The translations under genes and the position numbers were made by a program. Below the pieces are notes generated by a model. It had not been told where the DNA came from, did no database searches, and worked only from the letters and a program-made list of their open reading frames with translations. Positions 1 through 64,000 of a DNA stretch of 64,000 bases are shown in pieces. Each line of letters begins with the position of its first letter. Position 1 is the first letter of the stretch. This stretch comes from Paludibacteraceae bacterium (GTDB lineage: Bacteria > Bacteroidota > Bacteroidia > Bacteroidales > Paludibacteraceae): assembly GCA_024401535.1 (NCBI GenBank), contig JAKSKX010000013.1, positions 1 to 64,000 of the forward strand, written 5' to 3'.

Positions 1-2
1 AA

Positions 3-1244
3 ATGAAAAGAGTCGTAATTACAGGTATGGGCGTTATTTCGCCTATCGGTAACAACATAGACGCATATTGGGAGAGTTTGACTAAGGGTGTTTGTGGTAT
101 TGGTGCTATCACTCAGTATGAAACAGGAGACCACCCAGTTAAGCTTGCTGCTGAAGTTAAGGATTTTAAGGCTGAGGATTTTGGTGTAGATAAGGGTATG
201 GCTCGTAAGTCTGACCGTTTTGCTCAGTTCGCTCTTGCGGCTGCTAACCAGGCAATTTCTGATTCTGGTTTGGTGAGCGGTGAGAACATCGCTGCAGATC
301 GTTTCGGAACATATATCGGTTCCGGTATTGGTGGTATGCATGTGTTTACTGCAGAGTGCGAGAAACTTATCAACGAGGGTATGAATCGTATTTCTCCTCT
401 ATTTATCCCAATGCTTATCGCTAACATGGCATCTGGACAGGTTGCTATCGCTCACCATCTAGAGGGCCCATGTATTCCAGTCGTAACAGCTTGCGCAACT
501 TCTACTCATGCAGTTGGTGAGGCTTTCCACGCTATCAAGCACGGTTATGCAGACGCAATCGTTGCCGGCGGTAGTGAGGCTGCTATCAATCCTCTTGCTA
601 TCGGTGGTTTTGCTAACTCTAAGGCGCTATCAAAGGCTACAGATCCTAACGAGGCTTCTCTTCCATTTGACAAGCGTCGTGCCGGATTCGTAATGGGTGA
701 GGGTTGTGGAATCCTTATTCTTGAGGAGTATGAGCATGCTAAGGCTCGTGGCGCTAAGATTTATGCAGAGGTTACAGGTTACGGTAATACTTGCGATGCA
801 TATCACTATACAGCTCCAAAGCCAGACGGAGTTCCTGCAAGCAAGGCTATTAAGCTAGCTCTTGAGGAGTCTAATTTCGATGCTGCTAAGGATTGCCTAT
901 ATATCAATGCTCATGGAACAGGAACACCGCTTAACGATAAGGGTGAGACTGCTGCGTTCAAGCTAGCTCTAGGGGATGAGGCTGCCTGCAAGGCTCACAT
1001 TTCCTCAAGCAAGTCTATGATGGGACATTGTCTTGGTGCTGCAGGCGCATTGGAGTTGATCGTTTCTGCTCTTACTTTGAAGAACGGAATAGTTCCTCCA
1101 ACAATCAACCTTAAGGAGGCTGATCCTGATTGTGATCTTAACTACACTCCAAATGTTGCAGTTAAGGCTGATGTGAATATCGCATTCTCTACTTCACTAG
1201 GTTTCGGTGGACACAACGGTTGCGTTGCATTGAGAAAGATTTAA
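3..1244 (+). CDS. fabF: Beta-ketoacyl-ACP synthase II
   Basis: Condensing enzyme that elongates acyl-ACP with malonyl-ACP in type II fatty acid synthesis, in the cytoplasm. The 413-residue thiolase-fold protein has the full family length. The catalytic triad is visible: Cys164 in TACATSTH, His304 in NAHGTGTPLND and His342 in MMGHCLGAAGA, with Lys337 just before the last. The ATG is two bases from the window edge, so the upstream neighbour (often acpP in Bacteroidales) and the leader are not seen. The gene ends in a clear intrinsic terminator. Identity is certain at family level. FabF rather than FabB is inferred from overall similarity to Bacteroidota FabF. Confidence 0.96.
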   Translation: MKRVVITGMGVISPIGNNIDAYWESLTKGVCGIGAITQYETGDHPVKLAAEVKDFKAEDFGVDKGMARKSDRFAQFALAAANQAISDSGLVSGENIAADRFGTYIGSGIGGMHVFTAECEKLINEGMNRISPLFIPMLIANMASGQVAIAHHLEGPCIPVVTACATSTHAVGEAFHAIKHGYADAIVAGGSEAAINPLAIGGFANSKALSKATDPNEASLPFDKRRAGFVMGEGCGILILEEYEHAKARGAKIYAEVTGYGNTCDAYHYTAPKPDGVPASKAIKLALEESNFDAAKDCLYINAHGTGTPLNDKGETAAFKLALGDEAACKAHISSSKSMMGHCLGAAGALELIVSALTLKNGIVPPTINLKEADPDCDLNYTPNVAVKADVNIAFSTSLGFGGHNGCVALRKI

Positions 1245-1265
1245 TTTTGTTAAGTTAGATAGAGT

Positions 1266-1295
1266 GGGCAGGCTTAGGCTTGCCCTTCTTTTTTT
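1266..1295 (+). terminator. Intrinsic terminator of fabF
   Basis: Inverted repeat GGGCAGGC (1266-1273) and GCTTGCCC (1278-1285) with a TTAG loop and one G-U pair, followed by a T-rich tract at 1286-1295. Confidence 0.85.
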
Positions 1296-1309
1296 ATATA
1301 TCAATAGTT

Positions 1310-2134
1310 ATGAGATTTTTAGTGTCTATATTGTCGTTGTTGCTATGTTCTGTTTCTTTTGCTGCTGATATAGTTGGAACTTGGAATGTTCGTAACCTTA
1401 GCGAGAGTATGTTGGAAGTAAGCGTTTTGGAAGATTTCTATAATATGTTCGCAGATGAATATGCCTCGAGTGAGTACAAAGCAGACCTTCTTTTTGGTGT
1501 CTTGGGAACAGCAAAGAAAGTTCAGTTTAAGTCTAATGGTAAATTCTATGTTAATGATTCTGTATATGGTACTTATACCTTTAAGAATGACGAATTGATC
1601 TTGAAAAGAGACAAGAAACAAGTAGATGCCTTCGAAAAGAGTATAAAGAAAACATTAGAGCAGAAGAATAAGCCGTTTGATCCAGAAGACAAAGAACTAT
1701 TCGCAGTAGATAGTCTGTTGATTTCCTTTTCTAAAGAAGGAAACAAGGCTTTGGTTGAGTATAATATGTCATTGGACGAACTTAAATTTTTAACTTTCAG
1801 TGTAGTTTTTGTAATAGATAAAGAAGGAACAAAAGGTGCTTCTGAGAACTTGAATGCAGGTAAGAGTGTAGAAGGTCGTTGGAATATGTCTTTATTAGGA
1901 ATGGTTACTTATACCTATGAATTCAAAAAGGACGGTGTTTTAGAAATAGAGCAGTTTGATTTATTGGACTCACCTTCTAAGAAATATTCTGGCAAGTATT
2001 CAATAGACGGAAATAACATTACATATATGTCTGATAAAAATGTAAATCCGAAAACCGGAGAGTTTTATGTAGGTAAAAATGGCTTAATAGTGTGCAATTC
2101 AGAGGGTATGATATCTATTTGCCTTTGGCGATAA
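1310..2134 (+). CDS. Secreted protein with two lipocalin-like repeats, function unknown
   Basis: A 274-residue protein with an N-terminal signal peptide (charged MRF, hydrophobic stretch, cleavage near SFAAD at about residues 17-20). It carries two copies of a lipocalin-like pattern: a GTW motif at about 23-25 and a GRW motif at about 189-191. Each is followed by FK-x-G/D-x-L and Y-x-G-x-Y-x-I/F strands, typical of small beta-barrels that test a residual value (GxW ... FxxDG ... GxYxxxxxxL). I place the start at the ATG at 1310. A TTG-initiated extension upstream to 1280 would begin inside the fabF terminator and spoil the signal peptide. It is followed by a strong terminator. No ligand or function can be assigned. 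Confidence 0.75.
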   Translation: MRFLVSILSLLLCSVSFAADIVGTWNVRNLSESMLEVSVLEDFYNMFADEYASSEYKADLLFGVLGTAKKVQFKSNGKFYVNDSVYGTYTFKNDELILKRDKKQVDAFEKSIKKTLEQKNKPFDPEDKELFAVDSLLISFSKEGNKALVEYNMSLDELKFLTFSVVFVIDKEGTKGASENLNAGKSVEGRWNMSLLGMVTYTYEFKKDGVLEIEQFDLLDSPSKKYSGKYSIDGNNITYMSDKNVNPKTGEFYVGKNGLIVCNSEGMISICLWR

Positions 2135-2157
2135 ATAGTCTTTTACAAGCAAAATTT

Positions 2158-2201
2158 AAGGAGGATGTATCGTAGGGATACATCCTCCTTTGTTTTGTTT
2201 T
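2158..2201 (+). terminator. Terminator between converging genes
   Basis: Perfect 14-bp stem (2158-2171 with 2177-2190) and a five-base loop, followed on the plus strand by TGTTTTGTTTTC. The minus-strand side also runs into a short T-rich stretch, so it may stop dnaB transcription as well. Confidence 0.85.
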
Positions 2202-2207
2202 CTTGCT

Positions 2208-3764
2208 TTAGAATGGTGCGCTGGTGTCGTTTGTGCTCAAATCGTTAGGCGTTACTTGCGCAGTGTCTGTTCCGTCTGTATAGCCTGGATTAAGTTCCAT
2301 AGAGATAGATTGACCGCTATCAGCGTAGTTCATTTCCCCTCCAATGCTAATTTCGTTAGGATTGTAGTTTGCAAACTTAGTCTGCGAACCGATGAATCGT
2401 AGCATTATATCACCTGTCGCTCCGTTTCGGTGCTTGGCAATGATTATTTCTGCTAGGCCTTCTGATTTAGTTGCTCCATCGCTCATATATTCCATTTTGT
2501 AATATTCCGGACGATGTATGAACAACACCATATCGGCATCCTGCTCAATCGCTCCTGACTCACGCAAGTCTGACAGTTGTGGGCGCTTGTCTTTGTCTCG
2601 GCTTTCGACACCACGATTCAACTGTGACAGAGCGATAATCGGTATTTGTAATTCCTTGGCAAGCTGTTTTAGTGAACGTGAGATTGTACTTACTTCCTGC
2701 TCACGGCTTCCGAATCCCATACCACTTGCGTTCATCAGCTGAAGGTAGTCGATGATGATTATCTCCACACCATGGTCTCTGCATAGTTTACGTGCCTTCG
2801 TTGCAAACTCGAATACAGAAAGGCTTGGTGTGTCGTCTAGGTATATCGGCTGTTCCTCTATTAGGCGTACACCCTGCTGAACTCTCTTGAACTCAGAGGG
2901 GGAAAGCTGTCCTTTCTTAATCTTTTCGCTTGAAAGTTCAGTGACATTGACAAGCAGACGGTTGTAAAGCTGAAGGTTACTCATCTCCAGAGAGAATACG
3001 GCAACAGGACTCTTTGCCTCTCCGATATTGCGAGCCATAGACAGCACGAAAGCAGTCTTACCCATCGCAGGACGTGCTGCAATGATGATAAGGTCTGACT
3101 TTTGCCATCCGTTAGTTTTCTTGTCGAGCTCGGTGAAACCGCTTGGAACACCACCGATTCCCTCTGGACTGTTCATTGCAAGTTCTATAGTTTCCAGTGC
3201 CATAGAACCTACTTCTCCCACATGCTGGAAGTCTTTTTTCAAGTTGTTCTTAGAGATTTCAAATAGGCTTCCCTCAGCTTCCTGCATTAGCAAATCTACA
3301 TCTTCTTCCTGTGCGTATGCCTTCTTCTGAATGCCTTGGCAGAATGTGATAAGCTGGCGAGCAAGAGCCTTCTCTGCGATGATTTTAGCATGCTCGTAAA
3401 CATGTACGGTAGAGATTACTTTTTGAGTCAGACCGCTCAGCGTAGGGGCTCCTCCTATCTCTTCAAAGTTACCGTCCTTTTTAAGCTGCTCCATTACAGT
3501 AACCAAGTCAATAGGCTCCTGTTTCATTGCAAGAGCAGATACTGCCGCAAATATCTTTCCGTTTTTAGGTACATAGAAAGACTCTGGTTTAAGCTGGCTC
3601 CCGATTTCAGAGAAAGCGTTTTTCTCTACCATAAGGGCGCCAAGTACTGATTCCTCAAGCTCTGGTACTTGAGGAGGTAGTTGGCCGTCTAGCGCAAGCA
3701 CAGTCTCTTCCTCTGTCTTGCGTTTCTTGTAATTGGTTTTCTTGCTTTTTGTTAATACATCCAT
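2208..3764 (-). CDS. dnaB: Replicative DNA helicase
   Basis: Hexameric 5'-3' helicase that unwinds DNA at the replication fork and recruits primase. The 518 residues contain an N-terminal DnaB domain (about 35-140, starting PELEESVLGALM) and a RecA-like DnaB_C domain (from about 205). The Walker A motif is ARPAMGKT at 230-237. IIIIDYLQLM (Walker B) and the LSQLNRGVESR / LSDLRESGAIEQDAD motifs follow. A Lys/Arg-rich N-terminus and a polar 60-residue C-terminal tail extend the core. It lies 18 bp downstream of folC on the same strand, at the end of the leftward block. No intein is present. Confidence 0.97.
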   Translation of the reverse strand: MDVLTKSKKTNYKKRKTEEETVLALDGQLPPQVPELEESVLGALMVEKNAFSEIGSQLKPESFYVPKNGKIFAAVSALAMKQEPIDLVTVMEQLKKDGNFEEIGGAPTLSGLTQKVISTVHVYEHAKIIAEKALARQLITFCQGIQKKAYAQEEDVDLLMQEAEGSLFEISKNNLKKDFQHVGEVGSMALETIELAMNSPEGIGGVPSGFTELDKKTNGWQKSDLIIIAARPAMGKTAFVLSMARNIGEAKSPVAVFSLEMSNLQLYNRLLVNVTELSSEKIKKGQLSPSEFKRVQQGVRLIEEQPIYLDDTPSLSVFEFATKARKLCRDHGVEIIIIDYLQLMNASGMGFGSREQEVSTISRSLKQLAKELQIPIIALSQLNRGVESRDKDKRPQLSDLRESGAIEQDADMVLFIHRPEYYKMEYMSDGATKSEGLAEIIIAKHRNGATGDIMLRFIGSQTKFANYNPNEISIGGEMNYADSGQSISMELNPGYTDGTDTAQVTPNDLSTNDTSAPF

Positions 3765-3782
3765 AAAATAGATTTTTTCAAA

Positions 3783-5093
3783 TTATACTATTTCAGCAAC
3801 CACATACGAACTTCCACCGACAAAGATCATGTCGTTATCGTCTGCATCTTTCTTTGCTGCTTCCAGTGCCTCTGCAACGGTGTGATATGTGTTTCCTAGC
3901 AGGCCGTATGGAGCGGCTTTCTCCTTGACGATGTCTTCAGGCATAGCTCTGTCTATGGATGCGCGAGTGAAGTAATACACTGCGTCTGTAGGAAGAAGCG
4001 GCATTACATGATCCACATCCTTGTCGCTGACCATTCCGAAAACAATTCTTAATGTTTTCTTGTCTTTGCGGACTTTCTTTATTTGGTTTGTAACGAGAGT
4101 CAGACCACCCACATTATGACCTGTGTCGCAGACAATGAAAGGCTTGTGTTGAAGTATTTGCCATCTGCCCATCAAATGGGTTTGCTCGACAGTTTTTTCT
4201 ATGCCTTCCTTAACTTGTTCGTCCGTTATGCTGTAGCCCAAGCTTTGCAAGGTTCTCAAGGCAGTGACAACGGTACACATGTTGAACTTTTGGCACTCTC
4301 CAAGCAGAGGAGTACGTATAGTGCCAAAATCCTTGATATCCAGCCTGTACGAATTAGTTCTGTATTCCTGATAGATAGTTCCGTTCTCAACGGACTGATT
4401 ACCAACGCCTAAAATAAAGGTATCTTCGGCAAATCTAATCGGAGCAGAAACTGATTCCGCTTTCTGCTTGAATATGTTCTTGATTTCACCTTCTGCTTCA
4501 CCGATAACAACGGGAGTGTTGCGCTTGATGATTCCCGCCTTTTCTACTGCAATTTTTTCGAGAGTGTCTCCAAGTATTGCTACATGGTCGAAAGAAATGT
4601 TGGTTATTACACTAAGGTCAGGGGAAATGATGTTTGTAGAGTCAAGCCTGCCTCCCAGACCGACCTCTATCACAGCGACATCTACTTTTTCCTTCGCAAA
4701 GTATTCGAATGCCATTCCTACGCAGACTTCAAAGAAAGAAGGGTAGATTACGTCAAAAATTTGTTTGTTCCTTTCTACGAATTCAATTACACACTGTTCG
4801 GGAATAACCTCTCCGTTTACACGTATTCTTTCGCGGAAATCACGGAGGTGCGGACTTGTGAACAAACCAACCTTATAGCCTGCGGACTGAAGCACGCTTG
4901 CCAGAGTGTGGGACACCGAACCTTTACCGTTTGTGCCGCCCACATGGATGGTCTTGAATTTGTTTTGAGGATTGCCGAGATGTTCAGCAAATGCCAGTAT
5001 TCCCTCCAAACCTTCCTTATAGGCAGATGTTCCGACAACTTGAAACATCGGCATTCTTTTGTATATGTAGTCTAAAGTTTCGCTGTAATTCAT
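3783..5093 (-). CDS. folC: Bifunctional folylpolyglutamate synthase/dihydrofolate synthase
   Basis: Mur-ligase-family enzyme that adds L-glutamate to dihydropteroate and extends the polyglutamate tail of folates using ATP, in the cytoplasm. The 436 residues match family length. The P-loop HVGGTNGKGSVSH lies at about 50-62, the FTSPHLRDFRERI signature at about 78-90, and the GLGGRLDSTNI motif is in the middle domain. The C-terminal domain contains CDTGHNVGG. The gene sits between the MMPL fusion (31 bp upstream) and dnaB (18 bp downstream) and is probably co-transcribed with them. Confidence 0.95.
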   Translation of the reverse strand: MNYSETLDYIYKRMPMFQVVGTSAYKEGLEGILAFAEHLGNPQNKFKTIHVGGTNGKGSVSHTLASVLQSAGYKVGLFTSPHLRDFRERIRVNGEVIPEQCVIEFVERNKQIFDVIYPSFFEVCVGMAFEYFAKEKVDVAVIEVGLGGRLDSTNIISPDLSVITNISFDHVAILGDTLEKIAVEKAGIIKRNTPVVIGEAEGEIKNIFKQKAESVSAPIRFAEDTFILGVGNQSVENGTIYQEYRTNSYRLDIKDFGTIRTPLLGECQKFNMCTVVTALRTLQSLGYSITDEQVKEGIEKTVEQTHLMGRWQILQHKPFIVCDTGHNVGGLTLVTNQIKKVRKDKKTLRIVFGMVSDKDVDHVMPLLPTDAVYYFTRASIDRAMPEDIVKEKAAPYGLLGNTYHTVAEALEAAKKDADDNDMIFVGGSSYVVAEIV

Positions 5094-5124
5094 GATGTTT
5101 TCTTTTGTTTTGCAAAATTAGTTC

Positions 5125-8100
5125 TTAGTTTTGTTCCATGTCATTAGTTCCTGCACTACTTTTTAACATTCTTTCAACACAATAAAGAACATTTGATGTT
5201 TCGTCTTCAGATTTGACTACTCTCAAGTTCAAGTTGTACGGAGAAATTATTCTTTCTATGTCATTTACTGAGAAGAAGAAAAGGTTCTCGTTTGTCTTGT
5301 TGAATCCAAGCAACCATGATGTTGAAAACCATTCTGAAAGACGTGTAAGTTTATGGTGTTTCTTGTCCTCCGAGTTTGCGTCTCGGATAATAATCTTGCC
5401 GTTTTCTGGCATTTTTTCTATTATGTTCTTGATTAGAGTCTCCTGTTCCTCACGGCTGATGTAGTGAAGCATGTCGCTGATGATGTAAGTGTCAGCTTGA
5501 GGCAGGTCATATTCCACAACATTCTGGCAGACAAAGTCAACATTTTTTCCTATGAAGCAGTGTCTGGCCACCTCTATCTTGTCAGCGTCATAATCGACAG
5601 CTGTTATTTTTGTGCCAGGTTTGAGTTCTGACAGCAGCATGGAAACATATCCGTATCCACAGCCTAAGTCAAGTATTGTAGAGTCTTTGCCTATCAGTGA
5701 TATTATCGGAGCATAGCACTTCTCGAACTTCAGCTTTATCTTTGTGTAGTGCTCAAGTACAGGGCCTTTGTAGATAAAGTTTTGTGTCAGGATATGCTCA
5801 TAGTATGGGTTGTCCAAAGTTGCGATCCTCTTTTTCTCGAGTTCGTATTCGTTCCTTATTGTCTGCTCGCTGTCAAGCATGGCTCTACGTGGAAGAATAT
5901 CCTCGAACTCCTTTCGAGGAAGAATCTTCATTGATATGGTCGCCCGATGAGTGTAAAGCAGGTCGTTGCGGTTGAGTGCCTGATAGTGGCCTGCAAAAAT
6001 AATCTGTACCAAGTCAAGCCTCAACGCTTTGGCAATGTGGTAGGCTCCAGACTTGAACTTGTCTATTTCTCCGTCTGCGCTTCGGTGTCCTTCCGGAAAT
6101 ACACATATCGAATAGCCATTGTCAACAAGTTCCTTTAGTTTTGGCGTAGTCTTGTCAAGGTTGTCGTCACTGCAGAAGAATCCAGATAAGTGTAGCAGCA
6201 AGCCGTAAAGCGGAGAGTTCCAGTTGCTCTTTTTGGCCATGATTACAACCTTTGGTGTAAGGGTTAGTATTCTTACGATGTCGAGAACCGACTGGTGGTT
6301 GGCGACTATCATTGCCGGTTTCTTGAAGTCTTCGTTGCTAGGATTGCTGTCCTCTATCTTGAATCTGCCACTGCCGATTGCTACGACGCATCTGCATGCA
6401 CCACAAATCATGTAGTGAAGGAAATTTGTCTTGTATATTCGTGGTATAGGCAGTATTTGTATTAGCAGAGCGATGATGCTGAGAGCGATTCCCATTATGC
6501 CGAATGTGCCCAGCAGAACAGTTGTCCACAGTATGCTTGAGATTGTGAACGGAGGCAGATTTTTCTTTGTACGGTTTGTTACAAAATGCTTGAACAGGAA
6601 TGGCTGGACTGTATATGCAATGACAACTACGGCAATCATTCCTATCAGGCTGCTCTGTGCCACACTTTTCATGCTTGGGTGCCCGGCGAATATAAGAGCT
6701 CCCATTCCCACGATACTGACGAATGCAGAGAAGAATATAGCAGTCTTGTGTGCTGACAGCATCTTCTTTCCGTTCTTGTATTCCTCTATAAGTCCATCAG
6801 TGATAAATATGCTGAAATCGTCTCCGATACCGAATATGAATGTTGACAGAATTACCGACACTATATTGAACTTGATGTCGAAGATGTGCATAAAACAAAG
6901 GATGATAAGATAGCTCATAGCCATTGGAAGGAAGCTAAGCAACGCAGTTTCTATACATCCGTAATTGATCAAGAGTGCGAAGAACACTATGAACGAACTG
7001 ATGAACAGAACGAAATAGAAGTCGTCCTTTACACTCTCCATATAGTTGCTTATGAAGTGCGGTTTGTCAAGAATTACGACATTCTCGTCATCCTTGAACA
7101 AGTCATAGACCTCGTTTTTGTTGTTTGCGTTCAACTCAATGTTGGATATGGCCATGTCAAGGTCTCCACAAGAAGGAATCCAGTCTTTAAGTCCGTTTAC
7201 CGGAGTCTCGTTTCTGTCTGTCTGCTTGTAGCTGTTTATGTTTGCGAAAAACTCGTCGAAGGAATTTTCAGGAAGCCCGACTTTTCTGCACTCGGCCTTG
7301 AACTTGTTGCGTGTGCTTGAAGTCTTGGATTCTGTCCAGTAGTTGTTCCATTCCAACAAGGCAAGCGACTGGGAATCGTTCCCTCCGAGCAGCAGAGGAA
7401 AATATGAATGCCTGTAGATTATGCTGTCCTGCTCAAGTTTTGAGAGCTTTTGGTTCATTGCCCTGTAAGTGGCGAGCAGTGCGTCATTGTCTTTGGGTGC
7501 TGTTGCAACGAAGTATATGCTCGCAGTTCCGTCCTTTGATGTGACTGACTTTGTAAGTCTTTTTTCTGCCTTGTCGAAATTTTCTGGGTGGTAGCATAGC
7601 TCCTCCATGTCTGCGTTGAACTCGCTTTCGTTTGCCCACCATAGTCCAAGCAAAGAAACAGTGACTATGCACGCAATAAGAATCTTGCTGTTTTCAAAAT
7701 GATAGTCGCTTATTTTCTCAACCCAGCGGTACAGTCTTGTCGGATTGCTCTCTCCATTGACATTCATCATGTGAGGCAGAATTACAAGACAGAACAATGA
7801 CGCTCCCACGATTGTGAGAGAAGCCAAATAGCCGAAGTCCTGAAGCAGAGATGATGATGTGAAAGTCAGACTGTAGAAAGCTCCTATCGTTGTGAAACTG
7901 CCTACAGTTAGTGGAGAAGCCATCTCTCCGATCAACTGTCTGATGTCCTTGCAGTGTTCACCATGACATATCACGTGGATGGAATAGCTCAAAACTACAC
8001 CGACTATTGCAGATGATGCACCTATTGCGATTAGTGAAATGCTATCTTTGAACGTGCCGATAATGCCCAAGGCAAACAGAATTCCGAACAAACCAGGAAG

Positions 8101-8976
8101 GAGAATCAGAAACACAGCCTTTTTGCTGCGGAATGCAAACAGTATTGTGACAAGAATGACTCCGAGCGCTATGTACAATGTGCTGTTCAGGTCTTTTTGC
8201 ACCTGCCAGCTGTTGTATGCGGCTACGCATGGACCTCCGAAATAGTCTATCTCTACGCCAGAGAATTTCGAGATTGAATTTTCGACTACTTTTACAATCT
8301 CCTTGTTGGCAGCTATGTGGCTTGCCGGGTACTTAGGGTTGATGAAGATCAGGGCGGTAGTGTCCTCCCTCATGAACAGGTGGTTGTTATAGAAGCAGTA
8401 TTCGTCGGAAATCTGCATGTTCTTCATCTGCATAAGGATAGGGGCGGAAAGGCCTAGCGGATCTTTGAAGTTGAAGTCTGCTGTAAAAGTTCCAAGCGGG
8501 GAGTATAGCGCTTCGTATGTCTGTCTAACCCTTTTTTCGATTGCTGAGTCCGTAGTCAAGGAGTCGAGTTCTCTGACTTTGTCTGTGCCGATAAGTTGCG
8601 GAAGGTTGGCTCTTACAAAATCCACTACTTTTTCACTCTCGTCACCAGAACTTGTGTAGTATATGCTTTCTGCGTATTCCTCTTGGTTGAGGCTGAGCAG
8701 TCCGTACAGGCTGTCCGCAATGCCGCAAAGTTGTTCTATGCTGAGAGTGTCGTTCCTGTGAATCATAATGATTACCTTGTCCTTCACTTTCAGGTTAGAG
8801 AACACTTCTGTTCGTTTGTCCTCTCCGTTGTGAGGAATGATGCTCATTATGTCTTCGTCGATGTTAATTCTCGACGCAGAAAAAATAAGCAAGGCCCCTA
8901 TAATGGCGGAAAGGAAGATGAGCAGAGCTCTTCTTCCCTTGAAAAAATCAAATATTTTAAGAAATATCTTATCCAC
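5125..8976 (-). CDS. Fusion protein: MMPL/RND lipid transporter + PlsC-type acyltransferase + SAM methyltransferase
   Basis: A 1283-residue inner-membrane fusion. Residues 1-800 form an MMPL/RND transporter in two halves. TM1 is near 17-34, large soluble domains lie at about 40-260 and 450-650, and TM clusters lie at 265-400 and 655-800; GIGDDFSIF near 716-724 is the usual second-half motif. Residues about 880-1030 are an acyltransferase with NHQSVLD (894-899, HX4D) and FPEGHRS (960-966). Residues about 1085-1265 are a Rossmann methyltransferase with LDLGCGYGY (1102-1110). Related exporter/acyltransferase proteins occur in aryl-polyene and flexirubin-type lipid clusters, but no other genes of such a cluster are adjacent. 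The start is GTG at 8976; no ATG lies nearby. It sits between lrp and folC. A role in acylating, methylating and exporting a lipid is inferred. Confidence 0.85.
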   Translation of the reverse strand: MDKIFLKIFDFFKGRRALLIFLSAIIGALLIFSASRINIDEDIMSIIPHNGEDKRTEVFSNLKVKDKVIIMIHRNDTLSIEQLCGIADSLYGLLSLNQEEYAESIYYTSSGDESEKVVDFVRANLPQLIGTDKVRELDSLTTDSAIEKRVRQTYEALYSPLGTFTADFNFKDPLGLSAPILMQMKNMQISDEYCFYNNHLFMREDTTALIFINPKYPASHIAANKEIVKVVENSISKFSGVEIDYFGGPCVAAYNSWQVQKDLNSTLYIALGVILVTILFAFRSKKAVFLILLPGLFGILFALGIIGTFKDSISLIAIGASSAIVGVVLSYSIHVICHGEHCKDIRQLIGEMASPLTVGSFTTIGAFYSLTFTSSSLLQDFGYLASLTIVGASLFCLVILPHMMNVNGESNPTRLYRWVEKISDYHFENSKILIACIVTVSLLGLWWANESEFNADMEELCYHPENFDKAEKRLTKSVTSKDGTASIYFVATAPKDNDALLATYRAMNQKLSKLEQDSIIYRHSYFPLLLGGNDSQSLALLEWNNYWTESKTSSTRNKFKAECRKVGLPENSFDEFFANINSYKQTDRNETPVNGLKDWIPSCGDLDMAISNIELNANNKNEVYDLFKDDENVVILDKPHFISNYMESVKDDFYFVLFISSFIVFFALLINYGCIETALLSFLPMAMSYLIILCFMHIFDIKFNIVSVILSTFIFGIGDDFSIFITDGLIEEYKNGKKMLSAHKTAIFFSAFVSIVGMGALIFAGHPSMKSVAQSSLIGMIAVVVIAYTVQPFLFKHFVTNRTKKNLPPFTISSILWTTVLLGTFGIMGIALSIIALLIQILPIPRIYKTNFLHYMICGACRCVVAIGSGRFKIEDSNPSNEDFKKPAMIVANHQSVLDIVRILTLTPKVVIMAKKSNWNSPLYGLLLHLSGFFCSDDNLDKTTPKLKELVDNGYSICVFPEGHRSADGEIDKFKSGAYHIAKALRLDLVQIIFAGHYQALNRNDLLYTHRATISMKILPRKEFEDILPRRAMLDSEQTIRNEYELEKKRIATLDNPYYEHILTQNFIYKGPVLEHYTKIKLKFEKCYAPIISLIGKDSTILDLGCGYGYVSMLLSELKPGTKITAVDYDADKIEVARHCFIGKNVDFVCQNVVEYDLPQADTYIISDMLHYISREEQETLIKNIIEKMPENGKIIIRDANSEDKKHHKLTRLSEWFSTSWLLGFNKTNENLFFFSVNDIERIISPYNLNLRVVKSEDETSNVLYCVERMLKSSAGTNDMEQN

Positions 8977-9004
8977 CTAAGTGCCTTGAACTCTAAATTG
9001 CGTG

Positions 9005-9514
9005 TTAGTCTTTGCTGTCAGGGTCGTCCAAGTCCGTATCGTCCGATGCAATATCGCTGATAGGAATTTGTCGCTTGAATGCCTCGTTCAAAGAAATTAT
9101 TGTCTCTGTACTCGAAATTCCCTTTATAGCCTGAAGTTTTTCGTGAATCAGGCTGAGGAACTCTCTGTTGTTTTTCGCATATATTTTTACAAACATTGCG
9201 TACTCTCCTGTAGTGTAGTGGCACTCAACAACTTCTGGTATCTTGTAAAGCTCGTTTACAACGTCCTGGAAGTCGTTTGCGTCTCTTAGGAAAATACCCA
9301 TGTATGCACAAGTGTTGTATCCAATTTTGCAGGCGTCGAATACATATTCTGTGCCTTTGATAACACCGAGGTCGTTAAGTCTCTGTATTCTCTGGTGGAT
9401 TGCCGCACCGGACACATTGCACTCGCGGGCTACCTCAAGAAAAGGTATTCTCGCATTCTCGGCGATGAGTTTCAGTATCTTCTCATCTAGTTTGTCTAAT
9501 TGTTTCTGTCCCAT
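9005..9514 (-). CDS. Lrp/AsnC family transcriptional regulator
   Basis: A 169-residue regulator with an N-terminal winged helix-turn-helix (about 8-60: LDKLDEKILKLIAENARIPF, then VARECNVSGAAIHQRIQRL) and a C-terminal RAM/ACT-like ligand domain (about 70-150). Such proteins sense amino acids and bind DNA as oligomers. The polar Asp-rich tail DDTDLDDPDSKD is a short extension. It is first in the leftward block, 28 bp before the MMPL fusion. The effector and targets are not evident. Confidence 0.92.
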   Translation of the reverse strand: MGQKQLDKLDEKILKLIAENARIPFLEVARECNVSGAAIHQRIQRLNDLGVIKGTEYVFDACKIGYNTCAYMGIFLRDANDFQDVVNELYKIPEVVECHYTTGEYAMFVKIYAKNNREFLSLIHEKLQAIKGISSTETIISLNEAFKRQIPISDIASDDTDLDDPDSKD

Positions 9515-9664
9515 GTTCGTGTGTGATTAAAATATATTCGATCTTAGTTTACCCGTAGCTTTCCTTTGTGTCATAGCTTAAAATACATTTGGATTTTATA
9601 TTCGCCCGTATGTTCAACTTCTTCCCAAAACTGAGAGCTTTGTATGAAAAGGGTATTTATTGTG

Positions 9665-9672
9665 CAAAGGTA
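9665..9672 (-). promoter_or_regulatory. Probable -7 element of the lrp block
   Basis: Minus-strand TACCTTTG matches the Bacteroidota -7 consensus TAnnTTTG. No good -33 TTTG is seen at the normal distance. It would give a 5' leader of about 140 nt before lrp. The rest of 9515-9837 shows no gene. Confidence 0.45.
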
Positions 9673-9837
9673 ATCAATAAATTTGTATTTTCCGAATTTA
9701 TTTGCCTTGCTATGTCCTAACATCTTTGTTGATAGCTTGTTATGTGGGAAAAGAACGAAATGTAATATAGATAAACTAGTACGTGCGAAATTGAATGCTG
9801 GTTTATGTTTAACTGTCTGATGTAAAGGTGATTGAGA

Positions 9838-9898
9838 ATAAAAAATCCGTTTGTCAATACTGTCGGCATGCTGATGCCTTGAGAATTGACAAACGGAT
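9838..9898 (-). terminator. Intrinsic terminator of the metal permease
   Basis: Perfect 14-bp inverted repeat (9845-9858 with 9885-9898) enclosing a second perfect hairpin GGCAT-GCTG-ATGCC (9865-9878). On the minus strand the stem is followed by a T run (plus-strand A's at 9840-9845). Confidence 0.8.
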
Positions 9899-9940
9899 GT
9901 AGCCTGTCTGTTGACTTTCTATTGGAGCAGAATAAAAATC

Positions 9941-11233
9941 CTATTCTGAAACGACTTCGTAGCCTAGGCTTTCTATTATTGATTTTAGCCTTTCCTCGGG
10001 TAGGTTCTTGTCGTCCTTGAATTCAATTTCAACCCTTCCGCTTTCAACTGAAATCTCCACATTTTCAATTTCTTCGTTCTGCATTAGGGCTTCCTTGACA
10101 TTGTTTGCACAATGGCTGCAGCACATGCCTTTGACTTTAAGCACTGTTTCGTTGTGGCAGTGGTCTCCACATTCGCAATGCTCCCCGTGACAGTGGCACT
10201 CGCTGTCATGACAGTGGCATTCACCATGGTGTCCATGAAAAATTGCTCTGGCAAGCGCTACTAAGAAAATTATGCTGCAGGCAATGCTAAACCATTCAGA
10301 ATGACCTTCTTCGCAACAAGAGTCTGTGGCAATAAGGTTGCTTACGCTGAACCAGTCGCCTGGCATAATGTAGTCCATTACCAGGCCGAAAGTAAGTGCA
10401 CCTGCTATGATTGAAGCAATATAGAGTACTGTCTGCTTTTTGCCGAAAGTTTTGTTGATTACAAGCATTGAGGCTGTGTTGATTGCAGGACCTGCCATAA
10501 GAAGCACGAATGCGGCACCAGGAGTCATTCCCTTCATCATAAGTGCAACCGCGATAGGAATAGAGCCTGTTGCGCAAGTGTACATTGGTACGGCAATTGC
10601 TAAGACTATGAGCATGTTTATGAAAGGGTAGTCCTTGAGTGCTGCAAAGAAATCGTTAGGCACAGCAACAGTGATTAGAGCGGAGACAAGCAGTCCGATT
10701 ACAAGCCATTTGCCAACGTCCTCGAGCAACTCGCCGAAAGCATATTTGAAGGCGACTTTCAGTTTCTCTGTGAAAGTCATGTCCTCCTTAATTTTCTCTT
10801 TGATTTCCACGGAGTTAGCTTCTGCCTCGCCTTTGAACGCTGCATCTGTGACTAAACCTCCGAAAAGTCCGGTGATGAGCGCAGCAATAGGGCGTATTAT
10901 TGCGAACGGAAGTCCAAGAAGAGAATATGTTGCGAGGATGCTGTCAACTCCAGTCTGGGGAGTGGAGATTAGGAATGATGTGCAAGCGCCTCTTGATGCT
11001 CCGCTTCTTCGCAAAGAAACTGTTGTCGGTAGAACTCCGCATGAGCAAAGCGGAAGTGGAACTCCCAGCAGAGTAGAGTAAAGAACTGATTTGAAGCCCG
11101 GCTGTTTAAGGTGCTTCGCAAACATTCTCTGTGGAATGAACGCATAAAGAAGTCCTGCGATGAAGAATCCAAGCAGAAGGTATGGAGCCATCTCGAGGAC
11201 TAACTTCCAAAGTGAGTTGAAAAATTCTATCAT
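9941..11233 (-). CDS. SO_0444-type permease with C-terminal HMA metal-binding domain (putative Cu/Zn efflux)
   Basis: A 430-residue membrane protein of the ArsP/YraQ-like permease superfamily. The signature PLPLCSCGVLPTTVSLRRSG (near residue 60) and STPQTGVDS are conserved. About eight to ten TM segments span residues 10-330. A linker at about 333-362 is packed with His and Cys (HGHHGECHCH ...). Residues about 363-430 form a heavy-metal-associated (HMA) ferredoxin fold with GMCCSHC (CxxC at 372-375). The closest described group is the SO_0444 Cu/Zn efflux family; the substrate here is inferred from the metal-binding tail. It is a single gene with its own terminator; no ArsR-type regulator is adjacent. 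Confidence 0.85.
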   Translation of the reverse strand: MIEFFNSLWKLVLEMAPYLLLGFFIAGLLYAFIPQRMFAKHLKQPGFKSVLYSTLLGVPLPLCSCGVLPTTVSLRRSGASRGACTSFLISTPQTGVDSILATYSLLGLPFAIIRPIAALITGLFGGLVTDAAFKGEAEANSVEIKEKIKEDMTFTEKLKVAFKYAFGELLEDVGKWLVIGLLVSALITVAVPNDFFAALKDYPFINMLIVLAIAVPMYTCATGSIPIAVALMMKGMTPGAAFVLLMAGPAINTASMLVINKTFGKKQTVLYIASIIAGALTFGLVMDYIMPGDWFSVSNLIATDSCCEEGHSEWFSIACSIIFLVALARAIFHGHHGECHCHDSECHCHGEHCECGDHCHNETVLKVKGMCCSHCANNVKEALMQNEEIENVEISVESGRVEIEFKDDKNLPEERLKSIIESLGYEVVSE

Positions 11234-11396
11234 AATGTTACGTCTTTATTGTTTCTTGTTTTACGTCTGCAAAATTATATTGAATGTTGTGCAACCAGGT
11301 TGCAATTTGTGAAATCTAAACCTTTCAATAAATTCAAATGATTTGATTTTTGATATATTTTTTGTCAGTTTAATAAAACTTTTAGTAAATGTTTTA

Positions 11397-11424
11397 TTGG
11401 AATTGATAATTATTTATATCTTTG
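11397..11424 (+). promoter_or_regulatory. Promoter of the FadL-type porin
   Basis: TTG at 11397-11399 and TATCTTTG at 11417-11424, 17 bases apart, a good match to the Bacteroidota -33/-7 consensus, about 28 bases before the ATG. Confidence 0.7.
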
Positions 11425-11452
11425 CAAGTGAAAATGTTTTATATAGATTAAA

Positions 11453-12916
11453 ATGAAGAACAACTATGTAATGTTGCTGATGTCTTCTTTGGCAGCATCT
11501 CAACTGGTAATGGCTGGAGGAATTGTGAGCAACACAAACCAGCACGCAGCTTATCAACGTAATTTTGCTAGAGAGGCAACTTCAGAGATAGATGCCGCAT
11601 ACTCAAACCCTGCCGGTCTTTCGTTCAAGGAGGATGGCTTGGAGATGGCATTTTCCTATCAGGCTACATTCCAAGAAAGAAAAACAACCAGTACTTCGCC
11701 AACTTTTGCCATGAACTCGGCTTCGCTTGGTGAGGCAACACGTAATTATGTAGGAGAAATCAAGGCTCCGTTCATTCCAAGCCTACAGCTTGCCTACAAG
11801 AAAAACGATTGGGCTTTCTACACAAATATTTCTGTAAGCGGAGGTGGTGGAAGCTGCAAGTTCGCTGATGGCATGGGCAGTACAGAAAGTACAGTTTCTT
11901 CGCTTCCAACTGTGGCAAATGCAATAATGGGCAACAGACCGTTGTTCAATCAATATTCAGTCGAGAGCAACATGGAGGGTTCCTCATATATATTCTCATT
12001 GACTCTGGGTGCATCACATAAGTTTGACGAACATTTCTCGGCTAGTTTGGGACTTCGAGGCAACTACGCCTTGAACAAGTACCAGGGATATGTGAAGAAC
12101 ATTCAAGTGAACAATCCACTTGGCGCAGGTATGGTTAAGCCGGGTGAATTGGCGGCACAGATGGCACAGATGAATATGATTCCTTCGACTACAGCGCAAG
12201 CAGTTGTTGCCTTGACTGCTGACAGGGAGATTGACTGCAAGCAGTCAGGCTTCGGAATTGCTCCGATTCTTGGCATGGCCGTTCATTTCGACAGAGTAAG
12301 GTTTGGCGCACGTTACGAGTTCAGAACAAAGATAGAATTGGGAAACGACACAAAGAATGATGCACGTATGCCAGCCTATGAGGATGGATTGACTCTTCGT
12401 TCTGACATTCCTGCAATCCTGGCTACCGGTCTGGATGTTGACCTTTGCAAGTCGTTGACACTTGGCCTTGCCTATCGTCATTATTTTGACAATATGGCCA
12501 AGATTTCTGCCTATGACAGCGAGTGGTTCAACAAAGCTAAATATACTGGAAGGGGAACTTCCGATATTGCGGCAGCCTTGGAGTGGAAGATTAACGACAA
12601 GTGGACAGTAAGCGCAACCGGAATGCGTACTCAATATAATGTTGAGGACAGATTCCAGTCTGACCTTAACTTCTCCTTGAGCTGTTGGAGTATAGGTGGA
12701 GGCTTGAAGTTCTCTCCTGTCGCTAATATTGACATCAACTTGGCATATTTTGGCGTCAACTATGACGATGACTACACAAAGGTGTACGCTCCAGATATGG
12801 CTTCGTACAATCCAGGTCGTACAGATATTTATAATCGTACAGCAAACAGTTTTGCTGCTGGAATCAACTACAGATTCGGTAACAAGTCAAAACAGACAGA
12901 AACTGTAGAGCAGTAA
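11453..12916 (+). CDS. OmpP1/FadL/TodX family outer-membrane transporter
   Basis: A 487-residue outer-membrane beta-barrel of the FadL type, which takes up long-chain fatty acids or other hydrophobic compounds. A signal peptide covers about residues 1-21 (ending VMAGG). The mature N-terminus has the family features of a plug/hatch region with NPAGLSF near residue 53-59. The rest alternates aromatic-rich beta strands, and the chain ends near NYRFGNK. It has its own promoter and a downstream terminator, so it is a single transcription unit. The substrate is unknown; fatty acids are inferred from the family. Confidence 0.88.
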   Translation: MKNNYVMLLMSSLAASQLVMAGGIVSNTNQHAAYQRNFAREATSEIDAAYSNPAGLSFKEDGLEMAFSYQATFQERKTTSTSPTFAMNSASLGEATRNYVGEIKAPFIPSLQLAYKKNDWAFYTNISVSGGGGSCKFADGMGSTESTVSSLPTVANAIMGNRPLFNQYSVESNMEGSSYIFSLTLGASHKFDEHFSASLGLRGNYALNKYQGYVKNIQVNNPLGAGMVKPGELAAQMAQMNMIPSTTAQAVVALTADREIDCKQSGFGIAPILGMAVHFDRVRFGARYEFRTKIELGNDTKNDARMPAYEDGLTLRSDIPAILATGLDVDLCKSLTLGLAYRHYFDNMAKISAYDSEWFNKAKYTGRGTSDIAAALEWKINDKWTVSATGMRTQYNVEDRFQSDLNFSLSCWSIGGGLKFSPVANIDINLAYFGVNYDDDYTKVYAPDMASYNPGRTDIYNRTANSFAAGINYRFGNKSKQTETVEQ

Positions 12917-12952
12917 TTCCTTAAGAACTATTAATCTCTTCTATTTTTTTTT

Positions 12953-12993
12953 GAGTGGAGGTGCACTTTGCGGTGTGACTTCACTCTTTTTTG
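12953..12993 (+). terminator. Intrinsic terminator of the FadL-type porin
   Basis: Stem 12953-12966 with 12973-12986 (several G-U pairs and one mismatch), followed by six T's. Confidence 0.7.
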
Positions 12994-13062
12994 TTCTTCT
13001 GCTTTTTTACGTTATTTGTTAGTATTTATTAGAAATAAGTCAAAAAAGAGTCAAATAGTTTC

Positions 13063-13089
13063 TTTGTAGAGAAAAAATATGTACCTTTG
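13063..13089 (+). promoter_or_regulatory. Probable promoter of the OmpA-family gene
   Basis: TACCTTTG at 13082-13089 is a clear -7 element. The nearest TTTG (13063-13066) is only 15 bases upstream, shorter than usual, so the -33 assignment is weak. Confidence 0.55.
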
Positions 13090-13141
13090 CCATACTTATA
13101 TAACGGAAATTAAGAGAACGACATAATTATCAGGGTTTCTT

Positions 13142-14641
13142 ATGAAGATAGGATTAAAGAATTTTTTTGCGTCAATATTAACATTTCTTTGTGTGCCTGC
13201 GTCAGCTCAGTTTGCAGGTAACTATTTTGATGTTAATGTGTCGGGAGGAGTACAAACACCTTCTTATTCTCCTTTGAACAACGGTATTTCGCACACAAGT
13301 GGAATAGGTGGAGGTGTTAGTATAGGCTACAAACATTTCTTTAACGATAATTTCGGAATAGGAACAGGTTTTGGTGTCAGCTTCTATAATGCATACGGAA
13401 AATGTCAGTTTGTCGATAGAGACTCAATCATGGATGCTTCCAGGGAAAAGATTGCTGATGTAACCACTTCGTACATGCAGTGGACCGAGAAGCAGAAGTT
13501 TGCTCAGCTTGAAATTCCTATTGGAGCATACTATCAGAGGGAAATCGGTTATAGAATGTCGTTTCAGGCGGGCGGAGGCCTTTTGCTTGGTTTCCCAGTG
13601 GGTGCAAGATACTATATTACAGAAGGCAGCATCCAGCAGTCGTTTGTACACAGTGTAAACCCGGATAAGGTCGAGCATGCAACAACTATAAATGGTGACG
13701 AGGACTGTGCAGGAGACCTTGAAAGAAACAAAGCGACTTTGGGATTCTTCATTGATTTGGGTATTCACAAGTGGACAAAGAAGGGTGTTGGTTTCTACTC
13801 TGGTTTGTTCGCTCGCTATACAGTTTCTGATGTGCTTGTTCCTCAGACTCAGTCAGTAACAAGTCCAAACGGTGTTTATAATGGAGTACTTGCCTCGAAC
13901 CAGGTCACTGACGTTAACCTGTTGGCTATAGGTTTGAAGTTCGGATGCTCTTTGCCTATTCAGAAGAAGAAGCGTAAAGAGGATTTGCCTGATAACAGCG
14001 CTTTGGTGGCAGAGGAACCAATTGTAAATGTTCGTGATTCTATTACTCACCTTCCAGACTCCTTGATTTATGTACGTTACTCTCGTGAGGAGGTTGCAAA
14101 GGTTAAGAGACTGATTTCAAATATGCCTGAAGTTGAGGCTATAAATGAGCAGAAGAAGGTTATATTTAGAAATACTCTTTCCGCTTATGACAGTTTGTCT
14201 TCTTTCGAGAAGCTTGACATTACTTGGAATGAGCGCGGCAAGTTGAAGCGTGCAGACTATGCATTGTACGGAGAGCAGAGATTAAGAGAGCTTTGCGTTT
14301 CAATGAATAATGAGGTTCAGTTCGCCTACATGCAGAGCGGATTTACAAGTACTAAGGCCCTTGAGACAGCATTCGAAGACTTGACATTCCTAATGAAGCT
14401 TCTTCCAAATGCAACCTTGGTTATTCAGGGTAGGGCTGACGACAAGGAGGAAGAGAACGACCCAGCTTTGTCTAAGGAACGTGCATTGTTCTTGAGAGAG
14501 ATTCTAATGAAGAAGGGTGTTGCAGGAGACCAGATAGAAATTGAAGCTCTTGGTGCTAAAAATCCTGTCGCATCATTCACTTCGGATGAAAACAGAGCAA
14601 AGAACCGTACAGTTACTTTCATGAGTGTTATTGAAAAGTAA
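13142..14641 (+). CDS. Outer-membrane barrel protein with C-terminal OmpA domain
   Basis: A 499-residue protein: signal peptide (about 1-22, ending ASAQF), an N-terminal outer-membrane beta-barrel (about 25-280, with Gly/aromatic-rich strands such as GGGVSIGYKHFF), a linker, and a C-terminal OmpA-like peptidoglycan-binding domain (about 390-499). The OmpA domain ends with the family pattern E-A-L-G-x-x-N-P ... N-R-A-K-N-R-T-V. Such proteins tether the outer membrane to the cell wall. The acyltransferase gene follows after a hairpin. It is probably transcribed from the TACCTTTG promoter upstream. Confidence 0.85.
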   Translation: MKIGLKNFFASILTFLCVPASAQFAGNYFDVNVSGGVQTPSYSPLNNGISHTSGIGGGVSIGYKHFFNDNFGIGTGFGVSFYNAYGKCQFVDRDSIMDASREKIADVTTSYMQWTEKQKFAQLEIPIGAYYQREIGYRMSFQAGGGLLLGFPVGARYYITEGSIQQSFVHSVNPDKVEHATTINGDEDCAGDLERNKATLGFFIDLGIHKWTKKGVGFYSGLFARYTVSDVLVPQTQSVTSPNGVYNGVLASNQVTDVNLLAIGLKFGCSLPIQKKKRKEDLPDNSALVAEEPIVNVRDSITHLPDSLIYVRYSREEVAKVKRLISNMPEVEAINEQKKVIFRNTLSAYDSLSSFEKLDITWNERGKLKRADYALYGEQRLRELCVSMNNEVQFAYMQSGFTSTKALETAFEDLTFLMKLLPNATLVIQGRADDKEEENDPALSKERALFLREILMKKGVAGDQIEIEALGAKNPVASFTSDENRAKNRTVTFMSVIEK

Positions 14642-14667
14642 TTGATTCAGTACTAACAATAGAGTAT

Positions 14668-14700
14668 GTGTAGAGGCGTTGCTTAGCATCGTCTCTACAC
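14668..14700 (+). terminator. Hairpin after the OmpA-family gene
   Basis: GTGTAGAGGCG (14668-14678) pairs with CGTCTCTACAC (14690-14700), with an inner TGC/GCA pair. The tail TTATT is short, so it may be a weak terminator or a processing site just 13 bases before the next ATG. Confidence 0.5.
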
Positions 14701-14713
14701 TTATTAAAAATAT

Positions 14714-15628
14714 ATGCAGACATTCAACTACTACATATTCCTATTTTTTGTAAAGACATTCAGCTTGTTACCTTTCAAGTTGGTGTATATGTTTTCTGAC
14801 TTTATGTGCTTTCTGGTTAGAAACGTAGTCAGGTATCGCAGAGATGTGGTACGAGCAAACTTGTCAAGTTCTTTTCCAGAGAAGTCAGAGAAGGAGTTGG
14901 AGGCTATAGAGAAGGATTTCTATCATTTGTTCTGTGATGTGCTTCTCGAGGGAATCAAGTCATACAGAATGAGCTATGAGGACATTACAAGCAGAGTTGA
15001 GTTTGAGGGAATTGATTTGATGGAATCTTATTTCAAAAGCGGAAAGAATGTAATAGTCGCAGCTGCACATAGCGGAAACTGGGAATGGATGGCTGCTGTA
15101 TATTGGCAGATAAAGATAGAGAACCTCGTAGGCTGTGAGTTCAACAGGCCAAGCAAGAATCCTCGTATAGACGAAGTTCTTTTGGGAATTCGCAGAAGGC
15201 TTGGAATGATAACGGTAAACAAGAACGAACCTATTCGCCCATTGCTGAAGTTAAAGAGGGACAACAAGATTTTTGGAGTGGGATTGCTCGCAGACCAGAC
15301 TCCGAGTGTCAAGAATATAAATTTTTGGATTCCTTTCCTTAATCGAGAGACTGCATTCCTTACGGGACCTGAGCGCATAGCAAAGATGTTCCATGCTGCT
15401 ATGGCATTCTGTGATGTGGAGCGCTTGGGAAGGGGCAGGTACAAATATCGAATTGTCAAGATTGCCGACGATGTCGCAGAACTGCCAGAGAACGAGGCGA
15501 CTCGAAGATATGCACAGCTACTCGAGGAAAGCATAAAGCGAGACCCTGCTTCTTGGTTGTGGAGCCATAGACGATGGAAGCATACCAAAGAGAGCGTGGC
15601 GGCTGAACTTGCCAAGCAAACTGTTTAA
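14714..15628 (+). CDS. Lipid A biosynthesis-type acyltransferase (LpxL/HtrB family)
   Basis: A 304-residue lysophospholipid acyltransferase of the LpxL/LpxM family, which adds a secondary acyl chain to lipid A or a related lipid at the inner membrane. An N-terminal hydrophobic segment (about 6-36) anchors it. The catalytic HX4E motif is HSGNWE at residues 119-124. DQTPS and the C-terminal WLWSHRRWK block match the family. It ends 21 bp before the PIF1-like helicase gene on the same strand. The acceptor lipid cannot be told from sequence. Confidence 0.88.
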   Translation: MQTFNYYIFLFFVKTFSLLPFKLVYMFSDFMCFLVRNVVRYRRDVVRANLSSSFPEKSEKELEAIEKDFYHLFCDVLLEGIKSYRMSYEDITSRVEFEGIDLMESYFKSGKNVIVAAAHSGNWEWMAAVYWQIKIENLVGCEFNRPSKNPRIDEVLLGIRRRLGMITVNKNEPIRPLLKLKRDNKIFGVGLLADQTPSVKNINFWIPFLNRETAFLTGPERIAKMFHAAMAFCDVERLGRGRYKYRIVKIADDVAELPENEATRRYAQLLEESIKRDPASWLWSHRRWKHTKESVAAELAKQTV

Positions 15629-15649
15629 TTGATAACCTGAATAAAACCA

Positions 15650-18445
15650 ATGAGCTTAGAGATAACTCCGGAAATGCTCAGAGCCAAAGATTATGTGAAC
15701 AACACAAGAATGAATGTCTTTCTTACGGGTAAGGCTGGCTCTGGAAAAACTACCTTTTTGAAATATCTTCTTGATAATTGCAGGAAACGTGCCGTGGTGG
15801 TCGCCCCTACAGGTGTGGCCGCAATAAATGCTGGAGGAGTGACAATACATTCACTGTTTCAGCTGCCTCATGTTATGTTCAGACCTGAAACAAGAAAGGA
15901 ATTTGACAACAACAAGATTCGTGATAATAAGCGCAAGCTTATCCGCATGCTGGACCTACTGGTTATTGACGAGATAAGCATGGTGCGAGCAGACTTGCTT
16001 GATGCGGTTGATTATGTGCTTCAAAGAATAAGGCGCATCCATCAGCCTTTCGGTGGTGTTCAGATTCTGATGGTGGGTGACCTTCAACAGCTTTCCCCGG
16101 TCTTGAAAACGGAAGAGCAGAAGGTGTACTACAACAACTATACTACACCATATTTTTATGGAAGTATGGCTTTGCGTAACAGCGGTTTCGTCACTGTGGA
16201 ACTTTCAAAGATATTTAGGCAGACAGAGGCTAACTTCCTCAGCATTCTTAATGCTGTAAGAGAGAATACACTTGACAAAGGCATAATAGACAAGCTTAAT
16301 GCGAGATATGTGCCAAGCTATAAGCCTAATGAGGGTGTGGTTCAGGTAAGTACACATGTAAAGAGTGTCGATGCTATCAATTCCACAAAATTCGAGGAAT
16401 TAAAGACTCCTAAATATGTTTTTGAAGGTAAGGTGGAAGGGAAATTCCCTGATGAATACCCAGTTGACAAGGACTTGGTCTTGAGAGAAGGAACTCAGGT
16501 AATGTTTGTTCGCAACAACACGCGATTGAATATCTATAATGGTAAGATAGGAAAGATTGTAGAGATTGACAAAGATCACATTGTTGTGGAAAGCAAAGGC
16601 GAACAAATAACTGTAGAGAAAGAAATATGGGAGAATGTCGCCTATGAACCAAATGAGGAGAACGGAACTATTGAACAGCAGGTTGTGGGCAAATATCTGC
16701 AGTACCCGCTAAGGTACGCTTGGGCAATTACAGTCCACAAGAGTCAGGGATTGACCTTTGATGAAGCATTGGTTGATGTGAACGGAGCTTTCTCTCATGG
16801 ACAGGTATATGTTGCGTTGAGCCGATGCAGGTCGTTGGAAGGTTTGCATTTGACCAATCCTATTTCTCCGAGCGCTGTTATTACAGACCGCTCGATAGAC
16901 GTGTTCATGCATCAGCAGGAAGCCGTTGCCAAGTTGGTTGAGGCTGATTTGCCGAAATATAAGGCTGACTATATGGTAACTCTGATTCAACAGGCATTCT
17001 CGTTTGCCGAGATGACTCATGGACTGGATTCCATTTGCACTCAGCTGTTGGGTGGAGGTTTTGAAAAGAAACAACCTGACTTGGCAAGGGGTATAGAGAA
17101 CTTGAACAAGCTATTCTCAGAACAGGTGTTCTCGGTAACAAACATTTTCTATAAGGAGTATAAGGGTATTGTCGAAAATTCGGTTGCACCTACAGCCGAC
17201 GAAACGCTTGAAACAAGGTTGTGCCAGGCGGCAAAGTACTTTTACGGAGTACTCGAGTCTCTGCCGAATCCATTCTTGGAAGCTGGAAAAGTTGAGATAG
17301 ACGGACAGGATATTCAGGACCTTTACAATTCTTTTTCTTTGGAGTACCTCAAGGGACTATATGTGTCAAAGAGTATAATGGATTCGATATTGAAGAAAGG
17401 TTTCTCTCCTGACACGTATCTTTCGGCTCGCAGTGTTGCCGAGACAGAGTTTGAAACTAAGGGTATAGGGGTGTTTGGAGATGCAGCCAAGGATGTCGTT
17501 AATTCATCAACCCTTGTCGATAAGGATCTTGCAGAGTTGCTGTCAGAGTGGAGAAAGATGAAGGCAAGGGAGCTTCAGCAACCGGCATTTATGATTCTTA
17601 GGCAGACTTCACTTGTTGCTATTGCTCAGCGAAAGCCTTTGAATATAGATACCTTAGTCAAGCTTGAAGGTATAGGAAAGGGAAAAGCTGACAAGTTTGG
17701 TGAAGAAATAATTGCCTTGGTTAGGGATTATGTTGACAAGAAAAAGGGTGATGCCGATATTGAAAACGTAGAAGTTCACGAGATATCCACCCCAAGCAAG
17801 AAAAAGGAGGAGAAACGCAAGATTCCGAGTACATACGATGTGACTTTTGAAATGCTAGAAGCCGGTAAAACCGTAGAAGAGATTGCTCAAGAGAGAGAAT
17901 TGTCCGTTTCTACAATATATTCACATGTCATAAAGTTCGCATACGAAGGCAGACTCGATTTGTCTGAATATTATAAGTCGAAAGAGTATAAGGTATTTGA
18001 ACTGTTGTTGAATTCAGTGCCAGAAGTCTTGTTCTCCGAACTTGAAGAAAAGTTCGGCAGAGACAACGCTTTGTTCTATCTGCAGTTGAGAGAGGCTTTA
18101 GATGTTACAGAAGAATTCGAAGATGTGGAGTATATGCAGGAAGGTTCCCTAATCGACAATGTGTTTGAACTAACGCAGCAGAGCATGTCGGTTGTCGAGA
18201 TTGCATACCTCTTGAAACAGTCGCCAAGAACCATAGAGGACAAACTTATGGAACTGCATAAGCAGTCAAAGATAAATTTGAAAGACTATGTCCCTATGTA
18301 CAAGCAGGAGATTATTTCAAACGTCTTGGATTCTAATACTGAGGAGCAGAGCAGTGTTGCCATAAAGAACAAGCTTCCATACTATTGCTCGTATTTTGAC
18401 ATTCGCTGTGTCAAGCTTATTCGTGAAGCAGATAAGAATATTTAG
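15650..18445 (+). CDS. PIF1-like DNA helicase with HRDC and helix-turn-helix C-terminal domains
   Basis: A 931-residue superfamily 1B helicase. Residues about 1-430 hold the PIF1/RecD-like motor: Walker A GKAGSGKTT at 27-35, VVAPTGVAAIN, LLVIDEISMV (Walker B), GDLQQLSPV, and TVHKSQGLTFD with YVALSRCRS near the end. Residues about 625-700 match an HRDC domain (ILRQTSLVAIAQRKP ... LEGIGKGKADKFG). From about 740 an HTH_40-like region follows (TYDVTFEMLEAGKTVEEIAQ ... LSVSTIYSHVIKF), with a second HTH-like part near the C-terminus. This is a known Bacteroidota architecture, likely active in recombination or resolving DNA structures. It is followed by a bidirectional terminator. Confidence 0.9.
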   Translation: MSLEITPEMLRAKDYVNNTRMNVFLTGKAGSGKTTFLKYLLDNCRKRAVVVAPTGVAAINAGGVTIHSLFQLPHVMFRPETRKEFDNNKIRDNKRKLIRMLDLLVIDEISMVRADLLDAVDYVLQRIRRIHQPFGGVQILMVGDLQQLSPVLKTEEQKVYYNNYTTPYFYGSMALRNSGFVTVELSKIFRQTEANFLSILNAVRENTLDKGIIDKLNARYVPSYKPNEGVVQVSTHVKSVDAINSTKFEELKTPKYVFEGKVEGKFPDEYPVDKDLVLREGTQVMFVRNNTRLNIYNGKIGKIVEIDKDHIVVESKGEQITVEKEIWENVAYEPNEENGTIEQQVVGKYLQYPLRYAWAITVHKSQGLTFDEALVDVNGAFSHGQVYVALSRCRSLEGLHLTNPISPSAVITDRSIDVFMHQQEAVAKLVEADLPKYKADYMVTLIQQAFSFAEMTHGLDSICTQLLGGGFEKKQPDLARGIENLNKLFSEQVFSVTNIFYKEYKGIVENSVAPTADETLETRLCQAAKYFYGVLESLPNPFLEAGKVEIDGQDIQDLYNSFSLEYLKGLYVSKSIMDSILKKGFSPDTYLSARSVAETEFETKGIGVFGDAAKDVVNSSTLVDKDLAELLSEWRKMKARELQQPAFMILRQTSLVAIAQRKPLNIDTLVKLEGIGKGKADKFGEEIIALVRDYVDKKKGDADIENVEVHEISTPSKKKEEKRKIPSTYDVTFEMLEAGKTVEEIAQERELSVSTIYSHVIKFAYEGRLDLSEYYKSKEYKVFELLLNSVPEVLFSELEEKFGRDNALFYLQLREALDVTEEFEDVEYMQEGSLIDNVFELTQQSMSVVEIAYLLKQSPRTIEDKLMELHKQSKINLKDYVPMYKQEIISNVLDSNTEEQSSVAIKNKLPYYCSYFDIRCVKLIREADKNI

Positions 18446-18467
18446 CATATTTCATAGGGTGCAATAA

Positions 18468-18517
18468 CAAGACAAAAGGGGTGAGAACGATTATCGTCTC
18501 CCCCCTTTGTTTTGTCG
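18468..18517. terminator. Bidirectional terminator between helicase and GH30 genes
   Basis: GACAAAAGGGG ... CCCCTTTGTTTTGTC forms a long imperfect stem with inner GAGA/TCTC and ACGAT/ATCGT pairs. A- and T-rich flanks suit termination from both sides, and the two genes converge here. Confidence 0.75.
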
Positions 18518-18528
18518 ATACTATGATG

Positions 18529-20625
18529 TTAGTATTTCACTCTGATTACATCGTTGCCAACCTTAACGAAGTATATGCCCTTGTTAAGATTGCTAACAGT
18601 GAATGAGTTAATGCCCTTGCTAAGGTTTGCATTAGAGAAGAAGCGAGAAACTCCAGTGACATCCCAAAGCTCAATGTTAGCATTCTTGTCATCTTCCATC
18701 ACGATGTTCAAGTTTCCGTCACTGATATTGGCAGATACGATGGATGAAGCCTTTGTGTTAACAAGGCAAGAAGGATTGCCAAGATTTATCTCTAATGTGG
18801 CGATACTCATCTTTGGCATTACAACTGCATCGTTGATGTTAAATTCACCCATGTCTTTGCTGTTTACGCCTTCAGCGTCAATAGTCTGGTGCAAGTGAGC
18901 AGAAGCAACATTCAAGTCCTTGACAGATACTGTAACCTCGTGCTCTGATTCTCCCTTGTTGATTAGGATTACTGCCATCTTCTTCTTGTCCGGAGATATG
19001 AACGAAGCAGTTACAATATCCTTAGAAGACACGGTAAAGTCTGTGCAGACATAACCCTTTTTGACGAACTTAGAGAAGTGTCGAAGTCCGTGATACTCCT
19101 TGTTTATGGTGTATCCTTCCTTGTTCTTCCAGTTGCTCTTGTCCCAAGGATTGAATACAGTGACGCATCCGTCTGCGTCTCCCCACATCAAGTTCCAATG
19201 GAAGTAGCCGTTAACTCTGTTGTAGTTGAATGCGTTGGCAAGTATCCATGCTGTGCTTACGTCGTCTCCGTTCATTTCGCTTCGCATAGAGCAGTTCTCT
19301 GTCATGAACTGAGGCATGTCTCCAAACTCGGAAGCAAGAGCAGACATAGCTTTGATGTAGGCGTCAGGTGCACTGTATCTGTCGCTTGCATTCTGTCCGC
19401 TATGGTAGTAGTGGAAGGCAAGACCATCAAGCAAACTCTTGTCAAGTTCCTTCATATAGTTCTCTGTGTTGTTGTATCCTATACCAAGAACCTCTGGACC
19501 AAGAATCTTTGGAGCATTGTCCAGAGAACGTATAGCCTTGCAGAATACAGGAAGAGCCTCGGCATAACCACTGTTGTCGAATTGCTTTCCAGTGTAGTCA
19601 ACATATTTTTCCTTAGGGTCAAACATTGTTGCGGCATAAGTTGCTGCCATGTCAGGCTCGTTCTGCATACTGATATAGTCTGGAACGATACCTGCATCCA
19701 TATACTTTTTCAAAGAAGTCTTCCACCAGTCAGCGTACTTGTCATATACGAACTTGCCGTTCTCCTTCTTTAGAGGATAGCCGCCGTTTATGTCGCCGTT
19801 GGATTTCAACTCTCCGGGAGCAGCCCAAGAGGACATCTCGATGATGTAGTTCTCTCTTCCAAGTCTTTTGTTGGCTTCCTTTACAGTTGCTTCGTCTTCT
19901 GAAGTCTTGTCATTCAAGTCCTGCAACCAGTTTCCAAGTCGAAGAGCAGAAATGCCAAGTCCGTTGAAAATAGTGTCATAGATTGCCGCAGAATTTTCGT
20001 GAGGAGGAATCCATCCCTGATAATATACGATGCCGCCGCCGATACCTTCAACTGTCTGGTTCTTTGAGTTAGGCTCTACTTCAACAGCTACCTCCTTCTC
20101 TTCTGGAACGATAGCTTCCTGTGACAATACCTTTATAGAGACATTGTCAATGTAGTAAGTGTTTGCTACAGCACCAAGGTCGAAATTGAAACCAGTACAG
20201 GCACCAGTAGATTTGATCGACATTGTCTTTTTTGTGTAGCCTGAAGTTACAGTCTGGTCAGCTTGATAGAAAGTGTCGTCTCCGGAAGTGGAAACACGAA
20301 CGCTACCTGTCCCGCTAAGTGTACGGATGTAGTATGAAAGCTCGTATTCTCCTGCGGGAAGAGTCTTGGTAAAGTCAGTGTGAAGCTGTACTTTCCATTG
20401 GTTAGTAGGCTCACTTATCGTAGAAACAATCTCTAAGCATCCCTGACCGTCAAAATGAGTTCCGCTGTTTCTCTTGAACGAGCATCCGTCGTCTCCTCCA
20501 TTCCAAAGCGCCCAGCCATCAACATTCTCCTCAAAGAATCCGTTTGGAACGTATTCCTGTGCAGAGACTGCGCCGCAAACCATCAATAGAGAAGAAACAA
20601 GTGTAAAAATCTTCTTCATATGCAA
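18529..20625 (-). CDS. Secreted GH30-type glycoside hydrolase with N-terminal CBM and T9SS sorting domain
   Basis: A 698-residue secreted enzyme. Signal peptide at about 1-22 (ending VSAQE); jelly-roll carbohydrate-binding module (CBM4/9-like) at about 24-167; a GH30 TIM barrel at about 180-505. The acid/base Glu323 lies in MQNEPD and the likely nucleophile Glu443 in MTENCS. A beta-sandwich follows to about 620. Residues 630-698 resemble a T9SS type A sorting domain (ELWDVTG ... LNKGIYFVKVGN ... IRVKY). GH30 members cut xylan, beta-1,6-glucan or galactan; the sequence best resembles the xylanase-like subfamilies, but the substrate is not certain. A second ATG at codon 3 is an equal start. It stands alone, not in a PUL. 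Confidence 0.88.
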   Translation of the reverse strand: MHMKKIFTLVSSLLMVCGAVSAQEYVPNGFFEENVDGWALWNGGDDGCSFKRNSGTHFDGQGCLEIVSTISEPTNQWKVQLHTDFTKTLPAGEYELSYYIRTLSGTGSVRVSTSGDDTFYQADQTVTSGYTKKTMSIKSTGACTGFNFDLGAVANTYYIDNVSIKVLSQEAIVPEEKEVAVEVEPNSKNQTVEGIGGGIVYYQGWIPPHENSAAIYDTIFNGLGISALRLGNWLQDLNDKTSEDEATVKEANKRLGRENYIIEMSSWAAPGELKSNGDINGGYPLKKENGKFVYDKYADWWKTSLKKYMDAGIVPDYISMQNEPDMAATYAATMFDPKEKYVDYTGKQFDNSGYAEALPVFCKAIRSLDNAPKILGPEVLGIGYNNTENYMKELDKSLLDGLAFHYYHSGQNASDRYSAPDAYIKAMSALASEFGDMPQFMTENCSMRSEMNGDDVSTAWILANAFNYNRVNGYFHWNLMWGDADGCVTVFNPWDKSNWKNKEGYTINKEYHGLRHFSKFVKKGYVCTDFTVSSKDIVTASFISPDKKKMAVILINKGESEHEVTVSVKDLNVASAHLHQTIDAEGVNSKDMGEFNINDAVVMPKMSIATLEINLGNPSCLVNTKASSIVSANISDGNLNIVMEDDKNANIELWDVTGVSRFFSNANLSKGINSFTVSNLNKGIYFVKVGNDVIRVKY

Positions 20626-20664
20626 ATTATTGTTTTGTATTATTCGTTTTGCCTATAGGCATTA

Positions 20665-20695
20665 CAAATTTAGGTGCTTTTATTGATATATGCAA
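20665..20695 (-). promoter_or_regulatory. Promoter of the GH30 gene
   Basis: Minus-strand TAAATTTG (20672-20665) with TTG at 20695-20693, 20 bases apart. An 8-bp inverted repeat, GCATTACA (20659-20666) and TGTAATGC (20727-20734), brackets it and could be an operator. Confidence 0.6.
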
Positions 20696-20901
20696 GTGTT
20701 TTTGCAAATGTTTTGCTCAACTTTACTGTAATGCACTTTCTGCCCGAATTGTATATTCACATTGCAAATACGGTTATTGTAACAAACACTAACAAACTGC
20801 ATGGAAATACCTTCCCTCATTTTAATTTTGCACCGTCATCAGATGAGTCTCTTATCTCTTAGACAAAACAAATAATGTATAATTAATAAATAATAAGTGT
20901 C

Positions 20902-20973
20902 ATGAATTTATTTCTAGTTTTATGTTCTTTCATTGTGTTTGCTATTGTGTTTTTTGTAATCCGTAATTCGTAG
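20902..20973 (+). CDS. Possible 23-residue single-pass membrane peptide
   Basis: An ATG-to-TAG frame encodes 23 residues: MNLF, then an almost unbroken hydrophobic run (LVLCSFIVFAIVFFVI) and RNS at the end, the layout of a small bitopic membrane protein. A TAATTTTG -7-like element lies at 20823-20830. There is no Shine-Dalgarno, which is normal here, and no homologue that I recognise. AT-rich DNA readily makes such frames by chance, so this is only a candidate. Otherwise 20626-21065 shows no gene. Confidence 0.25.
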   Translation: MNLFLVLCSFIVFAIVFFVIRNS

Positions 20974-21065
20974 GTTAATTAAAAAATGTTTCTTAATTTG
21001 TAATATCCGAATACTGTTTGCAGAATAAACACTAACAAATTATAACTCATATATGCATTTAGTTA

Positions 21066-21073
21066 TAATTTTG
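21066..21073 (+). promoter_or_regulatory. Probable -7 element for the LysR gene
   Basis: TAATTTTG matches TAnnTTTG. Transcription would start near 21080, which rules out a GTG start at 21076 and leaves ATG 21103 or ATG 21169. Confidence 0.5.
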
Positions 21074-21168
21074 CAGTGGGTCTGGTGTACGAAGTAAAAG
21101 TAATGGAAAAAACAAAGAATTTACCTTCTATAGAACAGCGCAGACTAAGATTATTAGGCAGTAGAAAA

Positions 21169-22077
21169 ATGGAACTTAAACAGTTAAAAGCATTTGTTAA
21201 AGCCGCTCAGTTACAGAACTTTAGTGAGGCAGCAAAGTCGTTATGTATTAACCAAAGTTCTTTCTCTCAGAACATCAAGCAACTTGAAGAGGAACTCAAT
21301 GTGACATTGTTTCATCGTAACACGCACGAAACAACGCTTACTCAGGCCGGCAAGGAACTACTTCCCTATGCACAGCAGACTTTGCAGAAAGCTGACAACT
21401 GTGTCAGCCGAATGAATGATTTGCTAGAGATGAGGTGCGGTACTCTTAATATCGGTGTGACACATTCCTTTAGTGTCGTCTTGACAGAATCATTGCAGCC
21501 GTTTCTAAAGGCGTATCCTGGCATTAAGCTCAACATCTTCTACAAGACTATGAGCGAACTGATGGATATGTTGGTGGACAGAGAGGTGGATTTCGTGCTT
21601 TCCTATCGTCCAGAGGATAAAGCCTATCCACAAGTCGTTAGCCATACCTTGTTCGAGGACAGACTTTCTGCGATAGTCCGCAAGGACCATCCGTTAGCGC
21701 AGAAGCAGAGCGTTACTCTCCAGGAACTTTCAGAATATCAGCTTGCCCTGCCTAGCATAGGGCTTCATGCCAGGGATGTGTTGGACAGAATCTCTGCCAA
21801 CAGCAACATTGAACTGAATGCAAGGGTTCAGCTTGACCAGGTTACTCCTCTGCTTCGTCTTGTTCGTACGGGAATGCTTATCACTGTGCTGGCTAGTTCT
21901 ACTGCGGAGAATGATTCTGACCTTGTGGCTGTGCCTATCGAGGCTGTAGGTACAAGAATGGAGGGAAGCTGTCAAATGCTTAAAGAGGACTATAAGAAGG
22001 AGGCGGCAAAGGAGTTCTTCAGGATTCTGACTGAAAATGTCATTAAGAAGAAAAAGATGACCGAATGGTTGAAATGA
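21169..22077 (+). CDS. LysR family transcriptional regulator
   Basis: A LysR regulator: winged HTH at the N-terminus (MELKQLKAFVKAAQLQNFSEAAKSL ... NQSSFSQNIKQLEEEL) and a periplasmic-binding-like effector domain (about 90-295). I choose the ATG at 21169 (302 residues), the usual LysR start. An ATG at 21103 would add 22 residues with no family counterpart (324 residues). The antiporter gene follows 9 bp after the stop, so the pair is probably one transcript and the regulator may control it. The effector is unknown. Confidence 0.88.
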   Translation: MELKQLKAFVKAAQLQNFSEAAKSLCINQSSFSQNIKQLEEELNVTLFHRNTHETTLTQAGKELLPYAQQTLQKADNCVSRMNDLLEMRCGTLNIGVTHSFSVVLTESLQPFLKAYPGIKLNIFYKTMSELMDMLVDREVDFVLSYRPEDKAYPQVVSHTLFEDRLSAIVRKDHPLAQKQSVTLQELSEYQLALPSIGLHARDVLDRISANSNIELNARVQLDQVTPLLRLVRTGMLITVLASSTAENDSDLVAVPIEAVGTRMEGSCQMLKEDYKKEAAKEFFRILTENVIKKKKMTEWLK

Positions 22078-22086
22078 AATTAGTGT

Positions 22087-23769
22087 ATGGATTGGATTGA
22101 AAAACTGATATATGGAACGGGTGTGGCCCATTCCATGCTTTTGGTTGCTATTGTAATCGCTGTTGGTCTATATTTGAGCAGGATAAAGATATTTGGTGTT
22201 TCGCTCGGTGTCACATGGATTCTGTTTGTAGGCATCCTTGCCGGACATTTCGGTTTGATATTGGATGACACGACGAGCCATTTTGTCAAGGAGTTCGGCT
22301 TGATTCTGTTCATCTATTCCATAGGTATTCAGGTGGGGCCTGGATTCTTCGAGTCGTTCAGGAGCGGAGGTGTTACACTGAACATGCTTGCTGCATTGAC
22401 GGTTCTGCTTTCGTGTGTGACCTGCTATGGAGTGCATGTTGTAACAGGCGAGAATATGTTCTCTATGATAGGAGTGCTGTATGGAGCTGTTACTAATACT
22501 CCGGGATTGGGAGCCGCACAGCAGACATACAGCGACATGACAAACGGAGCAACCAATCTTGATTTCGCAAGAGGTTATGCGGTTGCTTACCCCTTGGCGG
22601 TAGTTGGAATCATAGGCTCGATTGTTCTGTTCAGGCATATATTCGGAAGCGGCGCCGAGCATGAAGCTGCAGAAAAGAGCACGGCAGACAAGTCTCATAA
22701 CAAAGAAAATCTGCATGCGTTGACTTTCTTGGCTTGCAACGATGGAATTTGCGGACAGGCAGTAGGAAAGCTTCGCTCTATAATCGGGGAGCGAGTGGTA
22801 ATAACAAGAATCATGCACAGCCAGAACAACGAGATTGAACTTGTTGATGATGATACTGTTATAAATAAAGGCGACAAACTATTTATCGTAATGCCCCTTG
22901 AGGAGGTTTCCGTAATCGAGACTCTTGTAGGTAGCATAGTCGAGGGTATGGAGACCGAACACTGGGACAAAATTGACCAGAACACACTATGTTGCGAGAG
23001 AATTGTCGTTACAAATCGCGAGATAAACGGATGCACACTTGGAAAGATGGCGTTGCGAAAGAAGTACAATGTGCAGATTTCAAGAGTGAAGAGAGCCGGT
23101 GTGGATTTGATGCCACAGGCAGACCTTGTGCTGCAGATGGGCGACAGACTTACTGTAGTAGGTCAGGCGCAAGATGTCAAGAAACTGCAGCAGTTGATAG
23201 GAGACAGCGTCAAGAAGCTTGACGAACCTAATTTGATGGCAATATTCCTTGGCATTGCTCTCGGTGTATTCCTTGGCTCTGTTCCTATTTTCTTGCCAGG
23301 AATGTCTGTTCCTGTCAAACTGGGACTTGCTGGTGGACCTCTTGTTGTTTCCATTCTTGTGGCAAAGTTCGGAACAAAGTTCAAACTTGTAACCTATACG
23401 ACTTCTTCGGCTAATCTTATGATGAGGCAGATAGGCATCACGCTGTTCCTCGCATCAGTGGGTATAGGTGCGGGAAACGGTTTTGTTGACACGGTGTTGA
23501 ACGGAGGATATTGGTGGGTGTTGTACGGATTTATCATAACTGTACTGCCTATACTTGTTGTAGGGGTGCTTGCAAGAAAAGTTTTCAAAATAGGGTATTT
23601 CTCTATAGCCGGAATGATAAGCGGAGCTTTGACAGACCCGCCTGCTCTGGCATACGGAAACAGTATATGTCCCGACGACAAGGTAAGTGTGGCGTATTCC
23701 ACTGTTTACCCTTTGAGCATGTTCCTAAGGGTTGTTTCTGCCCAAATTCTAGTATTGATGGCTTTTTAG
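22087..23769 (+). CDS. AspT/YidE-type putative transporter with RCK_C (TrkA-C) domains
   Basis: A 560-residue inner-membrane protein of the aspartate:alanine exchanger (AAE) family. N-terminal TM segments (about 15-190) hold GxxxGPGFF (QVGPGFFESF) and the repeated family motif GAVTNTPGLGAAQQ. Two TrkA_C ligand domains lie centrally at about 210-290 and 300-375 (GxxLGKMALRKKYNVQISRVKR). The C-terminal TM half (about 385-560) has the matching GALTDPPALAYGN. The family includes AspT of lactic acid bacteria and E. coli YidE/YbjL. The substrate, perhaps an amino acid or dicarboxylate, is not established. It follows the LysR gene closely. Confidence 0.87.
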   Translation: MDWIEKLIYGTGVAHSMLLVAIVIAVGLYLSRIKIFGVSLGVTWILFVGILAGHFGLILDDTTSHFVKEFGLILFIYSIGIQVGPGFFESFRSGGVTLNMLAALTVLLSCVTCYGVHVVTGENMFSMIGVLYGAVTNTPGLGAAQQTYSDMTNGATNLDFARGYAVAYPLAVVGIIGSIVLFRHIFGSGAEHEAAEKSTADKSHNKENLHALTFLACNDGICGQAVGKLRSIIGERVVITRIMHSQNNEIELVDDDTVINKGDKLFIVMPLEEVSVIETLVGSIVEGMETEHWDKIDQNTLCCERIVVTNREINGCTLGKMALRKKYNVQISRVKRAGVDLMPQADLVLQMGDRLTVVGQAQDVKKLQQLIGDSVKKLDEPNLMAIFLGIALGVFLGSVPIFLPGMSVPVKLGLAGGPLVVSILVAKFGTKFKLVTYTTSSANLMMRQIGITLFLASVGIGAGNGFVDTVLNGGYWWVLYGFIITVLPILVVGVLARKVFKIGYFSIAGMISGALTDPPALAYGNSICPDDKVSVAYSTVYPLSMFLRVVSAQILVLMAF

Positions 23770-24141
23770 CCATGTTGAGATTATTTTCTAAAAATCAAAT
23801 CAAAAGACTCTGGGCTTGGTAAACACGTTCGATGTTGAGGCTCTTGAGTTAAATATGAACGAAAATTCGTTAGATGTTTCGTGAATCGTAAAGAAGGCAA
23901 CCTAGTGATAGGTTGTCTTCTTTGATTTTATTATAATCGGATTTGAAATGTGCTTTGTAAATCCGAAGGCTATACTGTTTGAGTTTCTTTTGATGTTTGT
24001 GTTTTCGTCTTTCAGTGAAGTGGTATTCAAAGCTTCATTGCTTTGTTGCCTGTCAGTATGCCTATGATTGGAATATCACGAAATTTGAAATTTGTGACAC
24101 TCCTACATGTTTTTTAACTGTCCGATTAAAAGAAACAAGTT
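23770..24141. other. Intergenic region, no gene seen
   Basis: About 370 bases between the antiporter and a convergent lipoprotein gene. It holds the antiporter terminator and a short palindrome AACGAAAATTCGTT near 23860; no coding frame with support was found. Confidence 0.6.
23890..23930 (+). terminator. Intrinsic terminator after the antiporter
   Basis: 15-bp stem (23890-23904 with 23909-23923, one G-U), loop GTGA, then GATTTTATTAT. Confidence 0.75.
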
Positions 24142-24717
24142 CTATTCGCTGAATTTGAAAATCCAATAGTCAAGGGTGTCTTGGTACTGTGGAATCTCGT
24201 CAAATATTATAGGCTTGTATTTCTCTGGCCCTGCATAGTATATGCTGTCGTTGTTGTCTGTGTACATATAGTATAGGTGCGGCGCAATTTCTCCATGCTC
24301 GTTCTCGGCATGGAAACGGTATGCGTACTCGGTTCCTACAGGAAAGTCTGAAAGTTTGGCATTTGACTCTCTCTCTAAAAAGGCAATCATAGCACTATCT
24401 ACCCCCATTCCTCGGAACATAAGGTCAAGAGTCTCTATGTACATGTAGTCGTCCTCGTACCCCTTGCTCTCCTTCATCATGGAGTCTATTGCATTAAGCG
24501 TTTCCCTCAGACCTTCCTCGTGAAACTTTCTTGCCCTTTCTATATTTTCAAAGTAGTTGATGTCTCCGGTCTTTTCAATAGAAATCAAGTCGTAACTGTT
24601 CGGGTTGAGAAGCGTAGGATGAAGTGTGTCATACGCCTTTTTCTCCAACTCGGAAACACAAGAAGCGAAAAAAATAGACGAAATGGTTAATGCAGATATT
24701 GTGAATTTATGTTTCAT
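24142..24717 (-). CDS. Putative lipoprotein, function unknown
   Basis: A 191-residue protein with a lipoprotein signal (hydrophobic segment ending FFASC, Cys at residue 19), so probably attached to the outer membrane. The mature part is acidic and mostly helical at first (IERARKFHEEGLRETLNAIDSMMKE), then turns beta-like with aromatic clusters (YYMYTDNNDSIYYAG). I recognise no family. A promoter with both elements lies just upstream. The next locus, a split lipoprotein, is of similar type and strand, but tRNA-Leu lies between them. Confidence 0.7.
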   Translation of the reverse strand: MKHKFTISALTISSIFFASCVSELEKKAYDTLHPTLLNPNSYDLISIEKTGDINYFENIERARKFHEEGLRETLNAIDSMMKESKGYEDDYMYIETLDLMFRGMGVDSAMIAFLERESNAKLSDFPVGTEYAYRFHAENEHGEIAPHLYYMYTDNNDSIYYAGPEKYKPIIFDEIPQYQDTLDYWIFKFSE

Positions 24718-24745
24718 GATTCGTAACTTTCTAAGTTTTTCAATT

Positions 24746-24778
24746 CAAAATTAGGCAAAATAATTGGTAAAGACTCAA
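24746..24778 (-). promoter_or_regulatory. Promoter of the lipoprotein gene
   Basis: Minus-strand TAATTTTG (24753-24746) with TTG at 24778-24776, 22 bases apart. Confidence 0.55.
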
Positions 24779-24834
24779 AAAAAGCATTAAAAATGAGGAT
24801 AATTGAACTTTTTTTGAAAATAATTGGAAAAAAG

Positions 24835-24866
24835 TTTGGTGGGAATAAATTAATGCTATACCTTTG
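24835..24866 (+). promoter_or_regulatory. Promoter of tRNA-Leu
   Basis: TTTG at 24835-24838 and TACCTTTG at 24859-24866, exactly 20 bases apart. It is a near-perfect Bacteroidota promoter, about 35 bases before the tRNA. Confidence 0.8.
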
Positions 24867-24901
24867 CACTCGCAAAACGGAGGAAACGAAGTTTAAGCGA
24901 T

Positions 24902-24985
24902 GCCCAGATGGCGGAATCGGTAGACGCGCTGGTCTCAAACACCAGTGGATTCACTTCCATCCCGGTTCGACCCCGGGTCTGGGTA
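24902..24985 (+). tRNA. tRNA-Leu (anticodon CAA)
   Basis: Class II tRNA with a full cloverleaf. The acceptor stem is GCCCAGA with TCTGGGT (G1-U72 wobble). The D arm is followed by anticodon stem CTGGT/ACCAG with loop CTCAAAC, giving anticodon CAA, which reads UUG. A long variable arm (TGGA-ttcac-TTCCA) and T stem CCCGG/CCGGG with loop TTCGACC follow. CCA is not encoded. It is a single tRNA unit with its own promoter and terminator. Confidence 0.96.
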
Positions 24986-24990
24986 CAAAG

Positions 24991-25027
24991 AAAGCGAAAC
25001 TCATTTGAGTTTCGCTTTTTGTTTTTG
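24991..25027 (+). terminator. Intrinsic terminator of tRNA-Leu
   Basis: AAAGCGAAACTCA (24991-25003) pairs with TGAGTTTCGCTTT (25006-25018), followed by TTGTTTTTG. Confidence 0.85.
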
Positions 25028-25118
25028 CCCTCTTTGAAAACAAAATCAAAAGAGCATTCCGCACACTAATGAAATCTCGGTATAGTGTCGAATGTAAGCT
25101 TTCTGTGTGGAGTTTCTC

Positions 25119-25805
25119 TTATTTGGCTGAGAACGGTCCCGCCAACTTCTGTAGAAGTCTGAATTGCTCGGACTCGTCGTTTCTGGCTTTCCATGCCTTT
25201 GCTACTTTTAAGAGGATGTTTCTGTCGTCGATATTGTTGTCGAAGTTATATATCGTTATGGCACCGCTCTGTTCCGCAACGTGAAGGTATGCCCATTGAG
25301 AGAATGGCGTTCTGCTTATGATGCTGTCCGTATATGCCTTGTATGACTCGCAAATGCTTTCCAGCTCTTTGGGATAGTGCATCTTCTTTTAAAGATTCTT
25401 GCGTGTGTCGTGGTAATAGTTGCTGTATATTGCGATAAAGTTTGTTTCCTCCGAACCTTTCTCTACTATATACTTGTACGAGTCTATGAACTTTATGGAA
25501 ATGTCGCCGATAGTGTCCGGAACAAGCTGGAAAGTATAGTTTCCTATAGTAATGTCGATAAGTTTGTCCGAAGATGTTCTCTCTAAGTCTTCAAACACAA
25601 CCTTGCCGTTGGAAATCTTCTTGTAGGCTGGGGTTGCAGTCCTGTCGAAATGGTCGGACATGAACACCATGTGCTTCTTGCTTTTCATGTTGTCTGCTAT
25701 CGAAGTTGGTATTTCGATAGAAATGGAGTATGTGTCCTTGTTTTCGCATCCGGCAAGAACTAACAGCATGGAGGCTAATATGAAATGAAAGAGTTTTTTC
25801 GTCAT
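25119..25805 (-). pseudogene. Lipoprotein gene interrupted by an in-frame TAA (possibly DUF4369-like)
   Basis: Two frames in the same phase: 25805-25389 (138 residues) and 25382-25119 (87 residues), separated only by TAA AAG AAG. Joined, they give about 228 residues. The N-terminus is a lipoprotein signal (hydrophobic segment ending LVLAGC). The first part (YSISIEIPTSIADNM ... GKVVFEDLE ... IDITIGNYTFQLVPDT) is beta-rich and recalls DUF4369-type lipoproteins. The second part continues as the helical segment expected next (KELESICESYKAYTDSIIS ... SQWAYLHVAEQSG). A single nonsense change explains the arrangement best. A genuine two-gene pair or a sequencing error cannot be excluded. The promoter upstream looks intact. 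Confidence 0.6.
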
Positions 25806-25828
25806 AGTCCGATAACATTTGTTTTATG

Positions 25829-25856
25829 CAAAGTTACTAATAAAGTTGAAAAACAA
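25829..25856 (-). promoter_or_regulatory. Promoter of the interrupted lipoprotein gene
   Basis: Minus-strand TAACTTTG (25836-25829) with TTG at 25856-25854, 17 bases apart; divergent from the phosphatase promoter. Confidence 0.6.
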
Positions 25857-25913
25857 TCTTTTTTGTAGGTATATTTGTTTGATTGACCCGAAAATAATGC
25901 GACTTTGACTGTG

Positions 25914-25948
25914 TTTGCTGTAATAGTCAATTATTTTAGTTACATTTG
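25914..25948 (+). promoter_or_regulatory. Promoter of the phosphatase operon
   Basis: TTTG at 25914-25917 and TACATTTG at 25941-25948, 23 bases apart, about 60 bases before the ATG. Confidence 0.6.
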
Positions 25949-26009
25949 CACAAGCAAATCGAAATTGACTAGAATGAAACATTTGTAGTCGATATAAACA
26001 TAGACAGTT

Positions 26010-26480
26010 ATGAAACATAGGATATTGTTCGTCTGCTTGGGAAATATCTGCAGATCTGCAGCCGCTGAAGCGGTTATGAAGGCTTTGGTTGCCAAAGCTG
26101 GACGCAGTTCCGAATTCTTTATTGATTCGGCAGGTATCTTGAGCTATCACGAAGGAGAAAAAGCTGACCACAGAATGATTTTCCATGCAGGAAAGAGAGG
26201 GTATGACGTTACTTCCATCAGCCGTCCGGTCAAGTCGTACGATTTCGAGGACTTTGACATTGTGATAGGAATGGACAATTCTAATATAGACGATTTGATG
26301 GACAGGGCAGCTACTCCAGACCAACAGAAAAAGATTCATAAGATGACAGAATATTGCAGAAAGTTTGATAATGACTATGTGCCAGATCCTTATTACGGTG
26401 GAGCGGAAGGCTTTGACCTTGTGCTTGACCTGCTTGAGGATGCCTGTGCCGGCCTTCTTGACACTTTCCCCGACAAATAA
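26010..26480 (+). CDS. Low molecular weight protein-tyrosine-phosphatase
   Basis: A 156-residue LMW-PTP. The phosphate-binding loop is VCLGNICRS, with Cys9 as nucleophile and Arg15. The general acid Asp126 is in VPDPYYGG. The core is complete. In bacteria such enzymes often dephosphorylate capsule or exopolysaccharide tyrosine kinases, but no kinase gene is near. It is followed after 14 bp by the membrane protein gene and then the TolB-like gene, all on the same strand and probably one operon. Confidence 0.93.
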   Translation: MKHRILFVCLGNICRSAAAEAVMKALVAKAGRSSEFFIDSAGILSYHEGEKADHRMIFHAGKRGYDVTSISRPVKSYDFEDFDIVIGMDNSNIDDLMDRAATPDQQKKIHKMTEYCRKFDNDYVPDPYYGGAEGFDLVLDLLEDACAGLLDTFPDK

Positions 26481-26494
26481 GACATCGTAGATTT

Positions 26495-28357
26495 ATGGCA
26501 AACAAGACAAATAATACGAGTGCGAAACTTTATCCTTCGTGGGTGCTTTCTGCGATAGCCGGAGTGGTTATGCTTGCCGCTCTTATGTATAACTATTTCA
26601 GCAGTCAGGAGGATTATTTCTATGCACTTCATCTTCATACTCTTTTTACTGACAATGAACCTTACTACGAGGAGTTGCAGAGAAATTCGGCATGGCTCAT
26701 GACTCTTGTCGGAAGCTATTTGACGCAGTTTTTTATGAATGCGAAGTTCCCTTCCATTGCAATTCCATTGCTATGCGTGTGTCAGTTCCTTATCCTTGAG
26801 GGTTTGTTCTCTGCAAGACTTCGCAAATGGAGTTTTGCCTTGACATGTGCCTTGCTGTTGCCTTCACTGTTAGCCTATATTTCGGGGCAGAACTATGACT
26901 ATGCCATTTATGATCGTTTTGATGGTTCGTCATATTTAGTCCTGTTCCTTGGCCAGATGCTGTCTGTCGGCTTGTTTGCGCTGTCAAGAATACCGGTCAA
27001 GTTTTCTTATGCGATAGCTCTTGTTTTGTCATTGATGCTTTCTCCCTTTGTCGGAATATTCTCGTTGGTGTCAGTCTTGATGGTATGTTCCGATAGTGTA
27101 GTAGAGAAAAACAAGCAGAAGATGATGGTATCGTCTTTGTTTTTTGTTGCGGCAATAGGATTGATGCTGTTTTGTGGAGCGAACCGTTTCCATGAATTCT
27201 GGTACATCACACTTTTTGCTCCGTTGATCAACCAGATGTATAACCTGACATTCTATTATGCGCTGGCTTCGGTTGTCGTGCTTGCCTTGCTGCCATTGCT
27301 CCAGTTAGTTGCTAAGAGAGATGAGTCTAAGGTTACAGTTACGCCTATATTGCTCACTATGCTTTGTTCTGTGGTTATGATGTTCGTTTCGACAGACATA
27401 CTTGCATATAAAGATCAGAATTTCTATGCCGAGTTGAAGGCAAAGAGATTGCTGGACAATCACGAATGGAAGAAACTATACACGCTTACTAGCAAGGTCA
27501 AGAATCCGACAACTACAATCATAGCATATCAGGAGATAGCGACAATGTTGCGAGAGAAAATGATCAAGGACGCGTTCAACATCGAACCGGCATTCTTCAG
27601 CTATAACACCAGTCACTTTGCAACATCTCATTTTATTCATTATGCGGACCTAGCCTATTACGCAGGCCTTCCAAATACATCGTTGTTCTATGCAATGGAA
27701 ACAAAGCAGCTTTCGGGACTGGATTTCGGAGTGCTAAAGAACATGCAGGAGGCTGCTATGCTTAACAAAGAGTATGATTTGGCGAGAAAATATCAGGACC
27801 TTCTTGCTTCAAGTCCTGTGTACGAGGAGTATGCAGAGACTTGGAGAGGCTATATTGCCGACACTTCAAAGATGTACAGAGATCTGCCTCATTTGCGTTT
27901 GGTGGAAAGACTCATAGATTATTCCCCTGCTGTATATTCTGCGACAAGCATTCAGGAGGTAATCATGAACCGAGCTGCTCTGGTGAATGGCTTGACTTTG
28001 CTCGTTCGCTTGTATTGTGATATGTATCAAAGAGATATGAAACGATTCTCGCAGGATGTTGTAGCCTGTCGAAACTATTTCGAGACTCGAAAGGTGCCTT
28101 CTGTGATTCAAGAGGCATGTGTAATCTGTGATCTTGCCGGGGACCACCTTCCAATGCAGAATATTCGTGTAGATAACGATGTGTTTACAAAGACTTGCAA
28201 CATTGTCAAGGAAGTCAATGCGATAAACAACAACAAGCTTGCGACTACAAGACTCAAGTCCCGTTACAAGGGCTCATATACATACTATTACTTGCTTAGC
28301 ACTACTGACAATTCCATGTACAAAGGTGCTGTCGCTTTCAAAAAGGATAATAAATAA
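26495..28357 (+). CDS. Multi-pass membrane protein with TPR-like C-terminal half (DUF6057-like)
   Basis: A 620-residue integral membrane protein. The first half holds about 10 hydrophobic segments (first at about 13-32, last at about 285-305). The second half (about 320-620) is soluble and helical, with alternating aromatic helices (LDNHEWKKLYTL ... YADLAYYAGLPNTSLFYAME ... EYDLARKYQDLLASS) that suggest TPR-like repeats. It resembles a Bacteroidota-restricted family I associate with DUF6057; that name is from memory and unverified. It sits 14 bp after the phosphatase gene and 9 bp before the TolB-like gene, so the last two proteins may form a membrane/periplasm pair. Function is unknown. Confidence 0.7.
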   Translation: MANKTNNTSAKLYPSWVLSAIAGVVMLAALMYNYFSSQEDYFYALHLHTLFTDNEPYYEELQRNSAWLMTLVGSYLTQFFMNAKFPSIAIPLLCVCQFLILEGLFSARLRKWSFALTCALLLPSLLAYISGQNYDYAIYDRFDGSSYLVLFLGQMLSVGLFALSRIPVKFSYAIALVLSLMLSPFVGIFSLVSVLMVCSDSVVEKNKQKMMVSSLFFVAAIGLMLFCGANRFHEFWYITLFAPLINQMYNLTFYYALASVVVLALLPLLQLVAKRDESKVTVTPILLTMLCSVVMMFVSTDILAYKDQNFYAELKAKRLLDNHEWKKLYTLTSKVKNPTTTIIAYQEIATMLREKMIKDAFNIEPAFFSYNTSHFATSHFIHYADLAYYAGLPNTSLFYAMETKQLSGLDFGVLKNMQEAAMLNKEYDLARKYQDLLASSPVYEEYAETWRGYIADTSKMYRDLPHLRLVERLIDYSPAVYSATSIQEVIMNRAALVNGLTLLVRLYCDMYQRDMKRFSQDVVACRNYFETRKVPSVIQEACVICDLAGDHLPMQNIRVDNDVFTKTCNIVKEVNAINNNKLATTRLKSRYKGSYTYYYLLSTTDNSMYKGAVAFKKDNK

Positions 28358-28366
28358 TTTATTTCT

Positions 28367-29953
28367 ATGGAGATTTGTCATCATAAAATATCTTTGACCT
28401 TTAACCGCTTGATGTTTGCTTTAGCATCGGCTGTGTTTTTGTGCCATTGCAGTTCAGTTCCCATGGTAAATATTGACGATTATGAGGATGGGGGAGAACC
28501 GAACATTTATCCGGCTGAGTATAAGAACGCTCTGATTCCTTGTAATATAGGACCTATGAATTTCCAGATTAAAGAGAATAGAGCGAGCTTGTATGCAGAC
28601 CTCTTTTCCGCCAATTATAATGTTACATTGAAGGCTGACGAGGATGGTATTGTCAAGATTCCTGTTTCGGATTGGAAGAATCTAAAGGAAGGTTCTGAAA
28701 AAATAGGCGTTCAGATAAGAGCCTTTGACAAAGATTCGGCTACAGGCAAAGACAAATGCTATCTCTACCAGGAGTTCAGTTTTATTATATCCAAAGATTC
28801 CATAGACAAGTATCTGACTTACCGCTTGATAGAGCCAAGCTATCAGGCTTCCGGTAAAATGGGTTTGTTTGCCTATGACATCGAGAACTGCGAAGAAACA
28901 CCCATCGTGACTGTGTCCAAGCAGTACTCTATACATGATGACCGCAACCAGATGTGTGTGAACTGCCACCATATCCAAAAGAAGAAGGATGGAATTTCCA
29001 TGTTCTACTATCGCGGAAAGACCGGTGGTTTGATTGTAACAAACGGGAAGGAAATAAAGAAGATAAATACAAAGGTTGGTGATTTGGCCTATGGAACTTC
29101 TTATTCATCAATACATCCGACCAAGCCATACATAGCGATGTCTTCAGCATTGACACGACAGATGTTCCACCTGATAGGTAATAGAAAACTTGATGTGTTC
29201 GATTGGGCAAGCGACCTTGTCCTATACGATTTTGAAAAGAACAGCATAACCAATATTATCCGAACAAAGGACAAGCAGGAAAGCTTTCCGGAGTGGAGCG
29301 TTGACGGCAAGAGCCTTTTTTATGTGTCAACTGATACCGTGTTCAATTTCGAGAACTACCAGGACATGAAGTATGAGCTGATGCAGATTGACTTTGACGA
29401 GACCTCCAAGTCATGGAGTAACTCCCGCAAGATTCTGTCTTTTGCGGACAGGGATTCCTCGGTAACTATGCCAAAGGTTTCTCCGAATGGTAAATACATA
29501 GCCTTGACAAGGTCGAAGTTCGGAGTAAGCACACAGACAAACCAAACTGCAGATCTGATAATTATGGATTTGTCTGACAGCAAGTTGTTGGATACCCGTA
29601 TATTGAACAGCGATGAGGCTGACAGCTATCATTCATGGAGCAGCAACTCAAAATGGATGGTTTTGGCTAGCCGCAGGGAAAACGGAAACTATATGCGTCT
29701 TTATTTGTTCCATGTTGGCGACAACGGGGAACTTTCAAGTCCGTTTGTCGTTCCCAGAACAAATCCTTTATATTACCACTATTTCCTCAAGAGCTATAAT
29801 GTGCCGGAACTTGTAACATCCTTGCCAAAGCCGACAGAGTGCGACTACGAGAAGATGATGCTTGACGTTACAGCCCAGGATGCATCGTTCGATTCCCAAA
29901 TGGATTCCATTGTTGACGGACACAGCTCAGCAAGCCAGATAGTAAAACCATAG
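28367..29953 (+). CDS. TolB-like beta-propeller protein with a CxxCH haem motif
   Basis: A 528-residue exported protein. The N-terminal hydrophobic segment ends in FLCHCSS; Cys28 may be lipidated, though the lipobox is not classical. A central CVNCH motif at residues 197-201 is a c-type haem attachment site. From about 215 on, WD40/PD40-type repeats occur (SSIHPTKPYIAMSS, EWSVDGKSLFYVS, KVSPNGKYIALTRS, HSWSSNSKWMVLAS), forming a TolB-like propeller. It follows the DUF6057-like gene by 9 bp. Cytochrome-like proteins of this type suggest a role in extracytoplasmic redox or sensing, but no partner reductase is in the window. The haem prediction rests on one motif. Confidence 0.78.
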   Translation: MEICHHKISLTFNRLMFALASAVFLCHCSSVPMVNIDDYEDGGEPNIYPAEYKNALIPCNIGPMNFQIKENRASLYADLFSANYNVTLKADEDGIVKIPVSDWKNLKEGSEKIGVQIRAFDKDSATGKDKCYLYQEFSFIISKDSIDKYLTYRLIEPSYQASGKMGLFAYDIENCEETPIVTVSKQYSIHDDRNQMCVNCHHIQKKKDGISMFYYRGKTGGLIVTNGKEIKKINTKVGDLAYGTSYSSIHPTKPYIAMSSALTRQMFHLIGNRKLDVFDWASDLVLYDFEKNSITNIIRTKDKQESFPEWSVDGKSLFYVSTDTVFNFENYQDMKYELMQIDFDETSKSWSNSRKILSFADRDSSVTMPKVSPNGKYIALTRSKFGVSTQTNQTADLIIMDLSDSKLLDTRILNSDEADSYHSWSSNSKWMVLASRRENGNYMRLYLFHVGDNGELSSPFVVPRTNPLYYHYFLKSYNVPELVTSLPKPTECDYEKMMLDVTAQDASFDSQMDSIVDGHSSASQIVKP

Positions 29954-30155
29954 ACGTTTGAGAGTTTCTGTAACTAAGCGGTAATCAGTTGCAAATCAAA
30001 TATATGGTCAAAACAAATTTGCAAAATTCCGGTCTTCCCATATTTATAAAGAATTTGATGGGAAGGTTGGGCATTTGCCATGAATCTAATTCGATTGGAG
30101 CTAAGGGAAACATCCAATAAACATAGAATTCATTGAGATAACGATATAACTTTTT

Positions 30156-30821
30156 ATGGACGTAAAAATTGAGCAGTCTTGGAAAGAAGTACTTCGGGAT
30201 GAATTTGAAAAGGATTACTTTGTCAAGTTAACCGAATTTGTAAGGGAGCAGTATGCTTCGAGCGTTACGGTTTTTCCTCCGGCAAACTGCATTTTTGCCG
30301 CCTATGATTTTTGTCCGTTCGACCAAGTGAAGGTGGTTGTTATCGGCCAGGACCCATATTTCAATCCAGGTCAAGCCAACGGCATCGCTTTCTCTGTGCA
30401 GGATGGAACAAAAATTCCCGATTCCTTGAGGAACATATTTCAGGAGGTCAATACTGACACAGGGGCTCCTATACCGACATCAGGCAACCTGGAGAGGTGG
30501 GCGCGACAGGGAGTTTTGCTTACAAATGCCATCCTAACGGTAAACCAGGGCGCTCCATTGAGCCATAAGGGAATGGGCTGGGAAAAACTGCAGAACCGAG
30601 TGATAGATGAACTGTCAAGCAAGCGCAGAAACCTTGTGTTCATGCTCTGGGGAGCCTTTGCCCAGGACAAAGAAAAAAGAATAGACACATCGAAGCATCT
30701 TGTGTTGAAAGCTCCGCATCCTTCTCCTTTGTCGGCATATCGCGGATTCTTCGGATGCAGACATTTTTCGAAGGCGAATGCATATTTAAGGCAGCACGGA
30801 CTGGAAGAAATACAGTGGTAG
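30156..30821 (+). CDS. ung: Uracil-DNA glycosylase
   Basis: A 221-residue family 1 UDG, which removes uracil from DNA to start base-excision repair. The water-activating loop is GQDPYFNPGQANG, with catalytic Asp66. The leucine/intercalation loop HPSPLSAYRGFFG starts at His188, and the uracil-binding Asn lies in LLTNAILTVN. The usual GQDPYHG has His and Gly at the positions that are Phe69 and Asn70 here, a departure from the common motif. It is monocistronic; no clear promoter was recognised in the 200 bp upstream, where an 8-bp inverted repeat (CTTCCCAT 30034-30041, ATGGGAAG 30058-30065) lies. Confidence 0.93.
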   Translation: MDVKIEQSWKEVLRDEFEKDYFVKLTEFVREQYASSVTVFPPANCIFAAYDFCPFDQVKVVVIGQDPYFNPGQANGIAFSVQDGTKIPDSLRNIFQEVNTDTGAPIPTSGNLERWARQGVLLTNAILTVNQGAPLSHKGMGWEKLQNRVIDELSSKRRNLVFMLWGAFAQDKEKRIDTSKHLVLKAPHPSPLSAYRGFFGCRHFSKANAYLRQHGLEEIQW

Positions 30822-30856
30822 TCATTGCCCTTTGAACGAAAATATGGTGTTTTTTC

Positions 30857-30886
30857 TTGTTCTATAAAATAAAATGATTATTTTTG
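30857..30886 (+). promoter_or_regulatory. Promoter of the giant RCC1-repeat gene
   Basis: TTG at 30857-30859 and TATTTTTG at 30879-30886, 19 bases apart, giving a 5' leader of about 105 nt. Confidence 0.6.
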
Positions 30887-31000
30887 CCCATTGAAAAACA
30901 TCAATATAGGTGCATTTTGTGTGGATTATTGTGCCTAAATTGTTGATTATAGGATAGATAATATTTAGAGAATAGTATAATAGGGAAAATATAACGTATC

Positions 31001-34000
31001 ATGAAAAAACGTTTTTATATAGCGCTGTTAATGCTTTTTGCTGCTGTGGGAAATGCATTCTCACAGAGTATGACCATTTCCGGTGGTAATGATCACGGTT
31101 TGATTATTTGTGCCCAAGGATATCTATATACTTGGGGAAACAATATGGGTAGCACTGGCGGTCCATATTTGGGAATTGACCCCCAGGATCCCAAATACGG
31201 TGGTTTAGCTGGTGATAAGTTTGTGACATTGCCAGCTCAGGTTAAGACAGATAATTTGACTTTTAGTCAGGTAACAGCTGGTTCTGGAGCGTTTAACCTT
31301 GCACTTTCTTGTCATAAAGTTGTTTATGCTTGGGGTGATAACAATAGTGGTGCTTGTGGTCAGGGTTCTTCTTATAATGGGAATACTGTTAAATTTCCAG
31401 TTCCTGTATTGAGAGGAGAAACTTCTGGTTATACCGAGGATGGAAAGCCTGGAGGTGATTATTTAGGTGGAGTAAAATGGGTTGCAGGTAGTACAAATCA
31501 GGGATTTGCCATTACAGAAGACGATCGAGTTGTTTGTTGGGGAGTTCCTGGATGGACAGGTGGTTCTTGGTTAAATGCTAGTCTTGATCCTCGTGCACCT
31601 TCGTATGTACGTGATAAGGCAGGTAATATAATAGAGAATGTAACACATATTTCCGGAGGTGACGATAATGTATATATGAGAACAGCCGACGGAAAACTTT
31701 ATTCTATCGGTAACTGCAATGGTTTTAATTTGACAAGTGGAGCGTCTGTAAATTATGCAGTTCAAGTATTGAAGTCCGATGGAACGGAACTTGACAATAT
31801 TCGTATGTCTGCTGCAGGAGATAAGTGTGGTTTTGCAGTAACAAATGATGGTTTCCTTTGGGGATGGGGAGATTCTTGGGGTGGTTGTCCTGGAATTGCT
31901 CCTAATGTGGGTTCTGGACGTGCACAAAAGGTTAGCTCTGGAGATTATAAGGATATTTCAGGAGAAGCATATTTGACTGATGTGACTCAGGTTATCGGTG
32001 GACGTGGTCATGGTGCTGCGATTACAAAGGAGGGTTATCTGCTATATTGGGGCGTTAACGACGGTTCTAATGGAGGTGTCGCACCGGATCCGAAGGCTAC
32101 AGCTCAGTCAACAAACGGACATCCAATATTTGCTTTCTATTGCAAGGAGGGTACTTGTGACCAGAGAGGAGATACCGTGAAGAATGCCGTTGCCATTTCT
32201 CGTGGCGATAACTTCGATTTTATGGTCAATGACAAGGATGAGTACTATGCTTGGGGATTGAATGACCTAGGTCAGTTAGGTATCGGTAGCAAGTGTGATT
32301 TGGTGCAGTGCTTGAAGAAGATTGAAACCATTCCTTGTGAAATTCAGGATGTGTGTCCTTCTGTCTTCATGATTGATGTTAATAAGTGTCCAGGCGAGGA
32401 AATTGAACTTGACTGTGGATATGTTGTGCCGATTGGAAAGGAGAAGAGATACTATATCGAATGGTATTATACAGCTGAAGGTGAAACTGAACCTACAAAG
32501 TTAAATAAGTCCAACATACAAAAGGGTGCGACTGGTAATTATATACACGATGCAAGCTATGACACTGACCCATACAACAAGGCTAAGATTCTGATTACAA
32601 AGCCAGGTAGATATAAGGTTATTGCATATTATGTCGGAGCTAATATTCCTTGTGACGCTTGTGAACCTTCAGAGGTTGAGATAGAGGTCAAGGATATGGA
32701 TATGCCTGTCGATACAGTTATTATAGACATGCAGTGTGCTGCTGTTCCTATGAGACCAGCAAAGACAGAAACTATATGTTTTGAGGCTGTTGTAAATGAC
32801 AAGTTCTATAAGAAGGCAACTGACAAGGTTACATTTGCAGCTTTCGCTACTGCTACAAGCAAGGATACCTTAGTCGATGTCGCTGGAAAAAGCATTGTTG
32901 TAAATACAACTGGTAATGGCGGTGAGATTAAGTTCTGTGTTCCCGGCAATCTAATCGAAGAGATTGTAGATAATAAGGACGAGGACTCAAATGATACAAT
33001 ATACAATGTTTGGATTGAGGATATTACTCAGTTTGAAACAACTCTGTTGGAGAAAAAAACTCCTACAACTGCAGCAGGAAACTATTATGGTAGCTTTACT
33101 CAGATTATTAGCATGGCATCTCCTGCCGAGTTGAAGAGCTTTTCTATCTTCGCGGCGGGATTGCAAGATCAACCTGGAACATTGACTGTGACTCCAATTA
33201 TTTTAAGAGGAGGCTCAGAAACTACTTCTGGTTATACTTTGGGTTCTGAATTTGCTAGAGGTAAGAAGCAGACATTTACTTTGAATAAGGCTGATGGTAT
33301 TCAGGAATGTAAAGTCCTCTGTGACTTGGTTTTGCCTGTTAATTCAGTTCGTGGCTCAGAGTATGTCTTAGCTGCAGAAATAACTATTAATAATGGTGGT
33401 TTCTATACTGAGAAATTAGCTCCTGCCGGAGATGGATCTAATAGTGTAATGTATGGAACACCATATCTTGATTCTGAGAAGTTCGGAATCAAGGCTATCG
33501 GTTCTACTTCTAATGGTTTGACTACAGCAAACCCAGGTAGAGATAACATTTTCTGGAACATTACATTCGGTAAGATGACAGATTATGACTGTGGCCGTAT
33601 CATGTTGTCTGCCCGTTATGGCTGCCCTCCATGTAAGAAGCCGGATCTAGACAGGGAAGGAAACAGAGTTTCTATTACTGTAAATAGTGAGGCTGCAGAA
33701 AAGGATACTAAGGGTGATAAAGTGCTAGAGTTGTGTAAGGAAACTCCTAAGGTTACCCTTAACATCAACAAGTTGTTGTATGAAGGCGTTGATGCAGGAA
33801 AGACTTTCGATGTTCTTTGGTTTGATCAACTTGATGACTTGGATGACGCTAAGGCATTGGAAAAGGGTAATGCTTCGTCTTTGGTTCTTCAGACTGATTG
33901 GGCTACTGTTGCTGGTAGTGAAGATATCGAGAAAGATGTTGAGAAGATGTACTATGTAATGGTTAGAGATAACGAGAAGTCCGATGCTTCGGCTTGTTTC

Positions 34001-37000
34001 CAGTTTGACTCTATCAAGGTTATCGCTCACCCTGTCCCTCTAGATACACTTAAATGGCTTGAGTTCTGTGTCGGAACATTGGAAGACGAGCCAGTATTCG
34101 AAATAGCAGATAAGACTATCAATTGGGTTACAAAGCCTGCTGCTGTTATGTCTATGACAGAATCAGCTACATTCGACTATACTGTTACTGACGTTGCTAC
34201 CGGATGCGAAGGTCCAACACAGACATTGAAGATTACAGTTAATTCAACAGAAGAGCCTGATGTCAAGGAGGAGGAGTCTGTTCTTATGGACCCTGCAAAA
34301 CATTACTCGTTGAGTGCTGCAGTTAATGCGGTAGCAAAGGACTGCGAAATTAAGTGGTATAAGGAAGAAACTGATAGGACTGCGCTTTCATCTGCAGAAG
34401 AGGATATATCTCTTGCTGTTGATGGTGAGTACACATTCTGGGCTGAGCAGGTTAATACTGAGACAGGATGTGTGAGCAAGAGAGTCAAGTTCACACTAAT
34501 TATTAATGATGCACCTCTTCCTCTTGTTAAGAATGAGAGCTTGTGTATAGGAGATAAGATTACATCCCTTGAGAGTTATGTGTCTTCTCCAGATGACGGA
34601 AATACATACCAGTTCAACTGGTACTCAGAAGCAGAGAAGGATGCGCCAAAGGGTACAGGTTCCACTACAGCCCCTTCTTTTGAAGCTACTGAAACAGGAA
34701 AGAGAGAGGCTAAATTCTATGTCAGCCAGACTAACTTAGGTACTGGTGCAGAAAGTGAGAAGGTTGCTGTCGTTGTAAAAGTTCATGACGTTGCTACACT
34801 TGACTTGTCTGCTAACAATCTGGAATACTGTATCGGGGAACCAGGTGCCAAGGGTGATGAGTTGACATTCTCTGAGAAATCTGATGGTGACTTCACTAAG
34901 GCATTTTGGTCTGATGATGAGTCTTTCACAACAAAGAAGGATTCTTGGACACCAGATATTGATGCTGCCGGAGATTTCACATTCTATGTTCAGCCTACAT
35001 ATACAAACAAGCCAACAAATACCACATTTGCTTCGGAAGTTTGTAAAGGAAAGGTTCAGTCAATTACTATCAAAGTAAACAAGACTGAAACCCCTACTTC
35101 AGAAAAGAACTTTTCTGTTCAGTATATGAAGGATCAGCAGCCGTTCAAGCCTGTATTGACTCAAGAGCCAAAGACTGTTATCTCTGCTTCTGGTCACACT
35201 TTGAAGTGGTATAAGGAAGATGGAGAAACTCCAACTTCTGAACCTACTCCAAAACCATATTTGGATACAGATAAAGGAGACAAGAGAGAGATTTACTGGG
35301 TTTCTCAAGTTGATAATACTACAGGTTGCGAGAGTGAGAAGGTGAAGGTGACTATCGTTGTTTCTGGTTATCCAATGCCAGAGGTTGAGAACCTTCAATA
35401 TTGTCAGCCAGATGCTTCTACGCCAATTAGCGCTGTGTTAACTGCTACCATAACTGAGGTTTCAACTGATCAGCCTGCCGCAGACTTTACTTTGGTTTGG
35501 TATGATGAGAATCCGGAAGTTAATGAAAATGCTACAGAATATACTTCAATCAACCTTGAAGATTATGCTGCTGAGTTCAAGTCATTCACAGGTAAGGAGT
35601 ATAAAAAATCATTCTTTGTGCGTCAGAGATATAAGACTCACACAGCATCAGTTCCTGCCCAGAGTGCTGCAAGCGAGTTGGTTGTTACAGTTTATGCTCG
35701 ACCTATCTTGACTACAGATAATGCAGAACCTATATGTAAGGGAGACAAGGTTGACTTGTCTAAGTATTATGAGGTTTCTAACGAGGTTATATTGAAGGTT
35801 AATGCAGTTTATGCTGACGATCTTGGTAACGAGTTGAGCAGGACTTCGTTCGTTAGCGAGGCTGGAACTTATCAGGTTCAGGGATACTTCCATCTTGATG
35901 CTATCAATCAGGACTGTAAGTCTGACTGGGGCAAGATCAAGGTTACTGTAGATGAACTTGCGGTTGCAATCGATGGCTCTCCTACTACATGTCCAGGAGT
36001 TCCAGTTGAATTGACTCCTATAATTACTACTAATGTTAAGGATGCTTCTAAGATTAGCTACAGCTGGAGTACTTCGGCCGGAGTTAAGGACAATAGTGAA
36101 ATTTTCAGCACTACAGAAAAGGGTCTAGAGAAGACAGGTAACAAAGTCGTAGTTGATTTGTCCGTAACTGCAGGAGCTTGTCTGAATGTAACTCCTGAAA
36201 AGAAACATGAGATTGAAGTCGGTGACGGTCTTGTAAGTGCTACTTTGACATTTACAGAGAAGAATAACGCACAGTCAGGTAAGAGCTATGATGTAAATGA
36301 CAAGAAGAATGGACCTACATTCTCTAGCTGTAATGGTAATGTTACTGTCAAGTTTACTAATGTAGAATACACTGACCCACACTTTACATTTACTTCTGAT
36401 AAGGGCCATAGCGGAAGCGGTGAGTTCAGTCCTACAGGCGCTGACTTCGGTGCTAAGATTGGAACTTATGTAGTGTCTTACAATAACGAGTGTCCAACTC
36501 AGTTCACATTCACTATTAGAGATGTTTCAATATCGTTGGCTGATGAGAAGCGATCTAGTAATCTTGATATTTGTGAGGATGAAGAGTTCTCTGTAGAGTT
36601 GACCATTAATCATGCTTCTAGCGACAGATACAATATTGAATGGTATTTGAATGGCGACAAGGCAAGTCCATTGGCTCAGACAGGCGAGAAACTATTGATC
36701 AAGCCTGCCAAGGTCTCTGATTCCGGAGTTTATTCTTACAAGGTTTCTAACGAGTCTTGTTCATTTGAGGATAAGATTGCTCAGGGTCTTCCTCTAACTG
36801 TTAAGCCTAAGATCAAGATTGGCTCAGGATTGGTAACAAGGTACGAGGTTACTCGTGAGGACAGCAAGGCTATGTCTATTCCTTTCGATGTTCCTGCTGA
36901 CCCTTCTGAAATTGCAAGTGGCATCATGTGGCAGGAAGACGGAGAGACAGTCTTGACTGGTGCTGATGTTGTAGCTTCTTCTGTAATGAAGGATCATCAC

Positions 37001-38374
37001 TACAATGTAGTTGTTGATCACGAGGATTATTGTGGAACAAGTGTTAAGGTGGATTTGTATGTTGATGCGTTGCTTCAGCTGAAGGCTACAATAGACGCCG
37101 AGGATATGTGCGTTGGCGAGAATCATATTTTAACTGTTGATACAACTGGCACTGGTAAGATCCTTCACTCAGACAAGTTCAAGTTCGTAGTTGAGGAGAT
37201 TGTTGATGGTGTAGCGACTGCCAAGAAGATGATTCCTTCTAATGGACTTCTCCAGGCAACTATTTCTCCTAATCCTAAGAACAATATGAAGGTTGAGTAC
37301 AAGATTACTTACGTTTATACTGCACAGGAGAATCAAGACAAGTCAAATTCTCAGTACATCACAGTTCATCCAGCTTATGATGTCCAGTGGACAGTTGAGA
37401 AGCAGAGACTTTGTGATGGTGAGGCTACTGATGTTGTAATTAATAGGCATTATCCAGAAGACATCAAGTTGGATTGGGTTGCAGATGAAGACATTGAGGA
37501 TTATTCTGAGTTCTCTGCAAGAATTAGACCTCATTTCAATTCCTTGACAGGTTACAGTCAGGAGAAGAGATATACTTTGATTGCAACAAGTGAGTTCTGC
37601 AAGCCTCGTGAGTATTATCCAAGAGTTACTGTTGACAAGCCACTTGAGGGCGAGATTGTGGCTCCTGAGTTCTCTTGTGAGGGAAGTACACTTGATTTGG
37701 ACGCTTCTTCATTCCATGCTACTTCTTACGTGTGGTATTCAGAGGAACAGCTAGGCGCTAAAAGACCTACAGGAGAGAAAATTTCTGTAGTTCCTGTTCC
37801 TGAGTACGCAGAGTTCTTTGTAGATATGGAGCGTGGAGCTTGTAAGGCTACTGCTACACACGCCACTGTTATTACATTGGCTCCAAAGATTCAGTCAGTT
37901 GACTCTCTAAGCTATCGTAACGTAGAAATCGTTCTTGAGTCTGGTACTGGTACTGCTCCTTTCCAGTTCATTGTTGATGGTGACAATGAGGCCGAAGATA
38001 TTTCTTCTGCTGTTAAGGATCTTGACTATGGTGAGCATGAGGTTCTTATTGTCGATGCTGCAAATTGTAAGCTAAAGCATAAGTTCTACATCAATTCACC
38101 TTTGGTAGTGTTCCAGAAAGAGATTTCACCTAACGGAGATAATGTTAATGACCGCTTCTACAACAAGGTGTTGGCTGATGCTTATCCGAATGCTGTGGTT
38201 CGTGTGTTCGACCGTTGGGGTAAGACAGTTGCAGAGTACAAGGCCGGTTCAAATGAAGGATGGGATGGTACTTACAACGGAAACCCTTTGCCAAGTACCG
38301 ACTATTGGTACGAGATTCAAATCGCAGAAATTCAGAAGACATACGTTGGTCACTTCACATTGTTGAGACAATAA
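31001..38374 (+). CDS. Giant secreted protein: RCC1 propeller, Ig-like repeats, T9SS type B sorting domain
   Basis: A 2457-residue cell-surface or secreted protein. Signal peptide at about 1-22 (ending NAFSQS). Residues about 25-435 contain seven RCC1-type blades with the aromatic-Trp-Gly signature (YLYTWGNN, VVYAWGDNNSGACGQG, VVCWGVPGW, LYSIGN, LWGWGDS, LLYWGVNDG, YYAWGLNDLGQLGIGS). From about 450 to 2360 come many Ig/PKD-like modules of the kind -I-x-W-Y-x-E ... V-x-x-x-x-T-G-C-. The last 90 residues (SPNGDNVNDRF ... VFDRWG ... GWDGTYNG ... YWYEI) are the gliding-motility-associated CHU_C domain that T9SS reads as a type B signal. Its role may be adhesion or surface structure (inferred). 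It is a single gene with its own promoter and terminator. Confidence 0.9.
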   Translation: MKKRFYIALLMLFAAVGNAFSQSMTISGGNDHGLIICAQGYLYTWGNNMGSTGGPYLGIDPQDPKYGGLAGDKFVTLPAQVKTDNLTFSQVTAGSGAFNLALSCHKVVYAWGDNNSGACGQGSSYNGNTVKFPVPVLRGETSGYTEDGKPGGDYLGGVKWVAGSTNQGFAITEDDRVVCWGVPGWTGGSWLNASLDPRAPSYVRDKAGNIIENVTHISGGDDNVYMRTADGKLYSIGNCNGFNLTSGASVNYAVQVLKSDGTELDNIRMSAAGDKCGFAVTNDGFLWGWGDSWGGCPGIAPNVGSGRAQKVSSGDYKDISGEAYLTDVTQVIGGRGHGAAITKEGYLLYWGVNDGSNGGVAPDPKATAQSTNGHPIFAFYCKEGTCDQRGDTVKNAVAISRGDNFDFMVNDKDEYYAWGLNDLGQLGIGSKCDLVQCLKKIETIPCEIQDVCPSVFMIDVNKCPGEEIELDCGYVVPIGKEKRYYIEWYYTAEGETEPTKLNKSNIQKGATGNYIHDASYDTDPYNKAKILITKPGRYKVIAYYVGANIPCDACEPSEVEIEVKDMDMPVDTVIIDMQCAAVPMRPAKTETICFEAVVNDKFYKKATDKVTFAAFATATSKDTLVDVAGKSIVVNTTGNGGEIKFCVPGNLIEEIVDNKDEDSNDTIYNVWIEDITQFETTLLEKKTPTTAAGNYYGSFTQIISMASPAELKSFSIFAAGLQDQPGTLTVTPIILRGGSETTSGYTLGSEFARGKKQTFTLNKADGIQECKVLCDLVLPVNSVRGSEYVLAAEITINNGGFYTEKLAPAGDGSNSVMYGTPYLDSEKFGIKAIGSTSNGLTTANPGRDNIFWNITFGKMTDYDCGRIMLSARYGCPPCKKPDLDREGNRVSITVNSEAAEKDTKGDKVLELCKETPKVTLNINKLLYEGVDAGKTFDVLWFDQLDDLDDAKALEKGNASSLVLQTDWATVAGSEDIEKDVEKMYYVMVRDNEKSDASACFQFDSIKVIAHPVPLDTLKWLEFCVGTLEDEPVFEIADKTINWVTKPAAVMSMTESATFDYTVTDVATGCEGPTQTLKITVNSTEEPDVKEEESVLMDPAKHYSLSAAVNAVAKDCEIKWYKEETDRTALSSAEEDISLAVDGEYTFWAEQVNTETGCVSKRVKFTLIINDAPLPLVKNESLCIGDKITSLESYVSSPDDGNTYQFNWYSEAEKDAPKGTGSTTAPSFEATETGKREAKFYVSQTNLGTGAESEKVAVVVKVHDVATLDLSANNLEYCIGEPGAKGDELTFSEKSDGDFTKAFWSDDESFTTKKDSWTPDIDAAGDFTFYVQPTYTNKPTNTTFASEVCKGKVQSITIKVNKTETPTSEKNFSVQYMKDQQPFKPVLTQEPKTVISASGHTLKWYKEDGETPTSEPTPKPYLDTDKGDKREIYWVSQVDNTTGCESEKVKVTIVVSGYPMPEVENLQYCQPDASTPISAVLTATITEVSTDQPAADFTLVWYDENPEVNENATEYTSINLEDYAAEFKSFTGKEYKKSFFVRQRYKTHTASVPAQSAASELVVTVYARPILTTDNAEPICKGDKVDLSKYYEVSNEVILKVNAVYADDLGNELSRTSFVSEAGTYQVQGYFHLDAINQDCKSDWGKIKVTVDELAVAIDGSPTTCPGVPVELTPIITTNVKDASKISYSWSTSAGVKDNSEIFSTTEKGLEKTGNKVVVDLSVTAGACLNVTPEKKHEIEVGDGLVSATLTFTEKNNAQSGKSYDVNDKKNGPTFSSCNGNVTVKFTNVEYTDPHFTFTSDKGHSGSGEFSPTGADFGAKIGTYVVSYNNECPTQFTFTIRDVSISLADEKRSSNLDICEDEEFSVELTINHASSDRYNIEWYLNGDKASPLAQTGEKLLIKPAKVSDSGVYSYKVSNESCSFEDKIAQGLPLTVKPKIKIGSGLVTRYEVTREDSKAMSIPFDVPADPSEIASGIMWQEDGETVLTGADVVASSVMKDHHYNVVVDHEDYCGTSVKVDLYVDALLQLKATIDAEDMCVGENHILTVDTTGTGKILHSDKFKFVVEEIVDGVATAKKMIPSNGLLQATISPNPKNNMKVEYKITYVYTAQENQDKSNSQYITVHPAYDVQWTVEKQRLCDGEATDVVINRHYPEDIKLDWVADEDIEDYSEFSARIRPHFNSLTGYSQEKRYTLIATSEFCKPREYYPRVTVDKPLEGEIVAPEFSCEGSTLDLDASSFHATSYVWYSEEQLGAKRPTGEKISVVPVPEYAEFFVDMERGACKATATHATVITLAPKIQSVDSLSYRNVEIVLESGTGTAPFQFIVDGDNEAEDISSAVKDLDYGEHEVLIVDAANCKLKHKFYINSPLVVFQKEISPNGDNVNDRFYNKVLADAYPNAVVRVFDRWGKTVAEYKAGSNEGWDGTYNGNPLPSTDYWYEIQIAEIQKTYVGHFTLLRQ

Positions 38375-38394
38375 TAAGTTATCTATAGAACATG

Positions 38395-38430
38395 AAGAGC
38401 CGAGGCAGAAGCCTTGGCTCTTTTTGTTTT
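38395..38430 (+). terminator. Intrinsic terminator of the giant gene
   Basis: AAGAGCCGAGGC (38395-38406) pairs with GCCTTGGCTCTT (38411-38422), loop AGAA, followed by TTTGTTTTG. Confidence 0.85.
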
Positions 38431-38512
38431 GTGCCTCAAAATTCATTAAATTAAACACTTTCTGTTTTATTGGCAATTTAAGTGTGTTAAAATCAAATTA
38501 TTTTTCTTTCTC

Positions 38513-38548
38513 TTTGTTTTAATCTTTTTACTTAAAGTAGTATCTTTG
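38513..38548 (+). promoter_or_regulatory. Promoter of the lptF/G-ribBA operon
   Basis: TATCTTTG at 38541-38548 with TTTG at 38513-38516, 24 bases apart. The -7 is strong and the spacing slightly long. Confidence 0.55.
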
Positions 38549-38576
38549 CATCGTGAAATAATATTTTTGATTTAAA

Positions 38577-40238
38577 ATGCAGATAAAGCGACTACATATA
38601 TTTTTGCTTAAGGATTATATTTTAAGTTTTATCGCCGCATTCGTGGTCTGCGTGTTTATTTTGTTGATGCAGTCCCTATGGCGTTACATCGACGAGATGG
38701 TGGGCAAGGGATTGGATATGATTGTCCTTGCAAAATTTTTCTACTATGCCGCTTTGTCGTTGGTGCCGATGGCTCTGCCTCTAGCAATTTTGTGGTCATC
38801 ATTGATGTCTTTCGGAAACTTAGGCGAAAGGCTCGAGCTCATAGCTATGAAGGCGGCTGGAATTTCCCTGCTTAGAATAATGAAGCCGTACATTTTTGTG
38901 ATGTGCTTGCTCTCTGTCGGCTCGTTCTATTTCTCTAATGTCATAATGCCCGATGTTCAGTTGAAATGGACTGTGCTGTTGAGGTCTATTCGATATAAAT
39001 CTCCGGACATTTCTATTCCGGTTGGCTCTTTCTATACCGGAATCGGAGACTACAGCATCTATGTTCGTGATAAGAATCCGAAGACAAAGATGATGTACGA
39101 TATGATGATATATGATTTCACCCGTACTGCGGGAAGCAGTAATACCGAAAATATCAGAATTGTTACAGCTGACAGCGGTATGCTTGTCTCCACTATTGAC
39201 AAGAAGGGCTTTATATTGAAGCTTAACAGTGGAGTTACTTTCGAGAGCATGAAATCTGGAGAGTTCAATACGGCTAAGAACAATTCACCTTTCCGTAGAG
39301 ACACGTTCGAGTATCGAGAGTTGGTGCTTGACTACGATAACAGTTTGAACATGGTCAGTGAGGAGTCTGTGTCAAACAAGCAGTCCACAAAGAATTTGGA
39401 GGAGTTGACATATACAATAGATTCTTTGAAGTTGGAGTCTGACAGCTTGTGTCGTCAGTATGCAGATGACTACGTCAACACAAAGTATTTCGGCAGAACA
39501 AGAGATACGAGTGTTGTGAGAGTAAACCTTGACACAATTCCTCAGGAAGCGTATGTTGACTGGCATCAGATTGTGGAAAAGAGATCCCTTTCCCAATTGA
39601 AGGAGTCGTATGAGAATGCAGTTCATACTTCACGTCAGGTAAAAGAGGAGTTGAGCTATTGGGGAGACCGAAAGTTCAGTCTCGTTGACAAGCCTATGTG
39701 GAAGCATGATATCGAGCGTCATCGTAAATTCACTCTGTCTTTTGCATGCTTTATATTCTTCTTTATTGGGGCTCCTATCGGTGCAATTATTCGCAAGGGA
39801 GGATTCGGAATGCCTGTTGTGATATCGGTATTGCTTTTTATCGCATACTATATTGTTGATAATGCAGGTTTCAAGTGGGCTCGTTCCGGAGCATGGCCGG
39901 TATGGGCAGGAACTTGGTTGAGTTCTGCAATGCTATTCCCATTGGGAATATTCTTTACATACAAGGCGGCTATAGATGCAACAATCAATCTTCCTAATTT
40001 TGATTTCTCTAAAATTTCTAGATTTAGGACTCTGATTCCGTTGTTCAAAAAGTTGTCTAAAAAGGATCCTTCGACAGAGAATGATTGTGTCGATAATACT
40101 GAAATAGAAGATCCGACTTCAGATGATGAGTATTCTGGTTCTGTTAGCGAATATGGTATGGACGATTCTTCGAGTCAGAATATGGAAGAGAAAAAAACAG
40201 ACGATGTTCGTAATGACGATGTCAATGAAATAAGATAA
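38577..40238 (+). CDS. LptF/LptG family LPS export permease
   Basis: A 553-residue inner-membrane permease of the YjgP/YjgQ family, which extracts LPS for transport to the outer membrane with LptB and LptC. TM segments lie at about 14-36, 55-80 and 100-122 ([21 protein letters not shown] is the family hallmark). A periplasmic beta-jelly-roll domain spans about 125-370, and three further TM helices lie at about 385-465. Two unusual parts are seen: a helical, charged insertion at about 270-360, and an acidic, disordered tail of roughly 75 residues after the last TM. It is 16 bp before ribBA, the same gene order as in many Bacteroidales. Confidence 0.88.
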
Positions 40239-40254
40239 TTACTTTAAAGATATA

Positions 40255-41469
40255 ATGGAAACATTCAAATTAAATACTATAGAGGAGGCTCTAGAAGACT
40301 TCAAACAAGGTAAATTTGTAATTGTTGTTGATGACGAGGACAGAGAGAATGAAGGCGACTTCATTACAGCTGCAGAGATGATAACTCCAGAGAAAGTGAA
40401 CTTTATGCTTCGTGAGGGTAGAGGTGTGTTATGTGCTCCAATTACAATATCTCGTGCTAGGGAGCTGGGCTTGGATCGTCAGGTTTCGACCAATACATCT
40501 ATACTTGGAACACCTTTCACGATTACGATAGATAAACTTGAGGGTTGCACAACTGGTGTTTCTGCTCACGATCGTGCAGCAACAATACAGGCTTTGGCTG
40601 ACGTAAATAGCACGCCTGAAACATTCGGCCGCCCCGGTCATATCAATCCTTTGTATGCGCAGGACAATGGAGTGCTTGCTCGTGCTGGACATACTGAGGC
40701 TGGAGTTGATTTGGCTCGTTTGTCTGGACTTCATCCGGTAGCTGCCCTTATAGAGATACTTAATGAGGATGGTACAATGGCGCGTATGCCTCAGCTTCAA
40801 GTTGTAGCAAAGAAACACGGCTTGAAGATTATTGCTATCAAGGACCTTATCGCATATCGCCGTAAGAAAGAGAGCTTGGTAGAGGTTGGCGAAACAGTTT
40901 CAATGCCAACTGCATTTGGTGACTTTAAGCTTATTCCTTTCCGTCAGAAGAATAACGGACTTGAGCATATTGCCTTGATAAAGGGAGAGTGGAAGGAAAA
41001 TGAACCTATCCTTGTTCGTGTCCATTCTTCGTGTGCAACTGGAGACATCTTCGGATCTATGCGTTGCGATTGCGGAGAACAACTTCACAAGGCTATGGAG
41101 ATGATAGACAAGGCAGGCAAAGGTGTCGTTGTGTATATGAACCAGGAAGGTCGCGGAATCGGTCTGATGAACAAGATTAAGGCTTACAAGCTTCAGGAAA
41201 ACGGTCTTGATACTGTTGATGCCAATGTTCATCTAGGCTTCAAGCCAGACGAGAGAGAGTATGGTGTAGGAGCAGAAATCCTTCAGTACCTAGGTGTAAA
41301 GAAGATGAGGCTTATCACAAACAATCCTGTCAAGAGAATCGGCCTTGAGAGTTACGGTCTTGAAATCATCGAGAATGTTCCGATTGAGATCGAACCAAAC
41401 AAGTATAACAGATTCTATATCGAGACAAAAGTTCACAAAATGGGACACACAATTAAAAATGTGGATTAA
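40255..41469 (+). CDS. ribBA: Bifunctional 3,4-dihydroxy-2-butanone-4-phosphate synthase / GTP cyclohydrolase II
   Basis: The first enzymes of riboflavin synthesis in one chain of 404 residues. Residues about 1-205 are RibB ([11 protein letters not shown] near 26-36; [12 protein letters not shown] and [12 protein letters not shown]). Residues about 206-404 are RibA ([21 protein letters not shown] with the zinc cysteines; [22 protein letters not shown]). Key residues of both halves are present. It is probably co-transcribed with the LptF/G gene. The promoter of the next operon begins right at its stop codon. No FMN riboswitch is seen upstream. Confidence 0.97.
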
Positions 41470-41471
41470 TT

Positions 41472-41503
41472 TTTGCTGAACTTTTAGAAAATTTATATAT
41501 TTG
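41472..41503 (+). promoter_or_regulatory. Promoter of the exbB-exbD-tonB operon
   Basis: TTTG at 41472-41475 and TATATTTG at 41496-41503, 20 bases apart, starting three bases after the ribBA stop. Confidence 0.75.
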
Positions 41504-41589
41504 TCGGGCCAAGCGGAGTCTATCTCCTTTTGGTCTTGACAAATTTTCAGAGACAAAGAACAAAAGAACTTATTTAATAGACAAAGAAC

Positions 41590-42282
41590 ATGACTTTGAA
41601 TGTATTGCTACAGGCAGCTTCGGCTGTGGCTGTGAACGAGACAGCGGTTGCAAATGAACCATCTATGAATCTCTTTGAGATGGCAATGAACGGAGGTTGG
41701 ATTATGATTCCGTTGCTGATTTTGAGTGTATTGGCGGTTTATATTTTCGTGGAGAGAATGACTGTCATCAGAAAAGCCTCAAAGTATGATCCAGCATTCA
41801 TGAATAAAATCAAAGACTATATTAACGAGGAAAAGCTTGATGCTGCTCTAAATCTTTGCAAGGAGAATGATACGCCTTCTGCTCGTATGATTGAGAAGGG
41901 TATTCAGCGCCTTGGTCGTCCGATGAGCGATGTCAGTGTTGCAATCGAGAACGTGGGTAACCTTGAGGTTTCAAAGCTAGAAAAGGGACTTTCTATCCTT
42001 GCAACTATTGCCGGAGGAGCTCCAATGATTGGATTCCTTGGAACCGTAGCAGGTATGATCGAGGCTTTCTTTAATATGGCTAATGCAGGAAACAACATTG
42101 ATGTTCAGAATCTTGCAGGTGGTATCTATACTGCCATGGTAACAACTCTTGCCGGTCTTGTCGTTGGTATTATCGGGTATTTCGCTTACAACTATTTGAC
42201 ATCTCTTGTCGATAAGGTTGTGCGTGACATGGAGGCTCACTCCCTTGAGTTTATGGATATTCTTAATGACCCTGAAGCATAA
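41590..42282 (+). CDS. exbB: MotA/TolQ/ExbB proton channel family protein
   Basis: A 230-residue inner-membrane protein of the ExbB/TolQ type, which with ExbD uses the proton gradient to drive TonB. A TM helix at about 33-56 (WIMIPLLILSVLAVYIFVERM) is followed by a cytoplasmic helical domain. Two C-terminal TM helices lie at about 133-160 (TIAGGAPMIGFLGTVAGMIEAF) and 178-200. The family GTVxGM motif is present. It heads a three-gene operon with exbD (12 bp on) and the TonB gene. The N-terminal 30 residues (Ala/Val/Asn-rich) could be a periplasmic segment. Confidence 0.92.
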   Translation: MTLNVLLQAASAVAVNETAVANEPSMNLFEMAMNGGWIMIPLLILSVLAVYIFVERMTVIRKASKYDPAFMNKIKDYINEEKLDAALNLCKENDTPSARMIEKGIQRLGRPMSDVSVAIENVGNLEVSKLEKGLSILATIAGGAPMIGFLGTVAGMIEAFFNMANAGNNIDVQNLAGGIYTAMVTTLAGLVVGIIGYFAYNYLTSLVDKVVRDMEAHSLEFMDILNDPEA

Positions 42283-42294
42283 ATAGTTGTAGTT

Positions 42295-42705
42295 ATGGGA
42301 TTAAAGAGAAGAAATAAGGCAGAGGCCGGGTTCAATATGTCTTCAATGACAGACATTGTGTTCCTTCTCCTCATCTTCTTTATGCTTACATCGACTGTGG
42401 TGCGTCCGAGTGCCATTAAGTTGACTTTGCCGCAGAGCCAAAGCCAGACTTCTGTCGCTCCTCTTACCAGAGTTGTGATAGACAAGGATTTAAACCATTT
42501 CGTAGCATTTGGAAACGAGAAGGACCGTCCTATAGCATTAGAGGAAATAGAGGCTTACCTAAAGAGTGTAGAACTTGCTGAGCCAGAGATGAAAGTTGTG
42601 CTTTACGCTGACGAGACAGTTCCTCATGGCGAAGTAGTCAAGATACTCAACATAGCTAATCAAAACAAATTCAAACTTGTAATTGCTACTCGTCCAATGA
42701 AGTAG
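42295..42705 (+). CDS. exbD: ExbD/TolR family biopolymer transport protein
   Basis: A 136-residue single-pass protein. The TM helix at about 18-40 begins with the conserved MSSMTDIVFLLLIFFML, whose Asp (about residue 21) carries the proton-motive role. The periplasmic domain (about 50-136) has the ExbD fold pattern. Spacing of 12 bp after exbB and 24 bp before tonB supports an operon. Confidence 0.93.
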   Translation: MGLKRRNKAEAGFNMSSMTDIVFLLLIFFMLTSTVVRPSAIKLTLPQSQSQTSVAPLTRVVIDKDLNHFVAFGNEKDRPIALEEIEAYLKSVELAEPEMKVVLYADETVPHGEVVKILNIANQNKFKLVIATRPMK

Positions 42706-42729
42706 TGGTGAGCAATAAGGATTAAGTAA

Positions 42730-43605
42730 ATGTCTAAGATAAAAGAAAAAGCAAGATTATACGGAATAATCGGCACTTTGATAGCGCATATCATTCTTCT
42801 TCTTGTTCTTCTTTTCTATGTGATGGATAAACCGGAACTTGGAGAGGAGGAAGGGCTTGCTGTTGCTCTTGGAGCTGAGGATTTGGGAGGAAGTGACCTC
42901 TTCGAACCTACTCCGGCAAGCGAGATTGATGGTGAGCCTGCTCCAGAGACTCCGGATCCTGCTCCTGCTACAAACGACGCTTATCAAACTCAAAACATCG
43001 AGGATGCTGTGGCATTGCCTAAGGCTGAAGAAGATAAGAAGAAGCGCGAGCAAGATGCCTTGAAAAAGGAACAGGAGAAGATACGTCAGCAGCAGGAAGC
43101 TGAACGCAAGCGCAAGGAGGAAGAGCAAAGACGAATCCAAGAAGAACAGCGCAAGAAAGCCGAAGCTATTGCTAAACGAGCAAGCAATGTTTTTGGACAG
43201 AATGGTGCTGGTGGTCTTGGAAACGATGCATCTTCAACTGGAAAGGGAGATGGTTCAGGTCTAGGTTCTCAAGGAAAAGTTACCGGTGCAGACGGTAATC
43301 CAATGAGTAACGGCTCTGCAAAGAGCGGAAACGGAAATTCGTGGTCTCTTGCCGGTCGTTCCATTGTTGGGAAATTAGTAGAACCTAAGACTAATATTCA
43401 GGAGGAAGGAATTGTAGTGGTGAAGATTATCGTTGACAAAGATGGTAATGTTGTGTCCGCAGAAATCTTTAGGGGTACAAATATTGACAATAGACAGCTT
43501 TTAAATGCTGTGTTGATAGCGGCAAAAGGAGCTAAGTTCAGTCCATTGAAGTCGGGAACAAATAACCAAGAAGGTACAATAACTTACCGATTCGATTTGA
43601 AATAA
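42730..43605 (+). CDS. tonB: TonB family energy transducer (TolA-like layout)
   Basis: A 291-residue protein with an N-terminal TM helix (about 12-32). A Pro/Ala/Asp-rich stretch (about 55-95) is followed by a highly charged coiled coil (about 97-153, rich in K, E, Q and R, as in TolA). A Gly/Ser/Asn-rich linker (about 155-200) leads to a C-terminal TonB domain (about 205-291, ending GTITYRFDLK). With ExbB-ExbD it would transmit energy to outer-membrane receptors such as the SusC in this window. The long coiled coil also allows a TolA-like role in envelope integrity. Confidence 0.85.
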   Translation: MSKIKEKARLYGIIGTLIAHIILLLVLLFYVMDKPELGEEEGLAVALGAEDLGGSDLFEPTPASEIDGEPAPETPDPAPATNDAYQTQNIEDAVALPKAEEDKKKREQDALKKEQEKIRQQQEAERKRKEEEQRRIQEEQRKKAEAIAKRASNVFGQNGAGGLGNDASSTGKGDGSGLGSQGKVTGADGNPMSNGSAKSGNGNSWSLAGRSIVGKLVEPKTNIQEEGIVVVKIIVDKDGNVVSAEIFRGTNIDNRQLLNAVLIAAKGAKFSPLKSGTNNQEGTITYRFDLK

Positions 43606-43624
43606 ACATAAAATCAGAAAGATA

Positions 43625-44167
43625 ATGAAAAAAGTATATGTATTTCTTGCCGATGGATTTGAGGAGATGGAAGCTCTTTCTCCTATCGATGTCCTTCGTC
43701 GTGCAGGTGCTGATGTAGTTACAGTTTCCGTAATGGAGCGTGAAGACGTAATGGGCGCTCATAATGTTTGCGTCCGTGCCGACGAGTTGTTCGAGGATTG
43801 CAATTTCTCTGATGCAGATGCATTGGTGCTTCCTGGAGGAGCTGGTCACAAGGTTCTTTTGAACGAGGCTCCATTGCTTGAGGAACTAAAGAAGGCTTAT
43901 GCAGCTGGTAAGATTGTTTCTGCAATCTGTGCTGCCCCTATGATTCTTGGAACATTAGGATTCTTGAAGGGAAGAAAGGCAACTTGTTTCCCTGGATTTG
44001 AGCAGTATCTTGAGGGTGCGACATACACTCATGGACTTTCCGAGATTGATGGGAATGTAGTTACGGGACGTAGTGCCGGTGCCGCCTTCTCCTTTTCTAT
44101 ATCTTTGGTAGAGGCTCTATTCGGAAAGGAAAAGTCTGAAGAGATAGAAAAAGCAATGATGGCTTAA
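43625..44167 (+). CDS. DJ-1/PfpI family protein
   Basis: A 180-residue DJ-1 superfamily protein. The reactive Cys102 lies in SAICAAPMIL (nucleophile elbow), with acidic residues in GFEEMEAL (13-16) and the typical ATCFPGFE and VVTGRSAGAAF segments. Members act as glyoxalase/deglycase-like or redox-sensing proteins; the activity is not determined here. It follows tonB by 19 bp and may be the last gene of that operon. A terminator lies directly after it. Confidence 0.92.
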   Translation: MKKVYVFLADGFEEMEALSPIDVLRRAGADVVTVSVMEREDVMGAHNVCVRADELFEDCNFSDADALVLPGGAGHKVLLNEAPLLEELKKAYAAGKIVSAICAAPMILGTLGFLKGRKATCFPGFEQYLEGATYTHGLSEIDGNVVTGRSAGAAFSFSISLVEALFGKEKSEEIEKAMMA

Positions 44168-44180
44168 TATTAAACAGTTA

Positions 44181-44216
44181 GAGAATTGAGAATGAAAGTT
44201 CTTGATTCTCTTTTTT
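44181..44216 (+). terminator. Intrinsic terminator after the DJ-1 gene
   Basis: GAGAATTGAGAA (44181-44192) pairs with TTCTTGATTCTC (44199-44210, two G-U pairs), loop TGAAAG, then six T's. It ends 15 bases before the flippase start. Confidence 0.8.
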
Positions 44217-44231
44217 ATAATCAAAACAAAA

Positions 44232-45719
44232 TTGGGTTCAGTAAAATCTTTAGCTAAGCAGACAGCCATTTATGGTGTCAGCAATATGCTAGCCAAGTTC
44301 TTGAACTGGCTGCTTGTTCCACTTTACACACATGTGTTGACAAGCACGGCTGATTATGGAGTAGTGACGAATCTGTATGCCTGGGTGGCATTGCTTCTTG
44401 TTATCCTGACATACGGAATGGAGACTGGTTTCTTCAGGTTTGCAAACAAGGAGGATGCGGATTCCGGCAAGGTTTATGGCACAGTTATGCTTTGCGTGTT
44501 CTCTACATCCCTAATTTTTGCAATAGGTGCGAACGTGTTTTCGGACAGTCTTGCCGCTTTGTTAGACTATAAGGGACATTCTGACTGGGTTGCGATAATG
44601 TGTACAATCATCGCTATAGACGCATTCTCTTGTATTCCTTTTGCTCACTTGCGATTTAGGAAGCAGGCAGGCAGATTCGCAATGCTGAAGTTTGTGAACG
44701 TGTTGGTGAATATTGCGGCCAATCTGTTCTTCTTGGTGCTTTGTCCTTATTTGTACAAGCAGAATCCGGATTGGGTGTCCTGGTGTTTCTCTCCAGAGAA
44801 CATGGTAAGCTACGTGTTCTGGTCAAACTTGATAAGCACAGTGTTTATACTTATATGCCTTATTCCAGAGATGAAGTTTGCGACAGGGTTTGACTCGAAA
44901 CTTTTGAAGAAGATTCTTGCATACTCGTTGCCTTTGCTAGTGCTTGGTATTGCTGGCATCATGAACCAGACTCTTGACAAAATCATCTTCAGATATCTGT
45001 TCGATGACAAGGATTTCGCTGACGGTCAGGTAGGTATATACGGTGCTTGCTTCAAGATTTCTATGGTGATGATGGTCTTTACTCAGGCGTTCAGATATGC
45101 CTACGAGCCATACGTGTTCGCCCAAAGTAAGGAAAGCGGAGACAAGAAACATGAGTATGCCTTGGCAATGAAGTTCTATTTCATTTCATCATTGTTGATA
45201 TTCCTTGGCATGGTTTTCTATCTTGACATCTTGAAGTTCGTCATTCATTCGAGCTACTGGGAGGGACTTGCTATAGTTCCTGTCATACTGCTTTCGTATG
45301 TGTTCCAGGGAGTGTATTTCAACTTGAGCATTTGGTACAAACTCATAGACAAGACTTATTGGGGTGCAGTGTTGTCCTTGATAGGATTGCTTATTACCGT
45401 AGTAGTAAATGTCTTGTTCGTTCCAACTTACAGCTACTATGCTTCTGCCGGAGCTAGCCTTGTCTGTTTCACTGTTTTGACTGTAGTTTCGTATTTGTTG
45501 GGACAGAAGTACTATAAGGTTGACTATGACTTGAAGTCTTTGGGCTTGTATCTTGGTGTCGCATTGTTGATGTACTATGTCAGCACTTTGATTCCAAAGA
45601 ACAATATGGTTGTCTATTATATAGCGGTTACTGTAATGCTTGTCGCATATTTGGCTCTTTTGTTCAAGAGAGACCTTCCGGTCAAGCGAGTTCCGGTCAT
45701 AGGCAAGTTCTTCAGATAG
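44232..45719 (+). CDS. Oligosaccharide flippase (Wzx/MOP superfamily)
   Basis: A membrane protein of about 495 residues with 12-14 TM segments, of the polysaccharide-transporter (PST) type. It would flip a lipid-linked sugar unit across the inner membrane for LPS, capsule or glycoprotein synthesis. The conserved N-terminus VKSLAKQTAIYGVSNMLAKF starts close to the TTG at 44232, which I take as start. A longer frame from TTG 44202 would begin inside the preceding terminator. No glycosyltransferases lie beside it. No promoter is visible between terminator and start, so it may depend on read-through. Confidence 0.85.
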   Translation: MGSVKSLAKQTAIYGVSNMLAKFLNWLLVPLYTHVLTSTADYGVVTNLYAWVALLLVILTYGMETGFFRFANKEDADSGKVYGTVMLCVFSTSLIFAIGANVFSDSLAALLDYKGHSDWVAIMCTIIAIDAFSCIPFAHLRFRKQAGRFAMLKFVNVLVNIAANLFFLVLCPYLYKQNPDWVSWCFSPENMVSYVFWSNLISTVFILICLIPEMKFATGFDSKLLKKILAYSLPLLVLGIAGIMNQTLDKIIFRYLFDDKDFADGQVGIYGACFKISMVMMVFTQAFRYAYEPYVFAQSKESGDKKHEYALAMKFYFISSLLIFLGMVFYLDILKFVIHSSYWEGLAIVPVILLSYVFQGVYFNLSIWYKLIDKTYWGAVLSLIGLLITVVVNVLFVPTYSYYASAGASLVCFTVLTVVSYLLGQKYYKVDYDLKSLGLYLGVALLMYYVSTLIPKNNMVVYYIAVTVMLVAYLALLFKRDLPVKRVPVIGKFFR

Positions 45720-45746
45720 CAAAAGTCTTGTTTGGGCGTAATTATA

Positions 45747-45788
45747 GGGAGCGGTCAGTTTTGTGGCTGCTCCCTTTTCCCTTTTTTT
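45747..45788 (+). terminator. Intrinsic terminator of the flippase gene
   Basis: GGGAGCGGTCA (45747-45757) pairs with TGGCTGCTCCC (45764-45774, two G-U pairs), followed by TTTTCCCTTTTTTTG. Confidence 0.8.
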
Positions 45789-46280
45789 GTGATATTTAAA
45801 TCATGGAAAGTTTTTGATAGCCTCGACAAATGTCTTTGGAACTTATGTTTTGCTCGTTGTTGAACTTTCAAAATGTTGACAGAGACTCATGCTCATGCTG
45901 AGCAAGAATGATATTTCCATTCCAGTTATTTTAAACTTTTGCCATGTAAAGACAATCTGTTTTTCTTCTCAGCTCATTCTAAAAGTGTTTGCGAAACAAG
46001 TTTGGATAATGGGCGTGCATCCATGGTGTGTTCTAGCATTTGTCTATGCTTTATGATAGTCCCTATCATTGGTTTTGTAGAAATATTTGCCTGAAAACTA
46101 AGATAGAGAGAAAGTTCTTTCCCCAAAAAGTTGCGGTCCTGGAAATCAAAATGGCTTCAAAATCTGCCATACAACATATTATTCGGCAAAAAAAACTTTC
46201 AAAATCTTATTGTTGATAACATTTTGGATTTTTTGCCAATAAAAATCTTAAAAAAACTTAAAAAGTATAATGTTATTTTA

Positions 46281-46288
46281 TAAATTTG
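46281..46288 (+). promoter_or_regulatory. Probable -7 element of the SusCD operon
   Basis: TAAATTTG matches TAnnTTTG, 58 bases before the susC ATG. No TTTG is found at the -33 distance, so an activator may be needed. Confidence 0.5.
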
Positions 46289-46346
46289 TCCGCAATTTAG
46301 GAATTTAGAAATAAATTAACAATAAAAATTAAATACGGAAAAGTAA

Positions 46347-49300
46347 ATGAGAAAGATTTTTCTATCTGTCGCATTGCTTTCAACTTCCCTTTCGATGGTT
46401 CAGGCAAAAACTATCAGGGGACAGGTGAAAGACGACAAGGAAGCAATTCCATTTGCCAACGTAACAGTCAAAGAGGATCCGACTGCCGGAACAATGACTG
46501 ATATGGACGGTAATTATGAGATTGAGGTTTCCGATGGTCAGACTTTGGAGTTCTCTTTTGCAGGTTACGAGACTAAGACAGTCAAAGTATCAAGTATCAA
46601 GTCTTCTAAGTATGACGTTACACTTCAGGTTCCAACTATTGGACAGGAGTTGGTCGTTATCGGTTATGGTGTAGTTAAGAAGAGTGACCTTACCGGAGGT
46701 GTTGTAGCTCTAAACGAGAACAAGCTAAAGGAGGGTGTTAAGACTTCTATCGACCAGGCTTTGGCTGGACGTGCAGCCGGTGTAAGCGTAACTTCTTCAT
46801 CAGGTATGCCAGGTCAGCAGACATCGGTACGTATTCACGGTCTAAGCTCACTATCAGGTTCTGGTAACCCTCTATATGTAGTAGATGGAATGCCAATCGG
46901 TGGTGGTGATGAGTCTAAGAGTGCATCTTCTAACCCACTTGCTTCTATCAACCCAGCAGATATCGTTTCGATGGAGATCCTTAAGGATGCCTCTGCAACT
47001 GCAATCTATGGTTCGCGTGCTGCAAACGGTGTCGTAATGATCACTACTCGTAAGGGTAAGTCAGGTGAGGCTAAGATCACTTATGACGGAAGCTTTACAG
47101 TTTCTCAGTTCACTAAGAGATATGACATGCTTAACCTTAAGGAGTATGTTAACTATATTTCTGATCCATACATGCAGCAGACTGGTGCCGTTACAACACC
47201 AGACGAGTTGTTCAAGAGAGTTGACGCTCTTGGCGAGGGTACTAACTGGCAGGATGAGTTGTTCCGCCTAGGTATCGGACACTCACACCAGATTAGCGCA
47301 AGTGGTGGTGACGATAAGACTACTTACAGCATCTCTATGGGTTACTTGGGCCAGAACGGTATTATTCAGAATACTGACTATAACCGTATCAACGGACGTG
47401 TTAACTTGGAGTCACAGATCAAGTCATGGATGAAGATGGGTATGAATGTCGGTGTAACACGCCAGAACAAGACTTCTGCCGCTAACATTCTTGACCTAAA
47501 CAACTCTCAGGCACAGTGTTATTCATTCAAAGTAATGGATGAGTCTGTAATTATTCAGACTTTGTGTCAGTTGCCTCTTCTTTCACCATACGGAACAGAT
47601 GGTAACCCAATGGGTCCAGAAACTGATCAAGGTGTGAAGATGAATACTATTGCTGAGCTTAACCAGTCACCTATCGAGCGTACTGAGAACAATATCTTGG
47701 GAACTACATTTATTGACTTCACATTGCTTGACAAGACAGTTGACGGCAATATGCGCCACATCAATTGGAGAAACGAGTTTGGTGTTGATATCACTAACGC
47801 AAATGATGAGTTGTTTAAGCCTTCGTATAAATACGGAGGATTAAATGTGGATCCATCAAAGGCAGATTTGTTAGCAGGTAATTATCGCAATAACTCAATC
47901 CGTTTCTCTTCTTATGTAAACTGGATACACGACTTTAACAAGGCTAACCATTTGACTACAATGATCGGTGCCGAGTTGAACAAGTACACATACGAGGGTA
48001 CAGTAGAGCACTCAAAGGGATTCGATAACAACGAGCCACACAACGCATACCTTGCAAATACAAAGGATGTATCTTCGTACTTCAAGGGTTCTGGTTCTAT
48101 GGCTTCTTGGTTTGCTCGTTTGAACTATAACTTGAACAATCAGTTCTTGATTACAGGTACTGGACGTTTCGATGGTTCTTCAAACTTCGCTCCTGGAAAC
48201 AGATGGGGATTCTTCCCTTCTCTAGGTTTGGCTTGGCGTGTTGACCAGATGGACTTTGCTAAGAACTCTGAGAGTTTCAAGAAGAAGTTCAATAACTTTA
48301 AGGTACGTGCAGGTTGGGGTATAACAGGTAACTCTTCTTGTACTCCAGCTCATGAGGCATACTTGAGTTCATGGCCAACAAGTGAGTCTGTCTATGGTTA
48401 TCAGATGTATGTTCCTAATCAGTACACTAACCCTAATTTGACATGGGAGAAGAATGCTCAGTTCAACTTGGCTTTGGAACTAGGATTCAAGCGTAAAGAC
48501 AACAAGAGCGTTAACCTTACTATCGATGGTTACTACAAGAAGAACAAGGATCTATTGCTAAAGCAGGAGTTGCCTGCATATGTTGCACAGAGCGGCTGGT
48601 TGTATGTTAAACCTTCTTTTGTTAACGCAGGATCTATCCAGAATGCCGGATTCGATGTTCAGCTTTCTGCTCTTCTAATCAAGAAGGAAATCAAGGATAA
48701 GACATTCACTTGGGATTCAGAGTTGACATTCTCTCTAGTACGTTCTAAGGTACTTGACCTTGGAGGTTCATGTGAGGCAATTTATGACTACAACGATGTT
48801 CGTGAAGGTTATCAGTTGATGACTTCTCCTCTTCAGATCAACAAGTCAGTTGTTGACGAGGCTCCTGGTAAGTTCTGGGGTTACACAGTTGAGGGTGTAA
48901 TCAAGGATGAGAAGCAGGCTGCTAAGTATAACAAGGAGACAGGTCGTTCTGCTTCTGTTGGTGACTTGATGTTCAGCAAGGATATGACATGGATTGGAGA
49001 TCCAAACCCTGACTTCACTGCAGGTTGGAGCAATACATTCTCATACGGTCCTTGGTCTTTGAACATTCAGTTCAATAGCTCATACGGTAACGATGTATTC
49101 AACCTTGTTCGTATGAAGATCGAGGCAATGAACGGTGATGTTATGTACTTCAACCAGTCTAAGGAGGTTCTTAACCACGCTGTAGTGGAGAAGAACAGCA
49201 AGGGAGAGCTTGTAGTAAGAAACAACACAGATTTGCCAACTCCTTCAAAGGAAGATGCTAACGGTAACTGTAAGACTGTTTCCGATCGTTACGTAGAGGA

Positions 49301-49538
49301 TGGTTCATACTTGAGACTACAAAATGTTGGTCTTACTTATACTTTCGACAGCAAGGTAAATCAGAAGCTTCACATCAACGGCCTTCATGTATCTGCTGCT
49401 TGCCAGAATGTTTGTACAATTACTGGTTATAGCGGTTACGACCCAGAGAACCCAGGTAGTGCAATCCGCCAGGGTGTTGATGAGGCTCGTTACCCAACTC
49501 CACGTATTTATTCATTGGGTCTTGGATTTAGTTTCTAA
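46347..49538 (+). CDS. SusC/RagA family TonB-linked outer-membrane transporter
   Basis: A 1063-residue TonB-dependent glycan or peptide importer. Signal peptide at about 1-20 (ending MVQAK); a carboxypeptidase-like regulatory domain at about 23-95; a TonB box region (LVVIGYGVVKK) near 103-113. The plug domain (about 115-235) has the family signature ILKDASATAIYGSRAANGVV, and a 22-strand barrel ends RIYSLGLGFSF. It forms the SusCD pair with the next gene, 24 bp on. There are no enzymes or regulator beside it. The substrate is unknown. Codon use is uniform and suggests strong expression. Confidence 0.95.
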   Translation: MRKIFLSVALLSTSLSMVQAKTIRGQVKDDKEAIPFANVTVKEDPTAGTMTDMDGNYEIEVSDGQTLEFSFAGYETKTVKVSSIKSSKYDVTLQVPTIGQELVVIGYGVVKKSDLTGGVVALNENKLKEGVKTSIDQALAGRAAGVSVTSSSGMPGQQTSVRIHGLSSLSGSGNPLYVVDGMPIGGGDESKSASSNPLASINPADIVSMEILKDASATAIYGSRAANGVVMITTRKGKSGEAKITYDGSFTVSQFTKRYDMLNLKEYVNYISDPYMQQTGAVTTPDELFKRVDALGEGTNWQDELFRLGIGHSHQISASGGDDKTTYSISMGYLGQNGIIQNTDYNRINGRVNLESQIKSWMKMGMNVGVTRQNKTSAANILDLNNSQAQCYSFKVMDESVIIQTLCQLPLLSPYGTDGNPMGPETDQGVKMNTIAELNQSPIERTENNILGTTFIDFTLLDKTVDGNMRHINWRNEFGVDITNANDELFKPSYKYGGLNVDPSKADLLAGNYRNNSIRFSSYVNWIHDFNKANHLTTMIGAELNKYTYEGTVEHSKGFDNNEPHNAYLANTKDVSSYFKGSGSMASWFARLNYNLNNQFLITGTGRFDGSSNFAPGNRWGFFPSLGLAWRVDQMDFAKNSESFKKKFNNFKVRAGWGITGNSSCTPAHEAYLSSWPTSESVYGYQMYVPNQYTNPNLTWEKNAQFNLALELGFKRKDNKSVNLTIDGYYKKNKDLLLKQELPAYVAQSGWLYVKPSFVNAGSIQNAGFDVQLSALLIKKEIKDKTFTWDSELTFSLVRSKVLDLGGSCEAIYDYNDVREGYQLMTSPLQINKSVVDEAPGKFWGYTVEGVIKDEKQAAKYNKETGRSASVGDLMFSKDMTWIGDPNPDFTAGWSNTFSYGPWSLNIQFNSSYGNDVFNLVRMKIEAMNGDVMYFNQSKEVLNHAVVEKNSKGELVVRNNTDLPTPSKEDANGNCKTVSDRYVEDGSYLRLQNVGLTYTFDSKVNQKLHINGLHVSAACQNVCTITGYSGYDPENPGSAIRQGVDEARYPTPRIYSLGLGFSF

Positions 49539-49562
49539 TCAGACAAAAGTAAATAAACAGAT

Positions 49563-51515
49563 ATGAAACCACTATATAAATCAATGTTGCTCCTAGGTGG
49601 AGCTATGGCTATGATGTCATCATGCGATGACTTCCTAGACAGACCAAGCGAGGATTCATACACAGAGAATGGTTATTTGAACAGCGATAAGGCGTTGATG
49701 AACTATACATTCCAGATCTATGGTCCTAAGTCTTGGAACGAGTATGAGGACAAGTTCTCTTGGTGTGTAGGTGAGGTTTACTCAGGAAATGTTTACCATG
49801 AGTACGGAGATGAGGGACAGTTCCACTTCCTTACTTTCTCTAACACTAATGCTCATATTCAGAATGGTTATACTTCTCTTTACGGTGTTATCGCACGTTG
49901 TAACCACATCCTAAACGATGTAGTTAAGGTTTGTAAGGAGAACGGTGTAAGTGAGGCAGCTATCAACCGCGCTAAGGGAGAGGCTCACATGTACCGTGGT
50001 ATGGCTTACTTCCTACTTGAGGAGTACTGGGGTGCAACTCCAATCGTCCTTAACAATACTGAAGTTATCAATAGCGATAAGGCGTTCGATATTCCTTTGG
50101 CTAACCGTGCTTCTCTTTATGCTCAGATCGAGAGCGACTGGAAGCAGGCAGAGAAGTTGCTTCCTGCTGAGGCTTGGGGTAACAAGGGTGAGCGTGTAAC
50201 TAAGTGGGCTGCCAAGGGTATGCTTGCTAAGTTGTATGTAACAATGGCTTCTTGTCGTTCTGATATCAAGGGCGTAAACAAGTACAAGTGTGAGAATCCA
50301 GACGAGTTGCTTAACAAGGCTGTCTCTCTATCTGACGAGGTTATCAGCGCTTGTGGAGCTAACATGGCTCAGGGTTACGAGGCATATGACTTGATGTTCC
50401 GTCCAGGTTCGACAAATCCTGAGATTTTGTTCGCACTTCGTATGGATGGTGGAGATTACGGTATCGGTTCTTCGCGTCAGGTTCAGTTCGGACGTAGCAA
50501 GTTTTTAGGTTGTGACGATGATGCTTACGGAGGTGGTAAGGGTCTAACTACAACTCTATTCAACTCATACGAGAACGGAGATATCCGTAAGAAGGCAACT
50601 TGCTACTATCAGGAGAAGGATCTAGACGGTAACTATACAGATGCTAAGGTATATCAGGATTACCTAAGTGGTGCTGATAACTACTATACTACAGCTGACG
50701 GTAAGAAGTACTACTACTTCCTTAACCCTAACAAGTCTATCAAGAAGTCTGTACGTGACGTTTTGTACGGAGACGAGTCTGATAACGCTGTAATGAACCA
50801 CTGTCGTAAGTTTGTTCACCGTTACCCAACATCTCAGAAGTTCTCTGTTCCAGCTTCAATTCCATTCCTTCGTGTTGCTGACGTTTATCTTTTGAATTCA
50901 GAGGCTAAGATGATGTTGAAGGATGCTGATGCTACAGCTCAGATTTCTGATGCAGATGCTTTGGCTGGTATTAACGTAGTTCGTGAGCGTGCAGGTCTTG
51001 CAAAGAAGTCTTCTGTAGCGTTCTATACTCCAGATACATTGGCTGCAAATGCACTTTCTGCAACTACAACAGTCACTATTGACGAGGTAGAGAAGAAGCT
51101 TACTGCAACTTGTGATGTTTATAAGTTCGCTTACGACCTTATGGCAGAGCGTCGTTGGGAGTTTGCTCTTGAGTGTCAGAACTGGTTGGATATCAAGAGA
51201 CTTTACTACCGTAACGCTGACTATGCCAAGAATTATATCAAGGAGCAGGATCGTCAGTTCTGTTACGCTAATACTTACAATTCTGATATCAAGCCTGTAC
51301 AGGCAAGAAATCACTACCAGCGTAAGAAACTTGCTGGTGACCTTTCTGAGCAGGCCCATAAGTTGAGCAAGGATTACGATGTAGCAGCAACAGAGACTGA
51401 GATCAAGTACGATAACATCAGTTGGTTCTTGCCTATTCCAGCGACTGTACACATTGATGCTTCTAAGGCTACAGATTTCACTAAGGAGATCAAGTCTGGT
51501 AAGTATAAGTATTAA
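49563..51515 (+). CDS. SusD/RagB family nutrient-binding outer-membrane lipoprotein
   Basis: A 650-residue surface lipoprotein that binds the substrate and caps the SusC barrel. The lipoprotein signal ends MMSSCDDF (Cys about residue 21). SusD N-terminal helical TPR-like region contains RAKGEAHMYRGMAYFLLEEYWG. The C-terminal RagB/SusD domain contains AINVVRERAG-type (INVVRERAGL) and LMAERRWEFALECQNWLDIKRL motifs, both hallmarks. It follows susC directly and is followed by an intercistronic hairpin and the glycan-binding protein gene. Confidence 0.95.
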   Translation: MKPLYKSMLLLGGAMAMMSSCDDFLDRPSEDSYTENGYLNSDKALMNYTFQIYGPKSWNEYEDKFSWCVGEVYSGNVYHEYGDEGQFHFLTFSNTNAHIQNGYTSLYGVIARCNHILNDVVKVCKENGVSEAAINRAKGEAHMYRGMAYFLLEEYWGATPIVLNNTEVINSDKAFDIPLANRASLYAQIESDWKQAEKLLPAEAWGNKGERVTKWAAKGMLAKLYVTMASCRSDIKGVNKYKCENPDELLNKAVSLSDEVISACGANMAQGYEAYDLMFRPGSTNPEILFALRMDGGDYGIGSSRQVQFGRSKFLGCDDDAYGGGKGLTTTLFNSYENGDIRKKATCYYQEKDLDGNYTDAKVYQDYLSGADNYYTTADGKKYYYFLNPNKSIKKSVRDVLYGDESDNAVMNHCRKFVHRYPTSQKFSVPASIPFLRVADVYLLNSEAKMMLKDADATAQISDADALAGINVVRERAGLAKKSSVAFYTPDTLAANALSATTTVTIDEVEKKLTATCDVYKFAYDLMAERRWEFALECQNWLDIKRLYYRNADYAKNYIKEQDRQFCYANTYNSDIKPVQARNHYQRKKLAGDLSEQAHKLSKDYDVAATETEIKYDNISWFLPIPATVHIDASKATDFTKEIKSGKYKY

Positions 51516-51523
51516 AAAACTAT

Positions 51524-51566
51524 GAGATTTAGGAGAAGAACCTTCCGGTTCTTTCTCCAGAGTCTC
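51524..51566 (+). other. Intercistronic hairpin between susD and the glycan-binding protein gene
   Basis: GGAGAAGAACC (51532-51542) pairs with GGTTCTTTCTCC (51547-51558, one bulge), extended by GAGA/TCTC. It has no T tail, so a role in mRNA stability or graded expression is more likely than termination. Confidence 0.55.
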
Positions 51567-51598
51567 AAATAATTAACAAAATCAATTCATAAGAAATA

Positions 51599-53263
51599 AT
51601 GAAGACAATTAAATATCTTCCATTAGGACTTGTTGCAGGTGCAGCATTTTCTCTTGCCTCTTGTGATGATTCTCTAGATTGTGGATGTGAGTGCAATGTA
51701 CCGAAAGTAACTAGCTTCGAGTTCCTTGACCCAGCTACAATGAAGGATATAAACAAGCAGATTAAGGATAAAGTTCATACTGCTCAGGTTGATTCTTTCA
51801 AGAAGAACAAGGTAGCTTCTGGTACTACAGTTATAGTATTTGGAGAGAATCTTGCAGAAGTTACTGCAATCAAGTACGGTGATAAGGAGGCAACTCTTTA
51901 CCCAACACTTATCAGCGACAACCAGATTATTTTCAAGGTTCCAGAGGGTATTACTCAGTCAGCTACTCCAAGATTCTGTACTAAGGGATGTCCAACAGGT
52001 GTTAAGGGACTTCCAAAGGTATTCCTTGGCGAGCCATGTGTAGCTATGTGTGATAACGAGTTCGCTGTGAAGACAATCAACGTAAAGGGTAACTCTCTTG
52101 TTGACGGTCTTGAGGCTTACTTCTGGAGCGATAAGGATAACGATTATACAATTAAGAGTCCAAAGGTTGATGCTCGTGAGTCTGAGGCTACAATCGAGGT
52201 TCCTGCTGGTTTCGGTAAGAATCACCCAATCATGTTCAAGACAGGTGCAGGAGAGTCTTACTCTTCATTCATCTTCCACGATGAGCGCGGTATGATGGTT
52301 ACTCGTGATGATGAGGAGTACTTGAACAAGTTCTTGATGAACATTCCTGATAATGATATTGACGAGAATGTTGAGGGTAACGATGCAGAGACAATCAGAA
52401 AGGCAACTGACTTCACTAAGCAGGATTTGGAGAAGCTTTACTTCCAGTCAGAGAACACTAACGGGAACTTCTCTATATTCTGGTCAGGAACTGGTGGTTA
52501 CCAGGCTTTGAACTTTGACCTTCCTTACGGTATCAATAAGAATGGTATTGCTGTAGAGGATGTTCCTGGTACTGTATTTGGATTTGGTAAGGATGGCCTT
52601 TACGGAGACGACGCAATGTTCGGGGATATCTCTAAGTACTGTGTTAAGTTCGAGGCATTCGTTTCTGACGATTTCTCTCCACTTCAGGGTCTTGCATTGG
52701 CTGTAGGTTTCCGTGAGGGTAATGATGATAACTCTTTGGATGGTTACCGTAAGTATTGTGCAATATTCCAGCCATCAGAGCTTGTATTTGACAAGCCTTT
52801 GACAGGAGGATGGTCAATCAAGAGTGCTAATCCTTGGACAACTCAGGGAGATTGGATGACAATCGCTATCCCTATGGAGCAGTTCCTATTCAATGTTGCT
52901 GATTTTAATGTTGAGACTGCTGCTGAGAACGGTCGTTACAACAACGAGGATGCAAGCAAGAAGTACGAGGCTTTCGGTTCAGGTGTTGACGATAAGTCAT
53001 ACTTCGTGAACAATCCTGCTAATACTCATGCTAATGAGAGTCCAAATACTCGTTACGAGGATGATATGGAGAACAACCCATATAACTCATTCGGTATTAG
53101 CTACAACGAGTGGACTTACGCTCTTAAGGGTGACTTCGCTATTGCTATCGATAACGTTCGTATTGGTCTAAATGACAACAACGGTGGCGTTTACGAGATG
53201 TTGAAGTGGGGTGTTCCTACAAGAGACTTCTATGTAGCTCCTATTACTTCATGTGCTAAGTAA
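51599..53263 (+). CDS. Surface glycan-binding lipoprotein of the SGBP-B type
   Basis: A 554-residue lipoprotein (signal ending FSLASCDD, Cys about residue 22). An N-terminal part (about 30-230) shows IPT/TIG-like beta-sandwich segments (GTTVIVFGENLAEVTAIKYGD ... NQIIFKVPEGI). The C-terminal half (about 235-554) resembles the carbohydrate-binding domain of PUL surface glycan-binding proteins. It contains FWSGTGGYQAL, KYCVKFEAFVSDDF and NNPYNSFGISYNEWTYALKGDFAIAIDNVRI. Third gene of the susCD operon; it would help bind the polysaccharide at the surface. The ligand is not known. Six cysteines in the first 150 residues are unusual. Confidence 0.82.
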   Translation: MKTIKYLPLGLVAGAAFSLASCDDSLDCGCECNVPKVTSFEFLDPATMKDINKQIKDKVHTAQVDSFKKNKVASGTTVIVFGENLAEVTAIKYGDKEATLYPTLISDNQIIFKVPEGITQSATPRFCTKGCPTGVKGLPKVFLGEPCVAMCDNEFAVKTINVKGNSLVDGLEAYFWSDKDNDYTIKSPKVDARESEATIEVPAGFGKNHPIMFKTGAGESYSSFIFHDERGMMVTRDDEEYLNKFLMNIPDNDIDENVEGNDAETIRKATDFTKQDLEKLYFQSENTNGNFSIFWSGTGGYQALNFDLPYGINKNGIAVEDVPGTVFGFGKDGLYGDDAMFGDISKYCVKFEAFVSDDFSPLQGLALAVGFREGNDDNSLDGYRKYCAIFQPSELVFDKPLTGGWSIKSANPWTTQGDWMTIAIPMEQFLFNVADFNVETAAENGRYNNEDASKKYEAFGSGVDDKSYFVNNPANTHANESPNTRYEDDMENNPYNSFGISYNEWTYALKGDFAIAIDNVRIGLNDNNGGVYEMLKWGVPTRDFYVAPITSCAK

Positions 53264-53285
53264 TTAGAACATAGTTATTATAAAG

Positions 53286-53320
53286 AGAGGTTGCTTGAAA
53301 AAGCAGCCTCTTTTTGTTTT
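53286..53320 (+). terminator. Terminator of the SusCD operon
   Basis: AGAGGTTGCTT (53286-53296) pairs with AAGCAGCCTCT (53301-53311, one G-U), loop GAAA, then TTTTGTTTT. Confidence 0.85.
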
Positions 53321-53368
53321 GTACTGTTGTTAAAGTTCATTTTGTATTTAACTTTTTATGTTTATTTC

Positions 53369-53399
53369 TTTGTACTATTGATATAAAGTTATAACTTTG
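53369..53399 (+). promoter_or_regulatory. Promoter of the his operon
   Basis: TTTG at 53369-53372 and TAACTTTG at 53392-53399, 19 bases apart. Transcription would start about 22 bases before the leader peptide. Confidence 0.75.
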
Positions 53400-53428
53400 C
53401 ACAAGTTAAGATTTACAGTCAAGATTTA

Positions 53429-53479
53429 ATGAAGAATTATACACTAAATAAGCATCATCACCATCATCATATTTCTTAA
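53429..53479 (+). CDS. hisL: Histidine operon leader peptide
   Basis: A 16-residue frame, MKNYTLNKHHHHHHIS, with six consecutive His codons (CAT CAT CAC CAT CAT CAT, 53453-53470) and a TAA at 53477-53479. It is the sensor of the attenuator. Ribosomes stall in the His run when charged tRNA-His is scarce. It has no Shine-Dalgarno, as usual in this phylum. The left antiterminator arm starts two bases after the stop codon, so a ribosome that finishes the peptide would cover it. Confidence 0.88.
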   Translation: MKNYTLNKHHHHHHIS

Positions 53480-53568
53480 AATATCGGTGAGCTTTTTGGT
53501 GTGTTTAATTCATAAGATATAAGAAGAACAATAAATAAGGCTTGCCGATATGGTGAGCCTTGTTTATT
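53458..53568 (+). promoter_or_regulatory. his attenuator (antiterminator/terminator switch)
   Basis: Antiterminator: ATATCGGTGAGC (53481-53492) pairs with GCTTGCCGATAT (53540-53551), 12 bp with two G-U pairs. Terminator: AAGGCTTGCC (53537-53546) pairs with GGTGAGCCTT (53552-53561), followed by a U-rich tail GTTTATT. The arms share 53540-53546, so the two folds exclude each other. A further pairing TCACC (53458-53462, within the His codons) with GGTGA (53486-53490) can act as the pause hairpin. This is the classic ribosome-mediated design. Confidence 0.85.
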
Positions 53569-53604
53569 ATATATTAGATAAAACAGTTAAAAGCTAGATA
53601 CATT

Positions 53605-54462
53605 ATGTTGAGAATTGCAGTTCAGGCAAAAGGTCGCTTGTTTGAAGAGACCATGACAATGCTTACAGAGTCGAGCATTAAGGTAGAGTCAGGAAAGAGA
53701 ACACTTCTTGTGAAGGCTAAAAACTTCCCCGTAGAAATTCTTTACTTGAGAGACGATGATATTCCTCAGGCTGTGGCTTCTGGTATTGCCGATGTAGGTA
53801 TCGTTGGTGAGAACGAGTTTGTGGAGAAGCAGGAGGATGCTGAAATCATCAAGCGTCTTGACTTCAGCAAGTGCCGTCTATCTATCGCTATCCCTAAGGC
53901 TATTGACTATCCTGGTGTAGAGTGGTTGAACGGAAAGAAGATCGCAACTTCTTATCCAGGTATTCTTAAGATGTTCTTGGACAAGCATAATGTTAAGGCT
54001 GAAATCCATACAATTATGGGTAGCGTAGAGATCGCTCCAGGTATCGGTATGGCTGACTGTATCTTCGACATTGTTAGCTCGGGTTCTACATTGGTAAGCA
54101 ACAATCTTAAGGAGGTTGAGGTTGCTATGTATTCTGAGGCCTTGCTTATCGGTAACAAGAACTTGAAGAACGATGCCGAAAAGACTGAAACATTGAACGA
54201 GATTCTTTTCCGTTTCGATTCATATAAGAATGCAGAGGGCAAGAAGTACATCCTTCTAAATATTCCTAACGACAAGATTGATGCAGTTTGCAAGCTTCTT
54301 CCTGGTATGAAGTCGCCTACTGTTACACCTCTAAAGCAGGAGGGTTGGTCGTCACTTCACTCTGTTATCGAGGAGAAGACTTTCTGGGATATCATCAGCC
54401 AGTTAAAGCAGCTTGGCGCAGAGGGTATTCTTGTAGTTCCTATCGAAAAAATGATTCTATAA
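53605..54462 (+). CDS. hisG: ATP phosphoribosyltransferase, long form
   Basis: First enzyme of histidine synthesis; joins ATP and PRPP. At 285 residues it is the long homohexameric form with a C-terminal regulatory domain (about 210-285: GKKYILLNIPNDKIDAVCKL ... GMKSPTVTPL) that gives feedback control by histidine, and it needs no HisZ. The catalytic core includes IADVGIVGENEF and the PRPP loop DIVSSGSTLVSNNL. It lies directly behind the attenuator and ends two bases before the hisD ATG. Confidence 0.96.
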   Translation: MLRIAVQAKGRLFEETMTMLTESSIKVESGKRTLLVKAKNFPVEILYLRDDDIPQAVASGIADVGIVGENEFVEKQEDAEIIKRLDFSKCRLSIAIPKAIDYPGVEWLNGKKIATSYPGILKMFLDKHNVKAEIHTIMGSVEIAPGIGMADCIFDIVSSGSTLVSNNLKEVEVAMYSEALLIGNKNLKNDAEKTETLNEILFRFDSYKNAEGKKYILLNIPNDKIDAVCKLLPGMKSPTVTPLKQEGWSSLHSVIEEKTFWDIISQLKQLGAEGILVVPIEKMIL

Positions 54463-54464
54463 AA

Positions 54465-55745
54465 ATGAAGATTATAGCATATCCGAATCAGAAGGATTGG
54501 AAAGAGATTCTTTCCAGACCAGCCTTGGATAACAGCAGCCTTACTGAGACTGTAACCGTTGTCCTTGACGATATCAAGGCGCGAGGTGACGAGGCTGTCA
54601 AGGAGTACGAGTTAAAATTCGACAAGGTAGAGCTTGATTCCCTACAGGTGAGCGAGGCAGAGCTTACGGAGGCGGAGACTCTTGTTGCTGAAGAGTTGAA
54701 GGATGCTATTCGTCTTGCCAAGAGAAATATCGAGAGATTTCATGCAGCTCAGGATCACACGCTTCCTCGAATAGAGACTATGCCAGGTGTTACTTGCTGG
54801 CAGAAGGCCATGCCTATCGAGAAAGTAGGTCTTTATATTCCTGGCGGTACTGCTCCTTTGTTCTCGACAGTGCTTATGCTTGCTGTTCCTGCAAGAATTG
54901 CAGGCTGCAAGGAGATAGTGCTTTGTACACCTCCAGGAAAGAATGGTAAAGTACACCCTGCGGTTTTGTTCGCAGCAACTGTTGCTGGAGTTAGCAAAAT
55001 CTTTAAGATTGGAGGTGTTCAGGCCATAGGTTCAATGGCTTATGGAACTCAAAGTGTTCCAAAGGTTTACAAGATTTTCGGTCCAGGAAACCAGTATGTG
55101 ACTGCAGCAAAGCAGAGAGTTTCTTTGAAAGATGTCGCTATTGATATGCCTGCTGGTCCAAGTGAGGTAGAGGTTATCGCAGACGAAACAGCAAATCCTT
55201 CCTTTGTTGCCGCAGACTTGTTGTCTCAGGCGGAGCATGGTGTGGATAGCCAGGCTGTATGCATCACTACCAGCAAGGAGCTAGCAGACAAGGTTCTTGC
55301 TGAGGTTGAGCGTCAGTTGGAACTTCTTCCAAGAAAGGAAATCGCTTCAAAGTCCGTTGCTAACAGTAAGATTATACTTGTTAAGGATTTAGAAGAGGTA
55401 GTGGATGTTACAAACGAATATGCGCCAGAGCATTTGATTATCTCTACTCAAAACTATATGCAGATAGCGGAGAGAATCACAAATGCTGGTTCTATTTTCC
55501 TTGGACATCTTACTCCTGAGAGTGCAGGAGACTATGCTTCGGGTACTAACCACACGCTTCCCACAAACGGTTATGCAAAGGCGTACAGTGGTGTGAACCT
55601 TGATAGTTTCCGTAAGAAGATAACTTACCAGGAGATTACTCCTGAGGGGTTGAAACTAATCGGAAATGCGATAGAGATTATGGCAGAGAATGAGCAGCTT
55701 TTCGCTCACAAAAATGCTGTGACTCTTCGTATGAAACAGAACTAA
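54465..55745 (+). CDS. hisD: Histidinol dehydrogenase
   Basis: Oxidises L-histidinol to L-histidine in two NAD-dependent steps with zinc. It has 426 residues from the ATG at 54465. The frame stays open further upstream inside hisG, but that part has no family match. Key segments: GLYIPGGTAPLFSTVLML, GPGNQYVTAAK, DMPAGPSEVEVIAD, LLSQAEHGVDSQ (zinc/catalytic Gln and His) and YAPEHL with the catalytic Glu-His pair. It overlaps nothing but is almost contiguous with hisG and 11 bp before hisC. Confidence 0.96.
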   Translation: MKIIAYPNQKDWKEILSRPALDNSSLTETVTVVLDDIKARGDEAVKEYELKFDKVELDSLQVSEAELTEAETLVAEELKDAIRLAKRNIERFHAAQDHTLPRIETMPGVTCWQKAMPIEKVGLYIPGGTAPLFSTVLMLAVPARIAGCKEIVLCTPPGKNGKVHPAVLFAATVAGVSKIFKIGGVQAIGSMAYGTQSVPKVYKIFGPGNQYVTAAKQRVSLKDVAIDMPAGPSEVEVIADETANPSFVAADLLSQAEHGVDSQAVCITTSKELADKVLAEVERQLELLPRKEIASKSVANSKIILVKDLEEVVDVTNEYAPEHLIISTQNYMQIAERITNAGSIFLGHLTPESAGDYASGTNHTLPTNGYAKAYSGVNLDSFRKKITYQEITPEGLKLIGNAIEIMAENEQLFAHKNAVTLRMKQN

Positions 55746-55756
55746 AGAGAAAGATT

Positions 55757-56794
55757 ATGAGAGATTTAAAGGACCTTGTTCGTAAGAATGTATGGGCGCT
55801 TAAACCTTACTCTTGCGCAAGAGACGAGTTTAAGGGTGAGGCGTCTGTATATCTTGATGCAAACGAGAATCCTCGCAATAACCCATATAACAGATATCCT
55901 GACCCTCTGCAGTGGGAGGTGAAGAAACGTTTGGAGCAAGTCAAGGGTGTCAAGGCCGAGAATATTCTTCTTGGCAATGGCAGTGATGAACCTATAGATT
56001 TGATGTATCGAGCTTTTTGCGAGCCTCGTATTGACAATGTTGTGGCTATATGCCCTACATACGGAATGTATCAGGTTTGTGCTGACGTCAATGATGTCGA
56101 GTACCGTTCGGTAAACTTGAAGGAGGGGTATGAGCTTGATGTCGATGGACTGCTTGCAGCTACGGACAAGAATACAAAGGTTGTATGGTTATGCTCGCCA
56201 AACAATCCTACAGGAAATAGCTTGAAAACTGCAGATATAGAGCGTGTGTTGAAGGAGTTCGATGGCATAGTAGTGCTTGATGAAGCTTATAGCGATTTCG
56301 CTTCTGCGCCTTCGTTCAAAACTCGTTTGTCTGAGTTCCCTAATATAGTGATTCTTCAAACATTCTCTAAGGCGTGGGCAAGTGCTGCTGTTCGTTTGGG
56401 TATGGCTTTTGCCTCTACAGACATTATATCTGTACTAAACAAAATCAAGTACCCATACAATGTCAACAAGCTAACTCAAGAGTATGCTTTGGATATTTTG
56501 AAAGATCCTAAGAAGATTGAGGACTGGGTAGAGCAGACTATCCAGTTGAGGGGAAAGTTGGAAAAAGATTTAAGAAAGTTGTCATTTGTTGTTGATGTTT
56601 TCAAATCAGATGCTAACTTTGTACTTGCAAAGATGACTAATGCTCAAGCTGTCTATGAGTACCTTGTAGGCAAGGGTATTATCGTTCGTAACAGAAATCG
56701 TGTCACTCTATGTTCGGAGTGCATCCGAATTACTGTCGGAACAGCAGAGGAGAACGCCGAGCTTATGGGAGCATTGAATGAATTTGCGTTTTAA
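55757..56794 (+). CDS. hisC: Histidinol-phosphate aminotransferase
   Basis: PLP enzyme that turns imidazole acetol-phosphate into histidinol-phosphate. The 345 residues form a class I/II aminotransferase fold: YLDANENPRNNPYNRYPDP near the start, NGSDEPIDL, SPNNPTGN (148-155), DEAYSDF and the PLP lysine Lys205 in TFSKAWASAAVRLG. It ends the visible his cluster; hisB, which often follows in Bacteroidales, is replaced by a DUF3127 gene. Confidence 0.95.
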   Translation: MRDLKDLVRKNVWALKPYSCARDEFKGEASVYLDANENPRNNPYNRYPDPLQWEVKKRLEQVKGVKAENILLGNGSDEPIDLMYRAFCEPRIDNVVAICPTYGMYQVCADVNDVEYRSVNLKEGYELDVDGLLAATDKNTKVVWLCSPNNPTGNSLKTADIERVLKEFDGIVVLDEAYSDFASAPSFKTRLSEFPNIVILQTFSKAWASAAVRLGMAFASTDIISVLNKIKYPYNVNKLTQEYALDILKDPKKIEDWVEQTIQLRGKLEKDLRKLSFVVDVFKSDANFVLAKMTNAQAVYEYLVGKGIIVRNRNRVTLCSECIRITVGTAEENAELMGALNEFAF

Positions 56795-56813
56795 TAAATA
56801 AACATAAAGAATT

Positions 56814-57461
56814 ATGAACTACGATTTTTATGGTAGAGTTGTTTCTTTGGGAACAATCGAGTCAGGTCAGGGTGCAAGAGGTGAGTGGAAAAGATACGAT
56901 GTAGTGCTAGAGCATGAAGTCGGACAATATCCACGTCACGTTGTTGTAACTCTTTGGGGGGATACAGTTAATCGTTATCAGTTTGTTGTTAACCAGTTCT
57001 ATCATGTTGTTTGTAGAATTGACGCTCGTGAAGGAAGTGGCAGATGGTTTAATTCCATTACATTGGTAAGTGCAGATGCTATAGACCAGCAAACATGCTA
57101 TAACAATCAGATGGGTAACCGTATGGGTGCTCCTGTACAGCCAGGTTTTCAGCAGCCAGCAATGGGCGGATACCAGCAGGCACCGATGTATGGACAGCAG
57201 CCGCAGATGGGCGGTTTCCAACAGCCGGCTATGGGTGGATTCCAACAGCCGCAGATGGGTGGTTTCCAGCAACCACAGATGGGAGGAATGCCTCAGCAGA
57301 TGACTCCTCCTCCATTCGGACAGATGCCTCAGCAAAATGTTCAACAGCCTGCACCTGCAAATAATGTTCCTGCAGGTGATTTTATGCCTCCAGTTGGAAC
57401 TCCGACTGCTGCAAATGTTAGTGAAGCTCAGGTTGGTGAGGCAGACAAACTTCCATTCTAA
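56814..57461 (+). CDS. DUF3127 family OB-fold protein with SSB-like acidic tail
   Basis: A 215-residue protein. Residues about 1-98 are a DUF3127 domain (YGRVVSLGTIESGQG ... WKRYDVVLEHEVGQYPRHVVVTLWGD), a single-strand-binding-like OB fold. Residues about 105-200 are low complexity, rich in Gln, Gly, Met and Pro, and include tandem octapeptides FQQPxMGG. The end EADKLPF copies the acidic-hydrophobic tip (DDIPF type) with which SSB proteins recruit repair and replication partners. It follows hisC by 19 bp, has its own terminator and precedes nth, a repair gene. A DNA-related role is inferred. Confidence 0.85.
   Translation: MNYDFYGRVVSLGTIESGQGARGEWKRYDVVLEHEVGQYPRHVVVTLWGDTVNRYQFVVNQFYHVVCRIDAREGSGRWFNSITLVSADAIDQQTCYNNQMGNRMGAPVQPGFQQPAMGGYQQAPMYGQQPQMGGFQQPAMGGFQQPQMGGFQQPQMGGMPQQMTPPPFGQMPQQNVQQPAPANNVPAGDFMPPVGTPTAANVSEAQVGEADKLPF
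57147..57287 (+). repeat. Tandem 24-bp coding repeats in the DUF3127 gene
   Basis: Codons 112-158 contain near-copies of an 8-residue unit FQQPxMGG. Three perfect-phase copies lie at 135-158, one copy at 112-119, and degenerate units between. The DNA copies differ at only a few third positions, so length may vary between strains. Confidence 0.7.
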
Positions 57462-57480
57462 ATAAACAGATTGAATTCTA

Positions 57481-57520
57481 AATAGAGAGATGCCTTGGGT
57501 GGTGTCTCTCTATTATTTTA
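57481..57520 (+). terminator. Intrinsic terminator of the DUF3127 gene
   Basis: AATAGAGAGATGCC (57481-57494) pairs with GGTGTCTCTCTATT (57501-57514, two G-U pairs), followed by ATTTTA; six bases later nth begins. Confidence 0.7.
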
Positions 57521-57526
57521 AGGGGT

Positions 57527-58162
57527 ATGAACGACAAAGAAAGATATGCAAAGGTAATGGGGTGGTTCCAAGAGAATATGCCCAATGCGAAGAGCGAACT
57601 GAACTTTAGCAGTCCGTTTGAACTGCTTGTTGCTGTTATGCTTTCAGCACAGTGTACTGATGCCAGGGTAAATATCGTTACACCTACTTTGTTCGCTGCG
57701 TATCCGGATGCTTTTTCTATGGCTAAGGCTTCTGAGAAAGACATCTATGAGTTAGTTAAAAGCATTTCATATCCTAATAGCAAGGCTAAGCACCTGCTGG
57801 AAGCTTCTCGTAAACTGGTTTGTGACTTTGGAGGAGTAGTGCCTTCGACAATGGAGGAACTTACTAGCCTGCCTGGAGTAGGCAGAAAGACAGCTAATGT
57901 TATGATGGCTGTTGCCTTTGGGAAGCCGGCTATGCCTGTAGATACCCACGTCTTTCGTGTTTCTCAGCGAATTGGATTTACTCCTAATTCAAGGACTCCA
58001 GAGGAAACGGAAAAGATTTTGACTGCAAATCTGCCTCAAAATATTCTTTCTGATGCCCATCATTGGCTTCTTTTACATGGCAGGTATGTTTGTACTGCCA
58101 AGAAGCCTAAATGCAAGGAATGCGGCATAAAAACATGGTGCGCTGCGTATATGCAAGCGTAA
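57527..58162 (+). CDS. nth: Endonuclease III
   Basis: DNA glycosylase/AP lyase that removes oxidised pyrimidines. The 211 residues show the helix-hairpin-helix LPGVGRKTANVM with catalytic Lys121, the catalytic Asp139 in PVDTHVFRV, and the C-terminal 4Fe-4S motif C-x6-C-x2-C-x5-C (Cys 189, 196, 199, 205). It starts six bases after a terminator, so it either has an internal promoter or relies on read-through. Confidence 0.97.
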   Translation: MNDKERYAKVMGWFQENMPNAKSELNFSSPFELLVAVMLSAQCTDARVNIVTPTLFAAYPDAFSMAKASEKDIYELVKSISYPNSKAKHLLEASRKLVCDFGGVVPSTMEELTSLPGVGRKTANVMMAVAFGKPAMPVDTHVFRVSQRIGFTPNSRTPEETEKILTANLPQNILSDAHHWLLLHGRYVCTAKKPKCKECGIKTWCAAYMQA

Positions 58163-58170
58163 GATAAAGG

Positions 58171-58212
58171 AAAGCTGTTTGATATAAAATCAAACAGCTT
58201 TTTATATTTATT
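58171..58212. terminator. Terminator between nth and the nitrilase-fold gene
   Basis: Perfect 13-bp stem AAAGCTGTTTGAT (58171-58183) with ATCAAACAGCTTT (58189-58201), loop ATAAA, then TTATATTTATTT. The genes converge, so it may serve both strands. Confidence 0.8.
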
Positions 58213-59557
58213 TCTCAGTATCATTCATATGAGAAGCCAAGTCATAGCAAATATCAATAAGGGTCTCGTATCCTTCTCGCCAACTAGCTCTTATTCCATT
58301 CTTGTTTTGCCAGATAGCTTCAGGACCAGTAGTACGACTCAAATCTATACCGAACTTTCCGTCAACCTCTTTAACAACCTGTGACTTTCGATTCTTACTT
58401 GTCTGGTAACACCTATTTGCAATTGGTGATTCAAGTATAACAGCACAGAAATTCTCCATAGCACGAACTCTTAAAAGAGAATCTAATTGAGAATCTAAAA
58501 GTTTTTTATCAAGATTCTCCCATCGGTTTACTATAATGTATTTCTTGTTCTTTAAGTCCTTAAGAACATCTACATACAATTTACTACATACAAACTCAGG
58601 AACCATAATAGTCTCATCATCGCAAATAACAAATATAATATTGTCATTGCCTTGCTTTAGTATGTATAGAAATTCAGTTAGTTTTTCAGCTTTTTCAATA
58701 AGTTTTGATACTTCGCCTACTTCAACTGAGATGTCTTGATATTTGTTCTCTGACGGTTCACTTGGTTCGAGAGGTGGCAACACTGTGTAATTCTCTGTGT
58801 CAAATACATAAACTGAATCCAATAAATTCAAAGCCTTAGTCGAAGGATTCATTAGATTTGAGAATGACATATGAGCTCCAGTCGAATCGAAACCATAAAC
58901 ATAGGAATTTTCGTTATTGCTTGCATCATATCCCATTGTTACAAGTGAGAAGCACTCGTTTTCGATTGCTCTAACCTGGTTGTAGCGATACCACTTATGA
59001 TAGTCTACATTACCTCCTGTCATATTGATTAGAATATCGATTCCCTGAACTCCATACAAGGCGCTGAAAATTGGGTGATTGCAGTCATAACAGATTGTCA
59101 TGCCAATCTTTTGACCTTTCAGTACAATGGGAGCGAATTGATTCCAAGCATTGAAAATAGACTCTTTATAATCTTCAAATGACAAAGGAGAAAATCCAGT
59201 CTTTGTATTCTTGAAATACACCCTTGCAATTGTCTCATCATCCTTTGCATTGGGATTTGTATAATAAGCGAAAATAAAATCTTCTCCATTATCATCCCCT
59301 TCAACAAAGACAGCCTGCGAAGACGAAAAAATAACAGGCTTGCCAATTTTCTTGGCATATTCATCTGCCGCCTTATACCACGCATGTGCAGAATCCATAA
59401 AAACTAAATCTCCATTAAGCAGATCGTTAAATGGAATATATGCATATTCTGGAAGTACAACCAAATCAACATCGGATTTTTTCACGATGTCCATCACCTC
59501 ATTGAACCTCTCCTCCGTGTCATTTCGGTGATCTTGCAACCAAAGTCCTATCTTCAT
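58208..59557 (-). CDS. Nitrilase-superfamily (carbon-nitrogen hydrolase fold) protein with an extra C-terminal domain
   Basis: A 449-residue protein. Residues about 1-260 follow the nitrilase fold with the Glu-Lys-Cys triad: Glu37 in VLPEYAY, Lys116 or Lys119 in YFKNTKTGF, and Cys156 in MTICYDCNHP. Residues about 265-449 are a region I do not recognise, helical and then alpha/beta (NIIFVICDDETIMVPEF ... KYIIVNRWENLDKKLLD). The substrate (amide, nitrile or an acyl-N group) cannot be told. It is third and last in a tight operon with the small FAPSRF protein (12 bp upstream) and the nuclease-like gene. Base composition is visibly more A/T-rich than in the his and sus genes, which suggests transfer. 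A cytoplasmic location is likely (no signal). Confidence 0.75.
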   Translation of the reverse strand: MKIGLWLQDHRNDTEERFNEVMDIVKKSDVDLVVLPEYAYIPFNDLLNGDLVFMDSAHAWYKAADEYAKKIGKPVIFSSSQAVFVEGDDNGEDFIFAYYTNPNAKDDETIARVYFKNTKTGFSPLSFEDYKESIFNAWNQFAPIVLKGQKIGMTICYDCNHPIFSALYGVQGIDILINMTGGNVDYHKWYRYNQVRAIENECFSLVTMGYDASNNENSYVYGFDSTGAHMSFSNLMNPSTKALNLLDSVYVFDTENYTVLPPLEPSEPSENKYQDISVEVGEVSKLIEKAEKLTEFLYILKQGNDNIIFVICDDETIMVPEFVCSKLYVDVLKDLKNKKYIIVNRWENLDKKLLDSQLDSLLRVRAMENFCAVILESPIANRCYQTSKNRKSQVVKEVDGKFGIDLSRTTGPEAIWQNKNGIRASWREGYETLIDICYDLASHMNDTEK

Positions 59558-59569
59558 ATAAATCTAAAA

Positions 59570-59986
59570 TTAAAACATTCTCCAGTACTTCCTCTTAGCA
59601 CCAAATGCGCCCTTTGCTTTTGGTGTGATAAAAAGCTTATTGCAATACTTAATATATGCAGTTTCTATTTCTGCATCCTCAATAGGAGCAAATCCTAAAA
59701 CTCTGTTAATTACTTCATTAGTGTCTCTGCCATCTTTGTAATCATTGCTCTCATGCTTTTCCATAGAGTTCTCAGCATAACCGACAAATCGACTTGGCGC
59801 AAATCTAATCTCGTTATCTACTTTGTAGGCAATGAAGCAAGTGCCGTTCTTAATAAGGTTGGCAGCAAAAAATTGCTTGTCCTTGTATCCATAGGGATTC
59901 AAGTAAGCCTCTATTGTCTCAATGTTTTTCTGAATATCCTCTTGGGATTTCACAAATTCGTTTTCAATGTATTCCATATTGTTCAA
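59570..59986 (-). CDS. Small protein with a FAPSRFxGY motif, possible DNA-recognition or restriction-associated domain
   Basis: A 138-residue soluble protein. It starts with a helical segment (about 5-28), then KDKQFFAANLIKNGTCFIAYKVDNEIRFAPSRFVGYAENSMEKH (about 36-80), GRDTNEVINRVLG (about 86-98) and a basic end KAKGAFGAKRKYW. I recall similar sequences beside HNH or restriction-type nucleases, but I cannot name the family with certainty. It lies 10 bp after the nuclease-like gene and 12 bp before the nitrilase-fold gene, so all three are one operon. The basic C-terminus fits nucleic acid binding (inferred). Confidence 0.65.
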   Translation of the reverse strand: MNNMEYIENEFVKSQEDIQKNIETIEAYLNPYGYKDKQFFAANLIKNGTCFIAYKVDNEIRFAPSRFVGYAENSMEKHESNDYKDGRDTNEVINRVLGFAPIEDAEIETAYIKYCNKLFITPKAKGAFGAKRKYWRMF

Positions 59987-59996
59987 GTTTATTCAA

Positions 59997-60560
59997 TTAT
60001 AAATCAAGTAATTTAATAAGCTCATTATAAGCATAGTCCTTCGTAAAGTCAATCTGTCCATGCATAATCCTGACAAGCTTGTAACCATTCCTATAGGCTT
60101 GGATATCTCTTGTACTATCAAAAAATGCTCTCCCTTCATCTCTATACACAGGGTCTTTATCTCGAGCTTTTATGTCTCTGCAAGCCTTAATCCATAAGTT
60201 TCTGTCATAATTTAAGGGTATATCTCTATAGGCTTCAAGTGAGATTGCTCTTGCTTCTGAGAAATGCTGACGTTCATCATATTCTATTATTGTTTTTTGA
60301 CTCTCGCAAACAAAATCACATCTTAACTTGTAATTGACCCTAGCAAATTTGGGGTCTGCATTTCTGTATTGCGACAATGCTTGAAATACACGGCAGAATA
60401 AATCATCCATTTCGTATGGGGCTTGCATCCATGGAAATGTCATTTCACTTACTATGTCACAGTCGTAGATTTTATTTAAAAATCTCTGCAAATAATTCTT
60501 TTGTTCTAGAACTTCCTTTTGAGGAATAGAAATAGTTTTATTAAAATCAATAATTTTCAC
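59997..60560 (-). CDS. PD-(D/E)XK/Vsr-like nuclease candidate
   Basis: A 187-residue soluble protein. The core LRCDFVCESQKTIIEYDERQHF (residues 79-100, split here as CDF and IIEYDERQH) matches the D-x(10)-E-x-(D/E)-x-x-Q-H pattern of Vsr/DUF559-like members of the PD-(D/E)XK nuclease fold, with Asp82, Glu93, Asp95 and Gln98 as likely active-site residues. The C-terminal GYKLVRIMHGQIDF strand is also typical (tail valine-arginine-isoleucine before the last helix). It is first in the three-gene operon; its ATG is about 30 bases downstream of the terminator of the structured RNA. Whether it cuts DNA or RNA is unknown. Confidence 0.68.
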   Translation of the reverse strand: MKIIDFNKTISIPQKEVLEQKNYLQRFLNKIYDCDIVSEMTFPWMQAPYEMDDLFCRVFQALSQYRNADPKFARVNYKLRCDFVCESQKTIIEYDERQHFSEARAISLEAYRDIPLNYDRNLWIKACRDIKARDKDPVYRDEGRAFFDSTRDIQAYRNGYKLVRIMHGQIDFTKDYAYNELIKLLDL

Positions 60561-60592
60561 TTTTGTGTATTAATTGTTAAACATCACTACAC

Positions 60593-60630
60593 AAAAAAGC
60601 GTGGAGCAAGTCCTTGTCACTCGTTCCACG
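60593..60630 (-). terminator. Intrinsic terminator ending the structured RNA
   Basis: Minus-strand CGTGGA ... TCCACG stem with possible inner CAAG/CTTG pairs, followed by TTTTTTGTG. It lies about 30 bases before the nuclease-like ATG and shares three bases with the basal helix of the rod. Confidence 0.7.
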
Positions 60631-60908
60631 TTACTTAGGCCTTCGCATTGCCCTATCTGTCGAAACGAGCAACGCTGAAAGCCCCACGCAGTGTATATCA
60701 ACATACTAGTGCAAGAACGATAAGTTACTTGTACTAAGTTACGTTTACACTACACCCAATTGGGGCGTTCCCGTTGCTTTGTTTTTGACAGATAAATATT
60801 GAAGTTGCGAAGTTCAAGTAACGTCAAAACCAAAGCGTAAAGGTACGCCTTTCTATGTATATTATTTATTTCTCACATCCCACCCTAAAGGCTTTCAGCG
60901 AGTAATAG
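60593..60908 (-). ncRNA. Rod-shaped structured RNA / leader upstream of the nuclease operon
   Basis: Seven nested helices read from plus-strand coordinates: 60628-60636/60816-60824 (9 bp), 60641-60647/60806-60812 (7), 60654-60661/60787-60794 (8), 60668-60674/60772-60778 (7), 60681-60686/60761-60766 (6), 60690-60695/60746-60751 (6) and 60707-60715/60728-60736 (9, one G-U on this strand). They form a rod of about 197 nt with a 12-nt apical loop. On the minus strand a -7 element (60922-60915) precedes it. A terminator hairpin CGTGGA/TCCACG (60630-60625, 60605-60600) with six U's ends it. No match to tmRNA, RNase P or SRP RNA was found. A divergent 6S-like RNA cannot be excluded. It may also be the 5' leader of the operon. 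Confidence 0.65.
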
Positions 60909-60914
60909 ATAATG

Positions 60915-60922
60915 CAAAACTA
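60915..60922 (-). promoter_or_regulatory. Probable -7 element of the structured RNA
   Basis: Minus-strand TAGTTTTG matches TAnnTTTG; start expected near 60908. No -33 TTTG at the normal distance. No other promoter is visible between the RNA and the operon. The rest of 60923-61078 holds only A-rich DNA with two copies of AACAAAAATCA. Confidence 0.45.
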
Positions 60923-61078
60923 CAATTATTTTTAGAAACAGTTTTAATTTTTCAAAAAAATAAGTAGCTCTTGAAACAAAAATCATAGTTTCTAAGTTGC
61001 AAAACAAAAATCAAAAATGGTTGGTTCCTGACTATAGTTCGATTGTTTGTACTACCTATATTCAAATCTAAATGATAT

Positions 61079-61963
61079 CTAAAGTAGCTCCTTTATTTTT
61101 ATTCCCTTATTTGTAAGTGCTAGTCTGTCTTCGCTTAGTCTGCTGTAGTATTCGGCCTGCTCGTTTCTGTCAAGCAGTTTTGCACCATATACATACTTGT
61201 ATTCCATCTCCATGCCTAAGTCCCAGTAGGCGAATCCGTTAGCCTTAAGATACTCGCCTAAAGCCGCCATTTGAATTGTTCCGCTATTGTTCTCTGTATG
61301 GAATCCGCAAAGGCTTGCGTATGCGTTGTGTGTGATGAATCCTAACTCTCCTGCTACCAATTTGTCCCCATGCCAAAGTTCGACAGAATCTATACTGATT
61401 TCATTGTCGGGAGTCTCGTGTATCTTTTCGTATGCGTCAATAAGAGGAGCAACAACCCATGTGTCCTTGGCGTATTGTTTGGCAAGAGTTTCTGCGCAGA
61501 GCCTGAAGTTCTTGTTGAATGTCAGCGTATAGTCTCCAAATTTCTGGCGTGACCATTTGTGTGCTTTCTTAGGATATTTGAAATCATCGAAGTCAATAAT
61601 CATCTTCTCATCATGATGTCTTATAGTCATGAAATATCTTGCCACAGTGTATTTGAAGGGAAAAGAAATGAGTTCATGATAGGTGTCGAATTCAGCTCCG
61701 CTTGTGATTCTTTTCTCCATTGACAAAGGGTAGTATCCATACACAAGAGACTGACGAATGACGTTTTCGTCAAAATCATCACAAACAGCATTCTCTTTCA
61801 CCAAATTCAGGATTTCAGATTCCAGGTCATTCTTTGGATTTAAAAGCAAAAGGCTGTTTTCGTAATACGCAGGTAAAAGGTCGTTCAGCATATCTACATC
61901 CTCGGCACAATTTACGTGAATGGCCGAGTCATAAAACAAACTTCCGAAGTCATAGATAGTCAT
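61079..61963 (-). CDS. Aat-like protein (leucyl/phenylalanyl-tRNA-protein transferase fold)
   Basis: A 294-residue soluble protein. Several blocks align by eye with L/F-tRNA-protein transferase: VYGYYPLSM (about 74-82, for GYFPW), CAETLAKQYAKDTWVVAPLIDAYEKIHE (about 156-183, for CA...TWI...AYxxLH), SIDSVELWHGDKLVAGELG (about 190-208, for HSVExWxxxxLVGG) and a late GFAYWDLG. In Aat, the enzyme adds Leu or Phe to N-terminal Arg/Lys for ClpS-ClpAP degradation. This protein is longer at the N-terminus and lacks some standard motifs, for instance the WWSPDPR block, so the activity is uncertain; it could be another GNAT-fold transferase. Confidence 0.65.
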   Translation of the reverse strand: MTIYDFGSLFYDSAIHVNCAEDVDMLNDLLPAYYENSLLLLNPKNDLESEILNLVKENAVCDDFDENVIRQSLVYGYYPLSMEKRITSGAEFDTYHELISFPFKYTVARYFMTIRHHDEKMIIDFDDFKYPKKAHKWSRQKFGDYTLTFNKNFRLCAETLAKQYAKDTWVVAPLIDAYEKIHETPDNEISIDSVELWHGDKLVAGELGFITHNAYASLCGFHTENNSGTIQMAALGEYLKANGFAYWDLGMEMEYKYVYGAKLLDRNEQAEYYSRLSEDRLALTNKGIKIKELL

Positions 61964-62020
61964 AATAAAAACTTTAAGTCAAATTGTCTGAAAATAAATC
62001 AGTTGTCTAATGTAATAAGC

Positions 62021-62060
62021 GGGAAAAGAAAAGGGAGGCTTTTGGTTGAACCTCCCTTTT
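62021..62060 (-). terminator. Intrinsic terminator of fabG
   Basis: AAAAGGGAGG (62029-62038) pairs with CCTCCCTTTT (62051-62060). On the minus strand the stem continues into CTTTTCCC, a U-rich end. Confidence 0.65.
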
Positions 62061-62073
62061 GCTTATGAATCTA

Positions 62074-62820
62074 TTACATGTTCATGCCACCGTCAACCTG
62101 GATAACCTGTCCAGAAACGTAGCTTGAAAGGTCAGAAGCAAGGAATGTTGCAACGTCAGCAATATCCTCAGGCTTACCACCGCGACGCAAAGGAATTTTC
62201 TTCTTCCACTCCTCGCGAATCTCATCAGAAAGTGCAGCTGTCATTGCAGTCTCGATGAAACCAGGAGCGATTGCATTGGCACGGATTCCCTTAGGACCCA
62301 TTTCCTGAGCAACACTCTTAGCCAAAGCAATCATACCAGCCTTGGAAGCAGAGTAGTTAGCCTGTCCGGCATTACCATGAACACCAACAACAGATGCCAT
62401 GTTGATGATGGAACCGCCACGCTGACGCATCATGATTGGAACAAGAGCGTGAGTGAAGTTGAATGCAGACTTCAAGTTAACGCCGATTACAGCATCCCAC
62501 TGCTGCTCAGTCATTCTTAGCATAAGGCCGTCCTTAGTGATACCTGCATTATTAACCAAGATGTCGATGTGACCGAACTCCTTCTGGATTTCAGCAACTA
62601 CTGTGTGAGTCTCCTCGAAGTTAGCTGCGTTTGATGCGTATGCCTTAACCTTAACGCCCATAGCAGAGATCTCTTTCTCTGTCTGAAGAGCGTCCTCGTT
62701 GATAGCTAGGTCAGTGAATGCGATGTTAGCACCCTCGCTTGCGAACTTGACAGCGATTGCCTTACCGATACCTCTTGCAGCACCTGTGATTAGGGCTACT
62801 TTTCCCTCTAATAATTTCAT
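62074..62820 (-). CDS. fabG: 3-oxoacyl-ACP reductase
   Basis: NADPH-dependent short-chain dehydrogenase that reduces beta-ketoacyl-ACP in fatty acid elongation. The 248 residues show the Rossmann motif TGAARGIG (12-19), NNAG near 90-93, and the catalytic Ser143, Tyr156 and Lys160 (YSASK). The C-terminus VSGQVIQVDGGMNM is typical. It is 35 bp downstream of proB on the same strand and may share its transcript. It complements the fabF at the other end of the window. Confidence 0.95.
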   Translation of the reverse strand: MKLLEGKVALITGAARGIGKAIAVKFASEGANIAFTDLAINEDALQTEKEISAMGVKVKAYASNAANFEETHTVVAEIQKEFGHIDILVNNAGITKDGLMLRMTEQQWDAVIGVNLKSAFNFTHALVPIMMRQRGGSIINMASVVGVHGNAGQANYSASKAGMIALAKSVAQEMGPKGIRANAIAPGFIETAMTAALSDEIREEWKKKIPLRRGGKPEDIADVATFLASDLSSYVSGQVIQVDGGMNM

Positions 62821-62855
62821 ATCTAAATTAAATTGGTTATTCTAAAATGTTAAAA

Positions 62856-63935
62856 CTACAACACGTATAGATAGTCGCAGTGAATGATAGGTTTTTCACC
62901 CTTCTTGCCTATCATTTCAGTTGCCTCGGCGCTTGAATAGTCAGTCTTGCCAAGGGCAATTTGCACTCCGTTTTCTGAAACAACACTTACTATGTCGCCT
63001 TTTTCAAACGAACCGCTTACAGACTTGATTCCGATAGGAAGGATTGAGCATCTCTCGTCAGCTATGATAGCTTTCTCTGCGCCGTTGTCAATCTTGATTT
63101 CTCCCTTGCAGAAACCCTCGCTGTGAGCTATCCATTTCTTTACACTGCTGACCTGCTCGTCTGGAAGGAAGCGAGTGCAGACAATGTCCTTGCTGTCGTC
63201 AAGAAGGTCAAGGATGATGTTGTCTCTCTTTCCGTTTGCGATTATGACCTCTACACCTTCATCTGCAACTTTGCTGGCGATTCCCATCTTTGACTGCATA
63301 CCGCCACGTCCAAGACTTGACTTGCTGGTCTGAAGGTATTGCGAAAGGTCGCGCTCACCCGGAAGAACCTTGCGAATAACCTGGCTCTCTGGGTCGGCCG
63401 GGTTTCCATTAAAGATTCCGTCGATGTTGCTAAGTATTATAAGAGCCTGAGCGTCAATCATAGTGGCCACAAGTCCAGACAACTCGTCGTTGTCAGTAAA
63501 CATCAGCTCAGTCAAAGATATAGTGTCATTTTCGTTGACAATAGGAATAATGCCGTTCTCTATCATCACCTGCATGCAGTTGCGCTGGTTAAGGTAGTGC
63601 TGGCGAGTGTGGAAGCTCTCCTTTGTAGTCAAGACCTGTCCACAAGTGATTCCATTGTCACGGAAAAGCATATAGTAGCGGTTGATAAGCTTTACCTGTC
63701 CGATTGCAGAGAACAGCTGTCGTTGGCTTACTGCATCAAGAGTGTCAGCAAGCACCTTGTTCTTGCCTGCGGCTACAGCTCCCGAACTGATAAGCACAAC
63801 TTCGACTCCACTTTTGTGAAGCTCTGAAATTTGATCTACAATGGCTGACATGCGAGTAAAATCCAATGTACCATCTTTCTTTGTTAGTACATTAGAACCT
63901 ACCTTTATCGCTATACGCTTGAATCGTTGTTGCAT
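62856..63935 (-). CDS. proB: Glutamate 5-kinase
   Basis: First enzyme of proline synthesis: phosphorylates glutamate at the gamma carboxyl. The 359 residues have an amino acid kinase domain (about 1-255: KVGSNVLTKKDGTLD, VLISSGAVAAGKNKV, IPIVNENDTIS, LSNIDGIFNGNPADP, GRGGMQSKMGIASKVADEGV) and a C-terminal PUA domain (about 275-359). Glutamate-semialdehyde dehydrogenase (proA) is not beside it; the 3' neighbour is fabG. Confidence 0.95.
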   Translation of the reverse strand: MQQRFKRIAIKVGSNVLTKKDGTLDFTRMSAIVDQISELHKSGVEVVLISSGAVAAGKNKVLADTLDAVSQRQLFSAIGQVKLINRYYMLFRDNGITCGQVLTTKESFHTRQHYLNQRNCMQVMIENGIIPIVNENDTISLTELMFTDNDELSGLVATMIDAQALIILSNIDGIFNGNPADPESQVIRKVLPGERDLSQYLQTSKSSLGRGGMQSKMGIASKVADEGVEVIIANGKRDNIILDLLDDSKDIVCTRFLPDEQVSSVKKWIAHSEGFCKGEIKIDNGAEKAIIADERCSILPIGIKSVSGSFEKGDIVSVVSENGVQIALGKTDYSSAEATEMIGKKGEKPIIHCDYLYVL

Positions 63936-63952
63936 AAATATATTATAGTCTC

Positions 63953-64000
63953 TTATTTGTTTGCTCTGATGCCTTCAAGAACAGCCTTTGTGAAGCCGTT
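63953..64000 (-). CDS. C-terminal end of a gene cut by the window edge
   Basis: On the minus strand an open frame enters from the right edge and ends NGFTKAVLEGIRANK-stop (TAA at 63955-63953), 17 bases before the proB ATG. The even codon pattern and the close spacing to proB suggest a real upstream gene of the same operon. Fifteen codons are too few to identify it. Confidence 0.5.
   Translation of the reverse strand, partial: NGFTKAVLEGIRANK

Follow-up and report, generated by a model that had tools for sequence, protein, structure and literature searches.

A portable promoter and folded RNA leader that looks like an on/off switch before unrelated acquired genes in Bacteroidales

Introduction

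The restraint of phage defence systems and other costly acquired operons is poorly understood, and the shared regulators of defence that we found in print are proteins, BrxR and CapW, as portions of one report describe them (PMC9122601). The locus considered here raises the question of whether an RNA could play such a part. It lies in a 64,000-nt stretch of DNA from a gut-type bacterium of the Paludibacteraceae (GenBank assembly GCA_024401535.1, contig JAKSKX010000013.1, positions 1 to 64,000), the whole of which we call the window. Three genes encoding a nuclease, a protein with a FAPSRF motif and a nitrilase-fold protein follow a rod-like RNA, and the original prediction took the whole for an RNA-controlled or RNA-using defence or toxin module. 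Is the RNA a component of one such module, or something more general? The coordinates of the original prediction proved right, and it undersold the RNA. The RNA recurs before many unrelated acquired genes and therefore the RNA, rather than the trio of genes, is the discovery.

Results and Discussion

The operon in the window

The three genes are as follows.

59997..60560, minus strand: Vsr/DUF559/DUF7255-like nuclease, 187 aa, GTG start (ORF, Pfam)
59570..59986, minus strand: FAPSRF-motif protein, 138 aa, accessory (ORF)
58208..59557, minus strand: nitrilase-fold protein, 449 aa (Pfam PF00795)

The ORF coordinates bear out the description of three tightly packed leftward genes, with intergenic gaps of 10 and 12 bp. 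The DNA is also as AT-rich as had been claimed, with a GC content of 0.356 for the trio versus 0.420 for the window, a value equally low in 0.3% of 2353-nt windows (step 200). The 187-aa protein matches Pfam DUF7255 (2.5e-7) and DUF559 (3.4e-4), both over the cut-off, and its residues D82, E93, D95, Q98 and H99 are invariant in six sequences. The 449-aa protein matches CN_hydrolase (PF00795; 2.9e-11), with E37, K116 and C156 invariant in six sequences; this match stops at residue 208, and the remainder is therefore an extension. No Pfam family was found for the 138-aa FAPSRF protein, which is present in 5 of 150 genomes and has F62-F67 invariant in five sequences, and a search of genome contigs with it gave no match. 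Its predicted fold (pLDDT 85.8, pTM 0.81) retrieved nothing from the PDB at E <=0.001, the best hit having an E of 1.9.

The nuclease is patchily distributed (6/150 genomes). The nitrilase-fold gene accompanies it in all six genomes that have it, so the pair is conserved, whereas the middle gene occurs in one of the six nuclease operons. A conserved gene trio was rejected, the middle gene being missing from the other five. PADLOC returned one weak match for the three proteins, REase_II to the middle protein (E 0.03), and matched neither the nuclease nor the nitrilase-fold protein. The window proteins share conserved active-site-type residues with Vsr/DUF559/DUF7255 nucleases and the nitrilase superfamily, but are distinguished by their two-gene pairing, the C-terminal extension of the nitrilase and the lack of a PADLOC match. 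The nuclease-nitrilase operon probably serves in defence or conflict, with nucleic acid as its target. A defence role for the pair is plausible from its association with foreign GC content and patchy presence (6/150), and would make it one candidate defence system behind the leader. The operon is flanked by nth and a Leu/Phe-transferase-like gene; no clean empty site was obtained because these flanking genes sit on different contigs in all six congeners showing both, and two more congeners had no match to the second.

The proposed defence module stood in part: the promoter, structured leader, terminator-like hairpin and gene order, the conserved active-site-type residues and the foreign base composition. 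The trio as a unit and the tie of the RNA to one system did not.

The leader RNA in the window

The elements of the RNA, all on the minus strand, are listed below from the promoter onwards.

60915..60922: -7 promoter element TAGTTTTG (TAnnTTTG; sequence pattern)
60593..60907: leader RNA, about 315 nt, from the predicted (inferred) transcription start to the end of the U-run (fold, covariation, homologues)
60890..60900: P0 leader hairpin 5' strand CGCTGAAAGCC, perfectly complementary over 11 bp to 60673-60683 of the rod 3' arm
60823..60835: local hairpin 5'H, 5' strand, rod competitor
60817..60824: rod base helix R1, 5' strand, pairs with 60628-60635
60777..60789: local hairpin 5'H, 3' strand GTCAAAAACAAAG, rod competitor
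60673..60683: segment GGCTTTCAGCG of the rod 3' arm, with which the leader can pair instead (complementarity)
60645..60675: local hairpin 3'H, GCGTTGC/GCAATGC, rod competitor
60628..60635: R1 3' strand, of which 60628-60630 double as the first bases of hairpin P4
60600..60630: terminator-like hairpin P4 (covariation, U-run behind)
60593..60598: U-run (sequence)
60563..60594: downstream hairpin TTGTGTA/TACACAA, absorbing the end of the U-run

In Bacteroidetes the -7 consensus is TAnnTTTG. The leader folds at -124.7 kcal/mol, compared with a mean of -86.8 for shuffled sequences (z -8.3; 0/100 shuffles as good), and with the element and the U-run located, the rod-like RNA with its own promoter and terminator is confirmed. 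A second promoter before the first gene had been denied, and TAnnTTTG is indeed absent between the U-run and the nuclease gene in the window. Membership of a known family had been named as fatal to the proposal; Rfam 15 gave no match over the gathering score, to 6S or any other family, for the window RNA, for 17 further loci or for a second leader class described below.

Copies stand as leaders before genes

The RNA is multi-copy. Of the 150 genomes sampled from the family 73 carry it, with at least five copies in the window's genome and at least 15, 14 and 13 in genomes G083, G137 and G044. Phocaeicola coprophilus An818 is a cultured carrier. The copies analysed were mainly the better-scoring ones among the matches listed. 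Among 114 copies with a following ORF of >=70 aa, the downstream gene was on the same strand in 109, while the upstream gene was so in 76/111. Where the downstream gene lay within 250 nt, orientation agreed in 90/92 cases. Removal of near-duplicates left these proportions at 104/109 downstream, 85/87 within 250 nt and 73/106 upstream. Exceptions are 19 of the 109 same-strand genes, which are more than 250 nt away, and 5/114 genes that are oppositely oriented. ORF callers in our scripts were simple, and one of them called the window's first gene short.

The promoter pattern was found within 190 nt upstream of the rod 3' part in 106/114 copies, against 13/114 after one shuffle of each, and T5 stands behind P4 in 105/116; between U-run and gene the pattern occurs in 5/98 copies. 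The arrangement is that of an attenuator, in which promoter, leader and intrinsic terminator precede a gene without a second promoter. In 15 held-out copies, from other families and outside the model, the gene was on the same strand in 13, including 11 of the 12 within 250 nt, with weaker signals for the promoter pattern (11/15) and T5 (10/15).

A 6S-type RNA present by chance would account for the long rod. The copy number (at least five in the window's genome and at least 15 elsewhere), the position nearly always before a gene and the missing Rfam 6S match contradict it, 6S RNA being rejected as this element is not single-copy; we give that explanation virtually no weight.

Unrelated cargo behind closely related leaders

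The genes behind the RNA fall into 56 families among 106 copies, 64 among 98 under a stricter distance, or 67 among 98 when the first gene only is counted. The families include phage defences and span restriction genes, helicases, dynamin, surface proteins and sugar transferases, and many have no look of defence. PADLOC and Pfam tallies show 25 families each, and because these are families, not members, no defence percentage is given for the cargo. The first cargo gene has a GC content of 0.383 versus 0.434 for the upstream gene; in 69 of the 92 pairs the cargo gene has the lower value (p 1.3e-8). RNA copies that are 83-94% identical stand before unrelated genes, and in six of eight such pairs the identity stops within 14 nt of the terminator.

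Such an abrupt loss of homology close to the U-run, where copies differ in their cargo, might instead mark a structured DNA site, integron attC-like or of another recombination type, at which cargo is swapped and the RNA fold is incidental. The imperfect palindrome, the diversity of the accessory genes and the presence of two copies at each of two loci read (L122 and L197) would suit a DNA site, but the helices keep G-U pairs (13/62 at one rod pair and 56/62 at one 3'H pair), nearly all copies have a promoter pattern ahead of them and a gene behind, and copies are mostly dispersed and single. We consider such a site improbable.

The cargo bears equally on whether the RNA acts in trans, as a small RNA or as an antitoxin or guide for the nuclease-nitrilase module, in the manner of type III toxin-antitoxin, abiF-like or retron-like systems. 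The arrangement, a separate RNA that ends in a terminator and stands ahead of a nuclease, recalls the abiF RNA described in parts of PMC12373285. Against this, about 60 unrelated cargo families lie behind the same RNA, the leader has no Rfam abiF or ToxI match, and the nuclease pair in genomes G004 and G081 is preceded by a different RNA, a second rod leader that is unrelated in sequence and likewise multi-copy. Type III toxin-antitoxin was rejected, since the window copy contains no tandem repeats and there are 56 to 67 cargo families, not one toxin family. A retron was also rejected: among nine RNA-bearing genomes, reverse transcriptase is absent from four and in the other five none lies within 45 kb of the listed copies. 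An RNA acting in trans seems a shade less credible still than a DNA site.

Competing folds and a proposed attenuator

The covariation backs the rod strongly. Over 62 copies, 92.9% of its cells are paired and 26 of 29 pairs show double changes, with a covariation score of 0.517 versus 0.187 when shuffled and 0.054-0.112 when slid. At its base, R1 has changes on both sides at all eight pairs and 93.7% of cells paired. The competing local hairpins, including the terminator, are backed less strongly (87.9% paired; double changes at 18/32 pairs; 0.252 versus 0.175 shuffled): the two parts of 3'H are 92.3 and 96.4% paired and have no double changes, and P4 is 85.1% paired with double changes at four of eight pairs. 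These pair counts lean toward the chosen structure, because it was picked from covariation in overlapping copies. The folds are mutually exclusive and one of them holds the terminator, as an attenuator would require, though triple covariation is weak at the nucleotides common to rod and P4 (GCG in 3/62 copies, at one triple). Only the rod pair survives, with the P4 pair broken, in five and six copies at two triples, and four copies show the reverse at the first triple.

Complementarity within a copy, compared with permuted partners in 110 copies, was high for P0 (z 15.3), for leader and rod arm (z 10.4) and for a downstream element with the P4 arm (z 9.6), against values from -2.6 to 1.9 for eight further pairs of segments. 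A leader that acts as a direct antiterminator by pairing with the P4 5' arm was unsupported (z -2.0). The hairpin TTGTGTA/TACACAA stands in the window copy where other copies carry the element pairing with the P4 3' arm, and is also seen by eye in the copies of genomes G019 and G048 that precede the same nuclease.

Comparison of the copies shows the rod, the competing pairings, the position and the modularity. In our main reading, to which we assign a probability of roughly 0.64, the mRNA begins with this RNA, and the whole is a portable promoter with a two-state attenuator leader that would gate acquired operons at the terminator. RNA polymerase would initiate at the TAnnTTTG promoter, and the 5' half of the leader would form the local hairpins P0, P2 and 5'H. 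We infer that in the OFF state the 3' half folds locally (3'H and P4), so that P4 and the U-run terminate transcription in the cell ahead of the gene. In the putative ON state the two halves would instead close into the long rod. The rod base would claim nucleotides 1 to 3 of P4, so that the terminator is shortened and set apart from the U-run, and the proposed read-through could follow. A second toggle could come from the P0 strand of the leader, which could invade the rod 3' arm. Many read-through mRNAs also carry, close to the start codon, an element that could hold the P4 3' arm, a place taken by a different hairpin in the window. The module moves separately from its cargo and is reused for acquired AT-rich operons, the nuclease-nitrilase operon among them. 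At predicted equilibrium the rod base exceeds 0.5 in 90% of 109 copies and the P4 base in 7% of 110, and because the rod is favoured nearly everywhere, a switch would need kinetic control or a factor. Predicted pairing of 5'H exceeds 0.5 in 67% of 109 copies for transcripts truncated ahead of the 3' arm, and in 1% at full length.

The RfaH, LoaP and UpxY regulons comprise surface polysaccharide, long surface proteins and peptides, and put and EAR are leaders that act as processive antitermination RNAs. The rod could likewise modify RNA polymerase, which would then run through P4 and through terminators further along in long acquired operons rich in AT. The kinds of cargo resemble those regulons, some ORFs are very long (up to 2226 aa), the terminator is directly behind the rod and both rod arms hold conserved nucleotides. 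However, many cargo genes are short, no specialised NusG is needed (one NusG match each in G083, G137 and G044), and the terminator hairpin belongs to the competing fold, an arrangement better suited to attenuation. Processive antitermination is thus unlikely, though it deserves more credence than the other alternatives. A NusG-paralogue regulon of the UpxY/LoaP/RfaH kind was rejected, as the three genomes richest in listed copies have no specialised paralogue.

Relation to known systems

The element shares with transcription attenuators and riboswitch leaders its 5' position, a terminator hairpin with U-run and a competing fold that uses terminator bases. It differs in having no known ligand, no leader peptide that we noticed, and about 60 cargo families where those leaders serve a single pathway, and in travelling as promoter plus leader. 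Sections of PMC12691694 report that LoaP binds an RNA hairpin within a leader. The element resembles put, EAR, the LoaP dfn hairpin, UpxY and RfaH/ops in its role as leader of acquired operons, but needs no NusG paralogue, has no Rfam match and places the terminator inside the competing fold. In passages of PMC9122601, the BrxR/CapW WYL repressors appear as a single regulatory module common to many unrelated defence systems; here too one module serves many unrelated systems, but it is a cis-located RNA where the repressors are DNA-binding proteins, and its cargo is wider than defence. The abiD1 5'UTR and the abiF/RCd22 RNA combine structured RNA with a premature terminator before an abortive-infection gene, according to parts of PMC12373285. 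That arrangement is the same, whereas those RNAs have one cargo family each and the abiF RNA has an Rfam family of its own, RF03085.

One RNA leader class common to about 60 Bacteroidales gene families would mean that its trigger could reveal a whole hidden regulon, and the leader, as a flag for often acquired, variable operons, can serve in the search for new defence systems of gut bacteria. More speculatively, and we would sooner bet against it than for it, Bacteroidales may use at least two sequence-unrelated classes of such promoter-leaders with two-state rods as portable RNA gatekeepers, a common post-initiation control of acquired genes including phage defences. Cargo and leader would be exchanged near the U-run, and one common trigger might serve, such as altered elongation speed or a protein that binds RNA during phage infection. 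If true, the gatekeeper would be an RNA counterpart of xenogeneic silencing and RfaH, and of BrxR for defence genes.

In phage and plasmid collections, blastn with the RNA and tblastn with the nuclease gave no match, and viral contigs were scanned with one strict pattern, which remote viral copies could have escaped. Among the main texts of open journal papers, none was recognisably about this leader. A fragment of it may figure among the candidates left unnamed in PMC8040213, for example HMP2_1881, 108 bp, from Bacteroidetes and near radical SAM genes. Near one of the loci that we examined there is also a copy of the abiF RNA.

The operon and its genes

The original prediction described three tightly packed leftward genes in AT-rich DNA, preceded by a structured RNA with its own -7 element and terminator, and we recovered each of these elements. 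The three ORFs (187, 138 and 449 aa) are separated by gaps of 10 and 12 bp and have a GC content of 0.356 against 0.420 for the window, while the non-coding stretch ahead of them folds far better than its shuffles (z -8.3).

60922-60915, minus strand: TAnnTTTG promoter element (from sequence)
60907-60593, minus strand: rod-like leader RNA (class 1)
60630-60593, minus strand: hairpin followed by six T (from sequence)
60560-59997, minus strand: first gene, 187 aa, DUF7255/DUF559-type nuclease (Pfam)
59986-59570, minus strand: second gene, 138 aa, FAPSRF protein, without any Pfam family
59557-58208, minus strand: third gene, 449 aa, carbon-nitrogen hydrolase (Pfam), here called the nitrilase

Among 150 Paludibacteraceae genomes sampled, 6 carry the nuclease, and in every one of them the nitrilase gene comes next (in G004 as a 569-aa protein), whereas a FAPSRF gene is interposed in the window alone. 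The unit is therefore the nuclease and nitrilase, with the middle gene as an accessory, so that the conserved trio originally proposed is reduced to its outer pair. Across six sequences of each protein, E37, K116 and C156 never vary in the nitrilase, nor do D82, E93, D95, Q98 and H99 in the nuclease, and we take these residues to be catalytic. Solved relatives of the nitrilase found by sequence search include an NAD+ synthetase and Nit proteins; the same kind of search with the nuclease gave no convincing match (best E 0.07 to 0.67). We infer a role in defence for the operon. A palindrome followed by T-runs (58163-58207), lying between nth on the plus strand and the nitrilase gene, is probably a bidirectional terminator.

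The FAPSRF domain was found in four further genomes among the 150: near a gene pair that reads as DUF262-like (L185), as the C-terminal portion of a 299-aa protein whose gene follows that of an HNH-containing helicase (L039), in a neighbourhood that reads as restriction-modification (L186), and at one further locus (L151). The fold predicted for the window protein is confident (pLDDT 85.8, pTM 0.81) and has no match in the PDB (best E 1.9). The protein may represent a fold not yet described, one met repeatedly close to genes of restriction type.

Distribution of the leader

No Rfam family matched the window leader at gathering score, matches with E up to 10 being low-scoring and far below it, and at 17 further loci no family over gathering score matched the leader; one sub-threshold microRNA match (31.7 bits, gathering 90) at L029 lies upstream of the model match. 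BLAST found the leader in 51 of the 150 family genomes. When a covariance model (R1) built on the 96 positions at its 3' end was used, it was found in 73, among the matches listed, with up to 15 copies (G083) and five in the present genome. It occurs in 16 of 198 genomes sampled from the order, 13 of them from other families, and in 1 of 296 sampled from the phylum, namely the window's own. An exact pattern for the leader was found in 16 stretches from Paraprevotella, Phocaeicola, Parabacteroides, Bacteroidaceae, Muribaculaceae, Paludibacteraceae, Porphyromonadaceae and Prevotellaceae, the named records being mostly metagenome-assembled.

Attenuator leaders are already known as a kind. In Rfam and in the literature listings searched, PMC2864571, PMC8040213, PMC12373285, PMC12691694 and PMC9122601 among them, we found neither this particular class of leader nor a description of how widely it occurs or how it moves together with its promoter as a cassette.

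Position and structure

We analyzed 116 copies (119 model-searched sources gave 125 matches, less nine weak ones on the strand opposite a copy); since the loci were picked mainly from the better-scoring matches listed, they are not a random sample. Of the 114 copies followed by an ORF of at least 70 aa, 109 have that gene on the same strand, and ORFs within 250 nt are on the same strand in 90/92; the upstream gene is in 76/111. With near-duplicates removed, the counts are 104/109, 85/87 and 73/106, and the median distance is 74.5 nt. Counting against the attenuator reading given below, 19 of the 109 same-strand genes lie more than 250 nt away and 5 of the 114 copies point away. The promoter pattern precedes 106/114 copies, compared with 13 after shuffling, and recurs between U-run and gene in 5/98; T5, the U-run pattern after the terminator-like hairpin P4, is found in 105/116. 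Among 15 held-out copies from other families, absent from model building, 13 have the gene on the same strand (11/12 within 250 nt), 11 the promoter pattern and 10 T5.

The long-range rod ranks top by mutual information across 110 copies (weighted 99). Its 29 pairs are 92.9% paired in 62 copies, with changes on both sides at 26; the score is 0.517, compared with 0.187 for shuffled alignments and 0.054-0.112 for slid ones. The local fold that competes with it (5'H, which has an inner hairpin, 3'H and P4) is 87.9% paired, with double changes at 18/32 pairs, and scores 0.252 against 0.175 shuffled; 3'H is supported by pairing only, as it has zero double changes. These pair counts are biased towards the helices, which were picked from covariation in overlapping copies. 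The bases of the rod and P4 use the same three columns, where triple covariation is weak. When pairing within a copy was compared with pairing between copies, high values were obtained for the leader with the rod 3' arm (z 10.4), the downstream element with the P4 3' arm (z 9.6) and the leader hairpin P0 (z 15.3), and eight other segment pairs gave z -2.6 to 1.9, including the leader with the P4 5' arm (-2.0). Partition functions, predictions that leave out kinetics and pseudoknots, favour the rod once the RNA is complete and, for most copies, 5'H while it is half made; that the predicted equilibrium favours one state counts against a switch.

Judged from sequence, the best explanation appears to be a portable promoter with a two-state attenuator leader, at a probability of about 0.64, a value that takes into account the comparatively weak results for distance and, in the held-out copies, for promoter and T5. 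Comparison supports the position of the leader, its promoter and terminator patterns, the rod, the pairings that compete with it, and portability. Under this mechanism, P4 and its U-run would terminate transcription in the cell, and the rod would be the ON state, reached in response to a putative trigger.

Portability and cargo

The copy preceding the nuclease in G019 and that preceding a helicase in G068 share 92% identity across the aligned RNA. In eight near-equal pairs with unrelated cargo (one having a member whose first gene is 891 nt off), blastn identity is 83-94%, and, measured from where the model match ends, the homology block starts 239-365 nt upstream (546 in one) and stops 4-14 nt downstream in six pairs and 42-49 nt downstream in two, whereas in two control pairs with the same cargo it extends to +2.2 and +6.4 kb. 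The moving unit is thus the promoter and leader. With cargo families that were over-split, RNAs serving the same cargo in different genomes are slightly more alike (mean 0.666) than those for different cargo in one genome (0.645) or in different genomes (0.616). Extra partial matches lie just upstream of the main copy in L048 and L143 (-628 to -499 in L048 with -499 to -370 in L143), which looks like a partial duplication of the cassette.

Cargo is diverse. When as many as three ORFs on the leader's strand were clustered, the 106 copies with cargo no further than 1200 nt away fell into 56 families, and the 98 with cargo no further than 500 nt away into 64; by first gene alone, 98 copies gave 67. 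Pfam matches listed for 91 first genes include seven BspA-type leucine-rich proteins, seven ResIII/helicases, three type III methylation subunits, and single cases of a sugar transferase, DegT aminotransferase, DUF4007 and Hsp70; a dynamin protein (Dynamin_N) and, as read from sequence, a vWA-phosphatase-kinase set, tubulin-like proteins and peptide-plus-radical-SAM sets also occur. Among the 25 Pfam families listed for upstream genes (n=101), AAA_14 and TPR are top and helicase is absent. PADLOC models for DISARM, BREX and Zorya helicases match six first genes, but PADLOC also matches upstream genes (96 families, against 135 for first genes; PDC-S01 in six genes), so its counts by themselves prove no enrichment. 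First genes have a lower GC content than upstream genes (0.383 versus 0.434; lower in 69/92 pairs). Three of this genome's other four copies precede an HTH-like, a secreted-looking and a 239-aa protein, and the remaining one a 136-aa protein 359 nt away; none is obviously defensive. Processive antitermination could fit such a cargo mix too, although a NusG paralogue is not needed.

Two other RNAs were seen over gathering score: abiF (RF03085, 45 bits; L005:2573-2609) near the G019 leader copy, whose neighbourhood holds a gene that reads as Abi_2-like, and Acido-Lenti-1 (L032:1940-1985) in a Bacteroidales genome.

Other rods

The nuclease pairs of G004 and G081 do not have the class-1 RNA (best model match E 0.42, at L182), and that of G003 is preceded by a third, weaker rod.

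L182:4785-5025 (also at L183): class-2 rod, z -6.1
L184:5515-5735, minus strand: third rod, before the G003 nuclease, z -3.9, ending CCACGCT, no U-run

Together with the class-1 copies, a rod thus stands ahead of all six nuclease-nitrilase operons: three have class 1, two have class 2, and the rod of the last is unclassified. The class-2 rod is unrelated to class 1 in sequence except for its tail, a hairpin followed by CACGCTTTTTTTATG, and has no Rfam match. Its fold, derived from one of the sequences scored, gave 138 double-change cells, whereas none of 200 shuffles exceeded 87 and slid versions did not exceed 80. The class-2 leader is multi-copy and occurs in 40/150 family genomes, including this one. 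Of 32 loci, 29 have a downstream ORF, on the same strand in 27 and within 250 nt in 17 of those 27; the genes are restriction-type, small HTH-like, or of no named kind.

In both leader classes the first cargo is repeatedly a small HTH-like protein of about 70-80 aa, with HIG close to its N-terminus.

Class 2: L182:5006-5218, L183 from 4903, L220, L223, L238, L243, L245
Class 1: L034, L111-L113

Two that were scanned have no Pfam family. The small HTH-like protein is a candidate regulator. In class 2 its gene starts no more than a few nt from the U-run, and in G004 and G081 the ATG of a 71-aa HTH-like ORF comes directly after that run.
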